Below are positions 1 through 64,000 of a stretch of DNA of 64,000 nt, piece after piece (within the stretch, counting starts at the first letter, position 1; each line of letters opens with the position of its first letter). This stretch comes from Leptonema illini DSM 21528. GTDB lineage: Bacteria > Spirochaetota > Leptospiria > Leptospirales > Leptonemataceae. The stretch covers positions 1,853,550-1,917,549 of the forward strand of contig NZ_JH597773.1 of NCBI RefSeq assembly GCF_000243335.1, given 5' to 3'. The notes under the pieces were generated by a model. That model ran no database searches. It was not told the DNA's origin and was given only the letters and a program-made list of their open reading frames with translations. A program made the position numbers and the translations under genes.

Positions 1-330
1 ACGTCGCTTGAGAAGTATTACAGCTTTCTCTTTATGATCGTGCTCGGCTCGGGCATTACGTTTCAGCTGCCCATGGTCGTCGTCGTGCTCGGTGTGATCG
101 GCATCGTGCCGGTCGCCTATCATCAGAAGATCTGGAAGGTGGTACTGCTTGGAATCCTGGCGTTTTCGGGATTCTTCACTCCACCTGATCCGTTCAGCCT
201 CTTTGCACTGGCTCTGCCGCTCTGGGCGCTCTATGCGATTTCGGTCGGTATCGTCTGGCTGATTGAAAAGGGTCGCAGGCGTAGAGATAAAGAGAGAGCT
301 AAAGAGATGGCGCAGTCCGACGCTGCATAA
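1..330 (+). CDS. tatC: Sec-independent (Tat) translocase subunit TatC, 3' part only
   Basis: The reading frame is open from base 1, so the gene enters from outside the window and only about 109 C-terminal residues are present. They carry the end of a TatC membrane bundle: a phenylalanine-rich helix, a conserved TPPDPFS loop before the last helices, and a basic tail (KGRRRRDKERAK). TatC is the polytopic inner-membrane receptor that recognises twin-arginine signal peptides. The TPPD loop and helix spacing are the basis for the call. No tatA or tatB is visible; they would have to lie upstream of the window. Confidence 0.85.
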   Translation, partial: TSLEKYYSFLFMIVLGSGITFQLPMVVVVLGVIGIVPVAYHQKIWKVVLLGILAFSGFFTPPDPFSLFALALPLWALYAISVGIVWLIEKGRRRRDKERAKEMAQSDAA

Positions 331-440
331 GGCGTCTGGCGACTTCAATTAGCCTGCTCGATATTGCCCTTGAAGGCGACACTTCCTGTGTCGTCAAACC
401 CGCATTACACGGTTAACCGGAATAACCTTTAATTCAAAAG

Positions 441-464
441 AAAAAGCCGGCCTTTCAGGCCGAC
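441..464 (-). terminator. Rho-independent terminator of the tig-clpP-clpX operon
   Basis: Read on the minus strand, GTCGGCC-TGAAA-GGCCGGC forms a 7-bp stem (one G-T pair) followed directly by TTTTT. The hairpin overlaps the clpX stop codon, so termination starts within the last codons of the gene. Confidence 0.75.
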
Positions 465-1801
465 TCCTTGCTGTCTTCGGTTTCGCGACTGGCGGCTTTT
501 TTACGGTCGCTCTCTTTTCCGCCTTCCCGGCCGTTCTCTTTACCGTTTTCTTTGCGGTAGATGAGCACCGGGCCTTCCTGCTTCTCGATAACGCCGGGGG
601 TGATGATCACCTGCTCGACGTCTTCGCGGGAGGGGATCTCGAACATAAGATCCATCATGATATGCTCGACGATAGAGCGAAGTCCACGAGCGCCCGCTTC
701 TCGTTCGATGGCCTTCTTTGCTATGGCATCGATCGCTTCATCGGTGAACTTCAGCTTCACGTCTTCCATCTCGAAGATACGTTGATACTGTTTGTAGATC
801 GAATTCTTCGGTTCGGTGAAGATCGTCTTCATCGTCTCGACGTCCAGCTCGGCAAGCGTGGCGACGACGGGAAGACGGCCGACAAACTCGGGAATCAATC
901 CGAATTTCATGAGATCGTCGGGCTGCACATACTTCAGCGTTTCACTGCGCTTCATCTTCGTAGGCAGATCGGCGTCTCCGGGACGGCGATCAAAACCGAT
1001 GGAACGCGAACCGAGTCTTTTCTCGATAATCTTCTCAAGGCCTACAAAGGCTCCGCCGCAGATAAAGAGGATGTTTTTCGTGTTGATCGTAAGGAAATCC
1101 TGATGCGGATGCTTGCGCCCTCCCTGAGGCGGAACGTTAGCCACAGTGCCTTCGATGATTTTCAGAAGGGCCTGTTGCACTCCTTCGCCCGACACGTCAC
1201 GCGTAATCGAAGGGTTCTCGGACTTACGCGAGATCTTGTCGATCTCGTCGATATAGATGATGCCGATCTCGGCCTGCTTGATATCGTTTGCTGCGTTCTG
1301 AATCAAGCGCAGCAGGATGTTCTCAACATCCTCGCCGACATAACCGGCCTCGGTCAGAGCCGTCGCATCGGCGATGGCAAAGGGAACTTTCAGGAGACGG
1401 GCGAGCGTCTGCGCAAGCAGCGTCTTACCCGATCCCGTCGGCCCGACCAGAAGGATGTTCGATTTATCGAGCTCGATTTCAGACTTACGGCGGTTCTCGC
1501 CGATGCGCTTGTAGTGGTTGTACACGGCGACGGACAGAGCCTTCTTCGCCGCTTCCTGGCCGATCACATACTCGTCGAGAACGTCTTTGATCTCTTTCGG
1601 CCGGGGAAGGTTCTTGAATACGTCGCCTTCTTGAATGTCCTGATCGGATTCTTCGGCGATGATTTCGTTGCAGAGCTCAATACACTCGTCGCAGATATAA
1701 ACACCGGGACCGGCCACAAGCCGCTTCACGGAATCCTGTTCCTTCCCGCAGAAGGAGCAGTGCAGCTTTTCTTTTCCGTTTCCTTTTTTCTTCGTACTCA
1801 T
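455..1801 (-). CDS. clpX: ATP-dependent Clp protease ATP-binding subunit ClpX
   Basis: This is a 448-residue AAA+ unfoldase that feeds tagged substrates into the ClpP chamber. The N-terminus has the zinc-binding domain (CSFCGKE about residue 16, CDECIELC about residue 37). It is followed by Walker A GPTGSGKT (about 120), Walker B IIYIDEID (about 180), the FVGRLP region and the small C-terminal domain. The last 40 residues are a Lys/Glu-rich tail longer than usual. It is the last gene of the tig-clpP-clpX series, 110 bp after clpP. A GGTGG sequence precedes the ATG. ClpX normally docks to ClpP through an IGF-type loop; the partner encoded beside it here lacks a complete active site (see clpP at 1912). 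Confidence 0.97.
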
Positions 1802-1870
1802 GAATCCACCCGGTTTTTCTGATCTGCCTTTTTCTATTTCTGGCCTGTTCGCACTCGTGATCCCGGCAAT

Positions 1871-1897
1871 TCAGAGTGGATCACGTCTCCACTCTGA
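1871..1897. other. Inverted repeat between clpP and clpX
   Basis: TCAGAGTGGA and TCCACTCTGA form a perfect 10-bp stem with a 7-nt loop inside the 110-bp clpP-clpX spacer. No T run follows on the minus strand, so it may be a processing or attenuation hairpin rather than a full terminator. Confidence 0.5.
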
Positions 1898-1911
1898 GGT
1901 CAAGTAGAAAG

Positions 1912-2517
1912 TCAGCCGACGGCAGGCTCACGCTTGCGGTTGAATTCGAAAACCGTATCGATCAGTCCGTAATTCTTCGCATCTTCGGCCGACATGTGGA
2001 ACATACGATCCGTATCACGCTCGATCTGCTCAAGCGGACGCCCCGTATGATGGGCGTAGATGTTGTTCAGTCGGTCCTTGATGTTGATCAGTTCCTGCGC
2101 CTGGAGCTCGATATCGCGGGACTGGCCGGTCACGCCCCCAAGCGGCTGATGCATGGCGATGCGCGCATTCGGCAGAGCCGACCTCTTGCCTTTTGTACCG
2201 GCTGTCAAAAGCAGAGAGCAGATGTTTGAAGCCTGCCCGATGCAGATGGTCCGGATGTCAGGACGGATGTATTGCATCGTGTCATAGACGGCAAGGCCGG
2301 AGGAGATGTATCCGCCCGGTGAATTGATGTAGATGTAAATATCGTTCTGCGGATCTTCGGCTTCGAGAAACAGAAGTTGAGCGATAATGGAATTCGCATA
2401 TTCGTCGTTGATCGGATGGCCGATGAAGACGATGCGATCGCGCAGCAGCCTGGAATACACGTCGTAAGGACGCTCTCCGCGGGAAGTCTGCTCGTAAATT
2501 GTGGGGTAATAAGACAT
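1912..2517 (-). CDS. clpP: ClpP-family subunit with a degenerate catalytic triad (ClpP1, ClpR-like)
   Basis: The 201-residue protein has the full ClpP fold: the N-terminal EQTSRGER segment, the INSPGG oxyanion region at 64-69, and a helix with MHQPLGG at 122-128. The catalytic positions are altered. The nucleophile Ser of the usual A-S-M-G motif is Asn98 (motif ASNICS), and the catalytic Asp is Met172 (ERDTDRMF against the usual ERDTERDRF). Only His123 remains. The flanking sequence aligns without gaps, so this is not a frameshift. A good GGAGAGG ribosome site precedes the ATG. It sits between tig and clpX. It is probably a non-catalytic ring subunit that works with the intact ClpP encoded at 8971. 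The altered residues are seen directly; the mixed-ring role is inference. Confidence 0.93.
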
Positions 2518-2571
2518 TGTCCTCTCCGGGTCTGGATTCTCGAATCAGTGAAGCAAAGAATGGGCGATCCG

Positions 2572-3918
2572 TCAAATACGGATCTTGCCCTCTTCGATCA
2601 ACTTTTTGATGGAGACTTTATCTCCTTTCTTCACCTCGGCGTTCTCATAGAGCCAGTCGAGCGTTTTTTTCACCTTCATCTCGTCGCGCAGGCCGCTTCG
2701 CAGGTTTTCGTCCTGCACCATGCGGTCAAGCATCGGACCGTCTTCATAACCGGCCGAAACCAGGCGCTCCCGAATCTCTTTCTCAAGATCGGCGTCGGTT
2801 ACCTCTATGGATTCCAGACGAGCCGTTTCGTCAATGACCATGCGCGATTTGATATTCTCAAGCGCCATGGCCTCGTACTCCGACTTCACTTCTTCGCCAG
2901 TGCGGCCGGTAAGCTGTGCCAGGCCTTCGATAGAAATGCGCTTTCCTTCTTCAATGCCGAGGCGGCGCGAAAGGTTGGCGAGGATGCGCTCCACTTCCGT
3001 TTCGACAAGGGCAGTGGGAACGGCAAAGGGGTTCTTCTCGATGATCTGTTTGATCAGCGAGTCCATAGCCCTGCCCTTCAGATGCTCTTCAGCCACTTTA
3101 AGGATCTTGCTTTTAATGTCGGCCTTCAGGTCGGCAAGCGTGCTGAACTCACCTGCCTGGGCGGCAAGCTCGTCGTTAATCGCAGGCAGCTCACGTGCGC
3201 GCACATCGACCGTATCAAACGAAACGGTGACCTTCTTACCGGCATAGCGGCGATCGGGAAAGTTCTTCTCGACGTCGACTTCATAGCTATGCGCGTCGCC
3301 GACCTTCTTGCCCGATACGGCCTCTTTCAGTCCGGGAAAGATCTCATCTTTAGCCGTATCGAACTCAAGCTCGGAATTCTTATATAACTCTTTTTTACCC
3401 TGAGCGATCTGAAGATTCAGAGTAACGACATCGCCTTCAGAAACGGGTTGCCCTTCGCGCGGCACCATGATGACGTTCTGTTCCTGAATCTTTGTCAGCA
3501 CAGGCTCATAGAGCGCCTCTTCGAACTCAGGCTGCTCCTGTTCGACCTTTAACTTCTTGTATTTTGCGAGCTTGATCTCGGGAAGGAATTCGTATTCGGC
3601 CTCAAACTCAGCGCCTTTGCCGGGCTCGAACTTCTCAAGCTTGAAGGAAGGGCGGCTTACGGGCGACGGATCAAGCTTTTCGACCGTATCGTTATAGGCA
3701 TCGATAACAAGGATGTTGGCGGCGTCTTCAATAACGCTATCGCCAAGATGCTTCTTCACCAGATCGATCGGCGCCTTGCCGGGCCTGAATCCTGGCAGTT
3801 TTACCTTGGACGCCGCCTTCACATAGGCCTTCTCATAGGCGCCTTCGATATCGGCGGCCGTAGCCGTAAACGTAACGACGGCCTGTGTGTCGGATTTCTT
3901 CTTAACTTTGTATTCCAT
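2572..3918 (-). CDS. tig: Trigger factor, ribosome-associated chaperone and peptidyl-prolyl isomerase
   Basis: At 448 residues this has the normal trigger factor length. The N-terminal ribosome-binding tail contains the GFRPGKAP signature at about residues 43-50. A central FKBP-like PPIase domain (about 150-240) follows, then a long helical C-terminal chaperone arm. It binds near the ribosomal exit tunnel and shields nascent chains. It lies downstream of the tRNA cluster and 54 bp upstream of clpP, the tig-clpP-clpX order common in bacteria. Confidence 0.95.
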   Translation of the reverse strand: MEYKVKKKSDTQAVVTFTATAADIEGAYEKAYVKAASKVKLPGFRPGKAPIDLVKKHLGDSVIEDAANILVIDAYNDTVEKLDPSPVSRPSFKLEKFEPGKGAEFEAEYEFLPEIKLAKYKKLKVEQEQPEFEEALYEPVLTKIQEQNVIMVPREGQPVSEGDVVTLNLQIAQGKKELYKNSELEFDTAKDEIFPGLKEAVSGKKVGDAHSYEVDVEKNFPDRRYAGKKVTVSFDTVDVRARELPAINDELAAQAGEFSTLADLKADIKSKILKVAEEHLKGRAMDSLIKQIIEKNPFAVPTALVETEVERILANLSRRLGIEEGKRISIEGLAQLTGRTGEEVKSEYEAMALENIKSRMVIDETARLESIEVTDADLEKEIRERLVSAGYEDGPMLDRMVQDENLRSGLRDEMKVKKTLDWLYENAEVKKGDKVSIKKLIEEGKIRI

Positions 3919-4087
3919 GCAGGTTCTTTCCGTGAAATTGGTGAAATAGAGACGCCTTTTGAGGTCTTAACGTGTGATGGTTAGCTTTTCGAAAGCACCG
4001 ACAGCTACAATTAAAAAACAGCGGCAGAATTGCGCTCATCACGTGTACCCGCTCTCTTTAAACGGCAATAATGAGGCAGAAATGAGA

Positions 4088-4107
4088 AAGGCCGGATAAC
4101 CGGCCTT
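4088..4107 (-). terminator. Terminator after the tRNA cluster
   Basis: AAGGCCGG-ATAA-CCGGCCTT is a perfect 8-bp stem with a 4-nt loop, followed on the minus strand by TTTCTCATTTC. It lies between tRNA-Gly and tig and probably ends most tRNA transcripts. Confidence 0.7.
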
Positions 4108-4163
4108 CATATTCATCGATTCTTTTTTAATCGCTTCTTCCAGACCCTTGCGAGTCTGTAATG

Positions 4164-4235
<72 letters not shown>

Positions 4236-4242
4236 ATGGTTT

Positions 4243-4324
<82 letters not shown>

Positions 4325-4425
4325 TTCGCTCGCAGTGCAAACTGATGATCAACACTTTTCATCATGTGTTTGCGATCAATCCTTTTTCAGATCCATCACA
4401 TTCACTTCCTGAAAAAAATCAGGAT

Positions 4426-4499
4426 GGGCGAACGACGGGGATTGAACCCGCGACCACCAGAGCCACAATCTGGCGCTCTACCACTGAGCTACATCCGCC
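4426..4499 (-). tRNA. tRNA-His (GTG)
   Basis: The anticodon loop TTGTGGC gives GTG. The 5' end carries the extra G(-1) opposite C73 that identifies tRNA-His. The D-arm and T-arm (GGGTTCAATCCCC) are complete. Confidence 0.96.
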
Positions 4500-4509
4500 A
4501 TGTCGGTCT

Positions 4510-4583
<74 letters not shown>

Positions 4584-4585
4584 CT

Positions 4586-4657
<72 letters not shown>

Positions 4658-4750
4658 CTCTTACAGTCAATTCCGGCCCGGGCGGCGCTCCGTCCACCAA
4701 AAAACAAATGCATCCTGCAAATTGCCGCCACCGCCGATATTGAAAAAGAT

Positions 4751-5281
4751 ATGAGATCCTTTCCTTTATGGGACGCCATCCGAAAAGACCAGGAAAGCCC
4801 GCTTCAGAAGGAGCTCGCCGTCATGCGCGAGATTCCTCTTTTCGATAGCATTCCACAGAAAGGTCTTCGCGTCATTCGTGATCAATGCCACATGCGCCAG
4901 TTCAAAGACGGCGAGCATATCTTTCGCGCTACGGAGCCCGGCGTCGGCATGTATATCATTCTCGAAGGCCGCGTACGCGTGTATTCGGCGCGAAGCGGAC
5001 GCGAAGAGACGCTGGCCGAGCTCGAGCACGGCGACTTCTTCGGAGAACTGGCCCTTCTCGAAGAAACGCCGCGTACGGCATCGGCCGTCAGCGACGGTTA
5101 CAGCCGCATGCTGGGCTTCTTTCGCCCCGATCTCGACGTCATCATCAAACGGAATCCAAGGCTATCGAATCTACTGCTGCTCAATATCGCCCGTGTTACA
5201 GGACGCCGCCTGATCACGACGACGGAAATCCTGGACCATGCGCTAAAAGAACTGAATCAATTGCGCGAAAAGGAGCAATGA
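4751..5281 (+). CDS. Cyclic-nucleotide-binding domain protein
   Basis: The 176-residue product is a single cNMP-binding (Crp-type) beta-barrel with a short helical tail. The region FKDGEHIFRATEPGVGMYIILEG and the phosphate-binding cassette HGDFFGELALLEETPRTASA (with the invariant GEL and the Arg-Thr-Ala-Ser) are clear. There is no helix-turn-helix, so it is a regulator or adaptor rather than a transcription factor. I start it at the ATG at 4751, because upstream in-frame starts fall inside tRNA-Pro. It ends 3 bp before the AI-2E permease gene, so the two are probably co-transcribed and the protein may control that permease; this last point is inference. Confidence 0.85.
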   Translation: MRSFPLWDAIRKDQESPLQKELAVMREIPLFDSIPQKGLRVIRDQCHMRQFKDGEHIFRATEPGVGMYIILEGRVRVYSARSGREETLAELEHGDFFGELALLEETPRTASAVSDGYSRMLGFFRPDLDVIIKRNPRLSNLLLLNIARVTGRRLITTTEILDHALKELNQLREKEQ

Positions 5282-5284
5282 TCG

Positions 5285-6337
5285 ATGGATCTTCACGATA
5301 AAAAAATGGATCTTGCGACGCATGGCGTTCGCATCCTCTTCTTCGCTCTGGTCATCGTCTTCCTGGCGTCCCTGCTTTACGGGCTGAAAGAGCTGGCCGT
5401 TCCGTTCAGCATCGCCTTTCTGCTTTCGATCTTCCTTAACCCCGCCGTCGATTTTTTCGAAGGTCTGGGTATCAATCGCGTGCTCAGCGTCATGGTCGTA
5501 CTGCTTCTGCTTGTCGGCGGCGTCTACGTCATCCTTGCGCTGCTTATACCACCGCTGACGGCAGAGGCGCAGAAATTCGCGGCAGAGCTTGGCCAGCTTG
5601 CGAACATACTGCCCGATCTGATTCAGTCGGCTCGTGAGAAGCTTGAATTCATTCTTCCCGATACGTATCGCACGATTAAGATCGACATCCCCTGGCTTGT
5701 TGATCTTGTTCTGGGCCCGGTCAAAGATAGCAACCTGCTTGCTTCGATTCCGAACCTGATCACCTATTCGATTATTACGCCTATCGTTCTTTTTATCTTT
5801 CTGTTACAGGGAGACGAGATCTTTCGCGGAGTGATGGCGCTCGTGCCCAATCGCTTTTTCGAGATGACGCTTCTGATCACGCATCAGATCCGTTACGGCA
5901 TCGTTTCGTATTTAAAGGGGCTTTCCATTCAGATCGCTATTCTCTCGTGCATCTTTATTCCTGGATTCTGGATCATCGACCTGCCCTATGCTCCGGTACT
6001 TGCTCTTTTCGCCGCCGCCGTGAACATCATCCCTTATGTCGGTCCTGCTATGGGGGCCGCTCCCGTAGTCGCCGTCGCTCTGCTCACGGGAAACGGCCTT
6101 TTACTGCCCGCCTTGATCGTCATCGGCATCGGCCAGGGCGTCGACAACGCCTTCACGCAACCCGTCGTGCTTGCGCGATCGGTCGATGTGCATCCGATTG
6201 TTGCCGTACTCGCCGTGATCACCTTTCAGCAATGGATGGGATTCGTCGGCATGGTAATAGCGCTTCCTCTGGCCGGGATCATGGTGATGACCATTCAGAC
6301 GATGTACAGGTCGTTGAAATCGTTCGGCGTAATCTGA
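5285..6337 (+). CDS. AI-2E family (PerM/TqsA-like) transporter
   Basis: This is a 350-residue integral membrane protein with two N-terminal transmembrane helices, a soluble central helical segment (about 95-150), and a C-terminal bundle. The conserved features of the AI-2E exporter family are visible, including the NIIPYVGPAMGAAP loop and the C-terminal segment with NAFTQPVVLARSVDVHP. Members have been linked to autoinducer-2 transport or to sodium/proton antiport, so substrate cannot be given. It follows the cNMP-binding gene by 3 bp. Confidence 0.88.
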   Translation: MDLHDKKMDLATHGVRILFFALVIVFLASLLYGLKELAVPFSIAFLLSIFLNPAVDFFEGLGINRVLSVMVVLLLLVGGVYVILALLIPPLTAEAQKFAAELGQLANILPDLIQSAREKLEFILPDTYRTIKIDIPWLVDLVLGPVKDSNLLASIPNLITYSIITPIVLFIFLLQGDEIFRGVMALVPNRFFEMTLLITHQIRYGIVSYLKGLSIQIAILSCIFIPGFWIIDLPYAPVLALFAAAVNIIPYVGPAMGAAPVVAVALLTGNGLLLPALIVIGIGQGVDNAFTQPVVLARSVDVHPIVAVLAVITFQQWMGFVGMVIALPLAGIMVMTIQTMYRSLKSFGVI

Positions 6338-6346
6338 TCAGCTGCC

Positions 6347-6877
6347 TCAGATCTGGAAATCGACCCGAGGCCTCTTTACCTTCGGACGAAAGCGAAAGAG
6401 ATAACGGCGATAGAGGTCGTAGGCCCGACAGATGTAATCCTCGGACGACGTGTAGCGTACAATAGCGCAGAGAAACTCGTAGGTTTCCCGGCCTTCTTCG
6501 TGAAGGGCGGCAGCCTTTACGTCTTTTAAAACGGTGCGAATCTTACCCATAAAGACGGCGCGCATGGTCGGATCGTAGCCGCCTCTGTTATACCTGAACG
6601 GCGATAGCTCGTTCAAGAATCCCTTCGCGTAAAAGTAAAAGGAATCTACGTCATTTTTGATGCGCTCTCGATCCCGCAGTGAGAAGGTACTCAGATAGGT
6701 CCAGAGCAAGGTCAGGACAGCCGAATCCTGACGCGAGATGCCGTCTCGTCTTGCCTCTCTGTAGAAATCGGAATCCATACAGTACCGGATGTAATCCATC
6801 CAGGAGTGCAGAGTTTCGTCGACGGAGTGGATAAGACGATTTTCGGGAGTCGCCTGTAGCTGGAGTTCCCGTGCCAT
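6347..6877 (-). CDS. Conserved hypothetical protein, helical
   Basis: I do not recognise this 176-residue protein. It is rich in aromatic, Arg and Asp/Glu residues and predicted mostly helical. It has no signal peptide, no membrane segment and only isolated cysteines. It is convergent with the AI-2E permease gene, with 9 bp between stops, and starts upstream of a strong AT-rich palindrome at 6920. Codon use matches the neighbours, so it is probably a genuine gene. Confidence 0.6.
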   Translation of the reverse strand: MARELQLQATPENRLIHSVDETLHSWMDYIRYCMDSDFYREARRDGISRQDSAVLTLLWTYLSTFSLRDRERIKNDVDSFYFYAKGFLNELSPFRYNRGGYDPTMRAVFMGKIRTVLKDVKAAALHEEGRETYEFLCAIVRYTSSEDYICRAYDLYRRYLFRFRPKVKRPRVDFQI

Positions 6878-6919
6878 CTGATTTGAAGCAGATCACATTT
6901 TTCACCGGGGACAAGATCT

Positions 6920-6941
6920 TTTTTTATGCGGACATAAAAAA
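6920..6941. promoter_or_regulatory. AT-rich palindrome between divergent genes
   Basis: TTTTTTATG-CGGA-CATAAAAAA is a 9-bp perfect inverted repeat in the 268-bp divergent spacer between the hypothetical gene at 6877 and enolase at 7146. It could be an operator or a bidirectional terminator-like hairpin. The rest of the spacer holds no clear element apart from the enolase ribosome site. Confidence 0.4.
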
Positions 6942-7124
6942 CGCAATCGAGCCGACGTTCCGACAGAAAAGCCCGGATCAAAAAGGACGACCACTTGCAG
7001 GAGGCGACAGAATCCGGGAAATCTCTGCTCTGTTTTTTCTTGTGTCCGTTCTCAGATCGAAAAAACAATCCAATCAGGGCGCAGCCCGAAAGCAGATGCT
7101 GAGCAGATACGATCTGTCATGTGA

Positions 7125-8459
<1,335 letters not shown>

Positions 8460-8468
8460 AATCTGAGT

Positions 8469-8486
8469 GCCGGGCTTCGGCCCGGC
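8469..8486 (+). terminator. GC hairpin downstream of eno
   Basis: GCCGGGC-TTCG-GCCCGGC is a perfect 7-bp stem with a stable UUCG tetraloop 9 bp after the eno stop codon. No T run follows, so it may protect the 3' end of the mRNA rather than terminate transcription fully. Confidence 0.5.
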
Positions 8487-8506
8487 GCAACAGCCCGGTA
8501 TTTACG

Positions 8507-8923
8507 ATGAGTTTACGCGAACGCATACGGGCAATTCTGCTCTCGCCGGCACCGCCGCTTTTCGCGCTGATCTGGCCTGCCATCGCCGTCTTTCTCTATC
8601 TGTCGTTTCTCGGTGATGCCGGATATCTGACCTACAGAGATCGCAAAAACGAGCTGGAACATCTTCAGGCCAGCATCGACGATCTGAAGCAGGAATACAG
8701 AGATCTGAACGATCGTTTTCTGTATGCCGACGATACGCCGGCGATCACGCGAAGCGAAGAGATCGTGCTCTTCAAGTTCGAGAATCTGCCCGCTCGCATT
8801 CCGACGTCGACCGACTCGGTCAGCTCCATCGAGAAGAATCGGCTCTTTTTCCTCTTTCTGGCCGTCTTTATCGAGCTCGGAGCGGTGTTGCTCTACCTGA
8901 AACGCAGAAAAACCGAGGTCTGA
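8507..8923 (+). CDS. FtsB/DivIC-like septum formation initiator protein
   Basis: The 138-residue protein has a short cytoplasmic N-terminus, a transmembrane helix (about 19-35), and a coiled-coil (about 42-68, DRKNELEHLQASIDDLKQEY). This layout and the location directly after eno match the FtsB/DivIC family, which bridges FtsL and FtsQ in the divisome. Unlike typical FtsB it has a second hydrophobic helix near the C-terminus (about 108-130), which is unusual and lowers certainty about topology. Confidence 0.7.
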   Translation: MSLRERIRAILLSPAPPLFALIWPAIAVFLYLSFLGDAGYLTYRDRKNELEHLQASIDDLKQEYRDLNDRFLYADDTPAITRSEEIVLFKFENLPARIPTSTDSVSSIEKNRLFFLFLAVFIELGAVLLYLKRRKTEV

Positions 8924-8970
8924 TACGGTTTTTTCTTTCCGTGCGGTGGCCTTATCTTTTCCCTGATCCC

Positions 8971-9579
8971 ATGCAGGAATTCCTCACGAATCCCGTTGGC
9001 CGGGACCTCGAAGAAATCGTAAAAGAATTTTCCCCCACGCGAGCCGCGATCGAGAAGAACTTTCTCGAGAAGCGCCATGTGTATCTGTGGGGAGCGGTGG
9101 AGGATTCTTCCGCCCGTTACATCGTAGAACGCCTTCTCTATCTTGAAAGCGTCGATCCTGGAAAGGACATCACACTTTTCATCAACAGCCCCGGTGGCGT
9201 GATCACATCGGGCATGTGCATCTATGATACGATGAACATGATCTCGTCAGACGTTTCCACCGTTTGCATGGGACTGGCTGCCAGTATGGGCGCCCTGCTT
9301 CTCTGCGGAGGAACAAAGGGCAAGCGCTATGCCTGGCCGCACAGCCGCATCATGATACACCAGCCGCTAATCTCGGGGCAGATCGTCGCTCCGGCCGTTG
9401 ATATCAAGATCCACGCCCAGGAAATCAAGAAGACCCGCGACGAGCTGAACCGCATCATCGCCGAGGCAAGCGGTCGCTCCATCGAGCAGGTCGAGCGTGA
9501 TACGGATCGCGACAACTACATGAATACGAAAGAGGCCATCGAATACGGCCTGATCGATGCCGCCTTTCCAGGCTACTGA
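8971..9579 (+). CDS. clpP: ATP-dependent Clp protease proteolytic subunit, catalytically intact (ClpP2)
   Basis: The product is 202 residues from the ATG at 8971. A GTG at 8941 is an alternative start; neither has a clear ribosome site. All three catalytic residues are present: Ser105 in LAASMGALLL, His130 in IMIHQP, and the Asp in ERDTDRDNYM. The oxyanion INSPGG is also present. The gene stands alone, away from clpX, behind the DivIC-like gene. Because the clpX-linked ClpP lacks Ser and Asp, this subunit should supply the peptidase activity of any mixed complex. That division of labour is inference. Confidence 0.95.
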   Translation: MQEFLTNPVGRDLEEIVKEFSPTRAAIEKNFLEKRHVYLWGAVEDSSARYIVERLLYLESVDPGKDITLFINSPGGVITSGMCIYDTMNMISSDVSTVCMGLAASMGALLLCGGTKGKRYAWPHSRIMIHQPLISGQIVAPAVDIKIHAQEIKKTRDELNRIIAEASGRSIEQVERDTDRDNYMNTKEAIEYGLIDAAFPGY

Positions 9580-9638
9580 CTGGCCGTTCAGACATTGAGC
9601 GCCGGAAATTGATTGGCCGGTCGGCCACAAGAACTGCG

Positions 9639-9669
9639 CCTGGAGTCGTATGCAGGATACGACTCCAGG
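9639..9669. terminator. Perfect palindrome between convergent clpP and ptsN
   Basis: CCTGGAGTCGTAT and ATACGACTCCAGG form a perfect 13-bp stem with a 5-nt loop (GCAGG) between two convergent genes. The position fits a bidirectional transcription stop, although neither side has a T run. Confidence 0.55.
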
Positions 9670-9717
9670 TCGTCGCATCCTGTCGTCAAAAAAGAACCGC
9701 CTGACTTGCTTGCAGAA

Positions 9718-10176
9718 TTAGCCGAGTTTTTCGAAAAGCGCCACTACTTCGTCGGCCGTCGTCGTTGCAGCTACGGCATCGCGAAGGTTTTCCTGATTGA
9801 AGGCGCGGGCGATGGCGGCCAGCGTCTTGATATGGCGATCGAAATCGTTGCGAGAAAGCAAAAGCAGCACGACGATACCGACGGGACGATCATCGACCGC
9901 TTCAAAAGGAAGCTTCTCATTCAATATGGCAATGGAAGCGAGCATGCCCTCAATATGCTGCGTGGAGCAATGAGGGATGGCGATGCCCGAGCCGATGCCT
10001 GTCGACATCGAACGCTCGCGATCAAGAAGCGCCTCAAGGATCTTCTCGCGCTTGTTCACAAATGCCGTACCGGCAAGTGTGCGATCCATCAGGTCTTCAA
10101 GCAGCGCATATTTATCTGCCGGAGATTCAGAGTAATGGAAGATACGATCCGCTGGAATAATGTCTTTCAGGTTCAT
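9718..10176 (-). CDS. ptsN: PTS IIA-like nitrogen-regulatory protein PtsN (EIIA-Ntr)
   Basis: The 152-residue protein has the single EIIA fructose/Ntr fold. The phosphorylated histidine is His69 in GIGSGIAIPHCST. A longer in-frame extension would overlap the upstream gene, so I start it at MNLKDIIPADR. It is the terminal member of the Nitrogen PTS relay, receiving phosphate from an HPr-type protein and regulating potassium and nitrogen responses. Here it is separated from the rpoN-hprK-HPr cluster at 42-45 kb, where proteobacteria often place it. It lies 5 bp after the RnfD-like gene, probably in the same operon. Confidence 0.92.
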   Translation of the reverse strand: MNLKDIIPADRIFHYSESPADKYALLEDLMDRTLAGTAFVNKREKILEALLDRERSMSTGIGSGIAIPHCSTQHIEGMLASIAILNEKLPFEAVDDRPVGIVVLLLLSRNDFDRHIKTLAAIARAFNQENLRDAVAATTTADEVVALFEKLG

Positions 10177-10181
10177 AACGT

Positions 10182-10982
10182 TTAAAACATGGCTCGCCGG
10201 AAGAATCGGTGAAGCGGAGCCGAAAGCCAGTCTTGCAGAACAAAAAAGGCCGCTGAAGGCCAGAGAATTGCGGTCTCTCCGGAATGAAACCAAAACGAGA
10301 AAACATGAGACGGTAGAAAGAGAAAAAAGAACAGCAATCCGGCGAGGACGGGGCGTACATACCCCGGATAGCGGCTGCGAAACGGCATGCTGAAATACAG
10401 AATGAGCAGGGCGATATACGGGCCTGTAAGTATGGACAGAAGTCGATCGCCCTCGCCTGAAAGCGATAGCGTCGCTCCAAGGCCGGCGACAATGCCGACG
10501 ATTTCCAGCAGATGGCCCGACTCCCGCCAGACCATATAAGCTGCCGGAATCAAGGCCAGATACGGCATCCGCTCAAATGGAGCAGGCCCGGAGAAAAGCC
10601 AGAAAGGATGCGGATCGGTCAGACCGAAGGCAACCCCTGCCCCCCCTCCGATCAAAACGATAAGGATAAGCGGATGCCGGTAAGGATAGCCGACAAATAG
10701 CGATCCCGGAAGAAACAGGAAGAGAGCAAGCAATGTCCAGAGAACAAGACCCGCAGTACCGGGAGGCAGCAGATAGATGGCGTACAGATAGATGCCGGCG
10801 CCGTGCAGAAGAACGCTTCCTCGCTGATCCTGCGCAGTGAGCCTGTACTGTAGAAGCACCATCGCAAAGAAGAGAAGCTGGCCCGCACGACCGATCAGAT
10901 CGTCACCAAGCAGCCACTGAGAAACGGCCCAGAAGAAAACACCCGGTAGCAGGTAAAAGAAAAGATACTGCAACCGGCTCAC
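10182..10982 (-). CDS. RnfD/NqrB-like membrane protein, divergent
   Basis: This 266-residue protein is almost entirely hydrophobic with about eight transmembrane helices, shorter than RnfD (usually 320-350). The call rests mostly on context: its start overlaps the stop of an RnfC-like gene by 4 bp (ATGA), the order rnfC-rnfD. I cannot see the usual Ser/Thr-Gly-Ala-Thr flavin attachment motif, so a covalent FMN is not supported. It could instead be an unrelated membrane anchor for its partner. Confidence 0.45.
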   Translation of the reverse strand: MSRLQYLFFYLLPGVFFWAVSQWLLGDDLIGRAGQLLFFAMVLLQYRLTAQDQRGSVLLHGAGIYLYAIYLLPPGTAGLVLWTLLALFLFLPGSLFVGYPYRHPLILIVLIGGGAGVAFGLTDPHPFWLFSGPAPFERMPYLALIPAAYMVWRESGHLLEIVGIVAGLGATLSLSGEGDRLLSILTGPYIALLILYFSMPFRSRYPGYVRPVLAGLLFFFLFLPSHVFSFWFHSGETAILWPSAAFFVLQDWLSAPLHRFFRRAMF

Positions 10983-12133
10983 TTAAGGCCTCCGATCATG
11001 GACGAAAGCGGAATGTTCGCCTCGCAGACGAGTTCGCATAACCCGCATTGAAAACAGCTACGGCGATCAAATCGCCTCTGATCAAAAATTAGAGAAAGCG
11101 GGCGGGCATCGACAGGGCAGATATCGTTACAGGCCCGGCATCCCGTACAGGGGATCTGCCCTTTCATGCTGCGAAAGCGATAGAACGCTGCATGTCGTTC
11201 GATGGCGATGGAGAAGCTGGCAAGGAAATCGGCGCTTTCGTTGCGCTGGCCAGGCGCCTCCCAGCCGTCCGCGGGCAGACGATCAGCGAAGACATCGGCC
11301 GGAACAGAGCCGTTAGGCAAAAGGGCAACGGTATCCTTTCTGCGCAAAAAGTCACGAAAAACGACCGGCCGATGTGTAAAGGGCTCGCCGTGAAATAGAG
11401 CTCGTATGAGGCCATGAACGACAGGAGGAGCAAGATACACCACACCGTCTTCAAGCCAGCTCTGTGGACTGCGCAGTTCCCGTGAACGCAATGCCTTTTT
11501 GATCAGGACGGCGGGTTGCAATAGCCGCGCATGAAAGAAATCCGTTCGGTCGCTGACCGTCTGCGTTCTGAAGATATGAACACCAGGGAAAAGGCCTCGC
11601 AGCAAATCTTCGAGATGAAGTCGTTCCACTCCCTGGCCTGCGAAAACCGACTTCCAGTAAAGCGGCAGCTCGGCATCGGCCTCAGAGACAACAAAGGCCC
11701 GCAGCTTTCCTGATTTCGCTCCCTCGATGGCCCTGCGTATCGCCGACGACAATGGAACAGGCGATTCATCCAGATAGAAAAGACCATGAGCGTCGCAGAA
11801 ATCCAGAAAGGCCTGCATATTCTCGAACTGCGGCTGCGTATCGATCCGCACCGCATGCAGGGCGCCTGAAACTCGAATGCGAATCACGTCATCAGAATGC
11901 AAATCAGCGGCACCGGCCAGCGGAGCAAGCAGCGGAAAGCCCTGCGCTCTGGCCAGGACCTCGCCTACCTGCACACGACGCGGGAATTCCCCCTCAGGCA
12001 CATAGGTTATCGCCTCGCGCTTCAGTGGAAGCAGCAGCCTGGGGGGAATATGAAGGTTGACGAATTCCCTTTCAGCGATACGGAATTCCGGAAGAACCGG
12101 CGATCGGCTGAAAAAAGAAAGCGGCAGGATCAT
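10979..12133 (-). CDS. RnfC-like electron-transport protein with two [4Fe-4S] motifs
   Basis: The 384-residue protein has an N-terminal lipoyl/barrel-type domain (about 20-110) and a middle region that lacks the Gly-rich NADH/FMN motif of RnfC. The C-terminal ferredoxin-like part has motif 1, CTGCRACNDICP, and motif 2, CFQCGLCELVC, ending in ANIPLSSMI as in RnfC. RnfC normally passes electrons from NADH into the Rnf complex. With the dinucleotide motif missing, the electron donor here is uncertain. It is translationally coupled by ATGA overlaps to the small Cys protein upstream and the RnfD-like protein downstream. No rnfA, B, E or G is seen nearby. Confidence 0.68.
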   Translation of the reverse strand: MILPLSFFSRSPVLPEFRIAEREFVNLHIPPRLLLPLKREAITYVPEGEFPRRVQVGEVLARAQGFPLLAPLAGAADLHSDDVIRIRVSGALHAVRIDTQPQFENMQAFLDFCDAHGLFYLDESPVPLSSAIRRAIEGAKSGKLRAFVVSEADAELPLYWKSVFAGQGVERLHLEDLLRGLFPGVHIFRTQTVSDRTDFFHARLLQPAVLIKKALRSRELRSPQSWLEDGVVYLAPPVVHGLIRALFHGEPFTHRPVVFRDFLRRKDTVALLPNGSVPADVFADRLPADGWEAPGQRNESADFLASFSIAIERHAAFYRFRSMKGQIPCTGCRACNDICPVDARPLSLIFDQRRFDRRSCFQCGLCELVCEANIPLSSMIGGLK

Positions 12134-12432
12134 GCCGGTAGTTTCGTCGTCGGCTTCTTGATGGTATAGATCTCGTCTTTGATGGGCAGCTCTTTCTTAA
12201 GATTCTTGATATAAGGAAGCAGATCGCCCAGCGCCTTATAATGCTCGCAATTCGGCATCATGCGACGAGCAACGGTGAAGTATTTGTAAAGCTTCTCTTC
12301 TCCGGACCGTTTCGACCACATCTTTTTGTTGCAGCGAACCCGCAGGATGTATTTATCCTGATCGGCTTCGTACTGGCGAACGACGATGCAGTGTGCGCAG
12401 TTGGCGCAGTAGACTTTATCTCCAGCAGACAT
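12130..12432 (-). CDS. Small Cys-rich protein, possible metal or Fe-S site
   Basis: The 100-residue basic protein starts with YCANCAHC and has two later cysteines in RVRCNKKMW and MPNCEHY, a C-x2-C-x2-C plus C plus C pattern suited to a zinc or iron-sulfur site. The middle carries a Lys/Tyr-rich EEKLYKYFTVARR segment. Its stop overlaps the start of the RnfC-like gene (ATGA), so it is probably part of that electron-transfer operon. I cannot name a family with confidence. Confidence 0.6.
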   Translation of the reverse strand: MSAGDKVYCANCAHCIVVRQYEADQDKYILRVRCNKKMWSKRSGEEKLYKYFTVARRMMPNCEHYKALGDLLPYIKNLKKELPIKDEIYTIKKPTTKLPA

Positions 12433-12528
12433 TCAGCTTCTCCACTCCCCGCAGGGATTTTTTTCAACGCGTGTACTCAGAATCAAAAAAAGGATGGTCG
12501 CAATACGGTCAAACGGAAAACGGGCCGG

Positions 12529-12882
12529 CTACCGCGCAAAGAACTTCTTCTGAATATAATCCTGCACGTGTCCGATGGCCGGGTCGTCCGGATCTTCAAA
12601 GATGACCCCGAAATTCTTTCCGCTGGCCCGGCTGACCACAACGGACGCCTCAATATAGCGGTCTTCAAGACGAAAGCTCAGGATCAATCGGTCGCCAGGG
12701 TAAAGCGGCATGCGCGCCGTCAGACCGATCCCTCCCGTTCCCAGATCGATCAGGTCGGCCGGATGTGTGGCCGACTCTCCTGCCATGCGAAACTCCGCTT
12801 CTATACGAACGGCGATTCGTGCATTACGCCGCTTCTGCTTCGAAGGATCGCGCAGCTGCGCATCGCTGGTGAAATCAGGCAT
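12529..12882 (-). CDS. PilZ domain protein
   Basis: The 117-residue single-domain protein shows the PilZ pattern: an RRNARIAVRI stretch (RxxxR switch) at about residues 18-27 and DLGTGGIGL (the D/NxSxxG-like motif with Thr for Ser) at about 45-53. PilZ domains bind cyclic di-GMP. It lies 110 bp downstream of a processive glycosyltransferase in the same direction, which suggests it may control polysaccharide synthesis. The binding motif is seen; the partner is inferred. Confidence 0.82.
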   Translation of the reverse strand: MPDFTSDAQLRDPSKQKRRNARIAVRIEAEFRMAGESATHPADLIDLGTGGIGLTARMPLYPGDRLILSFRLEDRYIEASVVVSRASGKNFGVIFEDPDDPAIGHVQDYIQKKFFAR

Positions 12883-12992
12883 GATGTAAAGAGCAAGACG
12901 CCTTCCGGGAATGCAAGAAATTTTCGTGCACGCCCGGCTTAGAGTCGATCCTGCAGCTCTCCTGAGTTTCAGGATGGGACGGGCTCATCCCA

Positions 12993-14558
12993 TCAATCGT
13001 GAACGACGACCTCTTCTTTCTTCTGGAAAAGGCGCATATCAAAGCGAGCATTGATCTGCATGCGTTCAAGAATATTGCCGACAGAGATGTAGAGGAATCC
13101 GGCCGAATAGATCAGCATGAAAGGAATGATAAAAGGTTTCTCATAGGCCCATGCAAAGTAAGCGGTCACCAGGCCATAGATGCCCATCAGAAGCTCGCTG
13201 AAAACCAGCGTATCAAGCGGCTGACGGTACATAGCACGCTCTTTCACCACATCCTTTTTCGACTCGATGCGGTATTTCGGCGTGCGCATGAAGGCCGATT
13301 TCTTGCCCATCAGAGCCTCGATAAAGGCCTTTGTGTTCGAGATGGCGATGCCGGTTCCGATCATCATGAGGATGGGAATCCAGATAATGCGACGCTTCCA
13401 GTTCTTGTAAAGCTCGCGCTGTGAATAGATGTAGAAAAACGTGGGGCCAAGCGTGGAAAGGCTGAGCACGGTAGCGGCAAAAAACAGCACCGCAATCGAA
13501 ACGCTGTTCAGCTTGAACGACGTCCAGCGATCGACAAGCAGCAGAGGCAGCGAAAGCAGGATGTTGATCACCATCAGCGGATGCACGGAGTAGTTCAGAA
13601 GATGTGTGATGGCCTCGGCCTTGATCTTCTTGCTGAACGATGAGCGCAGGATGCGCGGCACCAGCTTCACAGCCGTCTGAATCGAGCCTTTGCACCAGCG
13701 GAATTGCTGCGATTTGAAGGAGGCAATCGTCGAGGGAAGCTCTGCCGGATTCACGATGTCGGTGAAATAGCGGAATCTCCAACCGGCCAGCTCGGCACGG
13801 TACGAAAGATCGAAGTCTTCGGTCAGCGTATCGGCCTGCCAGTTGCCTGCATCATAGATGCACTGACGTCGCCAGATGCCGGCCGTGCCGTTGAAGTTCA
13901 TCCACATACGGCCGCCGTTTCGAGCGACCTGCTCGACGACAAAATGTCCGTCGATACCGAACGATTGCGCCATCGTCAGCATCGAGTAGTCGTCGTTGAT
14001 GTGACCCCAGCGGGTTTGCACCATACCGACGTCGGGCTCTGCAAAATAGGGGATGGTTTTAATGAGAATATCGGGAGCAGGCAAGAAGTCGGCATCGAAG
14101 ATAGCGATGAATTCAGATTCGCTCTTCTCCATGCCGGCCTTGAGGGCGCCGGCCTTGTGTCCGGTGCGGTCCGTACGATGCAGATGTTCGATTCGGTAGC
14201 CCTGCGCCTTCAGAGCACGGACGATGCCCGAGACCTTATCTTTCGTTTCGTCGGTGGAATCGTCAAGCACCTGAATATGCAGCTTTTCCTTCGGCCACTG
14301 GATTTTCAGGGTGGCATCAATCAGACGATCGACGACGTAGAATTCGTTGAAGATGGGCAGCTGAACGGTTACGTCGGGCAGGTTGGCCGGCTTCACGCGC
14401 TTCAGGTCGATGGGCTCGTGGTCGACGTTGGAGTAGCAGTAATCACGGTTCTTACGATAGAAGTAGACCATGATGTAGGTGTGAATACCGAAGACGAAAA
14501 GAGCGATAATATCGATGCTATATACAGTGATAAGCAGGATGGCAAGAATATCTGTCAT
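12993..14558 (-). CDS. Processive family 2 glycosyltransferase, cellulose-synthase-like
   Basis: The 521-residue membrane enzyme begins with one transmembrane helix, followed by a cytosolic GT2 domain. The domain has DDSTDET, the metal-binding D-A-D in IFDADFLP, the catalytic TED in LTEDFDLSYR, and the acceptor motif QFRWCKGS (QxxRW). The C-terminal third has about four to five helices that form the export channel. It therefore polymerises and exports a beta-linked polysaccharide; the sugar cannot be told. AGGAA precedes the ATG. A stand-alone PilZ gene follows, replacing the PilZ domain that is fused in BcsA. Confidence 0.88.
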   Translation of the reverse strand: MTDILAILLITVYSIDIIALFVFGIHTYIMVYFYRKNRDYCYSNVDHEPIDLKRVKPANLPDVTVQLPIFNEFYVVDRLIDATLKIQWPKEKLHIQVLDDSTDETKDKVSGIVRALKAQGYRIEHLHRTDRTGHKAGALKAGMEKSESEFIAIFDADFLPAPDILIKTIPYFAEPDVGMVQTRWGHINDDYSMLTMAQSFGIDGHFVVEQVARNGGRMWMNFNGTAGIWRRQCIYDAGNWQADTLTEDFDLSYRAELAGWRFRYFTDIVNPAELPSTIASFKSQQFRWCKGSIQTAVKLVPRILRSSFSKKIKAEAITHLLNYSVHPLMVINILLSLPLLLVDRWTSFKLNSVSIAVLFFAATVLSLSTLGPTFFYIYSQRELYKNWKRRIIWIPILMMIGTGIAISNTKAFIEALMGKKSAFMRTPKYRIESKKDVVKERAMYRQPLDTLVFSELLMGIYGLVTAYFAWAYEKPFIIPFMLIYSAGFLYISVGNILERMQINARFDMRLFQKKEEVVVHD

Positions 14559-14667
14559 ATTGGTTCCTGTAAGTTGAGACGAGATCTCTGTTACCGATCT
14601 GTCAAATTTTTTCTCGAACCATTCGCGTCAAACCCGAAAAGTCCGGACGATCGTGCATGCCCGTTTC

Positions 14668-15273
14668 CTACGACGCACCCAAATCAACGACAAGAAGCGT
14701 ATGCCCGCGGTATTCGCGCTGTGTCATGCCGTGCTCAAAGAGCCATTGCTCGATTTCGGTGTTGGAGAATCGCACGGTGGCCGGAGCCTGCACGGCAAGC
14801 AGCACACGGGTGGATCGCCCTTCGAGTTCCGTCCGCAGCTTCAACAGAAACTCTTCCATATGCAAACAGATGCCATCCGAGTTCCAGAAGCTGTAAGGAA
14901 CATCAAGGAAGGCCACTCCGCCCTGCTCTGCGATTACAGGGGCCATGCGTCTGAAGTCCTTTTTATGAAAGGAGAGGTCGAATCCGGAAAGTTCTTTGAT
15001 CAAAAAGGCAAAACGTCGCTCGTCGCGCTCCACACAATGAACGGGAGCAAACCCCCGGCTCAATGCCTCAACGGCCATCTGCCCCGAACCGGCACAGAGA
15101 TCAAAAAATGCACAGGGACGATAGGCTTCAACAAGCTGAAAGAAAGCCTCTTTCATCAGCGATGACGTGAAGTGCCTGTGTCCGTGAAGGGCCGGAGGCA
15201 GGGCGATCTTGCGTCCGCGAAAGGAGCCCTGCTGCACGGCAACATGCGTGGTGCGATCCGGCGAAAGCGCCAT
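14668..15273 (-). CDS. rsmD: 16S rRNA m2G966 methyltransferase RsmD family
   Basis: The 201-residue protein has the RsmD start (QGSFRGRKIALP), the SAM-binding FDLCAGSGQMAVEALSRG at about 80-97, and the catalytic-loop region FLDVPYSF. The usual DPPY reads DVPY here, a change at the second position. The enzyme methylates G966 of 16S rRNA during 30S assembly. I start it at 15273, where its ATG overlaps the TAA of the preceding small membrane protein (TAATG). Confidence 0.82.
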   Translation of the reverse strand: MALSPDRTTHVAVQQGSFRGRKIALPPALHGHRHFTSSLMKEAFFQLVEAYRPCAFFDLCAGSGQMAVEALSRGFAPVHCVERDERRFAFLIKELSGFDLSFHKKDFRRMAPVIAEQGGVAFLDVPYSFWNSDGICLHMEEFLLKLRTELEGRSTRVLLAVQAPATVRFSNTEIEQWLFEHGMTQREYRGHTLLVVDLGAS

Positions 15274-15536
15274 TAGAGATGCTTCCGGGCAAGAGATACC
15301 CGCTCCTCTGATCGTCGATTCGCCGCCTGACGCTTCTTCGCTAGCGAAGCGATATGGCTGCGAATCAGAAGGGCAAGCACGGCTCCCCCCAGGGCGGAGC
15401 CGAGAACGATCTCGTTCATGGGAAAGCGGCCGTACCAGAACAGCAGGTACAGATCGGCCTCTTCGGGATTCGCCAGAACCAGAAACGCCAGGATCAGGCA
15501 TCCCGCAAGAAAGAGAACCAGCCGCATCGGAATCAT
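15273..15536 (-). CDS. Small LapA-like (DUF1049) membrane protein
   Basis: The 87-residue protein has two transmembrane helices (about 4-22 and 42-62) separated by NPEEADLYLLFWYGRFPMNEIVLGSA, and a basic cytoplasmic tail. This matches the LapA/DUF1049 type. Function is unknown beyond a link to LPS assembly in some bacteria. It overlaps the zinc-ribbon gene upstream by 4 bp and rsmD downstream by 1 bp. Confidence 0.65.
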   Translation of the reverse strand: MIPMRLVLFLAGCLILAFLVLANPEEADLYLLFWYGRFPMNEIVLGSALGGAVLALLIRSHIASLAKKRQAANRRSEERVSLARKHL

Positions 15537-15748
15537 AGCTGTGTTACGTTATCGCTTCCACACATGGGACATACGATGGCATCGTTCTCTTCTTCAGACG
15601 CCTCATCCCAGCGATAATCGCAATCCTCACAGACAAACGACACCATGTCTTCATCGGCATCGTCGTCCCATTCTTCGTCCCACTCGTCTTCGGACAGGAA
15701 GCCTTCTTCTATTTCGTCATCACCAAATGTATCGTCTCTATCTGTCAT
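15533..15748 (-). CDS. Small acidic zinc-ribbon protein
   Basis: The 71-residue protein has a strongly acidic N-terminal half (many Asp/Glu) and a C-terminal rubredoxin-like knuckle pair, CEDCDY and CPMCGS. It probably binds one zinc or iron. It is first in a three-gene set with overlapping starts and stops (zinc ribbon, LapA-like, rsmD). The role is unknown. Confidence 0.6.
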   Translation of the reverse strand: MTDRDDTFGDDEIEEGFLSEDEWDEEWDDDADEDMVSFVCEDCDYRWDEASEEENDAIVCPMCGSDNVTQL

Positions 15749-15844
15749 CCTGATGGCCTCCGGGTGTCAGGGAAAAATCGAAAAGGCATCCTGTACGATC
15801 AAGTAAAAAAAGAAAAGCGGAGAGAAAAGACAGGATTCGCGAAA

Positions 15845-16714
15845 TCAGGCCGTAGGCGGAAGCAATTCAAGAGAAAAAGGAGCGGCGCATACTATATCGG
15901 AATAATCCGGGTCGTCTGCCCGAAACAGCGGATTTCCGCTTTTTCGAGCCTGGCAGTATATACATTCGTCGTTTTCTGGAAGATCGGTCAGACGCTGGTC
16001 CAGCGTAAGCAGGTCCAGACGCAGCATGCGCCCTAAAATCGTTTTTCTTGCTTTCACGTCACCGGATTCATCACCGAAACCAAGAAGATACTTTATCGCC
16101 TCGGCGGCCATAAGCGAGCCGATCACGCCGGCAACGGCGCCCAGTACGCCGGCCGCGCTGCATGACGGAACGCTTCCGGGCTCGGGCTGATGTTCGAATA
16201 CACAGCGATAGCAGGGGGTCTTCCCGGGCTCGACGCCCATCAGCATTCCATAGAAGCGCAGGATACCTCCGCTGATCAACGGAATTCCGCGATACATGCA
16301 GACGTCGTTTACAAGAAATCGCGTCGGGAAGTTGTCGGAGCCGTCGAGAACAAGATCATATCCATCGACAATCTCAAGGGCGTTCGCGGGAATCAGCCTC
16401 TGTCGAATAAACGTAAGCTCGATCTCAGGGTTCAGCGCTGCAAGTCTCGTATCTGCAAGATCGGCCTTGCTCTGGCCGACGCCTTCGCTCGAATAGAGTA
16501 TCTGCCTCTGTAGATTGGTCAGATCAAGCGTGTCGCTTTCCACACAGGCAATATGCCCGATACCGGCAGCCGTCAGATACAGCAAAAGCGGGCTGCCCAG
16601 TCCGCCTGCACCGATGACGAGAACACGAGACGCCTTCAGTCTCTCCTGCCCTGCTCTACCGACTTCGGAGAGCAGGATGTTACGGGAGTAGCGACTGAGT
16701 TCGTCTCGATTCAC
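15845..16714 (-). CDS. MoeB/ThiF/HesA-type sulfur-carrier adenylyltransferase
   Basis: The 289-residue E1-like enzyme has the nucleotide-binding GAGGLGSP at about 37-44, the DLTNLQRQ motif with the adenylating Arg, the GSDNFPTRFLVND motif, and a zinc site made by CYRC and CIYC. Such enzymes adenylate the C-terminal Gly-Gly of MoaD or ThiS. No carrier protein or moa/thi gene is nearby, so molybdopterin and thiamine roles cannot be separated. Confidence 0.85.
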   Translation of the reverse strand: MNRDELSRYSRNILLSEVGRAGQERLKASRVLVIGAGGLGSPLLLYLTAAGIGHIACVESDTLDLTNLQRQILYSSEGVGQSKADLADTRLAALNPEIELTFIRQRLIPANALEIVDGYDLVLDGSDNFPTRFLVNDVCMYRGIPLISGGILRFYGMLMGVEPGKTPCYRCVFEHQPEPGSVPSCSAAGVLGAVAGVIGSLMAAEAIKYLLGFGDESGDVKARKTILGRMLRLDLLTLDQRLTDLPENDECIYCQARKSGNPLFRADDPDYSDIVCAAPFSLELLPPTA

Positions 16715-16744
16715 CGTATTAAAGACAACGGCGCCGATTAAAGA

Positions 16745-17341
16745 TTAACCGCCGACCAGAGGCTTCAGTTTCGAAGCAAGGTCTTTTAAAAGAGCATCAG
16801 AGGCGTCGCTTCCTTCAAGGTCAGAAAGCAGCGATTGGATCTGCGCCTTCTGAGCGTCCGTGCGCAGCGCAACCAGTGTGGCCACGACGATATAGCGATC
16901 AGCGGGCTTCAGGCTTGTATCGCCGGCCTTTTCCATCAGGGCGGACGTCGTTTCGCCTGTTTCACCGATGACGGCGAGAGCAATCAGCACCTCGGTAAGC
17001 ACGGACGGCTGATCCTGATTCTTGAGAACATGGATAAGATCGGGCACGGCCTTCTCGTCTTTCTTCTCTGCCGCACACTTCGCTCCGCGAATCTGCTCCT
17101 GCGGGCTATCGGAACGCAGATCGGCGCTGCACTCGGAGGCAGGCTTTGTTTCGGTAGTCTGCGTTTCTTGAGGCTGAGCTTCGGGCTGAGTTTCTGTGGC
17201 CGTATCGATCGCCTCAGTCGTCTCGGCGGGCTGTGCCGATTCGTCGACCATGCTATCGCCGGGATCGGCGGACAGAACAGACCAGCTGAACACAAGGGTC
17301 AGGGCGCAGAGTAAGCGAAGAATGTTTGTTTTCCGTGTCAT
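16745..17341 (-). CDS. Exported HEAT-repeat-like protein
   Basis: The 198-residue protein has a signal peptide (about 1-25), a Thr/Glu/Gln/Pro-rich linker (about 30-70), and a helical C-terminal half with HEAT-like repeats (AVPDLIHVLKNQDQPSV, LIALAVIGE). AGGATGAGCT precedes the ATG. It is probably a periplasmic or outer-membrane-associated scaffold. No closer assignment is possible. Confidence 0.6.
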   Translation of the reverse strand: MTRKTNILRLLCALTLVFSWSVLSADPGDSMVDESAQPAETTEAIDTATETQPEAQPQETQTTETKPASECSADLRSDSPQEQIRGAKCAAEKKDEKAVPDLIHVLKNQDQPSVLTEVLIALAVIGETGETTSALMEKAGDTSLKPADRYIVVATLVALRTDAQKAQIQSLLSDLEGSDASDALLKDLASKLKPLVGG

Positions 17342-17400
17342 AGCTCATCCTGCCTCGTAGAACGAAGCTGTCAAGAGAAGTTTCATCTGCGGGCGTTTCA

Positions 17401-20400
17401 TCAAGGATCCTCGCTCTGGCAGAAAAGAGGCTTGAGATCAGTCTTTATGGCGATATGCCCGCCCGCGAATGGAGTTCCGGCAATCACATAGAGGGCCCGC
17501 GTAGCATCCAATCCATCAGCCTGGCCGCTCCAGTAAGCTGTGCCTTCAGAAATGCCCGGCAGGCTTTGCGTTCGCGCCGATGCAGAACCAAGCACCAAAT
17601 TCAGCAACGTATTCAGAAAGGCGGCCGATTGAAAAGGTCTCCAGCCGCCATACGGTCCATGCGAAAGCCCCCAGCAGGCAGAATGAAGAGGACTGTCGGA
17701 AGTCACGTAGAATCCGCCAGAGACCCCAACGTTGCACTTATTGTCACTAAAGGCGCAGTATTTGTAGCCTCCTGGAGGGCCGGTGCATCCTCCGTAAATC
17801 GCATCCCACTCCTGGCCGACAGGGCAGCGATTTACGTAGAAGGTTTTGGTAATGAAAGGATTGGGAGTATCCTTGAAGGCAAAGACGGCGCATCCAATGG
17901 AGACGTCGAAATTGGCCGTTGGAACCCACACGCGTTCCATAATATAGTAGTCGCCAGATCCATTCCCGATGAGGCACCGTGGCCCTGGAACGGCGGTAAC
18001 CTGCTGTTCAATCCGCACCTTGTATTGGTAGCCGGCGACCGGATAGGACGTCGTAAGCAATGCTCCGTTTGATCCCGCTCCCGTTTCGCTGTACGCACTT
18101 GTAACACCGTTCTGCTCCTCAGCCCAATCGAGGTTGCCCGTATACAGTCCCGTTACGCGTATATCAGCCTTAACTCGAACGACTCTCGTCGAAACGGAGG
18201 ACGGCATATAGCTGGCCTTGCATCCAATGACGCGAATCGACTCCTTTGTGAGCGGATAGACGAAAGCACCCGTATACGACGTACCTGTTATACAGGTAGG
18301 ATTGGCGCCCAGGGTGGAATATCGATAGGTCGCTCCCGATGTTGTACCGGAGATTGTTACCTTCCCATAGGCATCGTGTTCGATCGTCGGCGCCGCTACC
18401 TGCAGAGTGTAGGTGCTGCTGCTCTGTGAGGAAGCATTCATTCCGGCCTTGCAGGCAATGGCATAAAACGTCGTGCCGGTGGCTCCAACGGAAATACTTC
18501 CCCCAGAAGGAAAGCTGCTCTCAGCGTTTGTGCCGTCGCAACCTAAAGCCGAGCCGGTCTTATTGTAAAAGATCGTTGCTCCGGCCGTAGTCGAGGATAT
18601 GCTCACGGACAGATCATTCGAGTACACGCCTCCCGCCGGACTGAAGGTCGGCGTCGCCGCCGTCCCGGCAACCGTCGCCGTATACAGCGTAGCGGCGGAT
18701 TGATCGAAAGCTGACAGAGTGAGGCAACTCACCGCCCGGAATGTCGTTGTAGACGATATCGTAAAGCTTCCGCCGTATTGTGTGGAGCCGCTTGCGCACT
18801 CTCCGCCTCGGCTATAGGCAGTACCGCCCGCCGCTAAGGCACATGCCGGATTCCCGCCATCGGTACGGTAACAGAGCTTTGCGCCGGGCGGGCCTGCAAA
18901 CGTGATCGTATTCGTCACACCGGCCATTGAGATCGTGGGAAATGCAGCCGGCGGCGTCGGATTACACGAGATATTCTGAGTCACAGAGGAAGATGAAATT
19001 GTTCCGCTGATCGTCGTCGTATTGTCGCTAAAGAGACAGTCATAGCCAGGATTATAGGGCTGCGCTACGATGCTCAGCGTATAGCTATGACCGATCACCG
19101 TCGGGAACGTAAAGGCATCTCCGGGCTCAAGAGCGATCTGTTGACTTGTAGCGGTCGTCGTATCATTGTAGCGCACGACGAGGCCCGTTGACGGAGCCGA
19201 GTAACCGCTCACCGTTCCCTGTAGCGTATTCGTACTGCATACAACGGAAGGAAGGGTAACGTTGCCCGTAACGGAACCTCCTGTATACGAGTAACTCGTT
19301 CCACCGCTCGAGAAGCTACAGAACTGAGCGGGGGAAGACGGCTGCTGTGTGATCGTCAGCGTCGAAATCGTATCGCCATAGTGAAGCCCTCCGGCGAAGG
19401 AATAGCCTGTAGCACCGGCCGCCGGCGTGACCGACTTCGTATAAGGCGTCGTATCGAGGTAGGCTCCGGTCATCTGAATGCGCAGGCCGCTGCCCGTCAG
19501 GCCGGTGATCGCTCCGGCTACGGAATAGGTATTGGTATTACACTCGATACGGGCCACGATATCGGCATTCTGCACCAGCGTTGTCGTGCCGTTGCCGCCT
19601 CCATAGACGACGCTGCATTGCTGGCCGGAGGGCGAGGCCGTTACGAATATGCCGTAGGGCTGACCGCTCGCCGTGGGAACAAGGGCCGTCGTCGTAGCCC
19701 CCGCATTGTAGGTGTAGGGCGATCCGTTGATCGTGACCTGAAGCCCGTCATAGGCCAATCCCACAATCTGAGCCGACACGTTCTTAACGTTCGTCGTACA
19801 TTCGATGGGATTCCCAGAGATATCGACGTCGCCTGACGTATAATCGGCAACGGCATTGCCGCCGCCATCAACGATATTAAACTGACAGGTTTGCCAGGGA
19901 TTGGTCGGCTGTGACGTCACGCGCACATAACTGGGGTCAACGCTCACATACTCCGGGATGGGAAAGGTAAAGGCCGTCGCCCCGGCGTTCAGGGTCATGC
20001 TCTGTGTGCCGTTCAAAGTGATAACGAGGCCGCTACCTGCCAGGCCGCTTACGGCACCCGATACACGGTAGCCGTCCTCACACTGTACGACGACGTTATC
20101 GATATGAGAATTGTCGATAAGACCTGCGTTCTGATACACATCGCAGATCTGCGTCGGATTCGACGGATAACTGCTGATCTTAACGTAGTAGCGACTGTCA
20201 GTGCGCATGCCCTCTGGAAATTGGAACGGTACATTCTGTGCGGGGGGACAGGAGAGGCAGTCAAGCTGCACCGTATTGCCGTCTGCATTGGAGAGGATGA
20301 GCGATTGACCCATCAAACCGGTAACCTCGCCGCTGACTTTATAAAGAGGAGGAAAGATAGAATCAAAAAGAAAGAACTCCGGTAAACGATCACCGATGGG

Positions 20401-20487
20401 CTTTGTGCAAGCTGTGAGAACTATGATGCTCAGTGCACTCAGTATTTGAATAGAATAATGGAATAAGACACGAAAGCAATCTCTCAT
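17401..20487 (-). CDS. Giant repeat lipoprotein
   Basis: The 1028-residue protein begins with a lipoprotein signal ending in IIVLTAC. I start it at ATG 20487, behind GAGGTGAT; a TTG lies one codon earlier. Residues about 50-520 hold repeated beta modules of about 75-90 residues of the type VSGAVSGLAGSGLVITLNG ... QPTNPWQTC ... VDISGNPIECTTN. Two chitobiase C-terminal-like modules follow (for example PTFSPAGGVYSNDLSVSIS). The C-terminal 200 residues are Cys-rich and end with a segment reminiscent of Lcl/DUF1566 domains. The modules suggest a surface-exposed, disulfide-containing stalk. The same repeat occurs in the lipoprotein at 24626. Confidence 0.75.
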   Translation of the reverse strand: MRDCFRVLFHYSIQILSALSIIVLTACTKPIGDRLPEFFLFDSIFPPLYKVSGEVTGLMGQSLILSNADGNTVQLDCLSCPPAQNVPFQFPEGMRTDSRYYVKISSYPSNPTQICDVYQNAGLIDNSHIDNVVVQCEDGYRVSGAVSGLAGSGLVITLNGTQSMTLNAGATAFTFPIPEYVSVDPSYVRVTSQPTNPWQTCQFNIVDGGGNAVADYTSGDVDISGNPIECTTNVKNVSAQIVGLAYDGLQVTINGSPYTYNAGATTTALVPTASGQPYGIFVTASPSGQQCSVVYGGGNGTTTLVQNADIVARIECNTNTYSVAGAITGLTGSGLRIQMTGAYLDTTPYTKSVTPAAGATGYSFAGGLHYGDTISTLTITQQPSSPAQFCSFSSGGTSYSYTGGSVTGNVTLPSVVCSTNTLQGTVSGYSAPSTGLVVRYNDTTTATSQQIALEPGDAFTFPTVIGHSYTLSIVAQPYNPGYDCLFSDNTTTISGTISSSSVTQNISCNPTPPAAFPTISMAGVTNTITFAGPPGAKLCYRTDGGNPACALAAGGTAYSRGGECASGSTQYGGSFTISSTTTFRAVSCLTLSAFDQSAATLYTATVAGTAATPTFSPAGGVYSNDLSVSISSTTAGATIFYNKTGSALGCDGTNAESSFPSGGSISVGATGTTFYAIACKAGMNASSQSSSTYTLQVAAPTIEHDAYGKVTISGTTSGATYRYSTLGANPTCITGTSYTGAFVYPLTKESIRVIGCKASYMPSSVSTRVVRVKADIRVTGLYTGNLDWAEEQNGVTSAYSETGAGSNGALLTTSYPVAGYQYKVRIEQQVTAVPGPRCLIGNGSGDYYIMERVWVPTANFDVSIGCAVFAFKDTPNPFITKTFYVNRCPVGQEWDAIYGGCTGPPGGYKYCAFSDNKCNVGVSGGFYVTSDSPLHSACWGLSHGPYGGWRPFQSAAFLNTLLNLVLGSASARTQSLPGISEGTAYWSGQADGLDATRALYVIAGTPFAGGHIAIKTDLKPLFCQSEDP

Positions 20488-20651
20488 CAATCACCTCAAG
20501 CTGATCGCATGCTATATGATGATACATAGGTTCAACCTTTTTTCTCAAGTACGGACGTTTTTTCGGAATGATGAGAATGAATATCGCTGAATTCGACGTT
20601 TGTCGGTTTCTTATCTCTTGACCGGAGCGCATTCCTTGTTTTTTTATCAGA

Positions 20652-21308
20652 ATGCTTGCCACTGAAAAACGTACGTATCCCGATGAAGCGCTGCTTCGCG
20701 AAAAGGTCCCGGCTCTCTGTAGAAACTTCTATCAGCTTGGCTGGGTCAGCGGCACAGGCGGCGGCATATCGGTTCGCAGAGACGACATCGTTTATATGGC
20801 TCCGTCCGGCGTGCAGAAAGAGAAGATCACAGGTGAAGATCTTTTTATTCTCTCGCGTCAGGGAGAGATCCTCGTCAGGCCTGCAAACGAGGCCCTGAAG
20901 CTGACCGAATGTGCTCCGCTATTTTCGGCCGCCTATGAGCTGCGCGATGCCGGCGCCGTAATTCACTCGCATTCTTCGAACGTAGTACTCGCCACCTTCC
21001 TGGCCGAGGCCGTCGATGAAGGCCTCTCAGAACTGCGCTTTACGCGGCTCGAAATGATGAAAGGCATTCAGGGGCATGGATACTTCGACACCTATGTGCT
21101 GCCCGTTATCGACAATACTGCTCGCGAATGTGATCTGACCGACTCACTGCGCAGGGCCATCGAGCGTTATCCGCAGTCGCCGGCCGTCGCCGTACGCGAT
21201 CATGGCATCTATGTGTGGGGCCGCAACGAAGATCATGCGAAAACGCAAGCAGAGTGTATCGACTACCTGTGCGAGATCGCATGGAAGAGAAAGAGCATTG
21301 GAGCGTGA
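20652..21308 (+). CDS. mtnB: Methylthioribulose-1-phosphate dehydratase MtnB
   Basis: The 218-residue class II aldolase/adducin-fold enzyme dehydrates methylthioribulose-1-phosphate in the methionine salvage pathway. Visible features are the phosphate-binding GTGGGISVR and APSGVQKE at about 33-60, the zinc-binding HSHSS at about 102, and the third zinc histidine in AVRDHGIYVWG near 180. The combination of PSGVQKE and the VWG loop favours MtnB over fuculose aldolase. No other mtn genes are present in the window. No ribosome site is obvious. Confidence 0.85.
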   Translation: MLATEKRTYPDEALLREKVPALCRNFYQLGWVSGTGGGISVRRDDIVYMAPSGVQKEKITGEDLFILSRQGEILVRPANEALKLTECAPLFSAAYELRDAGAVIHSHSSNVVLATFLAEAVDEGLSELRFTRLEMMKGIQGHGYFDTYVLPVIDNTARECDLTDSLRRAIERYPQSPAVAVRDHGIYVWGRNEDHAKTQAECIDYLCEIAWKRKSIGA

Positions 21309-21379
21309 ACGCTACGTAGCAGGGATATCGGACAGCAGCTTTTTTAGCGGCACTTTCGCCTTCTTCCCTTGACCTGAGA

Positions 21380-21410
21380 GGGAGCCATGCAATCATAAGG
21401 CATGGCTCCC
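21380..21410 (+). terminator. Palindrome downstream of mtnB
   Basis: GGGAGCCATGC and GCATGGCTCCC form a perfect 11-bp stem with a 9-nt loop. It includes an ATG that could otherwise be taken as the start of the next gene. It probably ends the mtnB transcript or sits in the leader of the MscS gene. Confidence 0.55.
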
Positions 21411-21449
21411 AGAACATTGAAAACACTCTTCACTGTTGAGAAAGCCAGG

Positions 21450-23096
21450 ATGTATCAGATGCATTCGCACATGGTGATTCTCCTTTTCTCTTTATTTACA
21501 GCCTCTGCGATCATTGCTCAACCGGCCGAACCTCCACGAATCACCGCTCTCAAGCCTGTTAAAACAGACAGCCCCCGCGATACGATGCGCAGCTTTTACG
21601 ATGCTATGAACGATTATCGTCGTGGCATCGAAACGGGTAATGAGTCGCTTCAATCGCGCATCGATGACGCCGTCCGAACGTTGAACCTCGAAGAAACGCC
21701 GGCATTGCTTCGCGAAGAACGCGGGCGTGAGGCGGCGATCTTTTTAAAAGAAACGATCGATCGAGTCATTGTTCTTAACTATGAGCTGATACCCGCCGAA
21801 GGCACGGCCGAAGCACCGCTGTTGCGCTGGCGCCTGCGAGATACGGAAATCGTAATCGCACGTATAGATCAGGGAGAGCGGGCCGGTGAGTTCCTCTTCT
21901 CGGCCGATACCGTACGACGAGCCGAATCCTTCTATAACAAAGTGAAAGGTCTGCCCTATGTCGACGGATCGGGTATGGGATCGGGCTTTCGCGAGCCCTT
22001 TCTCGAAAAACACCTGCCCGAATGGTCGAAGGCTCGCTTCGCTTTTCTGGCACGCTGGCAGTGGATCGGGCTTGGAATTGCTCTTCTTCTCGGGCTGATG
22101 ATACGCACGATCGTTCGCTTCTCTCTCGATATTTCTTTAAAGGTTATAAAGAAGACGCCGCTGGCGCGACATGAAAGCATTGTGCGAGCCTTTCGCGGGC
22201 CTTCGGGCTTTCTTGCCGCCGTCGGCTTCTGGTTCCTCAGCTTGAAAATACTCCAGTTCGACGGGAATACGCTCGGCTTCTTCATCGCAGCTTTGAAAAT
22301 CGCCTTCAGCCTTTCTATGGTCTGGCTGGCATATCGTTTAACCGAAGCTCTGACAGGCTACCTCATGGGCTTCGCCGAGAAAACGGAATCCTCGCTTGAC
22401 GACATGCTCGTGCCTCTTCTTCAGCGTACATTGAAAATACTCGTCGTCATTCTCGGTGTGCTTATGACCATTCAGAATCTCGGCATCAACGTCTTCTCTC
22501 TGCTCGCCGGCCTCGGTATCGGAGGCCTTGCCGTCGCTCTGGCAGCGAAAGACGCCGTAGCCAACTTCTTTGGATCCCTTATGATTCTTTTCGACCGCCC
22601 GTTTCAGGTAGGCGACTGGATCATCGTCGGTGTCGCCGAAGGCACTGTGGAAGAGATCGGATTTCGCAGCACGCGTCTTCGAACCTTCTATAACTCGGTG
22701 ATATCGATTCCAAACAGCGAACTAATGAACGCGAAGGTCGACAATATGGGGCGCCGTCAATACAGACGCTTGCGTACGACGCTCAGGCTAACCTACGACA
22801 CGCCACCCGCAAAATTAAAGGCGTTCGTCGACGGAATCAAAGAAATCATCCTGAAGCATCCGCAAACGCGCAAGGATTACTTTCATGTCGTCTTTAACGA
22901 CTACGGCCCGAGTTCGCTCGATGTTATGCTTTATATGTTTTTTGAGGTTCCGGATTGGACCGAGGAGCTTCTGGCACGCGAACAGGTGTTAACGGAAATA
23001 CTCACACTTGCCGAATCAATCGGCGTCAGCTTTGCATTCCCGACGCAGACGCTTCATATTGAGAGCATGCCTACAGCCGGTAGTTCACGCCAATAA
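21450..23096 (+). CDS. MscS-family mechanosensitive channel with large N-terminal periplasmic domain
   Basis: The 548-residue protein has a signal peptide (about 1-24), a periplasmic helical domain (about 25-210), membrane helices from about 210 to 370, and the MscS pore and beta domain. The signature is LGIGGLAVALAAKDAVANFFGS followed by FDRPFQVGDWI. It should open under membrane tension and release solutes. I reject the ATG at 21402 as start because it lies inside the palindrome. Its end overlaps the convergent outer-membrane protein gene by 26 bp. Confidence 0.9.
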   Translation: MYQMHSHMVILLFSLFTASAIIAQPAEPPRITALKPVKTDSPRDTMRSFYDAMNDYRRGIETGNESLQSRIDDAVRTLNLEETPALLREERGREAAIFLKETIDRVIVLNYELIPAEGTAEAPLLRWRLRDTEIVIARIDQGERAGEFLFSADTVRRAESFYNKVKGLPYVDGSGMGSGFREPFLEKHLPEWSKARFAFLARWQWIGLGIALLLGLMIRTIVRFSLDISLKVIKKTPLARHESIVRAFRGPSGFLAAVGFWFLSLKILQFDGNTLGFFIAALKIAFSLSMVWLAYRLTEALTGYLMGFAEKTESSLDDMLVPLLQRTLKILVVILGVLMTIQNLGINVFSLLAGLGIGGLAVALAAKDAVANFFGSLMILFDRPFQVGDWIIVGVAEGTVEEIGFRSTRLRTFYNSVISIPNSELMNAKVDNMGRRQYRRLRTTLRLTYDTPPAKLKAFVDGIKEIILKHPQTRKDYFHVVFNDYGPSSLDVMLYMFFEVPDWTEELLAREQVLTEILTLAESIGVSFAFPTQTLHIESMPTAGSSRQ

Positions 23097-24420
23097 AAAG
23101 CTCTGATACGGTCATATACTGAGGGCCTTCCGGGAAAAATACGGGAAGGCCCAGACCAAAGGGGATCATATTCAGGTTAGTCCCCCCGCTCTGTAGAGAA
23201 AGGCCCGTGACGCCTCCATTCGTCGATGTTAACCGGAATCGGGCTCGCTGCCAGTCGTATCGAACGACCCATTCCAGCGAGGGCAGGATCGGTCGACTGT
23301 ATTCCAGTTCGAAAGCCGGCCCTTCGTAACGGCCGCGAAACTGGCCTTCATAAGATGAGAAACCAGCCACCTGATAGTCCGTGGATGAAAAGACAGTGCG
23401 AATCGTCGTCCGATCTCCCTTCAATACGATGGATGCTCCGCCCGATACCGCTCCGGCTGAGAAGCCAATACGCCCGCCGAAAAACGAGCGATGGTACCGC
23501 AGATCAAGTCGAGCGCGACGATCCGTCGTAGTATGCTGCACAAGACCGGCCAGCTCGAACTCCTGTCTTGGGGGGGTGGAATCGAAAATAAAGAGAACAT
23601 CATGCCCTTTCTGTTTGATGGTCTCTCTCTGTATCTGAGCGGTCAGCCGCATGCCGATATCGTAAGAGGGCCGATAAAACAACGTACGCTCCACACTGAG
23701 AAAGAGCATCCGCTGTTCGCCGCGCCCGTTGAAGAACGAAAATCCGGGGCGAGTAGTCCCCGATTCGGCGAAAATCGAAATCGAGTTATCTTCGATCCGG
23801 TTAACGTTCATATCGGCATCAAGCGTTCGATAGGAAAGACCGGCTCGGAACGTCCAAAAATTTCTCGACAATGTCGCTTCGAGCTGGTATCCTGAAGCAT
23901 ACGGATTCCATTTCGAATTCTCGACAAACCGCCCGACGGCCTGGAAATTGTTACGGAATTCGCTCATCACAAGTTCTGATATCGTTCGCTGGCGGCCGTC
24001 GACGCGAAACAGAGCGACGTCGATGGCGTTTCTTTCCGGAAGATTCGAATCGGCCTTTTCTTTCAAGGGCTGCGCTTTACGCTCGTTTTCCCGACGGTCT
24101 TCCTCCTCTTTTTTCAGGCGGGCCTCTTTTTCGGCGGCTTCCTTCTTTATCGCTTCTTCTCTGGCTTTCTCCTGCGCCTTTTTTTCTCGAGCCTTCTCTT
24201 CAAGTATCCTCTGCGCTCGGTCGTCGTAATCAATACGCGCAATGTCGTTTTTATCAATAAGAAGGGTTCCCGTTGCAGTCTGGATCTGCACGTGCGTTCT
24301 TGACTGATTCAGTATCTTTCCCTGAACGAGACGGCCATCGTGAAGCAGTATCGTTTCGGCTCGAGCCAGGAACGGTATCATGAGGATCAGAAGCGGAATG
24401 AAGCGACGAAACAATCCCAT
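23071..24420 (-). CDS. Outer-membrane beta-barrel protein with coiled-coil
   Basis: The 449-residue protein has a signal peptide ending in LARA. A small beta domain follows (LHDGRLVQGKILN ... IDKNDIARIDYDD, about 25-70), then a highly charged Lys/Glu coiled-coil (about 75-125). The rest is alternating hydrophobic and polar strands typical of a barrel, ending GVNYRL. I start at 24420, since the earlier Met would precede the signal by ten residues. The coiled-coil may span the periplasm. It is convergent with the MscS gene. No function can be named. Confidence 0.65.
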   Translation of the reverse strand: MGLFRRFIPLLILMIPFLARAETILLHDGRLVQGKILNQSRTHVQIQTATGTLLIDKNDIARIDYDDRAQRILEEKAREKKAQEKAREEAIKKEAAEKEARLKKEEEDRRENERKAQPLKEKADSNLPERNAIDVALFRVDGRQRTISELVMSEFRNNFQAVGRFVENSKWNPYASGYQLEATLSRNFWTFRAGLSYRTLDADMNVNRIEDNSISIFAESGTTRPGFSFFNGRGEQRMLFLSVERTLFYRPSYDIGMRLTAQIQRETIKQKGHDVLFIFDSTPPRQEFELAGLVQHTTTDRRARLDLRYHRSFFGGRIGFSAGAVSGGASIVLKGDRTTIRTVFSSTDYQVAGFSSYEGQFRGRYEGPAFELEYSRPILPSLEWVVRYDWQRARFRLTSTNGGVTGLSLQSGGTNLNMIPFGLGLPVFFPEGPQYMTVSELFIGVNYRL

Positions 24421-24528
24421 AAGAATGGTGGGAATACACCCTGCATTCAACGCAATGATTTTTTTTACTCATTCGCATTTCAGCTATGCCAGTATGGAAT
24501 CGCTTCCTCCGATGATTTTTTTTTGGAA

Positions 24529-24557
24529 TTGAAAGAATCATCGACTGTTCTTATAAC
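24529..24557 (+). promoter_or_regulatory. Sigma-70-type promoter for the lipoprotein at 24626
   Basis: TTGAAA and TATAAC are separated by 17 bp. This predicts a start about 60 nt upstream of the lipoprotein ATG. Seen by eye only. Confidence 0.55.
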
Positions 24558-24625
24558 TGAGACGTCCAAAAAAGCTGTTCGCCTGCAATGCTCCGGCCAG
24601 ACAGGCAAAAAAGGCCCTTTTCATT

Positions 24626-27600
24626 ATGATCCGTTCATCTCGCCTGTTGAGATTCCTGCCCGCGTTGGCTCTGCTCGCCGTTTCCTGTCTGCCCTCCCTT
24701 GAATCGGCCGAAAACGAAACGGTCAGCTCGTATCTGATGGCAAACGCCTGCGCGCACATCACTGCCCTGCAATCGTCCGATTTCTGCGCGACAGCTCCGA
24801 AATATACGGTGGGCGGAACGGTGACGGGGCTTTCAGGAACGGGGCTGACTCTACAACTCGGTTCGGAACTTCTCTCCATCAGCGCAGACGGCGCCTTTCA
24901 ATTCACCCAGCTTCGCGCAGCGGGCCAGGCTTATAGCGTCACCGTCGCCGCACATCCCACAGGGCCGACGCAGCTCTGCACCGTTGTCGGCGGCAGCGGA
25001 ACGATCGTTTCAGGCAATGTGACGACCGTCGCCGTAAACTGCTCCACCGGCTACCTTGTCGGAGGCACCGTTACAGGGCTTGCCGGAACGGGCCTTTCCA
25101 TCCGCAATAACGGCAGTAACACAACGTCGATCACCGCAAACGGCGGGTATGCATTCAGCACACCGCTCAGCAATGGAGCCACCTACTCCGTAACTATCAC
25201 AGCGCAGCCGGTTTCGCCTGCACAGACCTGTTCGGTCAGCGGCGGTAGCGGAACCATTGCAGGTGCGGACGTCACGACGGCGAATATCAACTGCATCACA
25301 AACAGCTACGCGATCAACGTCGCAACGACAGGCTTGATTGCCGGTACTCTGCAGCTTCAGGATTCAATCAGCTCGCAGAACCTGTCCGTGACGGCAAACG
25401 GAACGACATCGTTCGCTACGCCGGTAGCATCGGGTTCAAACTATAATGTAACGATCACCGCACAGCCCGCCGGGCAAACCTGCACGCTCTCTGCAGCCTC
25501 GGGCACGATCGGAGCCGCAGCCGTTACCGTGACGGCGAATTGCACGCCGAATACATATACGATTTCGGGCTCCATCACGACGCTATCCGGTTCGGGGGCG
25601 CAACTCCAGCTTCAGAATACGGGCGGCACTCCTTTTGCAAATCAAACCATCAACGTTGCATCGGGTCAGACAAGCTTCAGCTTCAGCCCCGTTCCCGATC
25701 TTGCGGACTACGCCGTCGTCGTGCTCACTCAACCCGGCACGCCGGTATGGCAGACATGCGCAATGGGAGGCCCCGATACAGGCACGTTAGCCGGGGCGAA
25801 CATCACGACGGTCTCGGTAACCTGCACGACCAATGAATACCAGATATCGGGTTCCATCTCAGGATATTCCGGTACCGGGCTCGTGCTGCGCCTGAACGGC
25901 CTGCCGCAGATCAATACGGACCTTGCCATCGCCGATGGAGCGACGACATTCGATTTCGCAACCGATACGGTGCGAAGCGGCGAGACCTTCACCATCAGCG
26001 TCGCCACACAGCCCGACACTCCGACGCAAACATGTGCGGTAACGGGCAGCCCCGGTACGGTTACAAACGCAAACATCACTACCGTCGTCGTCAACTGCAC
26101 GACGAACTCCTATACGATAGGTGGAACGTTAAGCGGGGCGATGGGCGGCATCACTCTGACCGAAACGGTTTCGGGGCAGACGCTGAACCTTGCGGCAAAC
26201 GGTTCTTTTACGTTCGCCTCGCCCGCTCTTTCAGGCGCCGCTTACAACGTTACCGTTACGACGCAACCGGTCGGCCAGACATGCATAGTAACAACCGGGG
26301 CGGGCACGGTCGCCGGTGCAGCCGTAACGTCCGCCGTCGTGAACTGTAATCCTATGGTTACGGCAACGACTCCGACCAATACGGCGATCAACGAATCCAA
26401 CTCGCAGTCCATTCAGGTAACCTTTAACAATGTGATGGATCCGGCCACGATTACGACAAACGGAGCCAGCGATCTCTGCACGGGAACCGTTCAGGTTTCC
26501 TTTAATAACTTCCTGACATGCGCTCCGCTCGGAGCGGTTACGACGGGAGATAACAAGACCTTTTCCATCGCCCTGCCCGGCATCAATCTCTTCGCCGGAA
26601 CACAGTACCGCATTCGAGTGCTCGGGACTGCAACGGGAGTAAAAGACGCAAACAACCTGACGATGGCCGCCGACTTTACGCAGGCTACAGGTTTCACGAC
26701 GTCCGGGCCAGTGCGCCGCTACAGCTTCACCGCCTCCTCGCTCGATCACCGCAGCGATCCTGATAACGCAACCGGCCTTTTCGTGCTTGCCGGATCTTCG
26801 ACCACAACAAGAGGGCATGACGGCGACAACAACGGCGGACAGCGCTTCGACGGATCAACAACAACCCTTGATGGCGGAGCGGGCAGCGCCACGGGCCTTC
26901 CTTCCGGGAGTAGCCCGCGCACGATGTGCAGCTGGATGGCACTCGATACGCTGCCGGCCATTTCGAATTATTTTATCGGTGCTCATTATGGCCCCCTATC
27001 GGATGGCCAGGCCTTCTTTCTTGGAGTCTCTAACGAAGGCACGATTGCCCTTCGTGGCAGCGGCTGGGCGGTCGGTTATCATATCGACCAGGCCACTCCG
27101 TTGACGCTGAACTCATGGTTTCACGCCTGCGCCACCTATGACGGCACCTCGATCGCACTGTATCATAACGGTCGCCTCATCGGCTCTGGGGCCGTCGCAC
27201 TGAATACGAATACGGCAACGGGAACGATGCGCATCGGCAGCGCCGGTATCTCTGGGTTTCCGGGGCGCATAGACGATGTGCGCATCTATGACTCCGTACT
27301 TCCACAGGCACAAATCCGACAGCTTGCTTCGCAGATCAGGCCGGGCCTTTCCGTTCTCGCCGATCTGAACGGAGATGCGAAAGAGACGACAGGCCTGGCC
27401 GCGGCCGGCAGCTTTTTCGGCGGCACTGTGTTGACGGCAGATCGGTGGGGGTTAGCCAATCAGGCCGTCGAATTTGACGGAGTATCGCGCTATATTCAAT
27501 TCGCAGCAGCGACAACGCCCTCGCTGCCCTCGGGCTCCGCCGATCGGACCGTCTGCGCCTGGGTTCGTCCGCGCAATCTTCCCATCGGTTCGTCACAGGC

Positions 27601-28672
27601 AGTTATCGGATGGGGCGGGGCCGCACCAGGGCAGGTATCGACTCTTGCTCTGCGGCATGACGGAGCGACACACTCCATCGAATTCACGAATGATCCGGCA
27701 GGCGGCACGATAAAGGCGGCGTTTCGACTTCCGCTCCATACGTGGTCGCATCTGTGCGGCGTCTACAGCTCCGGAACGGCCGAAGGCCGCCTCTTTCTGA
27801 ACGGACAGCAGATCGACATTCAAATCGGCCTGCCCGCCTGGAATACGGCGGCAAGCGATCTTTATGTCGGCCGCAGCCCGGCCGGAGGCGATCTCTTCGA
27901 TGGCGCGATCGACGATGTGCGTATCTATAACCGACCTCTTACGCTGAACGAGATACGGGCCCTGTCGGGCTATCATGTGCAGCAGATTGCCTCTCTGCGC
28001 TTTCATGGCATCGGCGATACGATCGACCCATCCGTGCCGGATGGTACAACCATCGCCGCATGGCCTGATGCCAGCGGTCATAACAACGACCTGACGAGCC
28101 CTCAGCCTCCGACAAAAGCAGCGATTCTGTTAAACGAACACAGGCTTTTCAAATTCGCCGGCGGCGAGCATTTCATGACGACGACGGCCAACGATTTAAC
28201 GTCGCAAACCCAGTTCACGATGTATCTTGTTATGAATCCGGCCTTAACGCCGCCGAGCCGATCCGTGCTGATGCATGCCGGACGCTTTGATAATGGAGGA
28301 GCGAGACAATTCGCATGGTTATCCACGCTCGGCGGACGACTGCAACTGGCGAAATACACCGGCGCGCCAAACGACATCATCACCAACGGCTGGGTGCCTC
28401 CTCTCGGAGAATTCAATATCTATGCGACGGGATACGACGGCACACTGGCCTACATCTGGAAGTCGCCGACGGCGTCGAATGCGACCGTCGGAGGCTTTTC
28501 GTTCAGCACGGATAACGAGCTTTATGTCGGTATAAATCCGAATGATCCCAGCGAAGCCTTCGAGGGTTTTATCGCCGAAGCACTGTATTTTAATGGAGTG
28601 GAAGATCAAAACGTAACGCGCTGCTATCTCTCGGCCCGCTACGCCATCGCCGTCGGTAACATATGTAATTGA
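24626..28672 (+). CDS. Giant lipoprotein with beta repeats, Ig-like and LamG-like domains
   Basis: The 1348-residue protein starts with a lipoprotein signal (LALLAVSC at about 15-22). Residues about 55-590 contain seven repeats of about 75-90 residues, each with a GLSGTGL-type hairpin, a QPxxPxQTC segment and a final VNC, so each repeat has a cysteine pair. A SbsA-type Ig-like domain (TPTNTAINESNSQSIQVTFNNVMDP, about 575-690) follows. Then come three concanavalin/LamG-like domains with DDVRIYD and DDVRIYN motifs (about 700-900, 905-1110 and 1120-1348). LamG domains often bind glycans or matrix proteins, so a surface adhesin is plausible. It shares its repeat with the lipoprotein at 17401. Confidence 0.78.
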   Translation: MIRSSRLLRFLPALALLAVSCLPSLESAENETVSSYLMANACAHITALQSSDFCATAPKYTVGGTVTGLSGTGLTLQLGSELLSISADGAFQFTQLRAAGQAYSVTVAAHPTGPTQLCTVVGGSGTIVSGNVTTVAVNCSTGYLVGGTVTGLAGTGLSIRNNGSNTTSITANGGYAFSTPLSNGATYSVTITAQPVSPAQTCSVSGGSGTIAGADVTTANINCITNSYAINVATTGLIAGTLQLQDSISSQNLSVTANGTTSFATPVASGSNYNVTITAQPAGQTCTLSAASGTIGAAAVTVTANCTPNTYTISGSITTLSGSGAQLQLQNTGGTPFANQTINVASGQTSFSFSPVPDLADYAVVVLTQPGTPVWQTCAMGGPDTGTLAGANITTVSVTCTTNEYQISGSISGYSGTGLVLRLNGLPQINTDLAIADGATTFDFATDTVRSGETFTISVATQPDTPTQTCAVTGSPGTVTNANITTVVVNCTTNSYTIGGTLSGAMGGITLTETVSGQTLNLAANGSFTFASPALSGAAYNVTVTTQPVGQTCIVTTGAGTVAGAAVTSAVVNCNPMVTATTPTNTAINESNSQSIQVTFNNVMDPATITTNGASDLCTGTVQVSFNNFLTCAPLGAVTTGDNKTFSIALPGINLFAGTQYRIRVLGTATGVKDANNLTMAADFTQATGFTTSGPVRRYSFTASSLDHRSDPDNATGLFVLAGSSTTTRGHDGDNNGGQRFDGSTTTLDGGAGSATGLPSGSSPRTMCSWMALDTLPAISNYFIGAHYGPLSDGQAFFLGVSNEGTIALRGSGWAVGYHIDQATPLTLNSWFHACATYDGTSIALYHNGRLIGSGAVALNTNTATGTMRIGSAGISGFPGRIDDVRIYDSVLPQAQIRQLASQIRPGLSVLADLNGDAKETTGLAAAGSFFGGTVLTADRWGLANQAVEFDGVSRYIQFAAATTPSLPSGSADRTVCAWVRPRNLPIGSSQAVIGWGGAAPGQVSTLALRHDGATHSIEFTNDPAGGTIKAAFRLPLHTWSHLCGVYSSGTAEGRLFLNGQQIDIQIGLPAWNTAASDLYVGRSPAGGDLFDGAIDDVRIYNRPLTLNEIRALSGYHVQQIASLRFHGIGDTIDPSVPDGTTIAAWPDASGHNNDLTSPQPPTKAAILLNEHRLFKFAGGEHFMTTTANDLTSQTQFTMYLVMNPALTPPSRSVLMHAGRFDNGGARQFAWLSTLGGRLQLAKYTGAPNDIITNGWVPPLGEFNIYATGYDGTLAYIWKSPTASNATVGGFSFSTDNELYVGINPNDPSEAFEGFIAEALYFNGVEDQNVTRCYLSARYAIAVGNICN

Positions 28673-28716
28673 AATGGCCTGTATGGGGAGCTTCTTCATC
28701 CGACCGGATGCTTTCG

Positions 28717-29187
28717 TTATCCTCTCAGAAGCGCCTTCAGCCTGTAGGGATCTTTAAGCAGAGCGAAGGCGTCGCCGATTTCGCGCACTACGACGTCGGC
28801 AGCCTGTATCGCTGAAACGGCCGCGCCTTCCGGTCCGAGCACGGCCACGCCAACGGCCGCCTCTTTCAGGATAAGGCGATCGTTATGACCGTTCCCGAAA
28901 ACGGCCGTTTTCTCGGGACCGAGGCCCTTGAGATACTCATGCTTCTTATTTGCCTGCCCTTCTGGCGGCAGGATGACGACCTTACATGGCAGATCGTTCA
29001 GCTCATGCTCGGCCGTATTGAAGGTATTGCCTGTGACGACGTGAATCTCCACTACGGAATCAAAATCTACGATGGCGGCGGCAACGCCTTCAATCAAACT
29101 ACCGTCGCAGGCGATCGTGCCGTTAAAATCAAGCAGAAGATGCTCTATGTGCATCGTCGGTCCGTCGGGAATCTCAATGTGAATCAT
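28717..29187 (-). CDS. HAD-superfamily soluble P-type-ATPase-like phosphatase
   Basis: The 156-residue protein has HAD motif I as DFNGT (Asn in the usual DxDGT), motif II in VVTGNT, a motif III lysine in ANKKHEYL, and motif IV GNGHNDRLIL. This set corresponds to the small cap-less soluble P-type ATPase-like group. The substrate is unknown. The missing second Asp of motif I occurs in P-type ATPases but may reduce phosphatase activity. Confidence 0.75.
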   Translation of the reverse strand: MIHIEIPDGPTMHIEHLLLDFNGTIACDGSLIEGVAAAIVDFDSVVEIHVVTGNTFNTAEHELNDLPCKVVILPPEGQANKKHEYLKGLGPEKTAVFGNGHNDRLILKEAAVGVAVLGPEGAAVSAIQAADVVVREIGDAFALLKDPYRLKALLRG

Positions 29188-29226
29188 AATTTGCCTGTTT
29201 GAACGTCTGTTCTTGATTGATGCATC

Positions 29227-30519
29227 TCAAACGAAATCGGGCTGTCCCGTAGCCTCTTTCACGATCGACCACAGATAACCCGTCGGATCAATCTTTTTGC
29301 GCGAGGCCGTTGCCAGCTCAATAGGAACATAGACGTAATACGAATTCACCTTGCCGATCATGAAGTTCGTTTTGCCCGACATCGCTCCATGCACGGCGTT
29401 CTGAGCAAGCATCATACATGACACGGCATCGTCGGCCGAGGCCGGCACCGAACGAATGATATAGCTCGGATCAATATATTTCAGCGTAAACGGCACCTTC
29501 TCTTCTTTCAGATAGGTTTCGATCTCCTTCTTCAAGAAAAGGCCGACGTCGCCGTATTTGCGGTTCCCCGATGCATCGCGTTCTCCCGTATCGGGCATCA
29601 GCTCCTGCCCCGCTCCTTCGGCGACGACGATGAGCGCATGCTTCTTGCGATGAAGACGCTCTTTCAGATGCGGTAGAAATCCCCTTTCTCCTCTGAGAGT
29701 AAACTTCACCTCGGGCACAAGCACGTAGTTCGCCTCGTTAGAGGCGAGGCCGGCAAAGGTCGCGATATAGCCGGAGTCGCGTCCCATCAGCTTTACAAGT
29801 CCGATGCCGTTCGCCGCGCTGGTCGCCTCTGCGTGAGCGCCATGAAGGGCCTCGGTGGCGATAGCGACGGCCGTTTCAAACCCAAACGTGCGGTCGATGT
29901 ACTGAATGTCGTTGTCGATCGTTTTCGGCACGCCGACGACCGCGATATTCAGGCGCCGCTTCTCGATCTCGTCGGCGATGGCCTTTGCTCCGCGAAGCGT
30001 GCCGTCGCCGCCGACGGCAAAGAGTATGTTCACGCCGTGGCTGATCAGCGTGTCGACCATGATGACCGGGTCCTGATTGCCTCGCGACGAACCGAGAATC
30101 GTGCCGCCCACCCTGTCGATGCCGCGCACACGTTCGAGCGTCAGCGGGGCGATCACATGCCCCTTCGCCGGATTCAGGCCTTCATAACCATAGGGGATGC
30201 CAAGAATACGCTTGATGCCGTACTGGAAATGTAGCTGCTTTACGATCGCCTGGATAACGTTATTCAGCCCCGGACAGAGGCCTCCGCATGTGACGATGGC
30301 CGCCGTCGTATCGGCCGGATTAAAGAAAAGCTGCCGTCGCGGACCGGCATTCTCAAGCGTGAGCACCGGCTCATTACCGGCAAACTTTGCCGCGAGAGAA
30401 TCATATTCTACGTCGATGACGACGCGCGCCCCGTCGTCGATAAAACGGGGAATCTGAAGAGGCGTGGGAAACGACGGAGTTCCAAGGGAACGGACAACCA
30501 TATCTTCGGGTCGGAGCAT
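29227..30519 (-). CDS. pfkA: 6-phosphofructokinase
   Basis: The 430-residue enzyme phosphorylates fructose-6-phosphate. The phosphate-binding CGGLCPGLN is at about 79, the phosphoryl-donor loop is GGDGTLRGA, and the catalytic loop is [21 protein letters not shown] indicates ATP as donor (PPi enzymes carry GGDD), while the Lys in PKTIDND is shared with PPi-type and long ATP-type enzymes. The length and N-terminal extension fit the plant/trypanosome-like long ATP-PFK clade. Upstream (30520-30695) is the divergent spacer to ahpC. Confidence 0.9.
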
Positions 30520-30695
30520 GCAGAAGCATCGCGCAGATCCGCGGCCCGGTCAAGTGCAAATCCTCTGCTCGCGCCCCTGATAAATCCGACATAGTTTTTA
30601 TCTATGCGATCATTGATCCAATTTATTTGCTCTATTTCCAGATCTATGATACATTTGGCACATGCGACCGGGAAACGGCGCACAGGAGGATACTT

Positions 30696-31259
30696 ATGTC
30701 AATGATTGGAAAGCGCATCCCCGAGTTCAAAACTCAGGCCTATCAAAACGGCCAGTTTATTCCGGTATCGGATGCCGACGCCATCGGTAAGTGGTCCGTC
30801 TTCTTTTTCTATCCGGCAGACTTCACCTTTGTCTGCCCGACGGAACTCGGAGACCTGGCCGACTACTATGCCGAACTCCAGAAGATGGGAGTAGAAGTTT
30901 ACTCCGTATCGACAGACACCCATTTCGTTCACAAGGCCTGGGCCGATGCGAGCGAGACGATCAAAAAAATCAAGTATGTGATGCTCGGAGACGCCTCCGG
31001 AACCATCACACGCGGCTTCGACGTCATGATCGAAGCGGACGGACTTGCTCAGCGCGGCACATTCGTAGCCGATCCGCAGGGCATCATCCGCATCTGTGAG
31101 ATCACAGACGGTCCTATCGGACGTTCTGCCGAAGAACTGGTTCGTAAGATCCGCGCCGCCCAGTATGTTGCCAGCCACGACGGCGAGGTCTGCCCCGCCA
31201 AATGGAAGCCGGGCGAAAAAACCCTCAAACCCGGTCTGGATCTTGTTGGAAAGATCTGA
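30696..31259 (+). CDS. ahpC: Alkyl hydroperoxide reductase subunit AhpC (2-Cys peroxiredoxin)
   Basis: The 187-residue enzyme has peroxidatic Cys47 in [10 protein letters not shown] and resolving Cys166 in EVCPAKW. It reduces hydrogen peroxide and organic peroxides and is recycled by AhpF, encoded next. GGAGGA lies 6 bp before the ATG at 30696, which rules out the longer frame. Length and motifs equal those of enteric AhpC. Confidence 0.97.
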
Positions 31260-31266
31260 CAGTTAT

Positions 31267-31291
31267 GCTCTGCAGTGTTTCACTGCAGAGC
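31267..31291 (+). terminator. Hairpin between ahpC and ahpF
   Basis: GCTCTGCAGTG-TTT-CACTGCAGAGC is a perfect 11-bp stem in the 104-bp spacer. With no T run it may set the ratio of ahpC to ahpF mRNA by partial termination or 3'-end protection. Confidence 0.5.
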
Positions 31292-31363
31292 GCATCTTCC
31301 CACATAAAACCGGTCCTGAAACCCTTCTTGAGTTTTCGGACGGGTTCCTAACGGAGGTTAGCC

Positions 31364-32929
31364 ATGTTTGATGAAGAAATGAAAGAACAGCTGCGACAGT
31401 ATTTCGCCCGCATCGAAAAGCCGGTGCAGTTGCAGATGTACACAGGACAGCATGAGAGTCGCGATGAGCTGAAACAGATGCTGTCGGCGGTCGCTGAGCT
31501 AAGCGATAAGATTGAACTGACAGAAAAGACGGACGACGGCGCCTCGCCAATCGCATTCGACGTAATCTCGGAAGGAAAGCCCACGGGCATCCGCTTCAGC
31601 GGTATTCCGGGCGGACATGAATTCAGCTCCCTTGTTCTTGCGCTACTTCAGGCAGGCGGATCGCCGATCCGGCTTGACGAAGGCGTGCAGAAGCTTGTGA
31701 GCGGATTTAAAGGCGAGATGCGTTTTCAAACCGTCGTCTCTCTTTCCTGTCATAACTGCCCCGATGTAGTGCAGACGCTTAACTCTCTTGCTCTTGTGAA
31801 TCCGGGCATCACGCATGAGATGATCGACGGCGGGCTCTTTCCCGAGTTCGTCGAAAAACACGGCGTGCAGGGCGTTCCGGCCGTCTTTTTGAACGGAGAA
31901 CCCTTCGCAAACGGCAAGATCGACGCCGGCCAGATCATCGATCGCATGATCGAGAAGAACGCGAATAACATCGACGTTCGCGAATCGGATCAGGTCTACG
32001 ATGTCGCCATCGTCGGCGGCGGACCGGCCGGCGTGGCCGCCGCCGTCTACAGCGCCCGCAAGGGTTTAGCCGTCACCGTTATCGCCGACCGCATCGGCGG
32101 CCAGGTGAAAGATACGATGGGCATCGAGAATCTGATCACGATCGCGAAGACGACCGGTCCCGAACTGACGGCGTCGCTGGGCGACCTTCTGCGTGCGCAT
32201 GAGATCGACATCCGCGAACATCTGCGCGTCGATCATATCGAAAACGGCGACGTCTACAAAACCATCGTGCTCAACACGTCGGAGCGCATCCGCTCGCGAA
32301 CCGTAATACTCGCAACGGGAGCGAAATGGCGCGAGCTGAACGTACCGGGCGAGAAGGACTTTCTCGGCAAAGGCGTCGCCTACTGTCCGCATTGCGACGG
32401 GCCTTTCTTTAAAGGAAAGGATGTGGCCGTCATCGGCGGCGGCAACTCAGGCGTCGAGGCCGCTCTTGACCTGGCCGGCATCGTCAGATCGGTTAAGGTC
32501 TTCGAATTCACCGATCGGTTAAACGCCGATAAGATCCTGCTTCAGCGGCTTGAGCAGACCTCGAATATCGAGTCTTTCGTAAGCGCTCAGGTAACGGAGG
32601 TGTTGCACGACGCCGAGAAGGTGACGGGCATCCGATATAAAGACCGCACGACGGGCGAAGAGATCGATCTGCCTCTGGACGGTATCTTTGTGCAGATCGG
32701 CCTGATTCCGAATACGGCCTTCGTCGACGGCCTTGTCGAACGCAACCGCTTCGGTGAGATCGTCGTCGATACGCACGGACGCACGTCGGTGCCGGGTATC
32801 TTCGCCGCCGGTGATGCCACAACGACGCCGTACAAGCAGATCGCCATCGCCCTTGGAGATGGGGCTAAGGCATCGCTGGCCGCCTTCGAGTATCTCTTGA
32901 AGCAGCCGAAGGTGGAGGCGGTGGCATAA
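31364..32929 (+). CDS. ahpF: Alkyl hydroperoxide reductase subunit F (flavoprotein)
   Basis: The 521-residue protein has the N-terminal double thioredoxin-like domain with CHNC at about 129, the FAD-binding [17 protein letters not shown] at about 214, the thioredoxin-reductase redox pair CPHCDG at about 345, the NADH-binding [15 protein letters not shown], and the C-terminal FAD motif [15 protein letters not shown]. It passes electrons from NADH to AhpC. CGGAGG precedes the ATG. Confidence 0.97.
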
Positions 32930-33035
32930 GTCCCGCCACCACCGCACTGCTCACCCCGCGGGTCGCATCTTATTGTCTGGTTGAGTGCCAGGCGGGGATA
33001 CGGGTGGGTGCAGGCGGAATGGTTACCTCGCATAA

Positions 33036-33060
33036 GGCCACAGGATGGGTTCCTGTGGCC
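33036..33060 (+). terminator. Terminator of ahpCF
   Basis: GGCCACAGGA-TGGGT-TCCTGTGGCC is a perfect 10-bp stem followed by TCATGCTTTC. It is about 105 bp after the ahpF stop. Confidence 0.6.
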
Positions 33061-33120
33061 TCATGCTTTCAGCGGGAAGATTTTGATCTGGTTCGATGTT
33101 TTTGTGGTTAAGAGTTTTTG

Positions 33121-33151
33121 ACCACGAAATACACGAAAAGCGCGAAAAAGG
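33121..33151. repeat. Dispersed ACCACGAAA-type repeat
   Basis: The unit ACCACGAAATACACGAAAAG followed by CGCGAAAAAGG is an imperfect short tandem of ACGAAA. A related inverted copy lies at 63787-63816. Both stand beside accessory genes. Confidence 0.5.
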
Positions 33152-33231
33152 AATTTGCCAGTTCTGGTGCAATGGCGTTCTGACTGCGACAGAAAACTAC
33201 GACTCATTTGCAGCAATTAACCAGAATCTTA

Positions 33232-33260
33232 TTGACAAAGACAGAAGACCTACCCAAAAT
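33232..33260 (+). promoter_or_regulatory. Possible promoter of the GIY-YIG gene
   Basis: A perfect -35 TTGACA and a weak -10 CAAAAT are 17 bp apart, 40 bp before the ATG at 33300. Confidence 0.4.
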
Positions 33261-33299
33261 AGACTTCAATCTATTGATGCACCATAAAGGATAACTTGC

Positions 33300-34157
33300 A
33301 TGGCGATACAGCTACGGACTCAAGTTGCAGAAATGATCAACACACTTCAAGAAAACGGATGGTCTCAAGCCAATATCGCTGAAGAACTCGGCGTCAGTCA
33401 AGCGTATGTAAGCTTGCTGAAGTATAAAAGAATTCAAACCTCCTTAATAATCGCGAACAGCATCATCGAGAGACTACAGAGCATCTTCTCACAGTATGAG
33501 ATCACCACTGCTGAAAACGAAGATGAAATTTCCGAAAGCGAATCGGGTGATGATAATGCTGAAGATATCGGCACCTTCTCTGATTGGTTAAATGCACAGA
33601 TAGTTCAGAATAGCTGGAAACCAAATCAAATTGCTGATGCAAGCGGAGTATCTCTGATCACAATTAGATTTATACTAAGTGGGAGAACCAGTAACCCTCA
33701 AAGTGCAACGCGAGGAAAAATTGAGAAAGGGATTCAATCTCTGCTTTCTTTAAACCCGCAATCAGAAGGCGTCGTTCAGGATGTTCAGGTTGAATCAACT
33801 GCCCCGGTTGCGCCAGAAGACGAAATAATCGCAGGTATCCCTTTTCTGCGTGACGAAATTGAAAGAGCGCCGAACAAAAAAGGTGTGTATGCCATCCATG
33901 ATCGCCGGGGGTATCCGGTTTACGTTGGCAAAGGTAATATTAGAACAAGACTATTAAAGCATGCTGAACACAGAGCCTTTCTCGATAGCCGGGTTGCCAA
34001 TAATTTCTCGTACATCGTCCTGCAAAAATCTGATACTGTTGAGGATATCGCTGATGCCAATCGCGAAGCCTTACGATTAGAAAAATTGATCGTGAAGTTC
34101 TGCGGTAATACCATATTACTCAACAAACAATTGGTTGAGGATCTTTCTGACGAATAA
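33300..34157 (+). CDS. Two-HTH protein fused to a GIY-YIG nuclease domain
   Basis: The 285-residue protein has an N-terminal XRE-like helix-turn-helix (about 8-45, WSQANIAEELGVSQAYVSLLK), an acidic linker (about 68-92), and a second HTH (about 93-150, PNQIADASGVSLITIRFILSG). A C-terminal GIY-YIG domain follows from about 190. The GIY-YIG motif reads GVYAIHDRRGYPVYVGKG, followed by an Arg in the next helix (IRTRLLKH) and Glu (LRLEKLIVKF) and Asn positions, so the fold looks catalytically complete. AAGGA precedes the ATG. G+C is lower than in the flanking core genes, suggesting acquisition. A DNA-targeted nuclease under its own sequence-specific binding is the simplest reading; the target is unknown. 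Confidence 0.8.
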   Translation: MAIQLRTQVAEMINTLQENGWSQANIAEELGVSQAYVSLLKYKRIQTSLIIANSIIERLQSIFSQYEITTAENEDEISESESGDDNAEDIGTFSDWLNAQIVQNSWKPNQIADASGVSLITIRFILSGRTSNPQSATRGKIEKGIQSLLSLNPQSEGVVQDVQVESTAPVAPEDEIIAGIPFLRDEIERAPNKKGVYAIHDRRGYPVYVGKGNIRTRLLKHAEHRAFLDSRVANNFSYIVLQKSDTVEDIADANREALRLEKLIVKFCGNTILLNKQLVEDLSDE

Positions 34158-34395
34158 GTGGCTTCATTATATACGATTCAATGGCTTTGGTAGAGCCGTA
34201 AATCCTCAACATTCCGGTTGACAGTGAAGTCGCTCCGCCCATAGATCTCTGCATTTATGCGAAGTCCCGCCATTTCCTTCTATATAAAATGAATCGTCTG
34301 GTGGGTGACTCCACTGACCCTGCCTATCAGCTTCAGGTGTTGAACGAGTCTGCAAACGAAAAAGGGCGAACCGGAGCGCCGCTACTGATGTCTGA

Positions 34396-35025
34396 ATGCC
34401 TGTGAAGGCCGTTTCTTTTATCAGTATCGTCGCTCTGATCGCAATCAACCCGCTGCAAGCTGCCTGCTTCCTGGAAAATCGTGTCGACGCCATTCTCGGT
34501 ATCTGTACTGATAACGACATTCGCTATGCCATCAAGTTTGAAAGGAAGACAGGCAGTTTCTACTACGGACAATGGAGAAACGGCCCTGCGGGTTATGGCC
34601 TTTTCATGAATCGCGTTTTCGAGAGAGGCCATGCGTATTGTGGCGGCTGGCGCCATGAATACTACTATGAGGGCCGCGAGGTCCAGGATACTTCGGAGTT
34701 CCTTGATTCCATTGACAGTCAGGGAATCGGATGTCGTAGCAACGTATGCCCTGACGGCTTTCGCGTAGAATACCACGAGGTATCAGATCTCCGGATCGGA
34801 CACTATGTGGACGGCGGGCCTGAGGGATTCTCTGTTTCTACAGAGCTCGGCAGCTATTTCATCGGCTATCGGCATTCTCATGGTCTGAATGGCGAAGGCA
34901 TTGAACTGAATCTGATCGAAAAAACTTTCACTCATGCAGTATGGAAGGACGGTCGGGTCGTGAAAACGATCAAGACTGTGAACATCAGTGATCATCTAAA
35001 GATGCCCGCGCAATGCGAGCAATGA
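34396..35025 (+). CDS. Exported MORN-like protein
   Basis: The 209-residue protein has a signal peptide (cleavage near LQAAC, so a lipoprotein is possible) and Gly/Tyr-rich segments resembling degenerate MORN repeats (SFYYGQWRNGPAGYGLFM, RIGHYVDGGPEGFSV, FIGYRHSHGLNGEGIEL). Six or more cysteines suggest disulfides. Function is unknown. The 238-bp spacer before it holds no gene that I can see. Confidence 0.55.
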   Translation: MPVKAVSFISIVALIAINPLQAACFLENRVDAILGICTDNDIRYAIKFERKTGSFYYGQWRNGPAGYGLFMNRVFERGHAYCGGWRHEYYYEGREVQDTSEFLDSIDSQGIGCRSNVCPDGFRVEYHEVSDLRIGHYVDGGPEGFSVSTELGSYFIGYRHSHGLNGEGIELNLIEKTFTHAVWKDGRVVKTIKTVNISDHLKMPAQCEQ

Positions 35026-35130
35026 AACGCCGGCAGCAGGAAGAGCCCTTCCTGAAACAGAAGAAAAACGGTGCACAATAATTCTTGCCATCTCTGGGAC
35101 GCCGATCTGGATTGCCACGGAGCGGCAACC

Positions 35131-35760
35131 ATGGACAACATCACTCGATTCAAAGAGCATTTCTCGTTTCTTGTAAAAACAGAAGAGGATCAGAGCATTC
35201 TCGACGACCTTTCTAAAACGGTTCAATCCTTTGAAAAAGACGACTCGGGAGCGGTCCGCTGTGAGCTGAGCATCGTCAACCTCGACGATGCGATGGCAGA
35301 GCTCATCTGCCCGCCACCGTTTACAGGGACCATAGCCGCTGATGTTCCGCCCGGTTTTGCCGCTCTCGCAAAGAGCCACAACGGCATCTACTACGAAGAC
35401 CTGGGCGGTGGAGTGATCGGCTTCCTCGGCCTGCGCGACGACGGAACAATCGAATCGGGTAACTGGGAATGGGAGGCCGTCGAAGAGGGCGACAACGAAG
35501 AATATCTGGAACAGCTCGAAGAGGCCGACATCGCCGCTTCGTCCATCGTATGTCCGCTGCAATTCGGTCAGAACTGGATTCTCTATGATCCCCTGAAGAA
35601 AGCGACGACCGGAGAACCCGCCCTGCTCTTTCTCTCACATGGCGATTGCGAGCTGGTTCCGATACCGGAAAGCGATGGCCTGACGCTGAGTCAGGTCTTA
35701 CTGCGGATTCTCGCGCAGAGGATTCTGGATCGGAATTACTTTGAAGCAGTGTATTCTTGA
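35131..35760 (+). CDS. Acidic SUKH (SMI1/KNR4)-like protein
   Basis: I start this 209-residue acidic protein at ATG 35131, which has GGAG 8 bp upstream; a GTG at 35071 is an alternative. The segment VPPGFAALAKSHNGIYYEDLGGGVIGFLGL and the later FGQNWILYDPL resemble the SMI1/KNR4 (SUKH) fold, many members of which are immunity proteins for toxins. No toxin gene is adjacent. The fold call is by eye and tentative. It ends 1 bp before the SelW-like gene, so the two are co-transcribed. Confidence 0.45.
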   Translation: MDNITRFKEHFSFLVKTEEDQSILDDLSKTVQSFEKDDSGAVRCELSIVNLDDAMAELICPPPFTGTIAADVPPGFAALAKSHNGIYYEDLGGGVIGFLGLRDDGTIESGNWEWEAVEEGDNEEYLEQLEEADIAASSIVCPLQFGQNWILYDPLKKATTGEPALLFLSHGDCELVPIPESDGLTLSQVLLRILAQRILDRNYFEAVYS

Positions 35761-35761
35761 G

Positions 35762-36046
35762 ATGACTAACCGAATTTCCATCACCTACTGCACACAATGC
35801 CGCTGGCTGCTTCGAGCGGCGTGGATGGCTCAGGAGCTGCTCACAACCTTCGAGCAGGAACTCTCTGAACTCACACTGATTCCCGGAACAGGCGGCATCT
35901 TCGAGGTGCATGCCAATGACGCCCTGATCTGGTCACGCAAAGAACAGGGTCGGTTTCCTGACATCACCGAGCTCAAGCAGCTCGTCCGGGATCAGATCGC
36001 GCCCGAGAAGGACCTGGGGCATTCGGACAGGAAAAAAGAGTCGTAG
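35762..36046 (+). CDS. SelW/Rdx-family thioredoxin-like protein
   Basis: The 94-residue protein opens with ISITYCTQCRW, the CxxC redox motif of the Rdx (SelT/SelW/SelH) family, here with Cys in place of selenocysteine. It continues with LIPGTGGIFEV, the lysine- and arginine-bearing IWSRKEQGRFPDITELKQLVRD, and a GHSD end. All are typical SelW elements. It is a small cytosolic redox protein of unknown client. It is coupled to the SUKH-like gene upstream (TGA, 1 bp, ATG). Confidence 0.85.
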   Translation: MTNRISITYCTQCRWLLRAAWMAQELLTTFEQELSELTLIPGTGGIFEVHANDALIWSRKEQGRFPDITELKQLVRDQIAPEKDLGHSDRKKES

Positions 36047-36071
36047 GCACATCGACCTGCTTTCATTCCAG

Positions 36072-36168
36072 CCTGCCCGCTCCCTCTGCGTAGCGAACCA
36101 TGGACGGGAAAGCGACGGCGCCTGGCGCACGATCGCGCCACGCGCCGGACGCAGAGGGTGCGGGCGGG
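36072..36168. repeat. Large imperfect palindrome between convergent selW-like gene and priA
   Basis: The left arm at 36072-36091 (CCTGCCCGCTCCCTCTGCGT) pairs with the right arm at 36149-36168 with 18 of 20 positions complementary. Between them is a second nested GC hairpin around GGCGCCTGGCGC / GCGCCACGCGCC. The 97-bp element fills the gap between convergent genes and could be a bidirectional terminator or a REP/BIME-like mobile palindrome. Confidence 0.6.
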
Positions 36169-36174
36169 CCCAGC

Positions 36175-38169
36175 CTATAGCATATCAAGCGGATCAAACT
36201 CCAGTTCTACGAAGGCCTTTTCGCCGAGACGTGCCTTAAAGGCGGGCAGACGCTCTTTGAGGACGCCGCGCAGACGATCGGGTGCCGTCGTTTTCAGAAT
36301 CAGATGATAGCGATAATTGTTATGCAGTTTTGTTAACGGCGCCGGAGCCGGGCCAAGAAGCTCGTCTTTATCAGAAAGCTCCGTCGTAAGAAGGCTCGCC
36401 AGCTCTTCGATGCGCTTCACGGCTACGGCCTCTTCACGCGAACGAATCAAGATGCGGATCAGCCTCTTAAACGGCGGATAACCGCTCTCGCGTCGCTCGG
36501 CGATCTCTTCTGCAAAGAAGCGATCGTAGTTCTGTTCCCTGGCAAGCAACAGCACCGGATGCTCCGTGTTCAGGGCCTCAAAGAATACACGCCCGGCCTC
36601 TTCGCCCCGGCCTGCCCGTCCGGCAACCTGCATGAGAAGCGAGAAGACGCGCTCCTGAGCTCGAAAATCGGGAAGGGCCAGGCCACGGTCGGCCTGCAGC
36701 ACGCCGACAAGCGTGACGCCGGGCGAATCAAGGCCCTTTGCAATCATCTGCGTTCCGGTGAGCAGATCGATCTCGCCCTGTAAAAAACGCGATAGAACGT
36801 CTTCGACGTCGATCTTCGCAGCCGCATCGGTATCGAGGCGTTCGATACGCATCGACGGAAAGCGTGTCAGCAGATACTCCTCCACCTTCTGCACGGCGGT
36901 GCCCTGCTTCTTTAACGGCCCGCCGCAGCTGCGACACTGCTTCATCTCGCGCTCCGTCCATCCGCATTGATGACAGAGAAGGCGACCGTCACGGTGAGCG
37001 GTTAACCCCACCGAGCAGCGCGGACATTCGACGACGGATTTGCAGGTGCGGCACTGGATATACGGCTGGTAGCCCCGTCTGTTCAGGAGCAGTACGGTCT
37101 GCCTGCCGCTCTCGAAATTCTTCTCGATCTCAAGAAGAAGGGTTCGGCTGATATCGGCGTCGCCCTGCTGCTCGATGATCTGCACGTCGGGCAGAGCGCC
37201 TCGAGCCCGCTCCGTCAGGCGATGATAGAAGAAGCGCGCCTTGCTTTCGGGATTCCGCCGCACGTCAAAACGCTCGGCCGCATAACGCATCTCTACGCGA
37301 GGGGTGGCCGAGCCGAGAAGAAGTACGGACGATTCCGTCTCGCAGCGACGGCGGGCGATCTGTCGCGCATCGTACCGAGGAGTGCTGTGCTCTCGATACG
37401 AGGCGTCATGCTCTTCGTCGAGTATGATGATGCCCGGCCGGCTGACAGGCGCAAACACCGCCGATCGGGTACCGACGACGATGCGACGGCGGCCGGCAAG
37501 CACGTCCATATACTCCGCAAAACGCTCTTTCGGACGACGCCCCGAATGAAGAAGCGCCAGTTCGTTACCAAACGTGCTCTGCAGACGGTTGATCGTCTGC
37601 ACGGTTAACGATATCTCGGGCACGAGCAATATGCCCGATCTTTTGATATCGAGCGCATGCTGCAGAGCGCGAATATAGATCTCTGTTTTTCCTGATCCGG
37701 TGATGCCGTGCAATAAATGCACGGAATGCCTGCCCGCATCAAGCTCGTCGCAGAGCAGCGAGAATACGCCTGACTGTTCGTCGTTCAGAATCAGGCTCTC
37801 TGCCGGGGACGTCGGCCGTTCGACCGATGCGAGGTCGGACTTTGCTTTCTTGCTCAGACGATGCGGCGAAGGAAACATCTTGAAAAGCGCCTCGCCCGGA
37901 GCACAGAGGTAGTGCTCGGCCATCCATCGGGCAAGCTCGATTTGTGCCTCGCTGACGACAGGACCTTCGAATACGGGAGTGGCCATCTCTTTGATATGAA
38001 CATCGGGCGGATGGGAATGACGTTCGACGACGACGGCACGTTCGGTACGGTTCTGCAGCGGAACCTCCACCATCCAGCCTGCGTCAACCTCAAGGCCTTC
38101 AGGAAGCAGATACGTTAAGCTCTGATCCAGAGGATACGGCAGAAGAACGTCGATATAGCGGTGAAACAG
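36175..38169 (-). CDS. priA: Primosomal replication-restart helicase PriA
   Basis: The frame has the superfamily 2 helicase motifs GITGSGKTEIY (Walker A) and DEEHDASY (DEEH box). Two zinc-binding clusters lie between the helicase halves (CRTCKSVVECPRC, CHQCGW, CRSCGG), and GRAGRG is motif VI. PriA reloads the replisome at broken forks. The first ATG in frame is at 38073, but PriA-like sequence continues upstream (FHRYIDVLLPYPLDQSLTYL), the 3'-flap-binding N-terminus. No ATG, GTG or TTG exists between that sequence and the in-frame stop. I place the start at CTG 38169, which has GGAG 6 bp upstream, giving 664 residues. Confidence 0.9.
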   Translation of the reverse strand: MFHRYIDVLLPYPLDQSLTYLLPEGLEVDAGWMVEVPLQNRTERAVVVERHSHPPDVHIKEMATPVFEGPVVSEAQIELARWMAEHYLCAPGEALFKMFPSPHRLSKKAKSDLASVERPTSPAESLILNDEQSGVFSLLCDELDAGRHSVHLLHGITGSGKTEIYIRALQHALDIKRSGILLVPEISLTVQTINRLQSTFGNELALLHSGRRPKERFAEYMDVLAGRRRIVVGTRSAVFAPVSRPGIIILDEEHDASYREHSTPRYDARQIARRRCETESSVLLLGSATPRVEMRYAAERFDVRRNPESKARFFYHRLTERARGALPDVQIIEQQGDADISRTLLLEIEKNFESGRQTVLLLNRRGYQPYIQCRTCKSVVECPRCSVGLTAHRDGRLLCHQCGWTEREMKQCRSCGGPLKKQGTAVQKVEEYLLTRFPSMRIERLDTDAAAKIDVEDVLSRFLQGEIDLLTGTQMIAKGLDSPGVTLVGVLQADRGLALPDFRAQERVFSLLMQVAGRAGRGEEAGRVFFEALNTEHPVLLLAREQNYDRFFAEEIAERRESGYPPFKRLIRILIRSREEAVAVKRIEELASLLTTELSDKDELLGPAPAPLTKLHNNYRYHLILKTTAPDRLRGVLKERLPAFKARLGEKAFVELEFDPLDML

Positions 38170-38188
38170 GGAACGCTCCGGGCTCGAA

Positions 38189-39256
38189 TCACAGTCGAGC
38201 TTTCATGGTTTTCAGGGATTCGACGATCTGCTTTTTCACGCGAAGCTCCGACTCGCGCAGCACAAGCAGCTTCCAGAGAAGCGCATCGCCTTCGCGGCCG
38301 GCCGCGCGAAAGCGCTCTTCGTTTGCATCGCCCTTCCCTTTCTCTTTAATGGAAGCGGCCGACTTCAGCTTCACGTTTGCGATGACGCGCTCCGCACCTG
38401 CTGCCTGCTCGGGCAAAGCCTTTACCATCTCTTCCATGCGAGAGCGATACTCGGCGGGCTTCGACTTCAGCGTCCGATAGAGCTGTGCCTGCTCTGAAAA
38501 TCGCTCCAGAGCCTGCTCGGCTTTCAAGCGCTGTCGCTCCATGGCGATCAGAGCGGCCGGCGAACGTACGACCAGACAGGGCAGCGTCAGGCTCTCGGTG
38601 ACAGGAAAATCTACGATCTTCGACGATTCGGCAAGTGCCTTCGCCCGATCCCCGAATAGAAGAACGGCGGCCGCTCCCGTTACAAGAAGAAAACGGATGT
38701 TCTCTCGCTCGACGGTTTCGCGCAGATGCTTCAGGCAGTTTTCCGTACGTCGGTTCCACTCCTCGGGCAGACTGCGCGGATCAAAATGACAGGCCGGAAA
38801 CTCCTGATAATAAGGATCTTCAATCGTCAGATCGGCGGCGCCCAGCATGCGCGAAAAGAGCTCTTCCTCTTCGGGTGTGGGAAATCGACTGCGATCGCTG
38901 CGGTCGGGTAACGCCGTCGCCCGCTCGTCGATCGGATAGTTGTAACGCAGAACAAGAGCCGGCAGATTGCCGCGGATCAGGTAGCGACGCACCGCATAGA
39001 TCCGATCGGGACAGAGCTGGCAGCTCATATTGGCCGGCAGATCCTTGCGGATCTGTATAACAGGAGCGGCCGGTTTCTCCACCTGTGCTTGCACGGCGTC
39101 GGTCACGACGGCCTTGCGAGGCGTCAGATCGGGCGTGTAGATCAGCGCCGGCGGACCGTCGATCAAGATCTGCGTCGCCGGATTCTGTTTCAAGTCCTCG
39201 AGGGCGACGGTTAAATCGCTAACGACGCGTTTCAGATGTTCGCGCAACGACATCAC
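38189..39256 (-). CDS. Uracil-DNA-glycosylase-superfamily-like protein, active site not conserved
   Basis: The 355-residue protein resembles family 4 uracil-DNA glycosylases in order of elements: a Cys pair CQLCPDR at about 79-85, a strand ALVLRYNYPID where GEAPG would stand, a later Cys in ENCLKHL, the buried helix LLVTGAAAVLLFGDRA, and VVRSPAAL in place of the HPA loop. The catalytic acid and His are absent. Long charged helices make up the last 130 residues. Its start overlaps the ntrX stop by 4 bp and its end is 19 bp from priA. The homology is recognised by eye and is tentative. Confidence 0.45.
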   Translation of the reverse strand: MMSLREHLKRVVSDLTVALEDLKQNPATQILIDGPPALIYTPDLTPRKAVVTDAVQAQVEKPAAPVIQIRKDLPANMSCQLCPDRIYAVRRYLIRGNLPALVLRYNYPIDERATALPDRSDRSRFPTPEEEELFSRMLGAADLTIEDPYYQEFPACHFDPRSLPEEWNRRTENCLKHLRETVERENIRFLLVTGAAAVLLFGDRAKALAESSKIVDFPVTESLTLPCLVVRSPAALIAMERQRLKAEQALERFSEQAQLYRTLKSKPAEYRSRMEEMVKALPEQAAGAERVIANVKLKSAASIKEKGKGDANEERFRAAGREGDALLWKLLVLRESELRVKKQIVESLKTMKARL

Positions 39257-40590
39257 AGCTCATCCAGGTTGATCTTCAGCGTCTTCAGCTTACGATGAAG
39301 ATGCGTGCGCTCCATGCCAAGAAAGCGAGCCGTCCGACTGATGTTCTTCTCGAACTGCTTCAACGCCTGCATGATGTACTTCTTCTCGAAATCCCGGCGC
39401 GCCGAACGCAAGTCAAGCCCCGGGAATTGATCGTCCTGATCGGGCCTGAAAAGCGAATCGGCCACCTGGTTAACGTCGATCTGCTCTCCCTCTGAAAGGA
39501 TGGCCAGGCGCTCGACGACGTTTTTCAGCTCGCGCACGTTGCCGGGCCATTCGTAACGAGCAAGCAGGTCGATGGCGCCGGGCGTGAACACCTTCGCCGG
39601 CAGGCCGTTCGCCTTCACCGCCTGACGCAAGAAATGATCGAGCAGAAGCGGTATATCGCCCATGCGCTCACGCAGAGCGGGCATGTTAATCGGAATCACG
39701 TTCAATCGATAGTAGAGGTCTTCGCGAAATCGTCCGTCGCGAATGGCCTGCTGCGGATCGATATTCGTCGCCGCGATCACGCGCACATCGACCGATATCG
39801 ATTCGTTGCCGCCGACGCGCTGAAAGCGCTGCTCTTCGAGTACGCGCAGAACCTTGGCCTGCATCGTCATCGCCATATCGCAGATCTCATCGAGAAAGAG
39901 CGTGCCTTCGTCGGCCTGCTCGAACTTGCCGATACGACGATCGGCTGCTCCGGTGAAGGCGCCTTTTTCGTGGCCGAAAAGCTCCGATTCGATAAGCTCG
40001 GCGGGAATGGCGGCGCAGTTCAGATCGACGAACGGCTTATCGGATCTCGAAGAATTGCGAAAGATGGCGCGGGCGACGAGCTCTTTACCGGTACCGTTCT
40101 CGCCGAAGATAAAAACACGGGCATTTGTGCGCGCTGCCTGGGCGATGGCCTGTTTCACTCGCAGGATCTGCTCGGAGTCGCCGATGATCTCGTCAAAGTC
40201 GAGCTGCACTTCTTTCTTCTTAGCTACGTTAGGCTCGACGTGCAACACGGCATGGATCTTATCGAGGATGGACTGAATGGAAAGCGGCTTTTCAAGAAAG
40301 TCGACCGCCCCTTTTTTCGTCGCCGCGACGGCCTGCTCGATCGTTCCGTGCCCCGAGATCATCAGAACGGGCAAGGCAGGATACATACGACGGATCTCAT
40401 CCAGAACTTCGAGCCCGTCTTCTTTGCCTAACCACAGATCAAGCAGAATCAGAGCCGGACGCTCTTTCTCAAGAGCCTTCACGGCGCTTTTACCCGTGGC
40501 GAATTGCTCGACGACAAAATCCTCGTCTTCAAGGATCTCTTTCAGAGACGTGCGGATCGAACGATCGTCATCGATTACATAAACTTTCAT
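39253..40590 (-). CDS. ntrX: NtrC-family sigma-54-dependent response regulator (NtrX-like)
   Basis: The 445-residue protein has a receiver domain (1-120, phospho-acceptor Asp51 in LILLDLWL), an AAA+ domain (about 135-370) with GENGTGKE, GAFTGA (the sigma-54 contact loop) and LDEICDM, and a C-terminal Fis-type HTH (TARFLGMERTHLHRKLKTL). It activates RpoN-dependent promoters when phosphorylated. Its ATG overlaps the kinase stop codon by one base (TGATG). rpoN is four genes upstream of the kinase. Confidence 0.92.
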   Translation of the reverse strand: MKVYVIDDDRSIRTSLKEILEDEDFVVEQFATGKSAVKALEKERPALILLDLWLGKEDGLEVLDEIRRMYPALPVLMISGHGTIEQAVAATKKGAVDFLEKPLSIQSILDKIHAVLHVEPNVAKKKEVQLDFDEIIGDSEQILRVKQAIAQAARTNARVFIFGENGTGKELVARAIFRNSSRSDKPFVDLNCAAIPAELIESELFGHEKGAFTGAADRRIGKFEQADEGTLFLDEICDMAMTMQAKVLRVLEEQRFQRVGGNESISVDVRVIAATNIDPQQAIRDGRFREDLYYRLNVIPINMPALRERMGDIPLLLDHFLRQAVKANGLPAKVFTPGAIDLLARYEWPGNVRELKNVVERLAILSEGEQIDVNQVADSLFRPDQDDQFPGLDLRSARRDFEKKYIMQALKQFEKNISRTARFLGMERTHLHRKLKTLKINLDEL

Positions 40591-42407
40591 CAGGCCTTTC
40601 CTTCAGGAAATAAAATACGGAATTCCGCTCCACCCATAGACGAGCGGCTCACGTAGATGCGCGCATTGTGTTCGAGCACGGCCCGCTCTACGAGCGCCAG
40701 GCCGAGACCGTTCCCGTGCTCCCCTTTTGTCGAGAAATATGGCTCAAAGATGCTGTCGCGCATCTCTTCGGGAATGCCGGGTCCGTTATCCTCCACTTTC
40801 AAAAGGACGAACCGACGCCCGGCCTGACGATGCAGCACGGCCGATATGACGATCCGTCCCTCTTTCTGCGGAAGCTCCTGACCATCGGGAAACCTCTCGT
40901 ACACGGCTTCAATCCCATTTTTCACGAGATTATTCATCATACCTATAAAAAGCGTCTTATCAATCCAGATGTCGGGAAGATTATCCATGACCCGGACCTC
41001 AATATCGACGCCGGGAATATTACGAAAGAGTTCGGCCGATTCCTGAATCAGAGGGCCGATCTGAACGAGCTCGGGCCGCGGAGAAGGAAGCCGGGCGAAG
41101 TTCGAGAACTCTTCAAGCAGATGCTTGAGAACGTTCACCTGTTCGATAATCGTGTTTGCTCCGGTACGGACGACGTCGTCAAGATCATCCCGATTGCCTC
41201 GGTCCAGCTTGCGTAGCATACGTTCCGAAGAAAGCTGAATCGGCGTAAGCGGATTCTTGATCTCATGCGCCAGACGACGGGCCACCTCCTGCCAGGCGCC
41301 GACGCGCAGGCTGTGTAAGAGGCGGCTGCGCAGCGTTTGCAGCTCTTCGGTCATGCTGTTGAACGACTCGATAAGGATGCCTATCTCGCCTTCGGCGCGC
41401 AGATCAATGCGCGTATCAAGCTTGCCCTCCGTTACGGCACGCGTCGCCGCCGCAAGCGAGACGATAGGATGCGAGATCTGTCGGGCGATGACGATGGCGA
41501 CGATGATATCGGCGATGATCATACCGAGATAGAGGATGGCAAGGCTGAGACGCAAGCTGTAGGGGATGACCTTCTCCCACCGGGCTTCGTCGACGTTTAA
41601 CAGACGGTTCACCTGTCTGTATTTCATCTCGTCGGCCGATCGCGCCGGATAGAGCCTTTTCACAAGCATAATCTGCAGTTCCGGACGAACGGTTAACGAA
41701 ACGAAGGCGTAACGACGCAGGTCGACCGTGACGAGGCCGTAGCCGTCGCCGGATGGTCCGCTCTGAACGAGCTCCTGTACCAGATCGCTCGTTTTCAAAG
41801 AAGGTCCGTACAGCAAAACGGGAGAATTACGCTCCACAAGATAAACGGCATCGTACCTTTCCTGAATCAGCCCGTCGAAAAGCGCCGGTTCAAATTTGCC
41901 CTGAGAGTCCTTCAAGAACGTAGCCAGTACGGCGGCACGCCGCTGCCTGACGCTGTTATAAAAAAGAGTCGAGGCCTCTTTCTCCCAGTCCGCCATCATA
42001 TGCTCGGCCGAATCCATGGCTCCGCGAAAATCCAGATCGAAGAAGACGCCGATGACGGACTCCACCCGGCCCGAGGTCAGAAGAAAGATCGGCAGAGACG
42101 GGATAATCGATACGATGAGAAAGGCGAGAATCAAACGATAGCGCAAACTCGATCGCAGCTTGCCCGTGCGTTTGATACGCCGGTTGCGGTACAGATAATG
42201 AAGAAAAAAGTTAAGCGTGCCCAGAGGGATGAAAACGACGATATAGCCGAAGATACGATCAAAAGGCGTCGACTGTTCGTTAAGAAAGAAGCTTTCAGCG
42301 ACAAAGACGCTGACCCACAGAACGAGTATAACGTAAAAGATGTCGCGCAGAAGAATCCGCGACTCTTCCTTTTCCCAGCGATCCGCCTTCGGAGCCTCAT
42401 TCGGCAT
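40590..42407 (-). CDS. ntrY: NtrY-like sensor histidine kinase
   Basis: The 605-residue membrane kinase has N-terminal transmembrane helices, a periplasmic or extracytoplasmic sensor region (about 110-285), a further helix, HAMP (about 310-365), and HisKA with the phosphorylated His in RRLAHEIKNPLTPIQLSSERM. The ATPase domain has N-box NNLVKNGIEAV and GPGIPEE, GNGLGLAL. There is no visible PAS domain between HAMP and HisKA, unlike many NtrY proteins. It overlaps the HPr gene by 11 bp. The NtrYX pair is thus read from the PTS/RpoN operon. Confidence 0.9.
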   Translation of the reverse strand: MPNEAPKADRWEKEESRILLRDIFYVILVLWVSVFVAESFFLNEQSTPFDRIFGYIVVFIPLGTLNFFLHYLYRNRRIKRTGKLRSSLRYRLILAFLIVSIIPSLPIFLLTSGRVESVIGVFFDLDFRGAMDSAEHMMADWEKEASTLFYNSVRQRRAAVLATFLKDSQGKFEPALFDGLIQERYDAVYLVERNSPVLLYGPSLKTSDLVQELVQSGPSGDGYGLVTVDLRRYAFVSLTVRPELQIMLVKRLYPARSADEMKYRQVNRLLNVDEARWEKVIPYSLRLSLAILYLGMIIADIIVAIVIARQISHPIVSLAAATRAVTEGKLDTRIDLRAEGEIGILIESFNSMTEELQTLRSRLLHSLRVGAWQEVARRLAHEIKNPLTPIQLSSERMLRKLDRGNRDDLDDVVRTGANTIIEQVNVLKHLLEEFSNFARLPSPRPELVQIGPLIQESAELFRNIPGVDIEVRVMDNLPDIWIDKTLFIGMMNNLVKNGIEAVYERFPDGQELPQKEGRIVISAVLHRQAGRRFVLLKVEDNGPGIPEEMRDSIFEPYFSTKGEHGNGLGLALVERAVLEHNARIYVSRSSMGGAEFRILFPEGKA

Positions 42408-42657
42408 TGCCGCTCAGTACTCCCGACAGGATTTCAAGCGCCTCATCTTCGTCGGCGCCTTCGATTTTCAGATGCACGTGCGTGCCCGGTCCGAGCGCCA
42501 GCATGAGAATACCCATGATGCTCTTTCCGTTCACCGTCACTCCGTCGGCCGTTAACTGTACCTCAGACGCGAAACGTCCGGCTTCGCGAACGAAAACCGA
42601 GGCAGGTCTGGCATGCATTCCCTGCTCCATCTGAATTACGATCGTCTTTTCTTTCAT
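42397..42657 (-). CDS. HPr-type phosphocarrier protein
   Basis: The 86-residue protein has His15 in GMHARPAS, the EI/EIIA phosphorylation site, and Ser46 in NGKSIMGIL, the site used by HPr kinase. Both regulatory residues are therefore present. It lies 2 bp after hprK, its kinase. No enzyme I gene is in the window. Confidence 0.93.
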   Translation of the reverse strand: MKEKTIVIQMEQGMHARPASVFVREAGRFASEVQLTADGVTVNGKSIMGILMLALGPGTHVHLKIEGADEDEALEILSGVLSGNAE

Positions 42658-42659
42658 GA

Positions 42660-43757
42660 CTAAACCGGCGGGCTCAGGGGACGCGATTTCGGCAGAGGGC
42701 GTTTCGGTTTCTCGGGCTGAGCTTCATCGACGTCAGCGTCCGACGCCTTAGAATCCACCGTAACGTCGACGCTCCGCTCAGCCGGGGCCGAATCGAACCT
42801 GCGTGCCGCTTTATCGCCTTCTTGCTTGCGCTGGATCTCTCTCTGTATGCGTTCCGAAAGATTGCGGCCGGCATGGATGCCCATCGACTTCAGACGATGG
42901 TTCATGGCCGCCGTTTCGATCAGAATGGGAATATTGCGCCCCGGACGCACGGGAAGTATAATGTGCGGAACGTCAACGCCGAGAATCTGCGTCGTGCGAT
43001 CTTCAAGGCCGAGTCGCTCGTATTCGCGGCTGACATCCCACTCTTCGAGCTGGATCACCATATCAAGGCGGATCTCCCGGCGCACCGCTCCGGCGCCGAA
43101 AAGCTCTTTTACGTCGATGATGCCGATACCGCGCAGCTCCATATTATGCTCGATGATGGAGCTTGTATAACCCATCAGATAGCTGTCGGCCAGACACCGC
43201 AACTCGACCATATCGTCGGCGACAAGACGATGACCGCGCTCGATCAGTTCGAGCGCCGTCTCTGATTTGCCGATGCCGCTTGAGCCCTGGAGCAGAATGC
43301 CGACGCCGTAGACGTCGAGAAGAACGCCGTGCAGCTTCGTCGATTCGGCAAGGGCTTCGGTAATAAAACGAGTATAATGAACGAGAAAATCATGCGTCGT
43401 AAGCGAAGTGCTGAGAAGCGGAATGCCCGTATGATCCGAAGTTTCTACGAAACAGGGCGGCGGTACATTTCCATGCGTAAATACGACGGCAGGGATGGCG
43501 AAGCTGAGGAAGCCCACTCCCATCTGAAGCTGTTGCGGTATCTTGCAATCCGAGATATAGGCGTATTCGCCCTTGCCGATCACCTGAATGCGTTCTTCAG
43601 CGAAATCGCGATAAAAACCGGCCAGGGCAAGGCCGGGCCGGTTTACATCAATACAGGTGAGACGTCGATCGAGTCCATCGGCCCCGGCTGCCAGTGTGAG
43701 CCGGAGTTCCGGACGACCGATAAGCTCACGTACGGCTACTCCGGTTTCAGAGCTCAT
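42660..43757 (-). CDS. hprK: HPr kinase/phosphorylase
   Basis: The 365-residue enzyme phosphorylates and dephosphorylates HPr on Ser46. The P-loop is GSSGIGKSETAL at about 162, and the HprK signature is ELRGIGIIDVKELFGAGAVR. A Pro/Lys/Asp-rich C-terminal tail of about 45 residues (after RRFDSAPAERSV) is longer than usual. It overlaps hpf by ATGA and is followed by the HPr gene. Confidence 0.93.
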   Translation of the reverse strand: MSSETGVAVRELIGRPELRLTLAAGADGLDRRLTCIDVNRPGLALAGFYRDFAEERIQVIGKGEYAYISDCKIPQQLQMGVGFLSFAIPAVVFTHGNVPPPCFVETSDHTGIPLLSTSLTTHDFLVHYTRFITEALAESTKLHGVLLDVYGVGILLQGSSGIGKSETALELIERGHRLVADDMVELRCLADSYLMGYTSSIIEHNMELRGIGIIDVKELFGAGAVRREIRLDMVIQLEEWDVSREYERLGLEDRTTQILGVDVPHIILPVRPGRNIPILIETAAMNHRLKSMGIHAGRNLSERIQREIQRKQEGDKAARRFDSAPAERSVDVTVDSKASDADVDEAQPEKPKRPLPKSRPLSPPV

Positions 43758-44056
43758 CCGTGACGGGCGTGATGTGCGTGCTGCTTGCCTTTATGCTTCT
43801 TGATCTGACGCTCGAGTTTCTTTTCAACGAGGTCAAGAGAGGCATACATATCGGTGGTCTTATCTTCGGCAACGAACACACCGCCATCTCCGTTCATAGT
43901 GATTTCAACGATCTGATTCACCTTTTCCACTTTGAAGCGAACCGTCGCACCGATGAGGCGGCTGAACTGAGGAGAGAGCTTATCAATGACCTTGCGCGCC
44001 GCTTCTTTCAGTCCTTCGGACGACTCGATGTTATGAAAGTGAAAGGTAATATCCAT
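43754..44056 (-). CDS. hpf: Short-form ribosome hibernation promoting factor
   Basis: The 100-residue protein has the single HPF/YfiA beta-alpha fold: MDITFHFHNIESSEGLKEAARKVIDKL, then ATVRFKVEKVNQIVEI, VFVAEDKTTDMYASLDLVEKKLERQIKKHK, and a His-rich basic tail. It binds the 30S decoding region and promotes inactive ribosome dimers. It lacks the C-terminal domain of the long form. Placement after rpoN is the common arrangement. Confidence 0.9.
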   Translation of the reverse strand: MDITFHFHNIESSEGLKEAARKVIDKLSPQFSRLIGATVRFKVEKVNQIVEITMNGDGGVFVAEDKTTDMYASLDLVEKKLERQIKKHKGKQHAHHARHG

Positions 44057-44131
44057 GCTGATCCTCTTCTGGCTTCTAATTGTCGGCCCGCAGGCCGGAG
44101 CACTTCCAGTAATTCCTGAAAGTGCTGTGAG

Positions 44132-45523
44132 TCATTCCTTTTTATGGCTGCGCCTTGATTCGGCAACCGGAATCCCGAGAATTCCCCGGTATTTTGCCAC
44201 CGTGCGCCGGGCGATTCGGATGCCTTCCTTTTTTAATATGTTGGCGATGGCCTGGTCTGAAAGCGGCTCGGCCTCCGATTCGATGAGAATGCGGATGCGA
44301 TCCTGGATGCTCGTTGAAGATTCGCTTTCCACTCCGTCGAGCTTTTTGAGGCCTCGGGCAAAGAAGTACTTCAGTTCAAAAACGCCCCAGCGCGTCTGCA
44401 CGTATTTATTCGAGGTGATGCGCGACACCGTCGATTCGTGCAGACTGAGTTCCTCGGCGACCATACGCAGGTTCAACGGCTTCAGATGGCCGGGCCCGCG
44501 GCGAAAGAACTCTTCCTGAAATCCGACGATGGCGTTCATCGTGCGCAGTAGCGTCCGTCGTCTCTGTTTGAGACCGCGAATCAGGAACGAAGCCGAATGC
44601 ATGCGGTTTCTCAGGTAATCCTTATCCTCCGTCTTCATCGTACGAAAGGCCTCGGCCTCAAGGATGCGCGCATAGTCTTCGTTGATACGCAGATCGGGAA
44701 TCCAGGAATCGTTCGGGAATACTTTCGGCATGCCGTCGATCTCCATGACGATGACGTCGGGCACGACGTATTCGACGGTCTGCTGGCTGAAGTGCCGGGC
44801 GGGCACCGGCTCCAGCGATCGGATCAGCTCTATGGCCTTCTCCACTCTTTCGGCGGAAAGGCCGGAGCGGTCGATGATGAGCTGCCGGTCGCCGTCTTCG
44901 AGCTCGGCCAGAAAATCCCGTAGTAGCAGGATGGCGTCGCCGGCGACTCGTTTTTCCGGGTGCAGCTCAGCCTGAAAGATAAGAGACTGCTGCACGGTGC
45001 GGGCGGCACAACCGGGAGGATCCAGCGAGGCGATCACACGCTGCACCTTTTCGGCATGACGAGAATCGAATCCGCTCTCCTGCAACAGGATTGCAGGGTC
45101 TTCGGTTAACAGCCCCTGCCCGTCAAGCGCCGAGAGCAGCACCTCGGCGACGCTCTGCTCTTCGTCGCTCAGATCGGTTAAATGGATCTGTTCGAGAAGA
45201 TGCGCGGCCAGTCCGGGCGCCATCGCCGCCGTATTCTCGATAGCCTGCTGCTTGCGATCCGAGGCCTCGCGGTCGGGCATGCCCGAATAGTCAGAGGCGT
45301 CGTCATAATGGCTTGCCTCGCCCGCATAGTCCGCCTCTTCGCGCGCCGGCCGCTCGGCGTTAACATCAGCTTCGGCGAGTTCGAGAAACGGATTCTCGAT
45401 CATCTCCTGTTCGATGCGATCTTTCAGTTCGAGGGACGAATACTGTAAAAGCTCGATCGACTGACGCAGGTCCTGCGTCATCACGAGCTTCTGAACCTGT
45501 TTCTGTACGAGTCGCTGCTTCAT
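44132..45523 (-). CDS. rpoN: RNA polymerase sigma-54 factor
   Basis: The 463-residue protein has the N-terminal Gln-rich activator region (KLVMTQDLRQSIELLQYSS), an acidic region II (about 55-110), the core-binding domain, and the C-terminal RpoN box RRTVAKYRGILGIP that reads the -24 element. An upstream HTH (LSLHESTVSRITSNKY) is also present. With NtrX encoded in the same run it forms a complete local sigma-54 circuit. Confidence 0.96.
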   Translation of the reverse strand: MKQRLVQKQVQKLVMTQDLRQSIELLQYSSLELKDRIEQEMIENPFLELAEADVNAERPAREEADYAGEASHYDDASDYSGMPDREASDRKQQAIENTAAMAPGLAAHLLEQIHLTDLSDEEQSVAEVLLSALDGQGLLTEDPAILLQESGFDSRHAEKVQRVIASLDPPGCAARTVQQSLIFQAELHPEKRVAGDAILLLRDFLAELEDGDRQLIIDRSGLSAERVEKAIELIRSLEPVPARHFSQQTVEYVVPDVIVMEIDGMPKVFPNDSWIPDLRINEDYARILEAEAFRTMKTEDKDYLRNRMHSASFLIRGLKQRRRTLLRTMNAIVGFQEEFFRRGPGHLKPLNLRMVAEELSLHESTVSRITSNKYVQTRWGVFELKYFFARGLKKLDGVESESSTSIQDRIRILIESEAEPLSDQAIANILKKEGIRIARRTVAKYRGILGIPVAESRRSHKKE

Positions 45524-45535
45524 AAGATACGAACG

Positions 45536-46309
45536 TTAGAGAGAGAAGTCGTCTCCGAGGTACACCTGTCTGATGCGTTCATCGGCGACAAGCTCCTCGG
45601 CCGTGCCCGCTTTAAGGATGGTGCCCGAATACATAATATAGGCGCGATCCGTGATTTTCAGCGTTTCGCGCACGTTGTGGTCGGTGATGAGGATGCCCAG
45701 GCCGCGCTCGCGCAGATGAGCGATGAGCTGCTGGATGTCGCGCACGGCGATCGGATCGACGCCGGCAAACGGTTCATCAAGCAGAATAAAGTCGGGGCCT
45801 GTGGCAAGGGCGCGGGCGATCTCGCACCGACGGCGCTCTCCGCCCGATAAGGTATAACCGGCCTGATCCTGCACCTTCGTCAGATGCAGCTCTTCGATCA
45901 GCTCGTCGGCCTTCTGTCTGATATAATCACGATCTTTCGTGTGCATCTCAAGCACCGCTTCGACGTTCTCGCGCACGCTCAGCTTGCGAAAGACCGAAGC
46001 CTCCTGTGCGAGATAGCCGATGCCTTCGCGCGCCCTCTTATACATGGGCTGGTCGGTGACGTCTTTGCCGTCAATAAAGACCTTGCCGGAATCGGGCTGC
46101 ACGAGACCGACCGACATATAGAAAGAGGTCGTCTTGCCTGCTCCGTTCGGGCCGAGAAGACCGACGATCTCGCCCTGCCGTATCTCAAACGAGACTCCGT
46201 CGACAACCGTTCGCTTCCCGTATCGCTTAACGAGATTCTGCATCTGATAGAGCTTGGCGTTCGGCGGAATATGCGTGACGCTCTTTGCTGCGGGTTTTCT
46301 CGCCATCAT
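45536..46309 (-). CDS. lptB: LPS export ABC transporter ATP-binding protein LptB
   Basis: The 257-residue ATPase has Walker [10 protein letters not shown], the Q-loop [13 protein letters not shown], signature LSGGERRR, Walker [13 protein letters not shown] and the H-loop [10 protein letters not shown]. LptB powers LPS extraction by LptFG. Its ATG overlaps the lptA stop (ATGA). A 20-residue N-terminal extension precedes the ABC core; a second Met follows the first. Confidence 0.95.
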
Positions 46310-47859
46310 CGTACTCCACCGGAAAGGTCTTCTTCAAAAATTACGCGGTCGGGATTTGAGAGCATCTGAATCTTCTTACAGCGCACCCAGACGCCGCCGC
46401 GCAGAAGAAAGGGCCGGCCCGTCAGATCCATCTTCTGTTCTTTCTCGCGAAAGACGGCGATCTCGGCGATTGCCTCTTCGGCCTTTCGTTTCAGATGAAC
46501 GTTGCCGCGCGCAAGCGTAATCTCTTTTTCCATGTCTCTTTCGATAACGGCAGCCTCAAGCCGGGCCCTGATACCGGGTCCGTTATTCTCCTGAAGCTCT
46601 ACGACAGGCGATCCGGAAAGCCAGAGCCATCGCTTCTTCGTATCATAGCGCATGAGGCGGGCGTTGATCTGCATCTTCTCTTTGCGATCGATCAGCTTAA
46701 CGCCGCGATCCGCCTCTATTAAAGAAAGCCCCGCTCCCGAAAGCCTGAACTGCTCGCCGTATAACGATCGCGTCTCGGATGTAATCTTTACCCCGCCGAG
46801 CAGATGCGCCTCGCCCTTTTCGTCGAAGCGGTATTCGATTCGGCCGGCAGAGAGATCAAAGGGGACGCGGCGCTCCTGCGTGGATGTAGCTTGATCGGCA
46901 CCGGTGTCTGTGGAGGGATTCGGCTGATCTTTCTTCTGCTGTTCCTGCCTCTGCGCCTCTTCTGAGGCGCGACGCAGCTCCTCCTGGATCTCGGGCGGCA
47001 GCGTTTTCGGATCCGTTCCCGGAGGCAGCGTCTTTAAATAGGCCTGGGTTTCTGGTCGTAATGATTTCTGCCATGATTCCTGCACAGCAGACTTCACCTC
47101 AGTGCGTTCGACCATGATCAGGCGGGCGAAGGGCCGGTCTTTCAGGACGACCTTCTTCTCTTTGGTCAGATACTCGATGTTGCCGCCGCTCATGTAAATA
47201 TCGCGGCCGATAAGAACGGGCTCTTTTTCAAAAAGCATGACTCCCGTATCGTCCGAGAGCACGCCGCGATCGGCAAGCAACGACCATCTCTCGCCATGCA
47301 TGCGCACGTCGCCGTCCAGATAGCTCTTTTTCTCGGCAAGATCGCGCTTGAGCAGATTCGTCGTAACGATGACGGGCTTTCCGTCGCCCTGACGGATCTC
47401 GATACGCGGCAATCCTTCGATACTCACAAACTCCTTCGCCCGGCTGTAGGTTCCGCTGGCGGCGCGAAGGGTCAGGCCCTGCTCGCGATCGGTGATCGTC
47501 ACACCGCCAACAAGTCGCCCTTCGTTACCCGGATCAAGATAGATGAGCGGCGCTTTAAGCGTCGTATCATCATGTACGATCGTAGCGTCGCCTCGCAGGA
47601 TCATGCGGAATCCGGGCTTGCCGTCGATGACGACGGGCTCACGCACAAGCTCCGCGGCGTAGAACTGCGTCGGCACGCTTTTGCGTCGCTCGGTCGCCGA
47701 GTTATCCGTCATCACAGGCTGTGGAAGCGGCTTATCGGGACCGACTTCCTGGACGGTGCGTTCGCCCGACCACGGCAAGATTTCCTGGTAAGGAAGCGAC
47801 CGACAGCTGAGAGACGCCACCACAACAAACAGGGTGATCATAAACCGCAAAGCGCTCAC
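46306..47859 (-). CDS. lptA: LptA/OstA-type LPS transport protein, double-length lipoprotein
   Basis: The 517-residue protein starts with a lipoprotein-like signal (VVVASLSC at about 12-19). Two OstA beta-jellyroll stretches are visible: about 75-250 ([25 protein letters not shown] ... [25 protein letters not shown]) and about 345-500 ([22 protein letters not shown] ... [10 protein letters not shown]). A charged Pro/Gln/Glu linker lies between them. E. coli LptA is about 185 residues and has one such unit. It should form the periplasmic bridge for LPS. It overlaps lptC and lptB by 4 bp each. Confidence 0.82.
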
Positions 47860-48434
47860 TGGAAGATATCCTCCGACGAAGGCTGTGCGGGTTTGCGAGG
47901 GTTATTCGAGGGGAGCGACTCCACCGTTCCGCGAGGCGAGCGGCAGATCAGACGGTCGCTTGCTCTTTCGAAGAAGATGCCGGCATTGCAGACCGTATGC
48001 AGGCCTTTGCGGTTCACGGTTACGGGATCCTTTGAATCGGCGATCTTCTTCTCGGTGTTATAGGTCAATCTCTGCGACTGAATCGTGCCTTCTTTATCGC
48101 GAAGAAGGATGTTCCCCTCGACGACAAGCGTTCCGGTCTTCTGGTTCAGCTCGCCGCGATCGGCCGAAATAAAAAGCGGATCGGTTCCGTCGGCCTGATC
48201 GAGCTCGAAGCCATAAACGACGATGCGGTCCACCTCATCCTCTTTCTGATAGATGAAGGCCTCCTGGGCGCGCAGATCCCATTTCATGCCGCCCGTGCCG
48301 CGGTAGAGCGTTCGCCTGAAGTTTGCGAATCGCAGCGTGGCGTTAGGCTCCCTCGTCGTCTCTTTTAGAAGATCGGCCTCGGGATTGCAGCCCGCCAGTA
48401 CGGCAAGAAGCGACATGAAAAAGGCAAGTCTCAC
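47856..48434 (-). CDS. lptC: LptC-like LPS export protein, lipoprotein
   Basis: The 192-residue protein has a lipoprotein signal ending LLAVLAGC, where E. coli LptC has a transmembrane helix. The body has the LptC jellyroll pattern (WDLRAQEAFIYQKEDEVDRIVVYGFEL ... SADRGELNQKTGTLVVEGNILLRD). It hands LPS from LptBFG to LptA. It is placed between kdsA and lptA. Confidence 0.8.
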   Translation of the reverse strand: MRLAFFMSLLAVLAGCNPEADLLKETTREPNATLRFANFRRTLYRGTGGMKWDLRAQEAFIYQKEDEVDRIVVYGFELDQADGTDPLFISADRGELNQKTGTLVVEGNILLRDKEGTIQSQRLTYNTEKKIADSKDPVTVNRKGLHTVCNAGIFFERASDRLICRSPRGTVESLPSNNPRKPAQPSSEDIFQ

Positions 48435-48441
48435 CGGCCTC

Positions 48442-49272
48442 TCAGGCTCCTTTTACAAGGCGATCCAACCGGTATAGGTCGCGAAGCACATCGGGGCTGC
48501 GATCAAGCCAGTACTGCGTCGCCGAATCGGACCAGGCCTTCTCAGGCTCCGGATGCACTTCCATAAAAAGGCCTTCGATACCGACGGCGACGGCCGCTCG
48601 CATAAGTACGGGCGCCATCTCGCGATTGCCGCCGCTCTGTTTACCGCCGCCCGGCAGCTGAGTGCTGTGCGTACCATCGAAAACGACGGCGATGTCGGAC
48701 TCATGCATGATAGCAGGTGAGCGCGGATCAAAGACCAGGTTATTATAGCCGAAGCTGACCCCGCGTTCGGTGATGAGTACGCGATCGTTACCGCGTTCTT
48801 TAACTTTGGCGACGATTGAAGGAGCATCCCACGGCGCCATGAACTGTCCTTTTTTCACGTTAACAAAGCGTCCCGTATCGGCGCAGGCCTGGATCAGATC
48901 GGACTGACGGCAGAGAAAGGCCGGGATCTGCAATATATCGCAGACCTCGGCGACGGCGGCGGCCTGATGCGCCTCATGCACATCGGTTAACACAGGAACT
49001 CCGAATTCTTTTTTGATAAATTCGAGATGCTTCAGGCCTTCGTCAAGGCCCGGCCCGCGAGGGCTGTCACCCGAGGATCGATTCGCCTTATCGAAGCTCG
49101 ACTTGAAGACGTAGAAGACGCCTAATTCGTCGCAGACCGTTTTCATGCGCTCGCAGACGCGGGCAAGCATGTCGCGGCTCTCTATAACGCATGGCCCGGC
49201 GATAAGAAAGAACGGATGGTTGCCGCCGATCTTCGAGCCGTTTAAAAAATCACGTTCCGATGCAAGTTTCAT
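48442..49272 (-). CDS. kdsA: 3-deoxy-D-manno-octulosonate 8-phosphate synthase (KdsA)
   Basis: The 276-residue enzyme condenses phosphoenolpyruvate with arabinose-5-phosphate in Kdo synthesis. Visible motifs are FLIAGPCVIESRDM at about 22, FKSSFDKANRSS, the LCRQSDL segment, NVKKGQFMAPWD and the MEVHPEPEKAWSD end. The Asn in KANRSS marks KDO8P synthase rather than DAHP synthase. The presence of Kdo synthesis beside the lpt genes supports an LPS-bearing outer membrane. Confidence 0.97.
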   Translation of the reverse strand: MKLASERDFLNGSKIGGNHPFFLIAGPCVIESRDMLARVCERMKTVCDELGVFYVFKSSFDKANRSSGDSPRGPGLDEGLKHLEFIKKEFGVPVLTDVHEAHQAAAVAEVCDILQIPAFLCRQSDLIQACADTGRFVNVKKGQFMAPWDAPSIVAKVKERGNDRVLITERGVSFGYNNLVFDPRSPAIMHESDIAVVFDGTHSTQLPGGGKQSGGNREMAPVLMRAAVAVGIEGLFMEVHPEPEKAWSDSATQYWLDRSPDVLRDLYRLDRLVKGA

Positions 49273-49324
49273 AGTATACCTCGTTCGAAGAGAAAATCTG
49301 TTACGGCGCCGCTTCTCTTTCCCG

Positions 49325-49615
49325 TTATTTGCCGTGACGGCGCTTCAGCTCGACGATGACGTCGTCGACGGCGATGCCGCGATCGACAAGCATCACCATC
49401 GTATGAAAGATCAGATCGGCCGTCTCATAAAGGATCTCGGCCCGATCATGGTTCTTCGCCGCAAGAACGGTTTCGCCGGCCTCTTCGACGATCTTCTTTA
49501 AATAGCGGTCTTCGCCTTCGCGAAAGAGCTTTGCCGTGTAGGAGTTCTCGGGCAACTCCGCCTTTCTGCTTTTCAGCAGGTTCTCCAGTTCATGCAGGAA
49601 TTCCAGATCGGACAT
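49325..49615 (-). CDS. hisE: Phosphoribosyl-ATP pyrophosphatase
   Basis: The 96-residue all-alpha MazG-fold enzyme has SYTAKLFREGEDRYLKKIVEEAGETVLAAK, with the Mg-binding ExxE motif, and YETADLIFHTMVML. It cleaves phosphoribosyl-ATP to phosphoribosyl-AMP, the second step of histidine synthesis. It starts 3 bp after hisF. Confidence 0.95.
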   Translation of the reverse strand: MSDLEFLHELENLLKSRKAELPENSYTAKLFREGEDRYLKKIVEEAGETVLAAKNHDRAEILYETADLIFHTMVMLVDRGIAVDDVIVELKRRHGK

Positions 49616-49618
49616 TGC

Positions 49619-50425
49619 TTATTTTCCTTTTTCAAGATGATAGAGATATTCCAGGCCGTCACGCGAGAAGTTCCAGCGCACGGGAAGTCCCGCCTCTTGC
49701 ATCTTCTCTTTGACCTCGGCGATCGAATACTGTCTGAAGTGAAAGATCGACGCGGCAAGCGCCGCCTGGGCACCGCCCGAAAGACAGGCCTCGACAAGAT
49801 GATCGGGATTGCCGGCGCCACCCGAGGCGATCACCGGAACAGAGACGCTTTTCACGATGGCCTGCGTCAGCGGCAGATCATAGCCGTCGCGCGTTCCGTC
49901 GCGATCCATGCTTGTTAACAGTATTTCGCCGGCTCCGCGATCGGCAGCCTCGCGTGCCCAGTCAACGGCCGACCGACCCGTTGCCGTTCGTCCGCCATGC
50001 AAGAAGACCTCGAACATCTGGCCGTTCCAGCGAGCGTCGATCGCGCAGACGATACACTGTGAACCGAAACGCGCCGCCGATTCCGACAGCACCGCCGGAT
50101 TCTCAAAGGCAGCCGTATTGATCGATACCTTATCGGCGCCGGCCAGAAGCAGGTTCTCGACGTCGCTAACGGTGCGAATGCCGCCGCCGACGGCAAAGGG
50201 AATGAAGATATGGTCGGCGACCTCTTCGACAAGATGCCGTACGATATCGCGCCGATCAGAGCTGGCCGTAATGTCGAGGAAGGTGAGCTCATCGGCCCCC
50301 TGCTCGGCGTAGAAGATGGCGTTCTCAACGGGATCGCCTGCGTCGCGCAGATCGACGAAGTTGACGCCTTTGACGACGCGGCCGTCCTTGATATCAAGAC
50401 AGGGGATGACCCTTACTGCAAGCAC
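49619..50425 (-). CDS. hisF: Imidazole glycerol phosphate synthase cyclase subunit HisF
   Basis: The 268-residue TIM barrel has the first catalytic Asp in [14 protein letters not shown], the phosphate loops GGGIRT and ASGGAG, and the second catalytic Asp in the CAIDARW region. It forms a complex with HisH to make IGP and AICAR. It is coupled to hisE, but no hisH, hisA or hisI is in the window. Confidence 0.96.
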
Positions 50426-50527
50426 GGTGCCAGATTTCCCGGTCGCACCCTGCTCGCAAAGAGAAAACCACCGTTCAATGGATCACTTTTCAGGCGCTTA
50501 AAACCCATCCCCGGCAGACAGGCTCAC

Positions 50528-52516
50528 TTAACACTCCGTCTGGTACACGGCCTTCAGCTTCTCAAGCAACCCAATGATCTCCTGAGACTGATCCTCAGCC
50601 TGGATATAGACGCTGCGCGCCTCCTCGAGCCTTCCGGACCGGTAGAGCGCAACGGCCTCGCGACCGTATTTATGAACAAGGCTGTGCGGCGTATCGATCT
50701 CTTTGAAAACCGGCAGATGTCCGCATTTCTTCTGACCATCAGAAAAATACCATTTTCCAAAACGACACTGCGTATGGTCGGTGATGCCTTCAGGCTGCAG
50801 GTCGTTCTCGCCGCGCATACAGGCTTCGATCTTATCGATAAACAGACGGTGATCGGTGCGCGCAAGATCAAGGATCATGCTCTCGGTCACCTTCGTCTTG
50901 ATGCCGACGGTCGATCCGCGCAGATCTTCGGCCACCTCGACGAGATGGTTAAACTCGTCCTTTACTTTGCGCGCCATCTGTTCGATGTCGCCCGAGATGT
51001 TCATCGTTTCGGCGATGTTCTGCGCTACGTCGTTCGAGGTGATGGATAACTCTTCGATGGCCGAGGCGATCTGCGAGATGTTATGATCGACGTCTTTGAA
51101 GTTGCCGACGATGCGATCGAGCGTGCTGTCGGCGCTGTGAATGGCGCCCGAAGCCGAGCCGAGATTCTCGTTCACGGCGGCCACCGATTGCCGTATCTCT
51201 GACATATCGCCCTGAAGCGATTGCACGATGCGCGATACGTCGCCCGTTGCATCGCCGGCATTCCGCGCAAGCTTGCGCACCTCTTCGGCGATGACCGAGA
51301 ATCGGCTACCGGCATGGCCGGCTCTCGACGCCTCAATCGAGGCGTTCAGGGCGATCAGATTGGTCTGCTCGGCGATACCGCGGATCAATCCGACCACTTC
51401 GCTGATCTCTTTTGCCGAGCGGTTCATCTGTTCGATGCGTTCTACAAGGATGCCGGCCGCCTCATTGACCTTGCCGACGCCGGTGGAGGCCTGTTCGGCA
51501 TACTGTCGTCCTGTAAGGGCCGTCTGCATCGCCTCTCGCGAAAGGGAGGCCGATGAAGAAGAGGTGCGAGCCAGATCAGAGACGGTTTGCGTCATCTCTT
51601 CGGCGGCGGCCGAGATCTGCCCGGCACGATCAGCCTGTTTCTCCGTTCCTGCCACCGTGCGGTCGACGGCCGTTTTTAATACGCCGATTGAATCGTCGAT
51701 GCGAACGGCGACGGGAATCACGCGATCGATAACTCCCGTCAGCTTACCGACTACGGCGCCGACGGCATGGATCATCTGCCCCGTTTCGTCGCGACGTTCC
51801 GTCTTGATGTCGACCGTGAGATCGCCGGCCACAAGTGTCTTACTCTGCTTCAGGAACTTCTGAATGGGACGCGTGATTACAAACGTAAAGAGGAAAACAA
51901 GAAGCGCCATGCCGGCCGCGCCGATTCCCGTAGATAGCCAGACACGCGTCGCAAGCTGTGATGCAAGTCTGTCGACATCCTCGACCCAGACACCGGTGGC
52001 CACAATCCAGCCCCATTCGGGTATGACGCGATAAGCAGTGATCTTAGGAACGGGTTTCGTTTCGCCCGGCTTCGGCCACATGTAATCGACTGTGCCGCTG
52101 CCGTCTTTTTTTGCTCCGTCCACCATCTCCTGAAAGAAGGCCTTTCCGGACGCATCTTTCGTACCTGTCATATTGCGGTTGCGCAGGCCTTCATCGGGAT
52201 GCGAGAGGATGACGCCGTTCAGATCCATCACGAAAAAATACTCGCCATCGCCATAGGTTAAAGCGTCCAGCGTTCGTAAAGCCTGCTGCCGCGCTTCCGT
52301 CGTCGTCAGATCGCCAGATTTCTCGCTTTTCAGATAGGCACCCGCTGCGGAAACGGCGAGGTCGACCATCAGCTGAGAGCCGCCCTTTTTCTCTTCAAGC
52401 AGCGTATCACGGAAGAAGGGCAGATAATAGGCCGAGATGAAAACTACAAATCCGCCGAGAACCAGGATAAAGAGGCTCAGTATTTTCAGAAAAAGGGGCC
52501 AGTCACGTAATCTCAT
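50528..52516 (-). CDS. Methyl-accepting chemotaxis protein with sCache and CZB domains
   Basis: The 662-residue receptor has an N-terminal transmembrane helix, a periplasmic sCache_2 sensor (about 35-185, with [21 protein letters not shown] and [12 protein letters not shown]), a second helix, and HAMP (about 210-265). The signalling domain follows with the hairpin tip [26 protein letters not shown]-terminal CZB domain (about 545-645) has the zinc ligands of [19 protein letters not shown] and PHSLVHK. sCache receptors sense small organic acids, and CZB senses zinc or hypochlorous acid. The 100 bp before hisF hold nothing clear. Confidence 0.93.
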
Positions 52517-52595
52517 AATGCATTCCTGTCGTTTTCACGATCTATTTTTTCGGTTCAAGAACCTGTTATACACCCGGTTTAAGTATCGGCAAAGT

Positions 52596-53372
52596 TCAGC
52601 CGGATTTCAAAAAGGAGCGGATCTGCTCCAGAAAAAGCTCCGGATCTTCATCCTGCGGCATATGACCGAGATTCTCAAGTCGGATCAGACGCGACGCCCG
52701 AATCTGACGATGCCATACAGGGGCGAGATCGACGGGCAGAATCTCATCCTTTTCGCCCCAGACGATCAAAGTCGGGCTTTGAATTCCGGCGAGGTACGGA
52801 TCAATCGGATAATGCATGCCGGCGTGAATATCTCGCCGCACGTAGTTATTCCACTCAAGGTTCTTCTTTTTCTTTTCTTCGAGGTCTTCGGGAATCTCAA
52901 GCTTATAGTATGGAAGAGGACCGCCGTTCTGAAGGCCGGCCGGGCTGATGAGAACGAGCTTTTTCACCTTCTGCGGATGAAGTAAAGCCAGACTGACGGC
53001 AATATGACCGCCCATCGAGTTACCGATGACAAACGCCCGATCGATGCGCTTATGATCGAGCAGGCGTTTTAAAAAACGAGCCTGGGCGTCCACCGAGTAT
53101 TTGCGCCTTTCATCGCGCTCCGTCGTTCCCTGGCCGGGAATATCAGGCAGGATCACATGATAGCCCGAAGAGGCCATCACTCCGGCAAGCTTCTGCATCG
53201 AAGCCCGGCTCACGCCCAGACCGTGAACGAGAAGCACATGCGGGCCCCTTCCGCCTTCGAGAACGCCGACCGAATAACCCTTATCCCGATAGGAATAAAG
53301 CTTTAGCGGAGCGGCCGTCAACGCAAAGGCCGGCATCAACAGACAGAACAATATCAGCAAGCGTTTGAGCAC
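52596..53372 (-). CDS. Exported alpha/beta hydrolase
   Basis: The product is 258 residues from GTG 53372, which puts a signal peptide (LLILFCLLMPAFALTAA) at the N-terminus; a longer frame reaches 53471 but overlaps the divergent gene. The hydrolase fold shows the oxyanion HGLGVSR, nucleophile Ser in GNSMGG, the acid Asp in VWGEKDEILP, and His in NLGHMPQDEDP. It is related to C-C bond hydrolases and lipases. The substrate is unknown. Confidence 0.82.
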   Translation of the reverse strand: MLKRLLILFCLLMPAFALTAAPLKLYSYRDKGYSVGVLEGGRGPHVLLVHGLGVSRASMQKLAGVMASSGYHVILPDIPGQGTTERDERRKYSVDAQARFLKRLLDHKRIDRAFVIGNSMGGHIAVSLALLHPQKVKKLVLISPAGLQNGGPLPYYKLEIPEDLEEKKKKNLEWNNYVRRDIHAGMHYPIDPYLAGIQSPTLIVWGEKDEILPVDLAPVWHRQIRASRLIRLENLGHMPQDEDPELFLEQIRSFLKSG

Positions 53373-53448
53373 GAGCCGTTGTAGGATTTGCAGCCCTGCT
53401 GCGAAGCAAAAAATCTTTCCGGTATTGCCCTTTGTTCTACAATGTAAT

Positions 53449-53841
53449 ATGCCCTTCGAGTCAGATGCCATGCTGCAATTCTACCATTATACGTTTCAGA
53501 CGTTTCATATCGCGTTAATCCTATTCAATGTACTCGGCTGGATTCCACGACCGACCGCTCGCCTGAACCTGATCACACTCGTCGCTACAGGCCTCTCCTG
53601 GACGGTGCTCGGCGCCTTTTATGGGTTAGGATACTGTCCGCTCACGGACTGGCATTACGGCGTTCTTGAACGGCTCGGTCGCTACAACCTGCCCGTTTCG
53701 TACATCGCTTTTCTCATCGAAGAGATCTGGTCCATCCGCATTGCGACGGCGACGGCGGACTGGATTACGGGTACGACCTACGCCCTTGCCCTGCTGGCCT
53801 CCGTCCTGCGAAACATAAAGATCAGACAGACGTTACCGTAG
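53449..53841 (+). CDS. DUF2784 family membrane protein
   Basis: The 130-residue protein has four hydrophobic helices with the DUF2784 hallmarks FHIALILFNVLGWIPR, GLGYCPLTDWHY and a conserved LERLGR. It is predicted to be an inner-membrane protein of unknown function. It is divergent from the hydrolase (77 bp), and its end overlaps the PurA-like gene by 9 bp. Confidence 0.75.
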   Translation: MPFESDAMLQFYHYTFQTFHIALILFNVLGWIPRPTARLNLITLVATGLSWTVLGAFYGLGYCPLTDWHYGVLERLGRYNLPVSYIAFLIEEIWSIRIATATADWITGTTYALALLASVLRNIKIRQTLP

Positions 53842-55110
53842 AATCATCGAGCTCCGCTCTATAAAGCGACCCGGCGCGTCCGATGCAAACACAACGGGAT
53901 TGCGATCAAGCATCCGCTCTTCATACAACGCGATCACATCGCCGGGGGGCGAGATCTCAACGGACTCATATACCGGACGGCATCGCCTCAGAGCATCAGC
54001 CTTCGGCTCGGGCAGATCGGCTATGGATTCTACGAGGGCCCCGGACTGCTCTTTATAGGCGACGCAGATTCGATCCGGGCGGTAATCGGTATGCGTGAGA
54101 ACGATGCCGTCGGGCCGCATGCAATCAAGCGCATAACGCAGAAGCAGACGATCGGCATGGCCTACGCGAAAGTTTCCCTGAAACCCGGGCTCAAGGTTGT
54201 TATCCCGTTCAAAACACAGCGCAGGATCTTCGGTCGGGAACGGCCCATGACCGTGCCGCGTGGGAAGCGTGCGTATCACGCCCAGCGTTCTGCGCTCGCC
54301 TGTAAAGCCGGCCGCATCAAGCAGTCGCTCGGCGTTTCGCGGTCCTGTATGCGACGGCGTCACATGGGGAAAGAAGCCGGCCTCCATATCAAGCAGCATG
54401 CCCTGCGCCCCTTCAAATAGAAGAGTAGAGGACTCCCGGATCTTTGCAAGACCATCCACACATAGCACAAGGCGCGCAACGGCTGTATAACGCTGCACAA
54501 GAAATTCTGGCATGGCAGGCTCGCACAGATCGGTAAATAGCTCCTCTATCTGTTTTGAGAGTGGCGCCGCACCCATAACACTGCGAGCGCGCTCAATCTG
54601 ATGTTCGCGAATCTGTTGCAGACGCCGCCGAAGAAGCGAAACGTCATACAGATCTGCAAAGCGCATCGTCGGAGCGCCGCTTCGCTCGTCCTGAAAGGCC
54701 ACTCCGATACCGAGGCCACAGCTTCCATGCCGATCTTCGGCCCGACTCAGCTCTTCGATGCGATTCACATAGGCATGAAAGGCGGTGAGCGTAACGGCCT
54801 CTGCATCAACGTGAAGCAGCGAAAAAGGCGAGGCAAGGCCGGCGCCTTTCAGCCTCTCGGCTTCGTCTATCAATAGAAGAGGATCGACAAACGTGAATGA
54901 CGAAAGCAGCGTCGGTACGCCTTCAAAGCTGCCGCTTCCAAACTGCGAGAAGCGAAATCGGACTCCGTTATGCTTAACGTGATGGGCGGCCTGTGCTCCG
55001 CCGTTAAAGCGGACGACCAGGTCGGGCCGGACCCGGCGCGAGAGATAGGCGATCGTCTCGCCCTTCCCTTCGTCGCCGAATCCCAGCCCGCAGACGATGG
55101 TGGCTCTCAT
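53833..55110 (-). CDS. Divergent adenylosuccinate synthetase (PurA) paralogue
   Basis: The 425-residue protein aligns along its whole length with PurA. The P-loop is GFGDEGKG with the catalytic Asp13. The catalytic His is His43 in GGAQAAHHV. LFEGAQGMLLDMEAG and GPFPTED are conserved. The specificity sites differ: TKLD, the guanine-recognition motif, reads THTD; the Arg-rich aspartate-binding loop TTGRRRR is reduced to one Arg (GNFRVGHAD); and the IMP-contact loop TGRGIGP is CGLGIGV. It therefore probably ligates a different substrate or uses another nucleotide. Its ATG overlaps the stop of the VWA gene (TGATG). It is not a phage PurZ, since the catalytic Asp is kept. Confidence 0.85.
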   Translation of the reverse strand: MRATIVCGLGFGDEGKGETIAYLSRRVRPDLVVRFNGGAQAAHHVKHNGVRFRFSQFGSGSFEGVPTLLSSFTFVDPLLLIDEAERLKGAGLASPFSLLHVDAEAVTLTAFHAYVNRIEELSRAEDRHGSCGLGIGVAFQDERSGAPTMRFADLYDVSLLRRRLQQIREHQIERARSVMGAAPLSKQIEELFTDLCEPAMPEFLVQRYTAVARLVLCVDGLAKIRESSTLLFEGAQGMLLDMEAGFFPHVTPSHTGPRNAERLLDAAGFTGERRTLGVIRTLPTRHGHGPFPTEDPALCFERDNNLEPGFQGNFRVGHADRLLLRYALDCMRPDGIVLTHTDYRPDRICVAYKEQSGALVESIADLPEPKADALRRCRPVYESVEISPPGDVIALYEERMLDRNPVVFASDAPGRFIERSSMILR

Positions 55111-56594
55111 CAGAGACGTTTCGAGCTTCCTCCGCGTTTTTTGTCGGCCTCAGATTTCGGAATGCTATCGCTGCTTACTCGCGCGGCGCTTCTAACACCC
55201 GGCATAGCCGACAATCCGGCGAGGGCCTTTCGCGTGCCGGCAAGCCGGGCCGCCGTCTGCTCCGTTCCCTGTAGATCGCCCATGAAGCTTTCCAGATCGT
55301 TCGCTCCACCAACAAGGCTGAGCGCGCCGAGCATGACGTCGAGGATGGAATGAGGATCATCGATGCGCAGAATATGCTCTTCCGGGATAACCGAAGCCCA
55401 CTGGGCCAGGATAACGTCGTCGCGATAGTTGGCGTATTGATCGGCGGGCGTTTCATCGACCGGGGCACGATTACGCATCGACGGATCAAACTGAAACTCA
55501 TAAATCAGCTGATTGGAATCAGGCCCCGCTTCGCCCTTTCCGCCGATGATGCCGTTGAAGCGTTTGATAACGCCGCCCACTTCGACCTCGGCGCGATAAG
55601 GAGTAGGTCCGGGGCTTTCATGAAAGCGATAGTTCTGCACGAAGACCGTGTACTTTCCCGAAGGCGCCTCGCCCTCGGACCAGCGCACGTTCTCGACGGG
55701 CTTCGTCGTCTCGCCTGACACGTTCATATCGACGTCAAGCCACCCTTTGCAGGCCGATTGTTTATGCGCATAATAGATCTCTTCACCGGATGGAGCGATC
55801 ACATGAAGATCGAGGTCGTTCCGGTTATTCCAGATCAGCGATGCGCGCACATCGACGTTGCGATACTGACCGCCGGCCGCTTCGACGCGCTGCTGAATCT
55901 CGGCGTCGATATCGGCCTTGCGATCCTCGAAGCCTTTCTGCGGATAAATAAAAAACACATGATACTTCTGCTGTAGCTCGGCGAAGATCTCTTTAGAATC
56001 GATGTCATCGGCCACATCGTCGCCGATATAAGCGGCAATCTGATGCTTCGATACTTTCGGATAAAACCCTTCATCACCGACGAAAAACAGAAAGCCTTTG
56101 CGCCCTTCATTCAGGCATTCGAGCTTTGTCTTTCTGGCATAATAGTATGCGATCAATTCATAGGATTCCTGTCCCGTTCCTCCACCGCCTTCTTCAAGCC
56201 ACAGGCTGGAAAGAGCTTCGTCAAGACGGTTGTCGGCTTCAAACTGACTGATCTGCACGGGCGCTCTGTCGCCGGCCGTCGCATCCCCGATGCCGGCAAA
56301 GCTCATGGCCGCCCCTTCGACGTATCCCTTCATCTCGATCATTCCGATAAACATGGGAAGCTTCTGGTAGACGATCTTCGAGTCGTTGCCGCGCGAGCGC
56401 GTCACATCAAGGGCGACGACGATGGGAGTTCGGTTCATGCATTCGCGTATCTGCCCTTTTATATCGAGCAGCGGATGCACTCCTCGTATCTCTTCACCTG
56501 ATGCCGTATGTGCTACGCCTGCATAGGTGAAGGCATCGCGGTTCGTGGAGCGCGCCTGTCGCGCCACATCAAGACTGTAATTGCCGTATCCCAT
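55110..56594 (-). CDS. VWA domain protein with DUF2135/YfaP-like domain
   Basis: The 494-residue cytosolic protein starts at ATG 56594, behind GGAGG with 5-bp spacing. It has a VWA-like domain (about 55-240) whose metal site reads DVTRS at 63-67 (Thr in the usual DxSxS) and contains FLFFVGDEGFYPK. It is followed by a beta-sandwich like DUF2135 (about 245-350, LIWNNRNDLDLHVIAPSGEEIYYAHK). The last 120 residues are low-complexity and basic. It is translationally coupled to the PurA-like enzyme. VWA/DUF2135 proteins are found in several stress and conflict gene sets; the partner combination here is not one I know. Confidence 0.82.
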   Translation of the reverse strand: MGYGNYSLDVARQARSTNRDAFTYAGVAHTASGEEIRGVHPLLDIKGQIRECMNRTPIVVALDVTRSRGNDSKIVYQKLPMFIGMIEMKGYVEGAAMSFAGIGDATAGDRAPVQISQFEADNRLDEALSSLWLEEGGGGTGQESYELIAYYYARKTKLECLNEGRKGFLFFVGDEGFYPKVSKHQIAAYIGDDVADDIDSKEIFAELQQKYHVFFIYPQKGFEDRKADIDAEIQQRVEAAGGQYRNVDVRASLIWNNRNDLDLHVIAPSGEEIYYAHKQSACKGWLDVDMNVSGETTKPVENVRWSEGEAPSGKYTVFVQNYRFHESPGPTPYRAEVEVGGVIKRFNGIIGGKGEAGPDSNQLIYEFQFDPSMRNRAPVDETPADQYANYRDDVILAQWASVIPEEHILRIDDPHSILDVMLGALSLVGGANDLESFMGDLQGTEQTAARLAGTRKALAGLSAMPGVRSAARVSSDSIPKSEADKKRGGSSKRL

Positions 56595-56841
56595 TCTTTC
56601 CTCCCACTGATACCACCAAATAGTAAATAATGAAGCGATAGAACCGCATCTGACCGTGCAACGCAAAGCAGGTCAAGTCGGTTTCCCTGACGCATCCCGT
56701 TGAAGAGGCATCAGGAGAGGCACTATCAAAGGTCTTCTACAAAAAAACCGTCCTGCCGTTACGTTCCGGGGCCGCTGTCCGATACTGAAAAAGGACTTGT
56801 CGGCATTACGGAGGGCATTTTTATGAACCTGAGGGTCATTC

Positions 56842-57834
56842 ATGTTTGAGTCTCCTCTGCACGGAAAGCGTCGATCTCTGGTCGAAGTCGCCTTCCTCTC
56901 TCTCTGGCTTGCAGGCCAGCCGGTTCTTGCAGATCCGGTTACGGAGTCGTCTGAAACGGACTCCAGCAATCCTTCTATCCCCGTTCAACTTTCCAGTGAA
57001 GATATCGACACCGCCGTGGCTCTACGCTGTCCTGGCGAGGCCTATCGTGTTCTTGTCCTTGGCGACGGACGTGCGTTTTTACAGATCAATCCCGAGCATC
57101 CCGATCAACTGCAAGAGCTTGCCATAAGCGATGCCTTGAATCCGACGAAAACGACCATCGACTGCGGCGAGGCGTCTTTCGAGATTCGTACAAGCCCGCC
57201 TTTTTCGAATAAACTTGTAGAGCAGCACTTTGAGCTTGAAAAAGGAGAGGCAAGGTTCGCTTCGAAACGCGAGTATGACCCGACCGAACAGCTGCTTGAA
57301 GAAGCGACGCAGCTGGTGTTCTCTGGAAATCGCGATGCGTTGAACGCGCTTGATTTCTCGGGCATCGAGTTCGCCTACCAGTATGTGAATGCAGAACGCA
57401 TCCATCGCTTGATGAACCAGTCTATGAAGCGATGCGACCGTCAGCCCTGCAAGCCACTGATCGAGAATACGTTTCTGTTAATCACGCGGCTCAGTACCGC
57501 CATATCCGGTACGGAGCGAGATCCGTCTCTACCCGCTCAATGGATACTGGCGCTTGACGATCTGGCCGTTCCCGTCGCCGATAGCGCCCCTCTGCTTTTG
57601 CGTTATACAGAGATCCTCAAGCGCATGAACCAGAGAGAGGATGCCATCGCAATCGTCGAAGAGCTCGTACGACGCGATACGGAATCGCCCGACATGCGTC
57701 TTTTCTACGGCGATCTTCTATGGGAATCGGGACAGAAAGAAGAGGCCAGGGTTCAGTACCGAGCCTTCGCCGAACTCATCGCCCGTGACGGAAAGACTCC
57801 GCCGGCGCGCATAGCACGCCTGCTTGCCGATTGA
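56842..57834 (+). CDS. Periplasmic TPR-like protein
   Basis: The 330-residue protein has a signal peptide (about 1-31), a beta-rich N-terminal half, and TPR-like helices at the C-terminus (RYTEILKRMNQREDAIAIVEELVRRD ... GDLLWESGQKEEARVQYRAF). GAGGG lies 6 bp before the ATG. It is divergent from the VWA gene by about 250 bp. No specific role can be given. Confidence 0.6.
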   Translation: MFESPLHGKRRSLVEVAFLSLWLAGQPVLADPVTESSETDSSNPSIPVQLSSEDIDTAVALRCPGEAYRVLVLGDGRAFLQINPEHPDQLQELAISDALNPTKTTIDCGEASFEIRTSPPFSNKLVEQHFELEKGEARFASKREYDPTEQLLEEATQLVFSGNRDALNALDFSGIEFAYQYVNAERIHRLMNQSMKRCDRQPCKPLIENTFLLITRLSTAISGTERDPSLPAQWILALDDLAVPVADSAPLLLRYTEILKRMNQREDAIAIVEELVRRDTESPDMRLFYGDLLWESGQKEEARVQYRAFAELIARDGKTPPARIARLLAD

Positions 57835-57865
57835 TCCGCCGCTCGAACTGCTCTTGCCGTTACGG

Positions 57866-58366
57866 CTACAGGCCTTCCGATTCCTGTTTCTTTGATTCCT
57901 TTTCGGATTGGCTTGCCGTAAGGTATTCTCGCAGCTCGGCGCTTAACGATCCGGAACGCCCGGCATCGATCAGGCGATAGGCCCGCTCATCAAGAATAGC
58001 GGCTTCGTCGGGCGAGCCCAACCTTCGCGCAAGATCCGCTTCCTCTCGCAAAAGAAGGCCGGCAATCACGGCGCGATCGGCGTCAAGCTCACCGGTTACG
58101 GAGAACATGTGCAGCAACGCATCGGCATCCAATCGCAGAACAAGGTTGCGCGGCAGGCCGAGGAAATTGTGAAAGGCGGATTCAAGTTCAAGAGCAATGG
58201 ACTCCGGATCGTTTTTCTTTACGAAGCCGGCAAGACGTGCGAGGAACATAACGAATTGCTGAAGCAGGCGGATCGTGTAGTCGCGATGAAACACGGGAAC
58301 AGAATAGCGAACACTGGCAGAATCGGGAACAAGAAAACTTGACCGTTTCTTTGAATGCTCCAGCAT
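57866..58366 (-). CDS. DUF6483-like protein
   Basis: The 166-residue helical protein has the pattern FHRDYTIRLLQQFVMFLARLAG, then LELESAFHNFLGL and LRLDADALLHMFSVTGELDADRAVIAGLLLREEADLA, which I recognise as the DUF6483 type (function unknown). I start it at ATG 58366; a GTG at 58294 nearer the conserved region is possible. It is convergent with the TPR-like gene, 31 bp away. Confidence 0.6.
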   Translation of the reverse strand: MLEHSKKRSSFLVPDSASVRYSVPVFHRDYTIRLLQQFVMFLARLAGFVKKNDPESIALELESAFHNFLGLPRNLVLRLDADALLHMFSVTGELDADRAVIAGLLLREEADLARRLGSPDEAAILDERAYRLIDAGRSGSLSAELREYLTASQSEKESKKQESEGL

Positions 58367-58868
58367 CAGGCATGATCGGCCGCACAGGACCGGATGCCGT
58401 CTATGCGCATCTGACCGCGCTGCTTGCCGAGCTTGATGCGATCGATCGCGAGCTGAGAGATGTGAAGGGATGAATCCTGAACTGGATCGGCCATCTCTGT
58501 GGAAAGGTCGGGGATCTTGCTTTTCCAGGAAACCCCCGAAGAAGGTTAACCACGGAGGCACGGAGGAAATCAAAGGAGGAAAAAATAGAGTAAATCCGGA
58601 GTTCTTTCGCGAATCCGGGGCCTGTCGCTGTCAACAATTCGCAAATAAGGCCTCCAAACGCTCGAAACGTGTAAGCTGATTCGGAAGGACGAGCTGTGAA
58701 ACCTCGTTCCGACTATGATTGGCTACACGAGATGTGTCTGTCAGTACAAAGTAGAACCACCGCGTTGAACGAGTATTCCGGAGCCCAGCTCCTATCAAAT
58801 TTTCTAATTGACTTTTTTTATCAGGACGAGCTTCCTTGAGATACGCCCGATATAAACACAGGGTAATA
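58367..58868. other. About 500-bp spacer with repeat and short open frame
   Basis: The spacer holds a short plus-strand open frame ending at 58472 (tail ...LTALLAELDAIDRELRDVKG) that I cannot support as a gene. It also has one copy of the TTAACCACGGAGG repeat (58536-58620), and an imperfect hairpin near 58680-58712. The rest is AT-richer and shows nothing clear. Confidence 0.5.
58536..58620 (+). repeat. Dispersed TTAACCACGGAGGCACGGAGG repeat, uninterrupted copy
   Basis: The core CCGAAGAAGGTTAACCACGG then AGGCACGGAGGAA is at 58536-58568. The following part, AAATCCGGAGTTCTTTCGCG-like, also matches the copy at 63841. The core is identical to the sequence obtained by joining 61255-61271 to 63210-63225 across the group II intron. 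Confidence 0.8.
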
Positions 58869-59216
58869 ATGGAGAAGGTCGTCCCCAGCCGCCCGACGAC
58901 ACATGCGAAAACAATGGAAATGCCTCTTCACGAAAACGAAATTCTGGTCTGGCTGCTGGGCACGGTAGTGCTTTCCTTTCTTCACATCTACAGAGAGCAA
59001 ATCAACCATCTGCCCTCACCTCGCCTGCTCTTTGCCGCCTACATTTCTGTTTGGACGAGCTGGACATCGACGAATCTGGAACACCTCTTCTTTTACGAAT
59101 TCTTCAATGTGCTCGAACATACGGGCTATGCACTGAACGGCATTTTGCTTCTGGCCTGGTGCAGCCTTGCTTTCTCGTCAAAGCATGAGGAGCAAACGGA
59201 TGATAAGCGCGCTTGA
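58869..59216 (+). CDS. Small membrane protein preceding the GGDEF-EAL gene
   Basis: The 115-residue protein has two hydrophobic helices (for example ILVWLLGTVVLSFLHIY and ALNGILLLAWCSLAF) and a charged C-terminus. The start is uncertain; ATGs at 58869, 58914 and 58920 are possible. Its end overlaps the diguanylate cyclase/phosphodiesterase gene by 17 bp, so the two are translationally coupled. It may be the sensory partner of that protein; this is inference. Confidence 0.55.
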   Translation: MEKVVPSRPTTHAKTMEMPLHENEILVWLLGTVVLSFLHIYREQINHLPSPRLLFAAYISVWTSWTSTNLEHLFFYEFFNVLEHTGYALNGILLLAWCSLAFSSKHEEQTDDKRA

Positions 59217-61233
59217 CCTGGCGGGCGCTCTTGCAGCAACCGTAGCACTGATTCGTTTTTCTTTAAACGGTCATGCTTCATTCAGCGCCGGCGAGCGCTG
59301 GATTGTACTCATCCTTTGCTCTACAACAGCGCTTATTAACACACTGAGTTTTATGGCCTGGATCGGGCACGACCATCTATCAGAGATTTCTGAGGATTGG
59401 AGCGACTATTTGCAGATTCTTCAGCCGGCCTTCTGGGGAATGCTCTTCTATGTCGTGCTGCAAAGCCGCCATCGCAGAGATCTCGCCGCCAGCCAGAAGC
59501 GGTTGCGCGATATAGTTGAAAACATGCCAGTACTGCTGACGGCACATGATTCTGACGGCAGAATCCTTGCGTGGAATAGAGAAGCGCATTCCGTAACTGG
59601 CTATTCCATCGACGAGATAGCGGAAACCGACCATCTACAGATACTGTTTCCCCAAGCGCAGCAGCGCGAAGATTTCCTCGCAGAATGTTCGAACGGCGGA
59701 GGGGATTATCAGCATTCCATTCGGACGATTGTCGGCCGCAACGGCAGCAAACACGTAGCCTGGTTTAACATTTCCCGTAAATATCCCGTTTCTGGCTGGG
59801 CGAACTGGAGCATCGGTCTGGACATCACAGAATCCGTACAGGCCCGTCAGCGCCTCGAATTTATGGCCTCACATGACGAGCTGACGGGGCTGGCCAATCG
59901 CGGATTGCTGCAGCATCGCCTGCGTTCGGCGATCGCCGCAATTGATAGCGCCGAGAGCATCGAGCGAATGGAAAGCATCGATTCAGTAGAGGCCATCGCT
60001 ATCACAGGGAACACAGAGGTCTCACGCAGGTCGAATAGAAAAGGCGCACTGATCATGCTCGATCTGGATAACTACAAGATGGTCAATGATACATACTGAC
60101 ATTTGATCGGCGACCGCTTGCTATATGATGTCGGGCAGCGGATCCAGAACAGCGTGGGAAACGACGCTACGGTTGCCAGAATCGGCGGAGATGAATTCAT
60201 GATCCTCATAACGGGGCTATCCAGAAAAGAGGAGGCGACCATCATAGCCGATTGGCTGCTAAAAAACTTAAGGGCGACGCCGTTTCATATCGATGGTGCC
60301 AGAATCTATACTGAAGCAAGCCTGGGTATTACCGTGTACCCGGATGACGGAAACGATCCGGCAGAGCTTTTAAAGAATGTCGATATGGCGCTTTATGCGG
60401 CAAAAGAAAACGGTCGCAACGGATTCTGTTTTTATTCCAGAGACCTGCACGATCGTTTTCGATGGCAGCATATGGTCGCTGAAAATTTGCGTTCCGCCCT
60501 TCTGAACGACGATCTTCAGCTATATTATCAACCGCAAATAGACGTTGCCGACGGTAGACTGATCGGCGCAGAGGCGTTACTGCGCTGGCCGGGTTTCGAA
60601 GGCGGACTATCGCCTGCGGTCTTCGTTCCGATCGCCGAATCCAGAGGCCTCATGCTTCCGCTCGGCCAGTGGGTTCTCAACAAGGCCTTCAGCCAGGCCG
60701 CACGATGGAATCAACAATCGGGTTTTACGACGGGCATCAACTTATCGGCGATACAATTTTACCAGTCCGACCTTGTAGATACCCTGAAAAAGCTGGTAAC
60801 GCTTAACCGGATATCGCCTGAAAACATAGATCTTGAGATAACTGAGTCGGCCGTGATGCGCGATGCCGATCTGGCTATCGCTTCAATGAAGAGATTACGC
60901 GATAGCGGTTTTCATATCTCCCTTGACGATTTCGGTACTGGCTTCTCTTCGTTATCGTATCTGAAGCGCTTTCCCGTCTCTCGCCTCAAGATCGACCAGA
61001 GCTTCGTGCGTGGGATGGAATCCTCCGCCGACGATACGGCGATCGTACACGGCGTGATACGCCTCGGCCATGATCTCGGATTATCGGTCGTTGCCGAAGG
61101 CGTCGAAAACGCCGAGCAATGGAGTCTGCTCAAAGAAGGCGGATGCGACATCGTCCAGGGATTTTTCTTTTCCCCTCCCGTTCCCGTAGAGAATATGGAG
61201 GCCATGCTGGCGAAAGGCGATGCGCGGAATTGA
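59200..61233 (+). pseudogene. Membrane PAS-GGDEF-EAL protein, interrupted by one in-frame TGA
   Basis: AGGAG lies 7 bp before ATG 59200. The frame encodes about four transmembrane helices (about 1-90), a PAS domain (about 100-215), GGDEF (about 225-400) and EAL (about 420-670). A TGA at 60097-60099 (codon 300) stands between NDTY and HLIGD, where GGDEF proteins have Gly (NDTYGH). A single GGA to TGA change explains it. Downstream, RIGGDEF, EALLRW, DDFGTG and EGVE are intact in the same frame with no other damage. Recent nonsense mutation, sequencing error or readthrough are all possible. If real, the product stops inside GGDEF. Confidence 0.85.
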
Positions 61234-61254
61234 CAGACTCATCCCGTGACAAAG

Positions 61255-61271
61255 CCGAAGAAGGTTAACCA
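61255..61271 (+). repeat. Left half of dispersed repeat split by the group II intron
   Basis: CCGAAGAAGGTTAACCA ends exactly where the intron begins. Joined to 63210-63225 it recreates the repeat seen at 58536. Confidence 0.85.
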
Positions 61272-61315
61272 GTAGAGTAGAGAGGGTGCCGGAAGCCCGG
61301 CAGCCCTCCCCCTCG

Positions 61316-61350
61316 TCAAACCGGACGTGCAGATTTCCCGCATCCGGCTT
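61316..61350 (-). ncRNA. Group II intron domain V
   Basis: The minus strand reads AGCCGGATGCGGGAAATCTG followed by CACGTCCGGTT. It forms the short two-part stem of domain V with the AGC catalytic triad at its 5' base and a GAAA-type loop. Domain VI follows at about 61272-61312. Confidence 0.88.
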
Positions 61351-61379
61351 TCCCGAAAACAGACCATCCCAGAGCGTAT

Positions 61380-62760
<1,381 letters not shown>

Positions 62761-63209
62761 TCTTATCCAAACTTGTTTTCGGCAGAGTCCCTTCGCTCCA
62801 CCGGAATTACCCGACTTCCTCGCTACTATGGACTCCTCCGACTCCCGATGAGGATGAGTCACAGTTATGGATTCCTGTCACTCGTTGCCGAATCCCTCAC
62901 CGGGCCTCCCAGGTTCCTCATGTCTTCCTTCTGCAAGTGCTATCCGCTCTGACCCCGAGCAGCCAGTCGGGTGCTAACCATTGCTTCCCCGACCGTGTCA
63001 GGCTTCACCAACTCCGAGAGGCTGGCCGCTGCTAATGGTGTAACGAGGCTCATGTCGGTTCACTTTTGTTACGGCCCTTACATTTGATCCGCGTGGCTTC
63101 ACCCAAATGGATTACTCCAGCAGATGCACGCTTCACTACCCGCCGAATGGCTAATTGCGGGGTGGGTACCTTTCAACCCACGGGAGAACACAGGCTTATC
63201 CTGGCGCAC

Positions 63210-63225
63210 CGGAGGCACGGAGGAA
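63210..63225 (+). repeat. Right half of dispersed repeat split by the group II intron
   Basis: CGGAGGCACGGAGGAA follows the intron 5' end directly and includes IBS1 (as CGGAGG on this strand). The next 180 bp up to 63406 show no gene. Confidence 0.8.
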
Positions 63226-63406
63226 GAAAAAGTGGGCCTACAGCGGCGAATTAACGGGATCATTGATACCGATCTCGTTCCTCGTAACTCGGCCTGAAGA
63301 GATTTACCTCACGGCCGGCCCAGGAGAGAAATGCCTGCTGAGATGAATTTTAGTAGAGGCCAGGTTTACCAGTTTTCTGTCCCTCAGAAATTAGACTGAC
63401 GTAGTA

Positions 63407-63775
63407 CTATCTTGGTTTTTTTTCTTCACTCTGACGAACGATTAGCTTCCCGGTTTTTATCGCTTCGTCAAGATCAATAAGGCGAAGTGGTGGCGGTTGC
63501 GTTGGCCTTCTTCCCCTCAATTTATCCACCACCCAGGAAGCCAGTTCGCTAATAACAATACCTTCGTTGCTGACGTAGGCATTCCAATCAACAGAAGAAA
63601 TATCAACGCCGAATCGTCGGGAGTAGGCAAGAATAAATTCATCGAAATCATCACCGCTCAGACCTAAATCATAAACGACATCCATATCACCCCGTAGATC
63701 TGATTCCGGAACCTTGGTAATCTCGGAAACTAAACTTGCGAATGCAGAGGAGATCATCGTCATCATTAATACCAT
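63407..63775 (-). CDS. DUF1493-like, acyl-carrier-like protein
   Basis: The 122-residue protein matches the DUF1493 pattern: VYDLGLSGDDFDEFILAYSRRFGVDISSVDW, which resembles the helix II region of acyl carrier proteins without the phosphopantetheine serine (GDD instead of GxDS). Lower G+C than the core genes and repeats on both sides suggest it is mobile. The first of several Met codons is used; the true start may be a few residues later. Confidence 0.6.
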   Translation of the reverse strand: MVLMMTMISSAFASLVSEITKVPESDLRGDMDVVYDLGLSGDDFDEFILAYSRRFGVDISSVDWNAYVSNEGIVISELASWVVDKLRGRRPTQPPPLRLIDLDEAIKTGKLIVRQSEEKKPR

Positions 63776-63786
63776 CCTGTATCGAC

Positions 63787-63816
63787 TTTCGTGCCTTTTC
63801 GTGCTTTTCGTGGACC
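63787..63816. repeat. Dispersed ACCACGAAA-type repeat, inverted copy
   Basis: TTTCGTGCCTTTTCGTGCTT followed by TTCGTGGACC reads on the other strand as GGTCCACGAAAAGCACGAAA, matching the type at 33121. Confidence 0.55.
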
Positions 63817-63840
63817 ATCAAATGCGTTCACAAAAAACCT

Positions 63841-63977
63841 GAAGAAGATTAACCACGGCGGCACGGAGGAGGAGAAGAGAACAGAGGAAATCCGGGGGCT
63901 TTCGCTAATTTCTCGATCAAAGAGCCCCCTCATGCCCCTCTGTTCTCCGCGCCCTCAGCGCCCTCCGCGATTAACCC
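63841..63977. repeat. Inverted-repeat element of the TTAACCACGGAGG family
   Basis: The left arm GAAGAAGATTAACCACGGCG... (63841-63888) is matched by a diverged inverted arm ending at 63977 (on the other strand GGTTAATCGCGGAGGGCGCT...GAGAACAGAGG). A short GGGGGCT/AGCCCCCT pair lies inside. The element could fold on itself like a MITE. The left arm matches the copy at 58536. Confidence 0.6.
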
Positions 63978-64000
63978 ATTCCTCTTCTCCCGTGGACAAC

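Follow-up and report, generated by a model that had tools for sequence, protein, structure and literature searches.

The window, a stretch of 64,000 nucleotides from Leptonema illini DSM 21528 (contig NZ_JH597773.1, positions 1,853,550 to 1,917,549), carries on its minus strand two adjoining genes, the first encoding a VWA protein and the second an altered member of the adenylosuccinate synthetase (PurA) superfamily (Table 1). The TGATG overlap described in the initial annotation of this DNA is borne out by the two open reading frames, in which the stop codon of the VWA gene and the start codon of the PurA-like gene share an A, an arrangement that possibly reflects translational coupling. The flanking genes, which Pfam identifies as DUF2784, an alpha/beta hydrolase and a TPR protein, are unrelated to the pair, and no island signature was seen around it in GC content. 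A canonical purA, whose presence had been proposed as a check, is found elsewhere in the genome (597 bits), and the PurA-like gene is thus the second copy.

Table 1. Features of the VWA/PurA-like gene pair, numbered from the first letter of the window.
Feature	Position	Strand	Basis
GGGAGG, strong ribosome-binding site, supporting the VWA start Met-Gly-Tyr-Gly	56600..56605	minus	sequence
VWA protein, 494 aa, ATG start, N-terminus MGYG	55110..56594	minus	ORF, phrog_2971 match, fold match
D-V-T-R-S, VWA residues 63-67, metal-site (MIDAS) motif DxTxS	56394..56408	minus	alignment
Beta-rich insert of the VWA protein, residues ~227-375	55470..55916	minus	alignment, phrog_1735 resemblance
TGATG, VWA stop overlapping PurA-like start	55108..55112	minus	sequence
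PurA-like enzyme, 425 aa, altered adenylosuccinate synthetase superfamily member	53833..55110	minus	ORF, Pfam, alignment, tree, AlphaFold2 model
GFGDEGKG, PurA-like residues 10-17, with catalytic Asp13 and Lys16	55060..55083	minus	alignment
TRHGHGP, PurA-like residues 284-290, including His286 (E. coli V273)	54241..54261	minus	alignment
GFQGNFRVG, PurA-like residues 309-317, remodelled aspartate/ribose loop (E. coli ATTGRRRRTG)	54160..54186	minus	alignment

Since no Pfam VWA family matches the first protein, its assignment as a VWA protein is based on the predicted structure, in which the core matches VWA domains of the integrin-beta I-like and pilus-adhesin kinds (E 2e-5 to 1e-3). In the alignment of VWA proteins (A6), Asp63 and Thr65 of the putative metal site are invariant and Ser67 is present in at least 90% of sequences, and the whole protein matches the phage family phrog_2971 (E 8.5e-45). 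The protein had been labelled VWA/DUF2135; the predicted fold and the DxTxS motif uphold the first half of this label, but the second half finds no support, PF09906 (DUF2135) giving no match to the beta-rich insert at E<=10 and none in the whole genome. The insert is present in the close relatives of the window and in one genome of another family (G363), and absent from the aligned VWA proteins of phages and plasmids; it resembles phrog_1735 and parts of plasmid proteins of Paenibacillus, Bacillus and Vagococcus. In the AlphaFold2 model of the VWA protein the core is good and the insert poor (pLDDT below 50 over residues 274-382), and its fold is therefore described here no further than its predicted strands.

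The PurA-like protein is matched by the Pfam family Adenylsucc_synt at 187.7 bits and scores far below both NCBIfam purA equivalog cut-offs (163.4 bits against 402, and 134.9 against 395.55). Its AlphaFold2 model shows a confident PurA fold (pLDDT 93.5), and each of its 43 PDB matches with E below 0.001 is a structure of AdSS or PurZ. A quick tree of 70 sequences, in which PurZ is represented by few sequences (two PurZ/PurZ0) on long branches, gathers the 53 VWA-linked PurA-like proteins without exception into a single clade (SH-aLRT 99), to which neither the 15 canonical PurA nor the two PurZ/PurZ0 belong. Catalytic residues Asp13 and His43 (E. coli His41), which the initial annotation took to be retained, are indeed present in the window protein and in 100% of 90 VWA-linked sequences, as are Lys16 and Gln224; Thr239 and Asp333 are almost invariant, the latter occurring in 83-93%. 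The suggestion that the motifs for guanine, IMP and aspartate recognition have changed also holds true. In E. coli numbering, the guanine site of the window protein has K331H and retains D333, the IMP site has N38Q, T129C and R143A, and the aspartate/ribose site has R131L, T300F, T301Q, V273H and a one-residue loop deletion, so that every one of the IMP and aspartate residues N38, T129, R131, R143, T300, T301 and R303 is altered. These changes are family-wide, and no quirk of the window gene: N38, T301 and R303 are altered in at least 93% of the clade, and among the 90 VWA-linked sequences Gln38 is found in 93-97%, Gln301 in 98-100%, an aromatic residue at position 300 in most, and His at position 273 in all, where 15 of 15 canonical PurA have Val. 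R131 is gone, a minority of sequences having Lys in its place, most have also lost R143, and K331 is mostly replaced by Cys or His. The aspartate/ribose loop reads aromatic-Gln-Gly across the clade, with one residue deleted, and of the arginines of the TTGRRRRTG motif the last alone is left.

In E. coli PurA, R303 has been reported to contact both IMP O2' and aspartate, positions 273 and 303 lie near the ribose C2'/O2', and the loop that holds the V273 equivalent is located by the ribose (PMC8342488). Taken with the residue pattern of the clade, these observations suggest that the activation chemistry, namely phosphoryl transfer to the 6-oxo group, is probably kept, while the ribose/acceptor side of the site has been remodelled. 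PurZ likewise has no R303 in the vicinity of its substrates and nevertheless takes aspartate as a substrate (PMC8342488); aspartate could therefore also be the acceptor here, and the loss of R303 may reflect a changed ribose instead of a non-aspartate acceptor. It is fair to predict, as in the initial annotation, that the enzyme makes a different purine-type product.

The pairing of the two genes is near-obligate and very widespread. Within the family and order of the window (60 relatives), the altered PurA is patchily distributed and adjoins an ortholog of the VWA gene. The 392 genomes of the phylum that were analysed include 11 with the VWA gene, 10 with a PurA-like gene of the clade (G000, G003, G005, G012, G015, G018, G027, G029, G316 and G363) and 9 with both (Fisher p~1e-15, relatedness being ignored); the tenth PurA-like copy, without VWA, lies near a contig start. 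The module is cut by the contig start in G029 and split over contigs in G027 and G003. The breadth of the pairing is taken from plasmids, phages, IMG/VR and the genome search; a scan of genome contigs with the window PurA alone yielded only three weak archaeal PurA matches. Plasmids of Rhodococcus, Tsukamurella, Variovorax, Agrobacterium/Allorhizobium, Acetobacter, Rhizobium and Methylorubrum carry the pair, and in PLSDB a PurA-like match of low identity occurs in 20 of the 21 records that hold the VWA gene, most having been checked as adjacent; the exception is a Rhodovulum plasmid with kinase-like and VWA genes, for which the search gave no PurA-like match. Among isolated phages, the pair is found in Bixzunavirus phages of Mycobacterium (Mycobacterium smegmatis among the hosts), Vibrio phages and Rhizobium phages.

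At least 258 contigs of IMG/VR have a gene for the VWA protein and 305 one for a PurA relative, although PurA relatives of other kinds may be counted among the latter. The best 80 viral VWA loci have a PurA-like gene in 78 cases, on the same strand and nearly always within about 3 kb, and in the two others the sequence ends shortly past the VWA gene; conversely, the VWA gene is present at 77 of the best 80 viral PurA loci, the PurA gene of the other three lying near the start of the sequence. As a baseline, any PurA-family match is found in 226 of 50,697 phage records. Chance adjacency is ruled out by the co-occurrence at these viral loci and in the 392 genomes. Upon dereplication, 154 VWA loci comprise 135 with a PurA-like gene only, one with both PurA-like and pyruvate-kinase-like genes, 14 with a pyruvate-kinase-like gene only and four with neither; in three of these four the sequence breaks off within about 430 bases of the VWA gene, and the fourth nearly duplicates another locus (L304), in which the PurA-like gene is located at a greater distance downstream. 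Neither of the findings that had been named as contrary to a new system, a sole purA in the genome or a pairing limited to close relatives, was thus obtained, the pair having been found across the phylum and in plasmids, phages and IMG/VR. No description of it was found in the searchable literature, and an earlier mention in 2012 work on Ter systems is possible.

Three elements were absent from the initial annotation: the phage distribution, a kinase-like protein encoded approximately 22 kb from the pair, and a sister class with a pyruvate-kinase-like barrel. Of 136 distinct PurA-type loci, 71 have the kinase-like gene, in most cases on the upstream side of the VWA gene; it is undetected in about half of the loci, and is therefore either non-essential or too diverged. 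It accompanies the module in G018, G015, G005, G003 and G363 of the phylum, in plasmids and in Bixzunavirus. The ortholog in the window genome (373 aa, 54% identity) reads HGN and DWT at the two diagnostic motifs, and hence does not have the combination of HRD Asp and DFG Asp by which an active kinase was recognized. Only 6 of 110 aligned kinase-like rows, which were not dereplicated, retain the HRD Asp, and DFG is usually DW- or GW-, a pattern that points to a protein that is mostly a pseudokinase. The N-terminus of some copies bears a weak resemblance to a J domain (Pfam DnaJ 0.002-0.013, below cut-off). In addition, several plasmids encode, downstream of or divergent from the module, a NUDIX protein in which an NrtR-type winged helix is weakly recognizable. 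NrtR-type regulators have been reported to sense ADP-ribose (PMC9503650), which makes a ligand-sensing role plausible for this candidate regulator.

In the sister class, the VWA gene stands with a pyruvate-kinase-barrel gene and without PurA; it occurs in G048 and G098 of the phylum and on about a dozen distinct viral contigs. The kinase-like gene is present at nearly all of these loci, and the kinases read individually (G048 and L067) retain HRD or HGD as well as DFG and look active. The two classes meet in G363, which combines kinase-like, VWA, barrel and PurA-like genes, and in G027 and G029, where the barrel gene adjoins the PurA-like gene; on plasmids, the pyruvate-kinase-like gene gave ordinary pyruvate kinases as sole matches. 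Of the 136 PurA-type loci, 130 encode a VWA protein that begins with Met-Gly, and most of the remainder one that begins with Met-Ser; of the 14 barrel-only loci, 0 have Met-Gly, and Met-Ser, -Ala or -Pro is found if readable. This association rests on two large clades and could for that reason stem from shared descent; it could also stem from a docking or substrate role of the VWA N-terminus.

The almost constant presence of an altered PurA next to one particular VWA protein suggests a dedicated chemical reaction, and not ordinary metabolism. We regard the pair as a chromosomal copy of a mobile module that consists of a kinase-like protein (usually a pseudokinase), a VWA protein and a PurA-like enzyme, and give a probability of roughly one half to the reading in which a dedicated GTP-using ligase of the PurA family works with the VWA protein on a changed substrate, with the pseudokinase as an accessory, in phage-host conflict or takeover. 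The enzyme would use GTP to phosphorylate, and hence activate, a 6-oxo-purine-type substrate and would join it to an amine, no longer recognizing free aspartate and/or the ordinary IMP ribose as PurA does. The VWA partner would form a complex with the enzyme, or control it, and would rely on its Mg2+ site to bind a ligand or target, while the pseudokinase, when present, could be a non-catalytic nucleotide-binding sensor or adaptor with its J-domain-like N-terminus. Large phages and megaplasmids spread the module, and a role in phage-host conflict or host takeover appears the most likely; direct evidence of defence or anti-defence was not found. The only PADLOC models that match the kinase-like proteins are those with kinase domains, and 0 families match the VWA or the PurA-like protein.

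A Ter-like system for chemical stress or conflict, in which the VWA protein and a kinase would work with a nucleoside-like metabolite, is a rather unlikely explanation. Ter systems (TerD, TerC, TerF-type VWA) also combine VWA proteins with enzymes whose predicted substrates are nucleotide-like metabolites (PMC7824862), and the NUDIX proteins of plasmids, in the same or a divergent operon, would suit such a role. However, the PurA-like enzyme is constant in the module and TerD is not: it is found 0 times in the window genome and in one of six other records that bear the module, at a distance of about 84 kb from it, and no Ter-type gene was recognized among the recurring viral neighbours, which were clustered without the use of Ter profiles. 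Membership of the Ter systems, and with it the link to metal stress that the initial annotation had drawn, is thus not upheld.

The production of a modified deoxynucleotide monophosphate for incorporation into phage DNA, in the manner of PurZ, is improbable. PurZ/PurZ0, the 2-amino-adenylosuccinate synthetase of Z-DNA phages, provides the precedent of a phage-borne PurA paralogue with a changed substrate site (PMC8342488, PMC12884076), and the proximity of E. coli positions 273 and 303 to the ribose C2'/O2' (PMC8342488) is compatible with such a substrate. The PHROGs name for the family is '2-aminooxy adenylosuccinate synthetase', and ribonucleotide reductase, dUTPase or guanylate kinase genes occur in some phage neighbourhoods. 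PurZ, however, is defined by Ser or Gly in place of Asp13, with Ser throughout the 147 phage sequences (PMC12884076), and has Val at position 273, whereas Asp13 is present in 90/90 sequences here and position 273 is His. The window protein scores 48 bits with the NCBIfam PurZ model, against a cut-off of 300, and the VWA-linked proteins form a separate clade in the quick tree with its two PurZ/PurZ0 sequences; membership of PurZ is therefore rejected. The partners are different as well, VWA being the constant one in place of DNA-synthesis genes, and the module is also carried sporadically by bacterial chromosomes and by plasmids.

It is very doubtful that the PurA-like enzyme makes no free nucleotide and instead couples its activated purine to an amine of a protein, with the N-terminal glycine exposed on the VWA protein as the acceptor. 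The idea arises from the contrast between Met-Gly starts at PurA-type and barrel-only loci and from the remodelled aspartate residues; aspartate offers PurA an alpha-amine, the same chemical group as that of an N-terminal glycine. The Met-Gly terminus may simply be a docking motif; if the idea were true, it would represent a new kind of phage-carried protein modification. Lastly, a backup or housekeeping purA isozyme that adjoins a VWA gene by happenstance is rejected, as the clear PurA homology and fold on which it could rely are outweighed by the canonical purA of the genome, the coupling kept across phyla and phages, the family-wide change of aspartate and IMP residues and the separate clade, all in line with the non-housekeeping role first proposed.

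PurA is among the most conserved enzymes of purine synthesis, and the case of PurZ shows that new chemistry can arise from a paralogue carried by phages. The proteins described here are a further large group of the PurA family, encoded on hundreds of phage contigs, in isolated phages of Mycobacterium smegmatis and on plasmids. Their catalytic core is intact, their substrate loop is remodelled in a uniform way, and their partnership with the VWA protein is near-obligate; were their reaction new, it would add a metabolite or a modification to phage-host biology, for which the Bixzunavirus phages would be a tractable laboratory system. The Bixzunavirus PHROG families 3043 (kinase), 2971 (unknown) and 1211 (PurA-like) are the same gene families as those of the module, the window PurA matching 1211 (9.2e-59) and a related kinase 3043 (1.2e-27); they are annotated separately and without function, and no description of them as one module was found in the searchable literature. 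With PurA itself (PF00709), the clade shares the fold, the P-loop-like GDEGKG, Asp13, Lys16, His41, Gln224 and mostly Asp333. It differs in N38Q, V273H, T301Q, the aromatic residue at 300, the one-residue deletion in the arginine loop and the loss of R131 and, mostly, of R143, and stands apart as a separate clade below the NCBIfam purA cut-offs, with VWA as its constant partner.

A sister module occurs in viral contigs and in two genomes from the window's phylum; in it an active-looking kinase and a VWA protein are accompanied not by PurA but by a pyruvate-kinase-like barrel that retains KIE and RGDL-type motifs. The VWA N-terminus differs between the two: among pooled loci, the second residue is Gly in 130 of 136 PurA-type loci and in none of the 14 barrel-only loci.

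The inserted domain of the window VWA protein matches phrog_1735 and no Pfam family, and is 47-53% identical to portions of uncharacterised plasmid proteins of Vagococcus, Paenibacillus and Bacillus (matches H88-H92). One Rhodovulum plasmid member of the module's VWA family, annotated as a 'TonB-dependent receptor' and with no PurA-like partner detected, may be a fusion or a truncated copy; in the phylum genome G003, the VWA gene is interrupted by a frame change and the module is split across two contig ends. On plasmids, the module is adjoined by NUDIX proteins, possible ligand-sensing regulators; a weak NrtR-type winged helix is present in some of them.

Coordinates of module features (L, locus)
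Feature	Location	Likewise
Sister module	L263:5382-8029	L268, L276-L293
Window VWA, inserted domain	window 55470-55916	
Rhodovulum plasmid VWA	L064:7833-8861	
G003 VWA	L050:235-1552	
Plasmid NUDIX proteins	L057:9280-9927; L058:9329-9961; L059:5210-5923	

PHROG 1211 and many phage annotations name the PurA-like protein '2-aminooxy adenylosuccinate synthetase'; the protein's Asp13 and its position in a clade of its own speak against a PurZ function.
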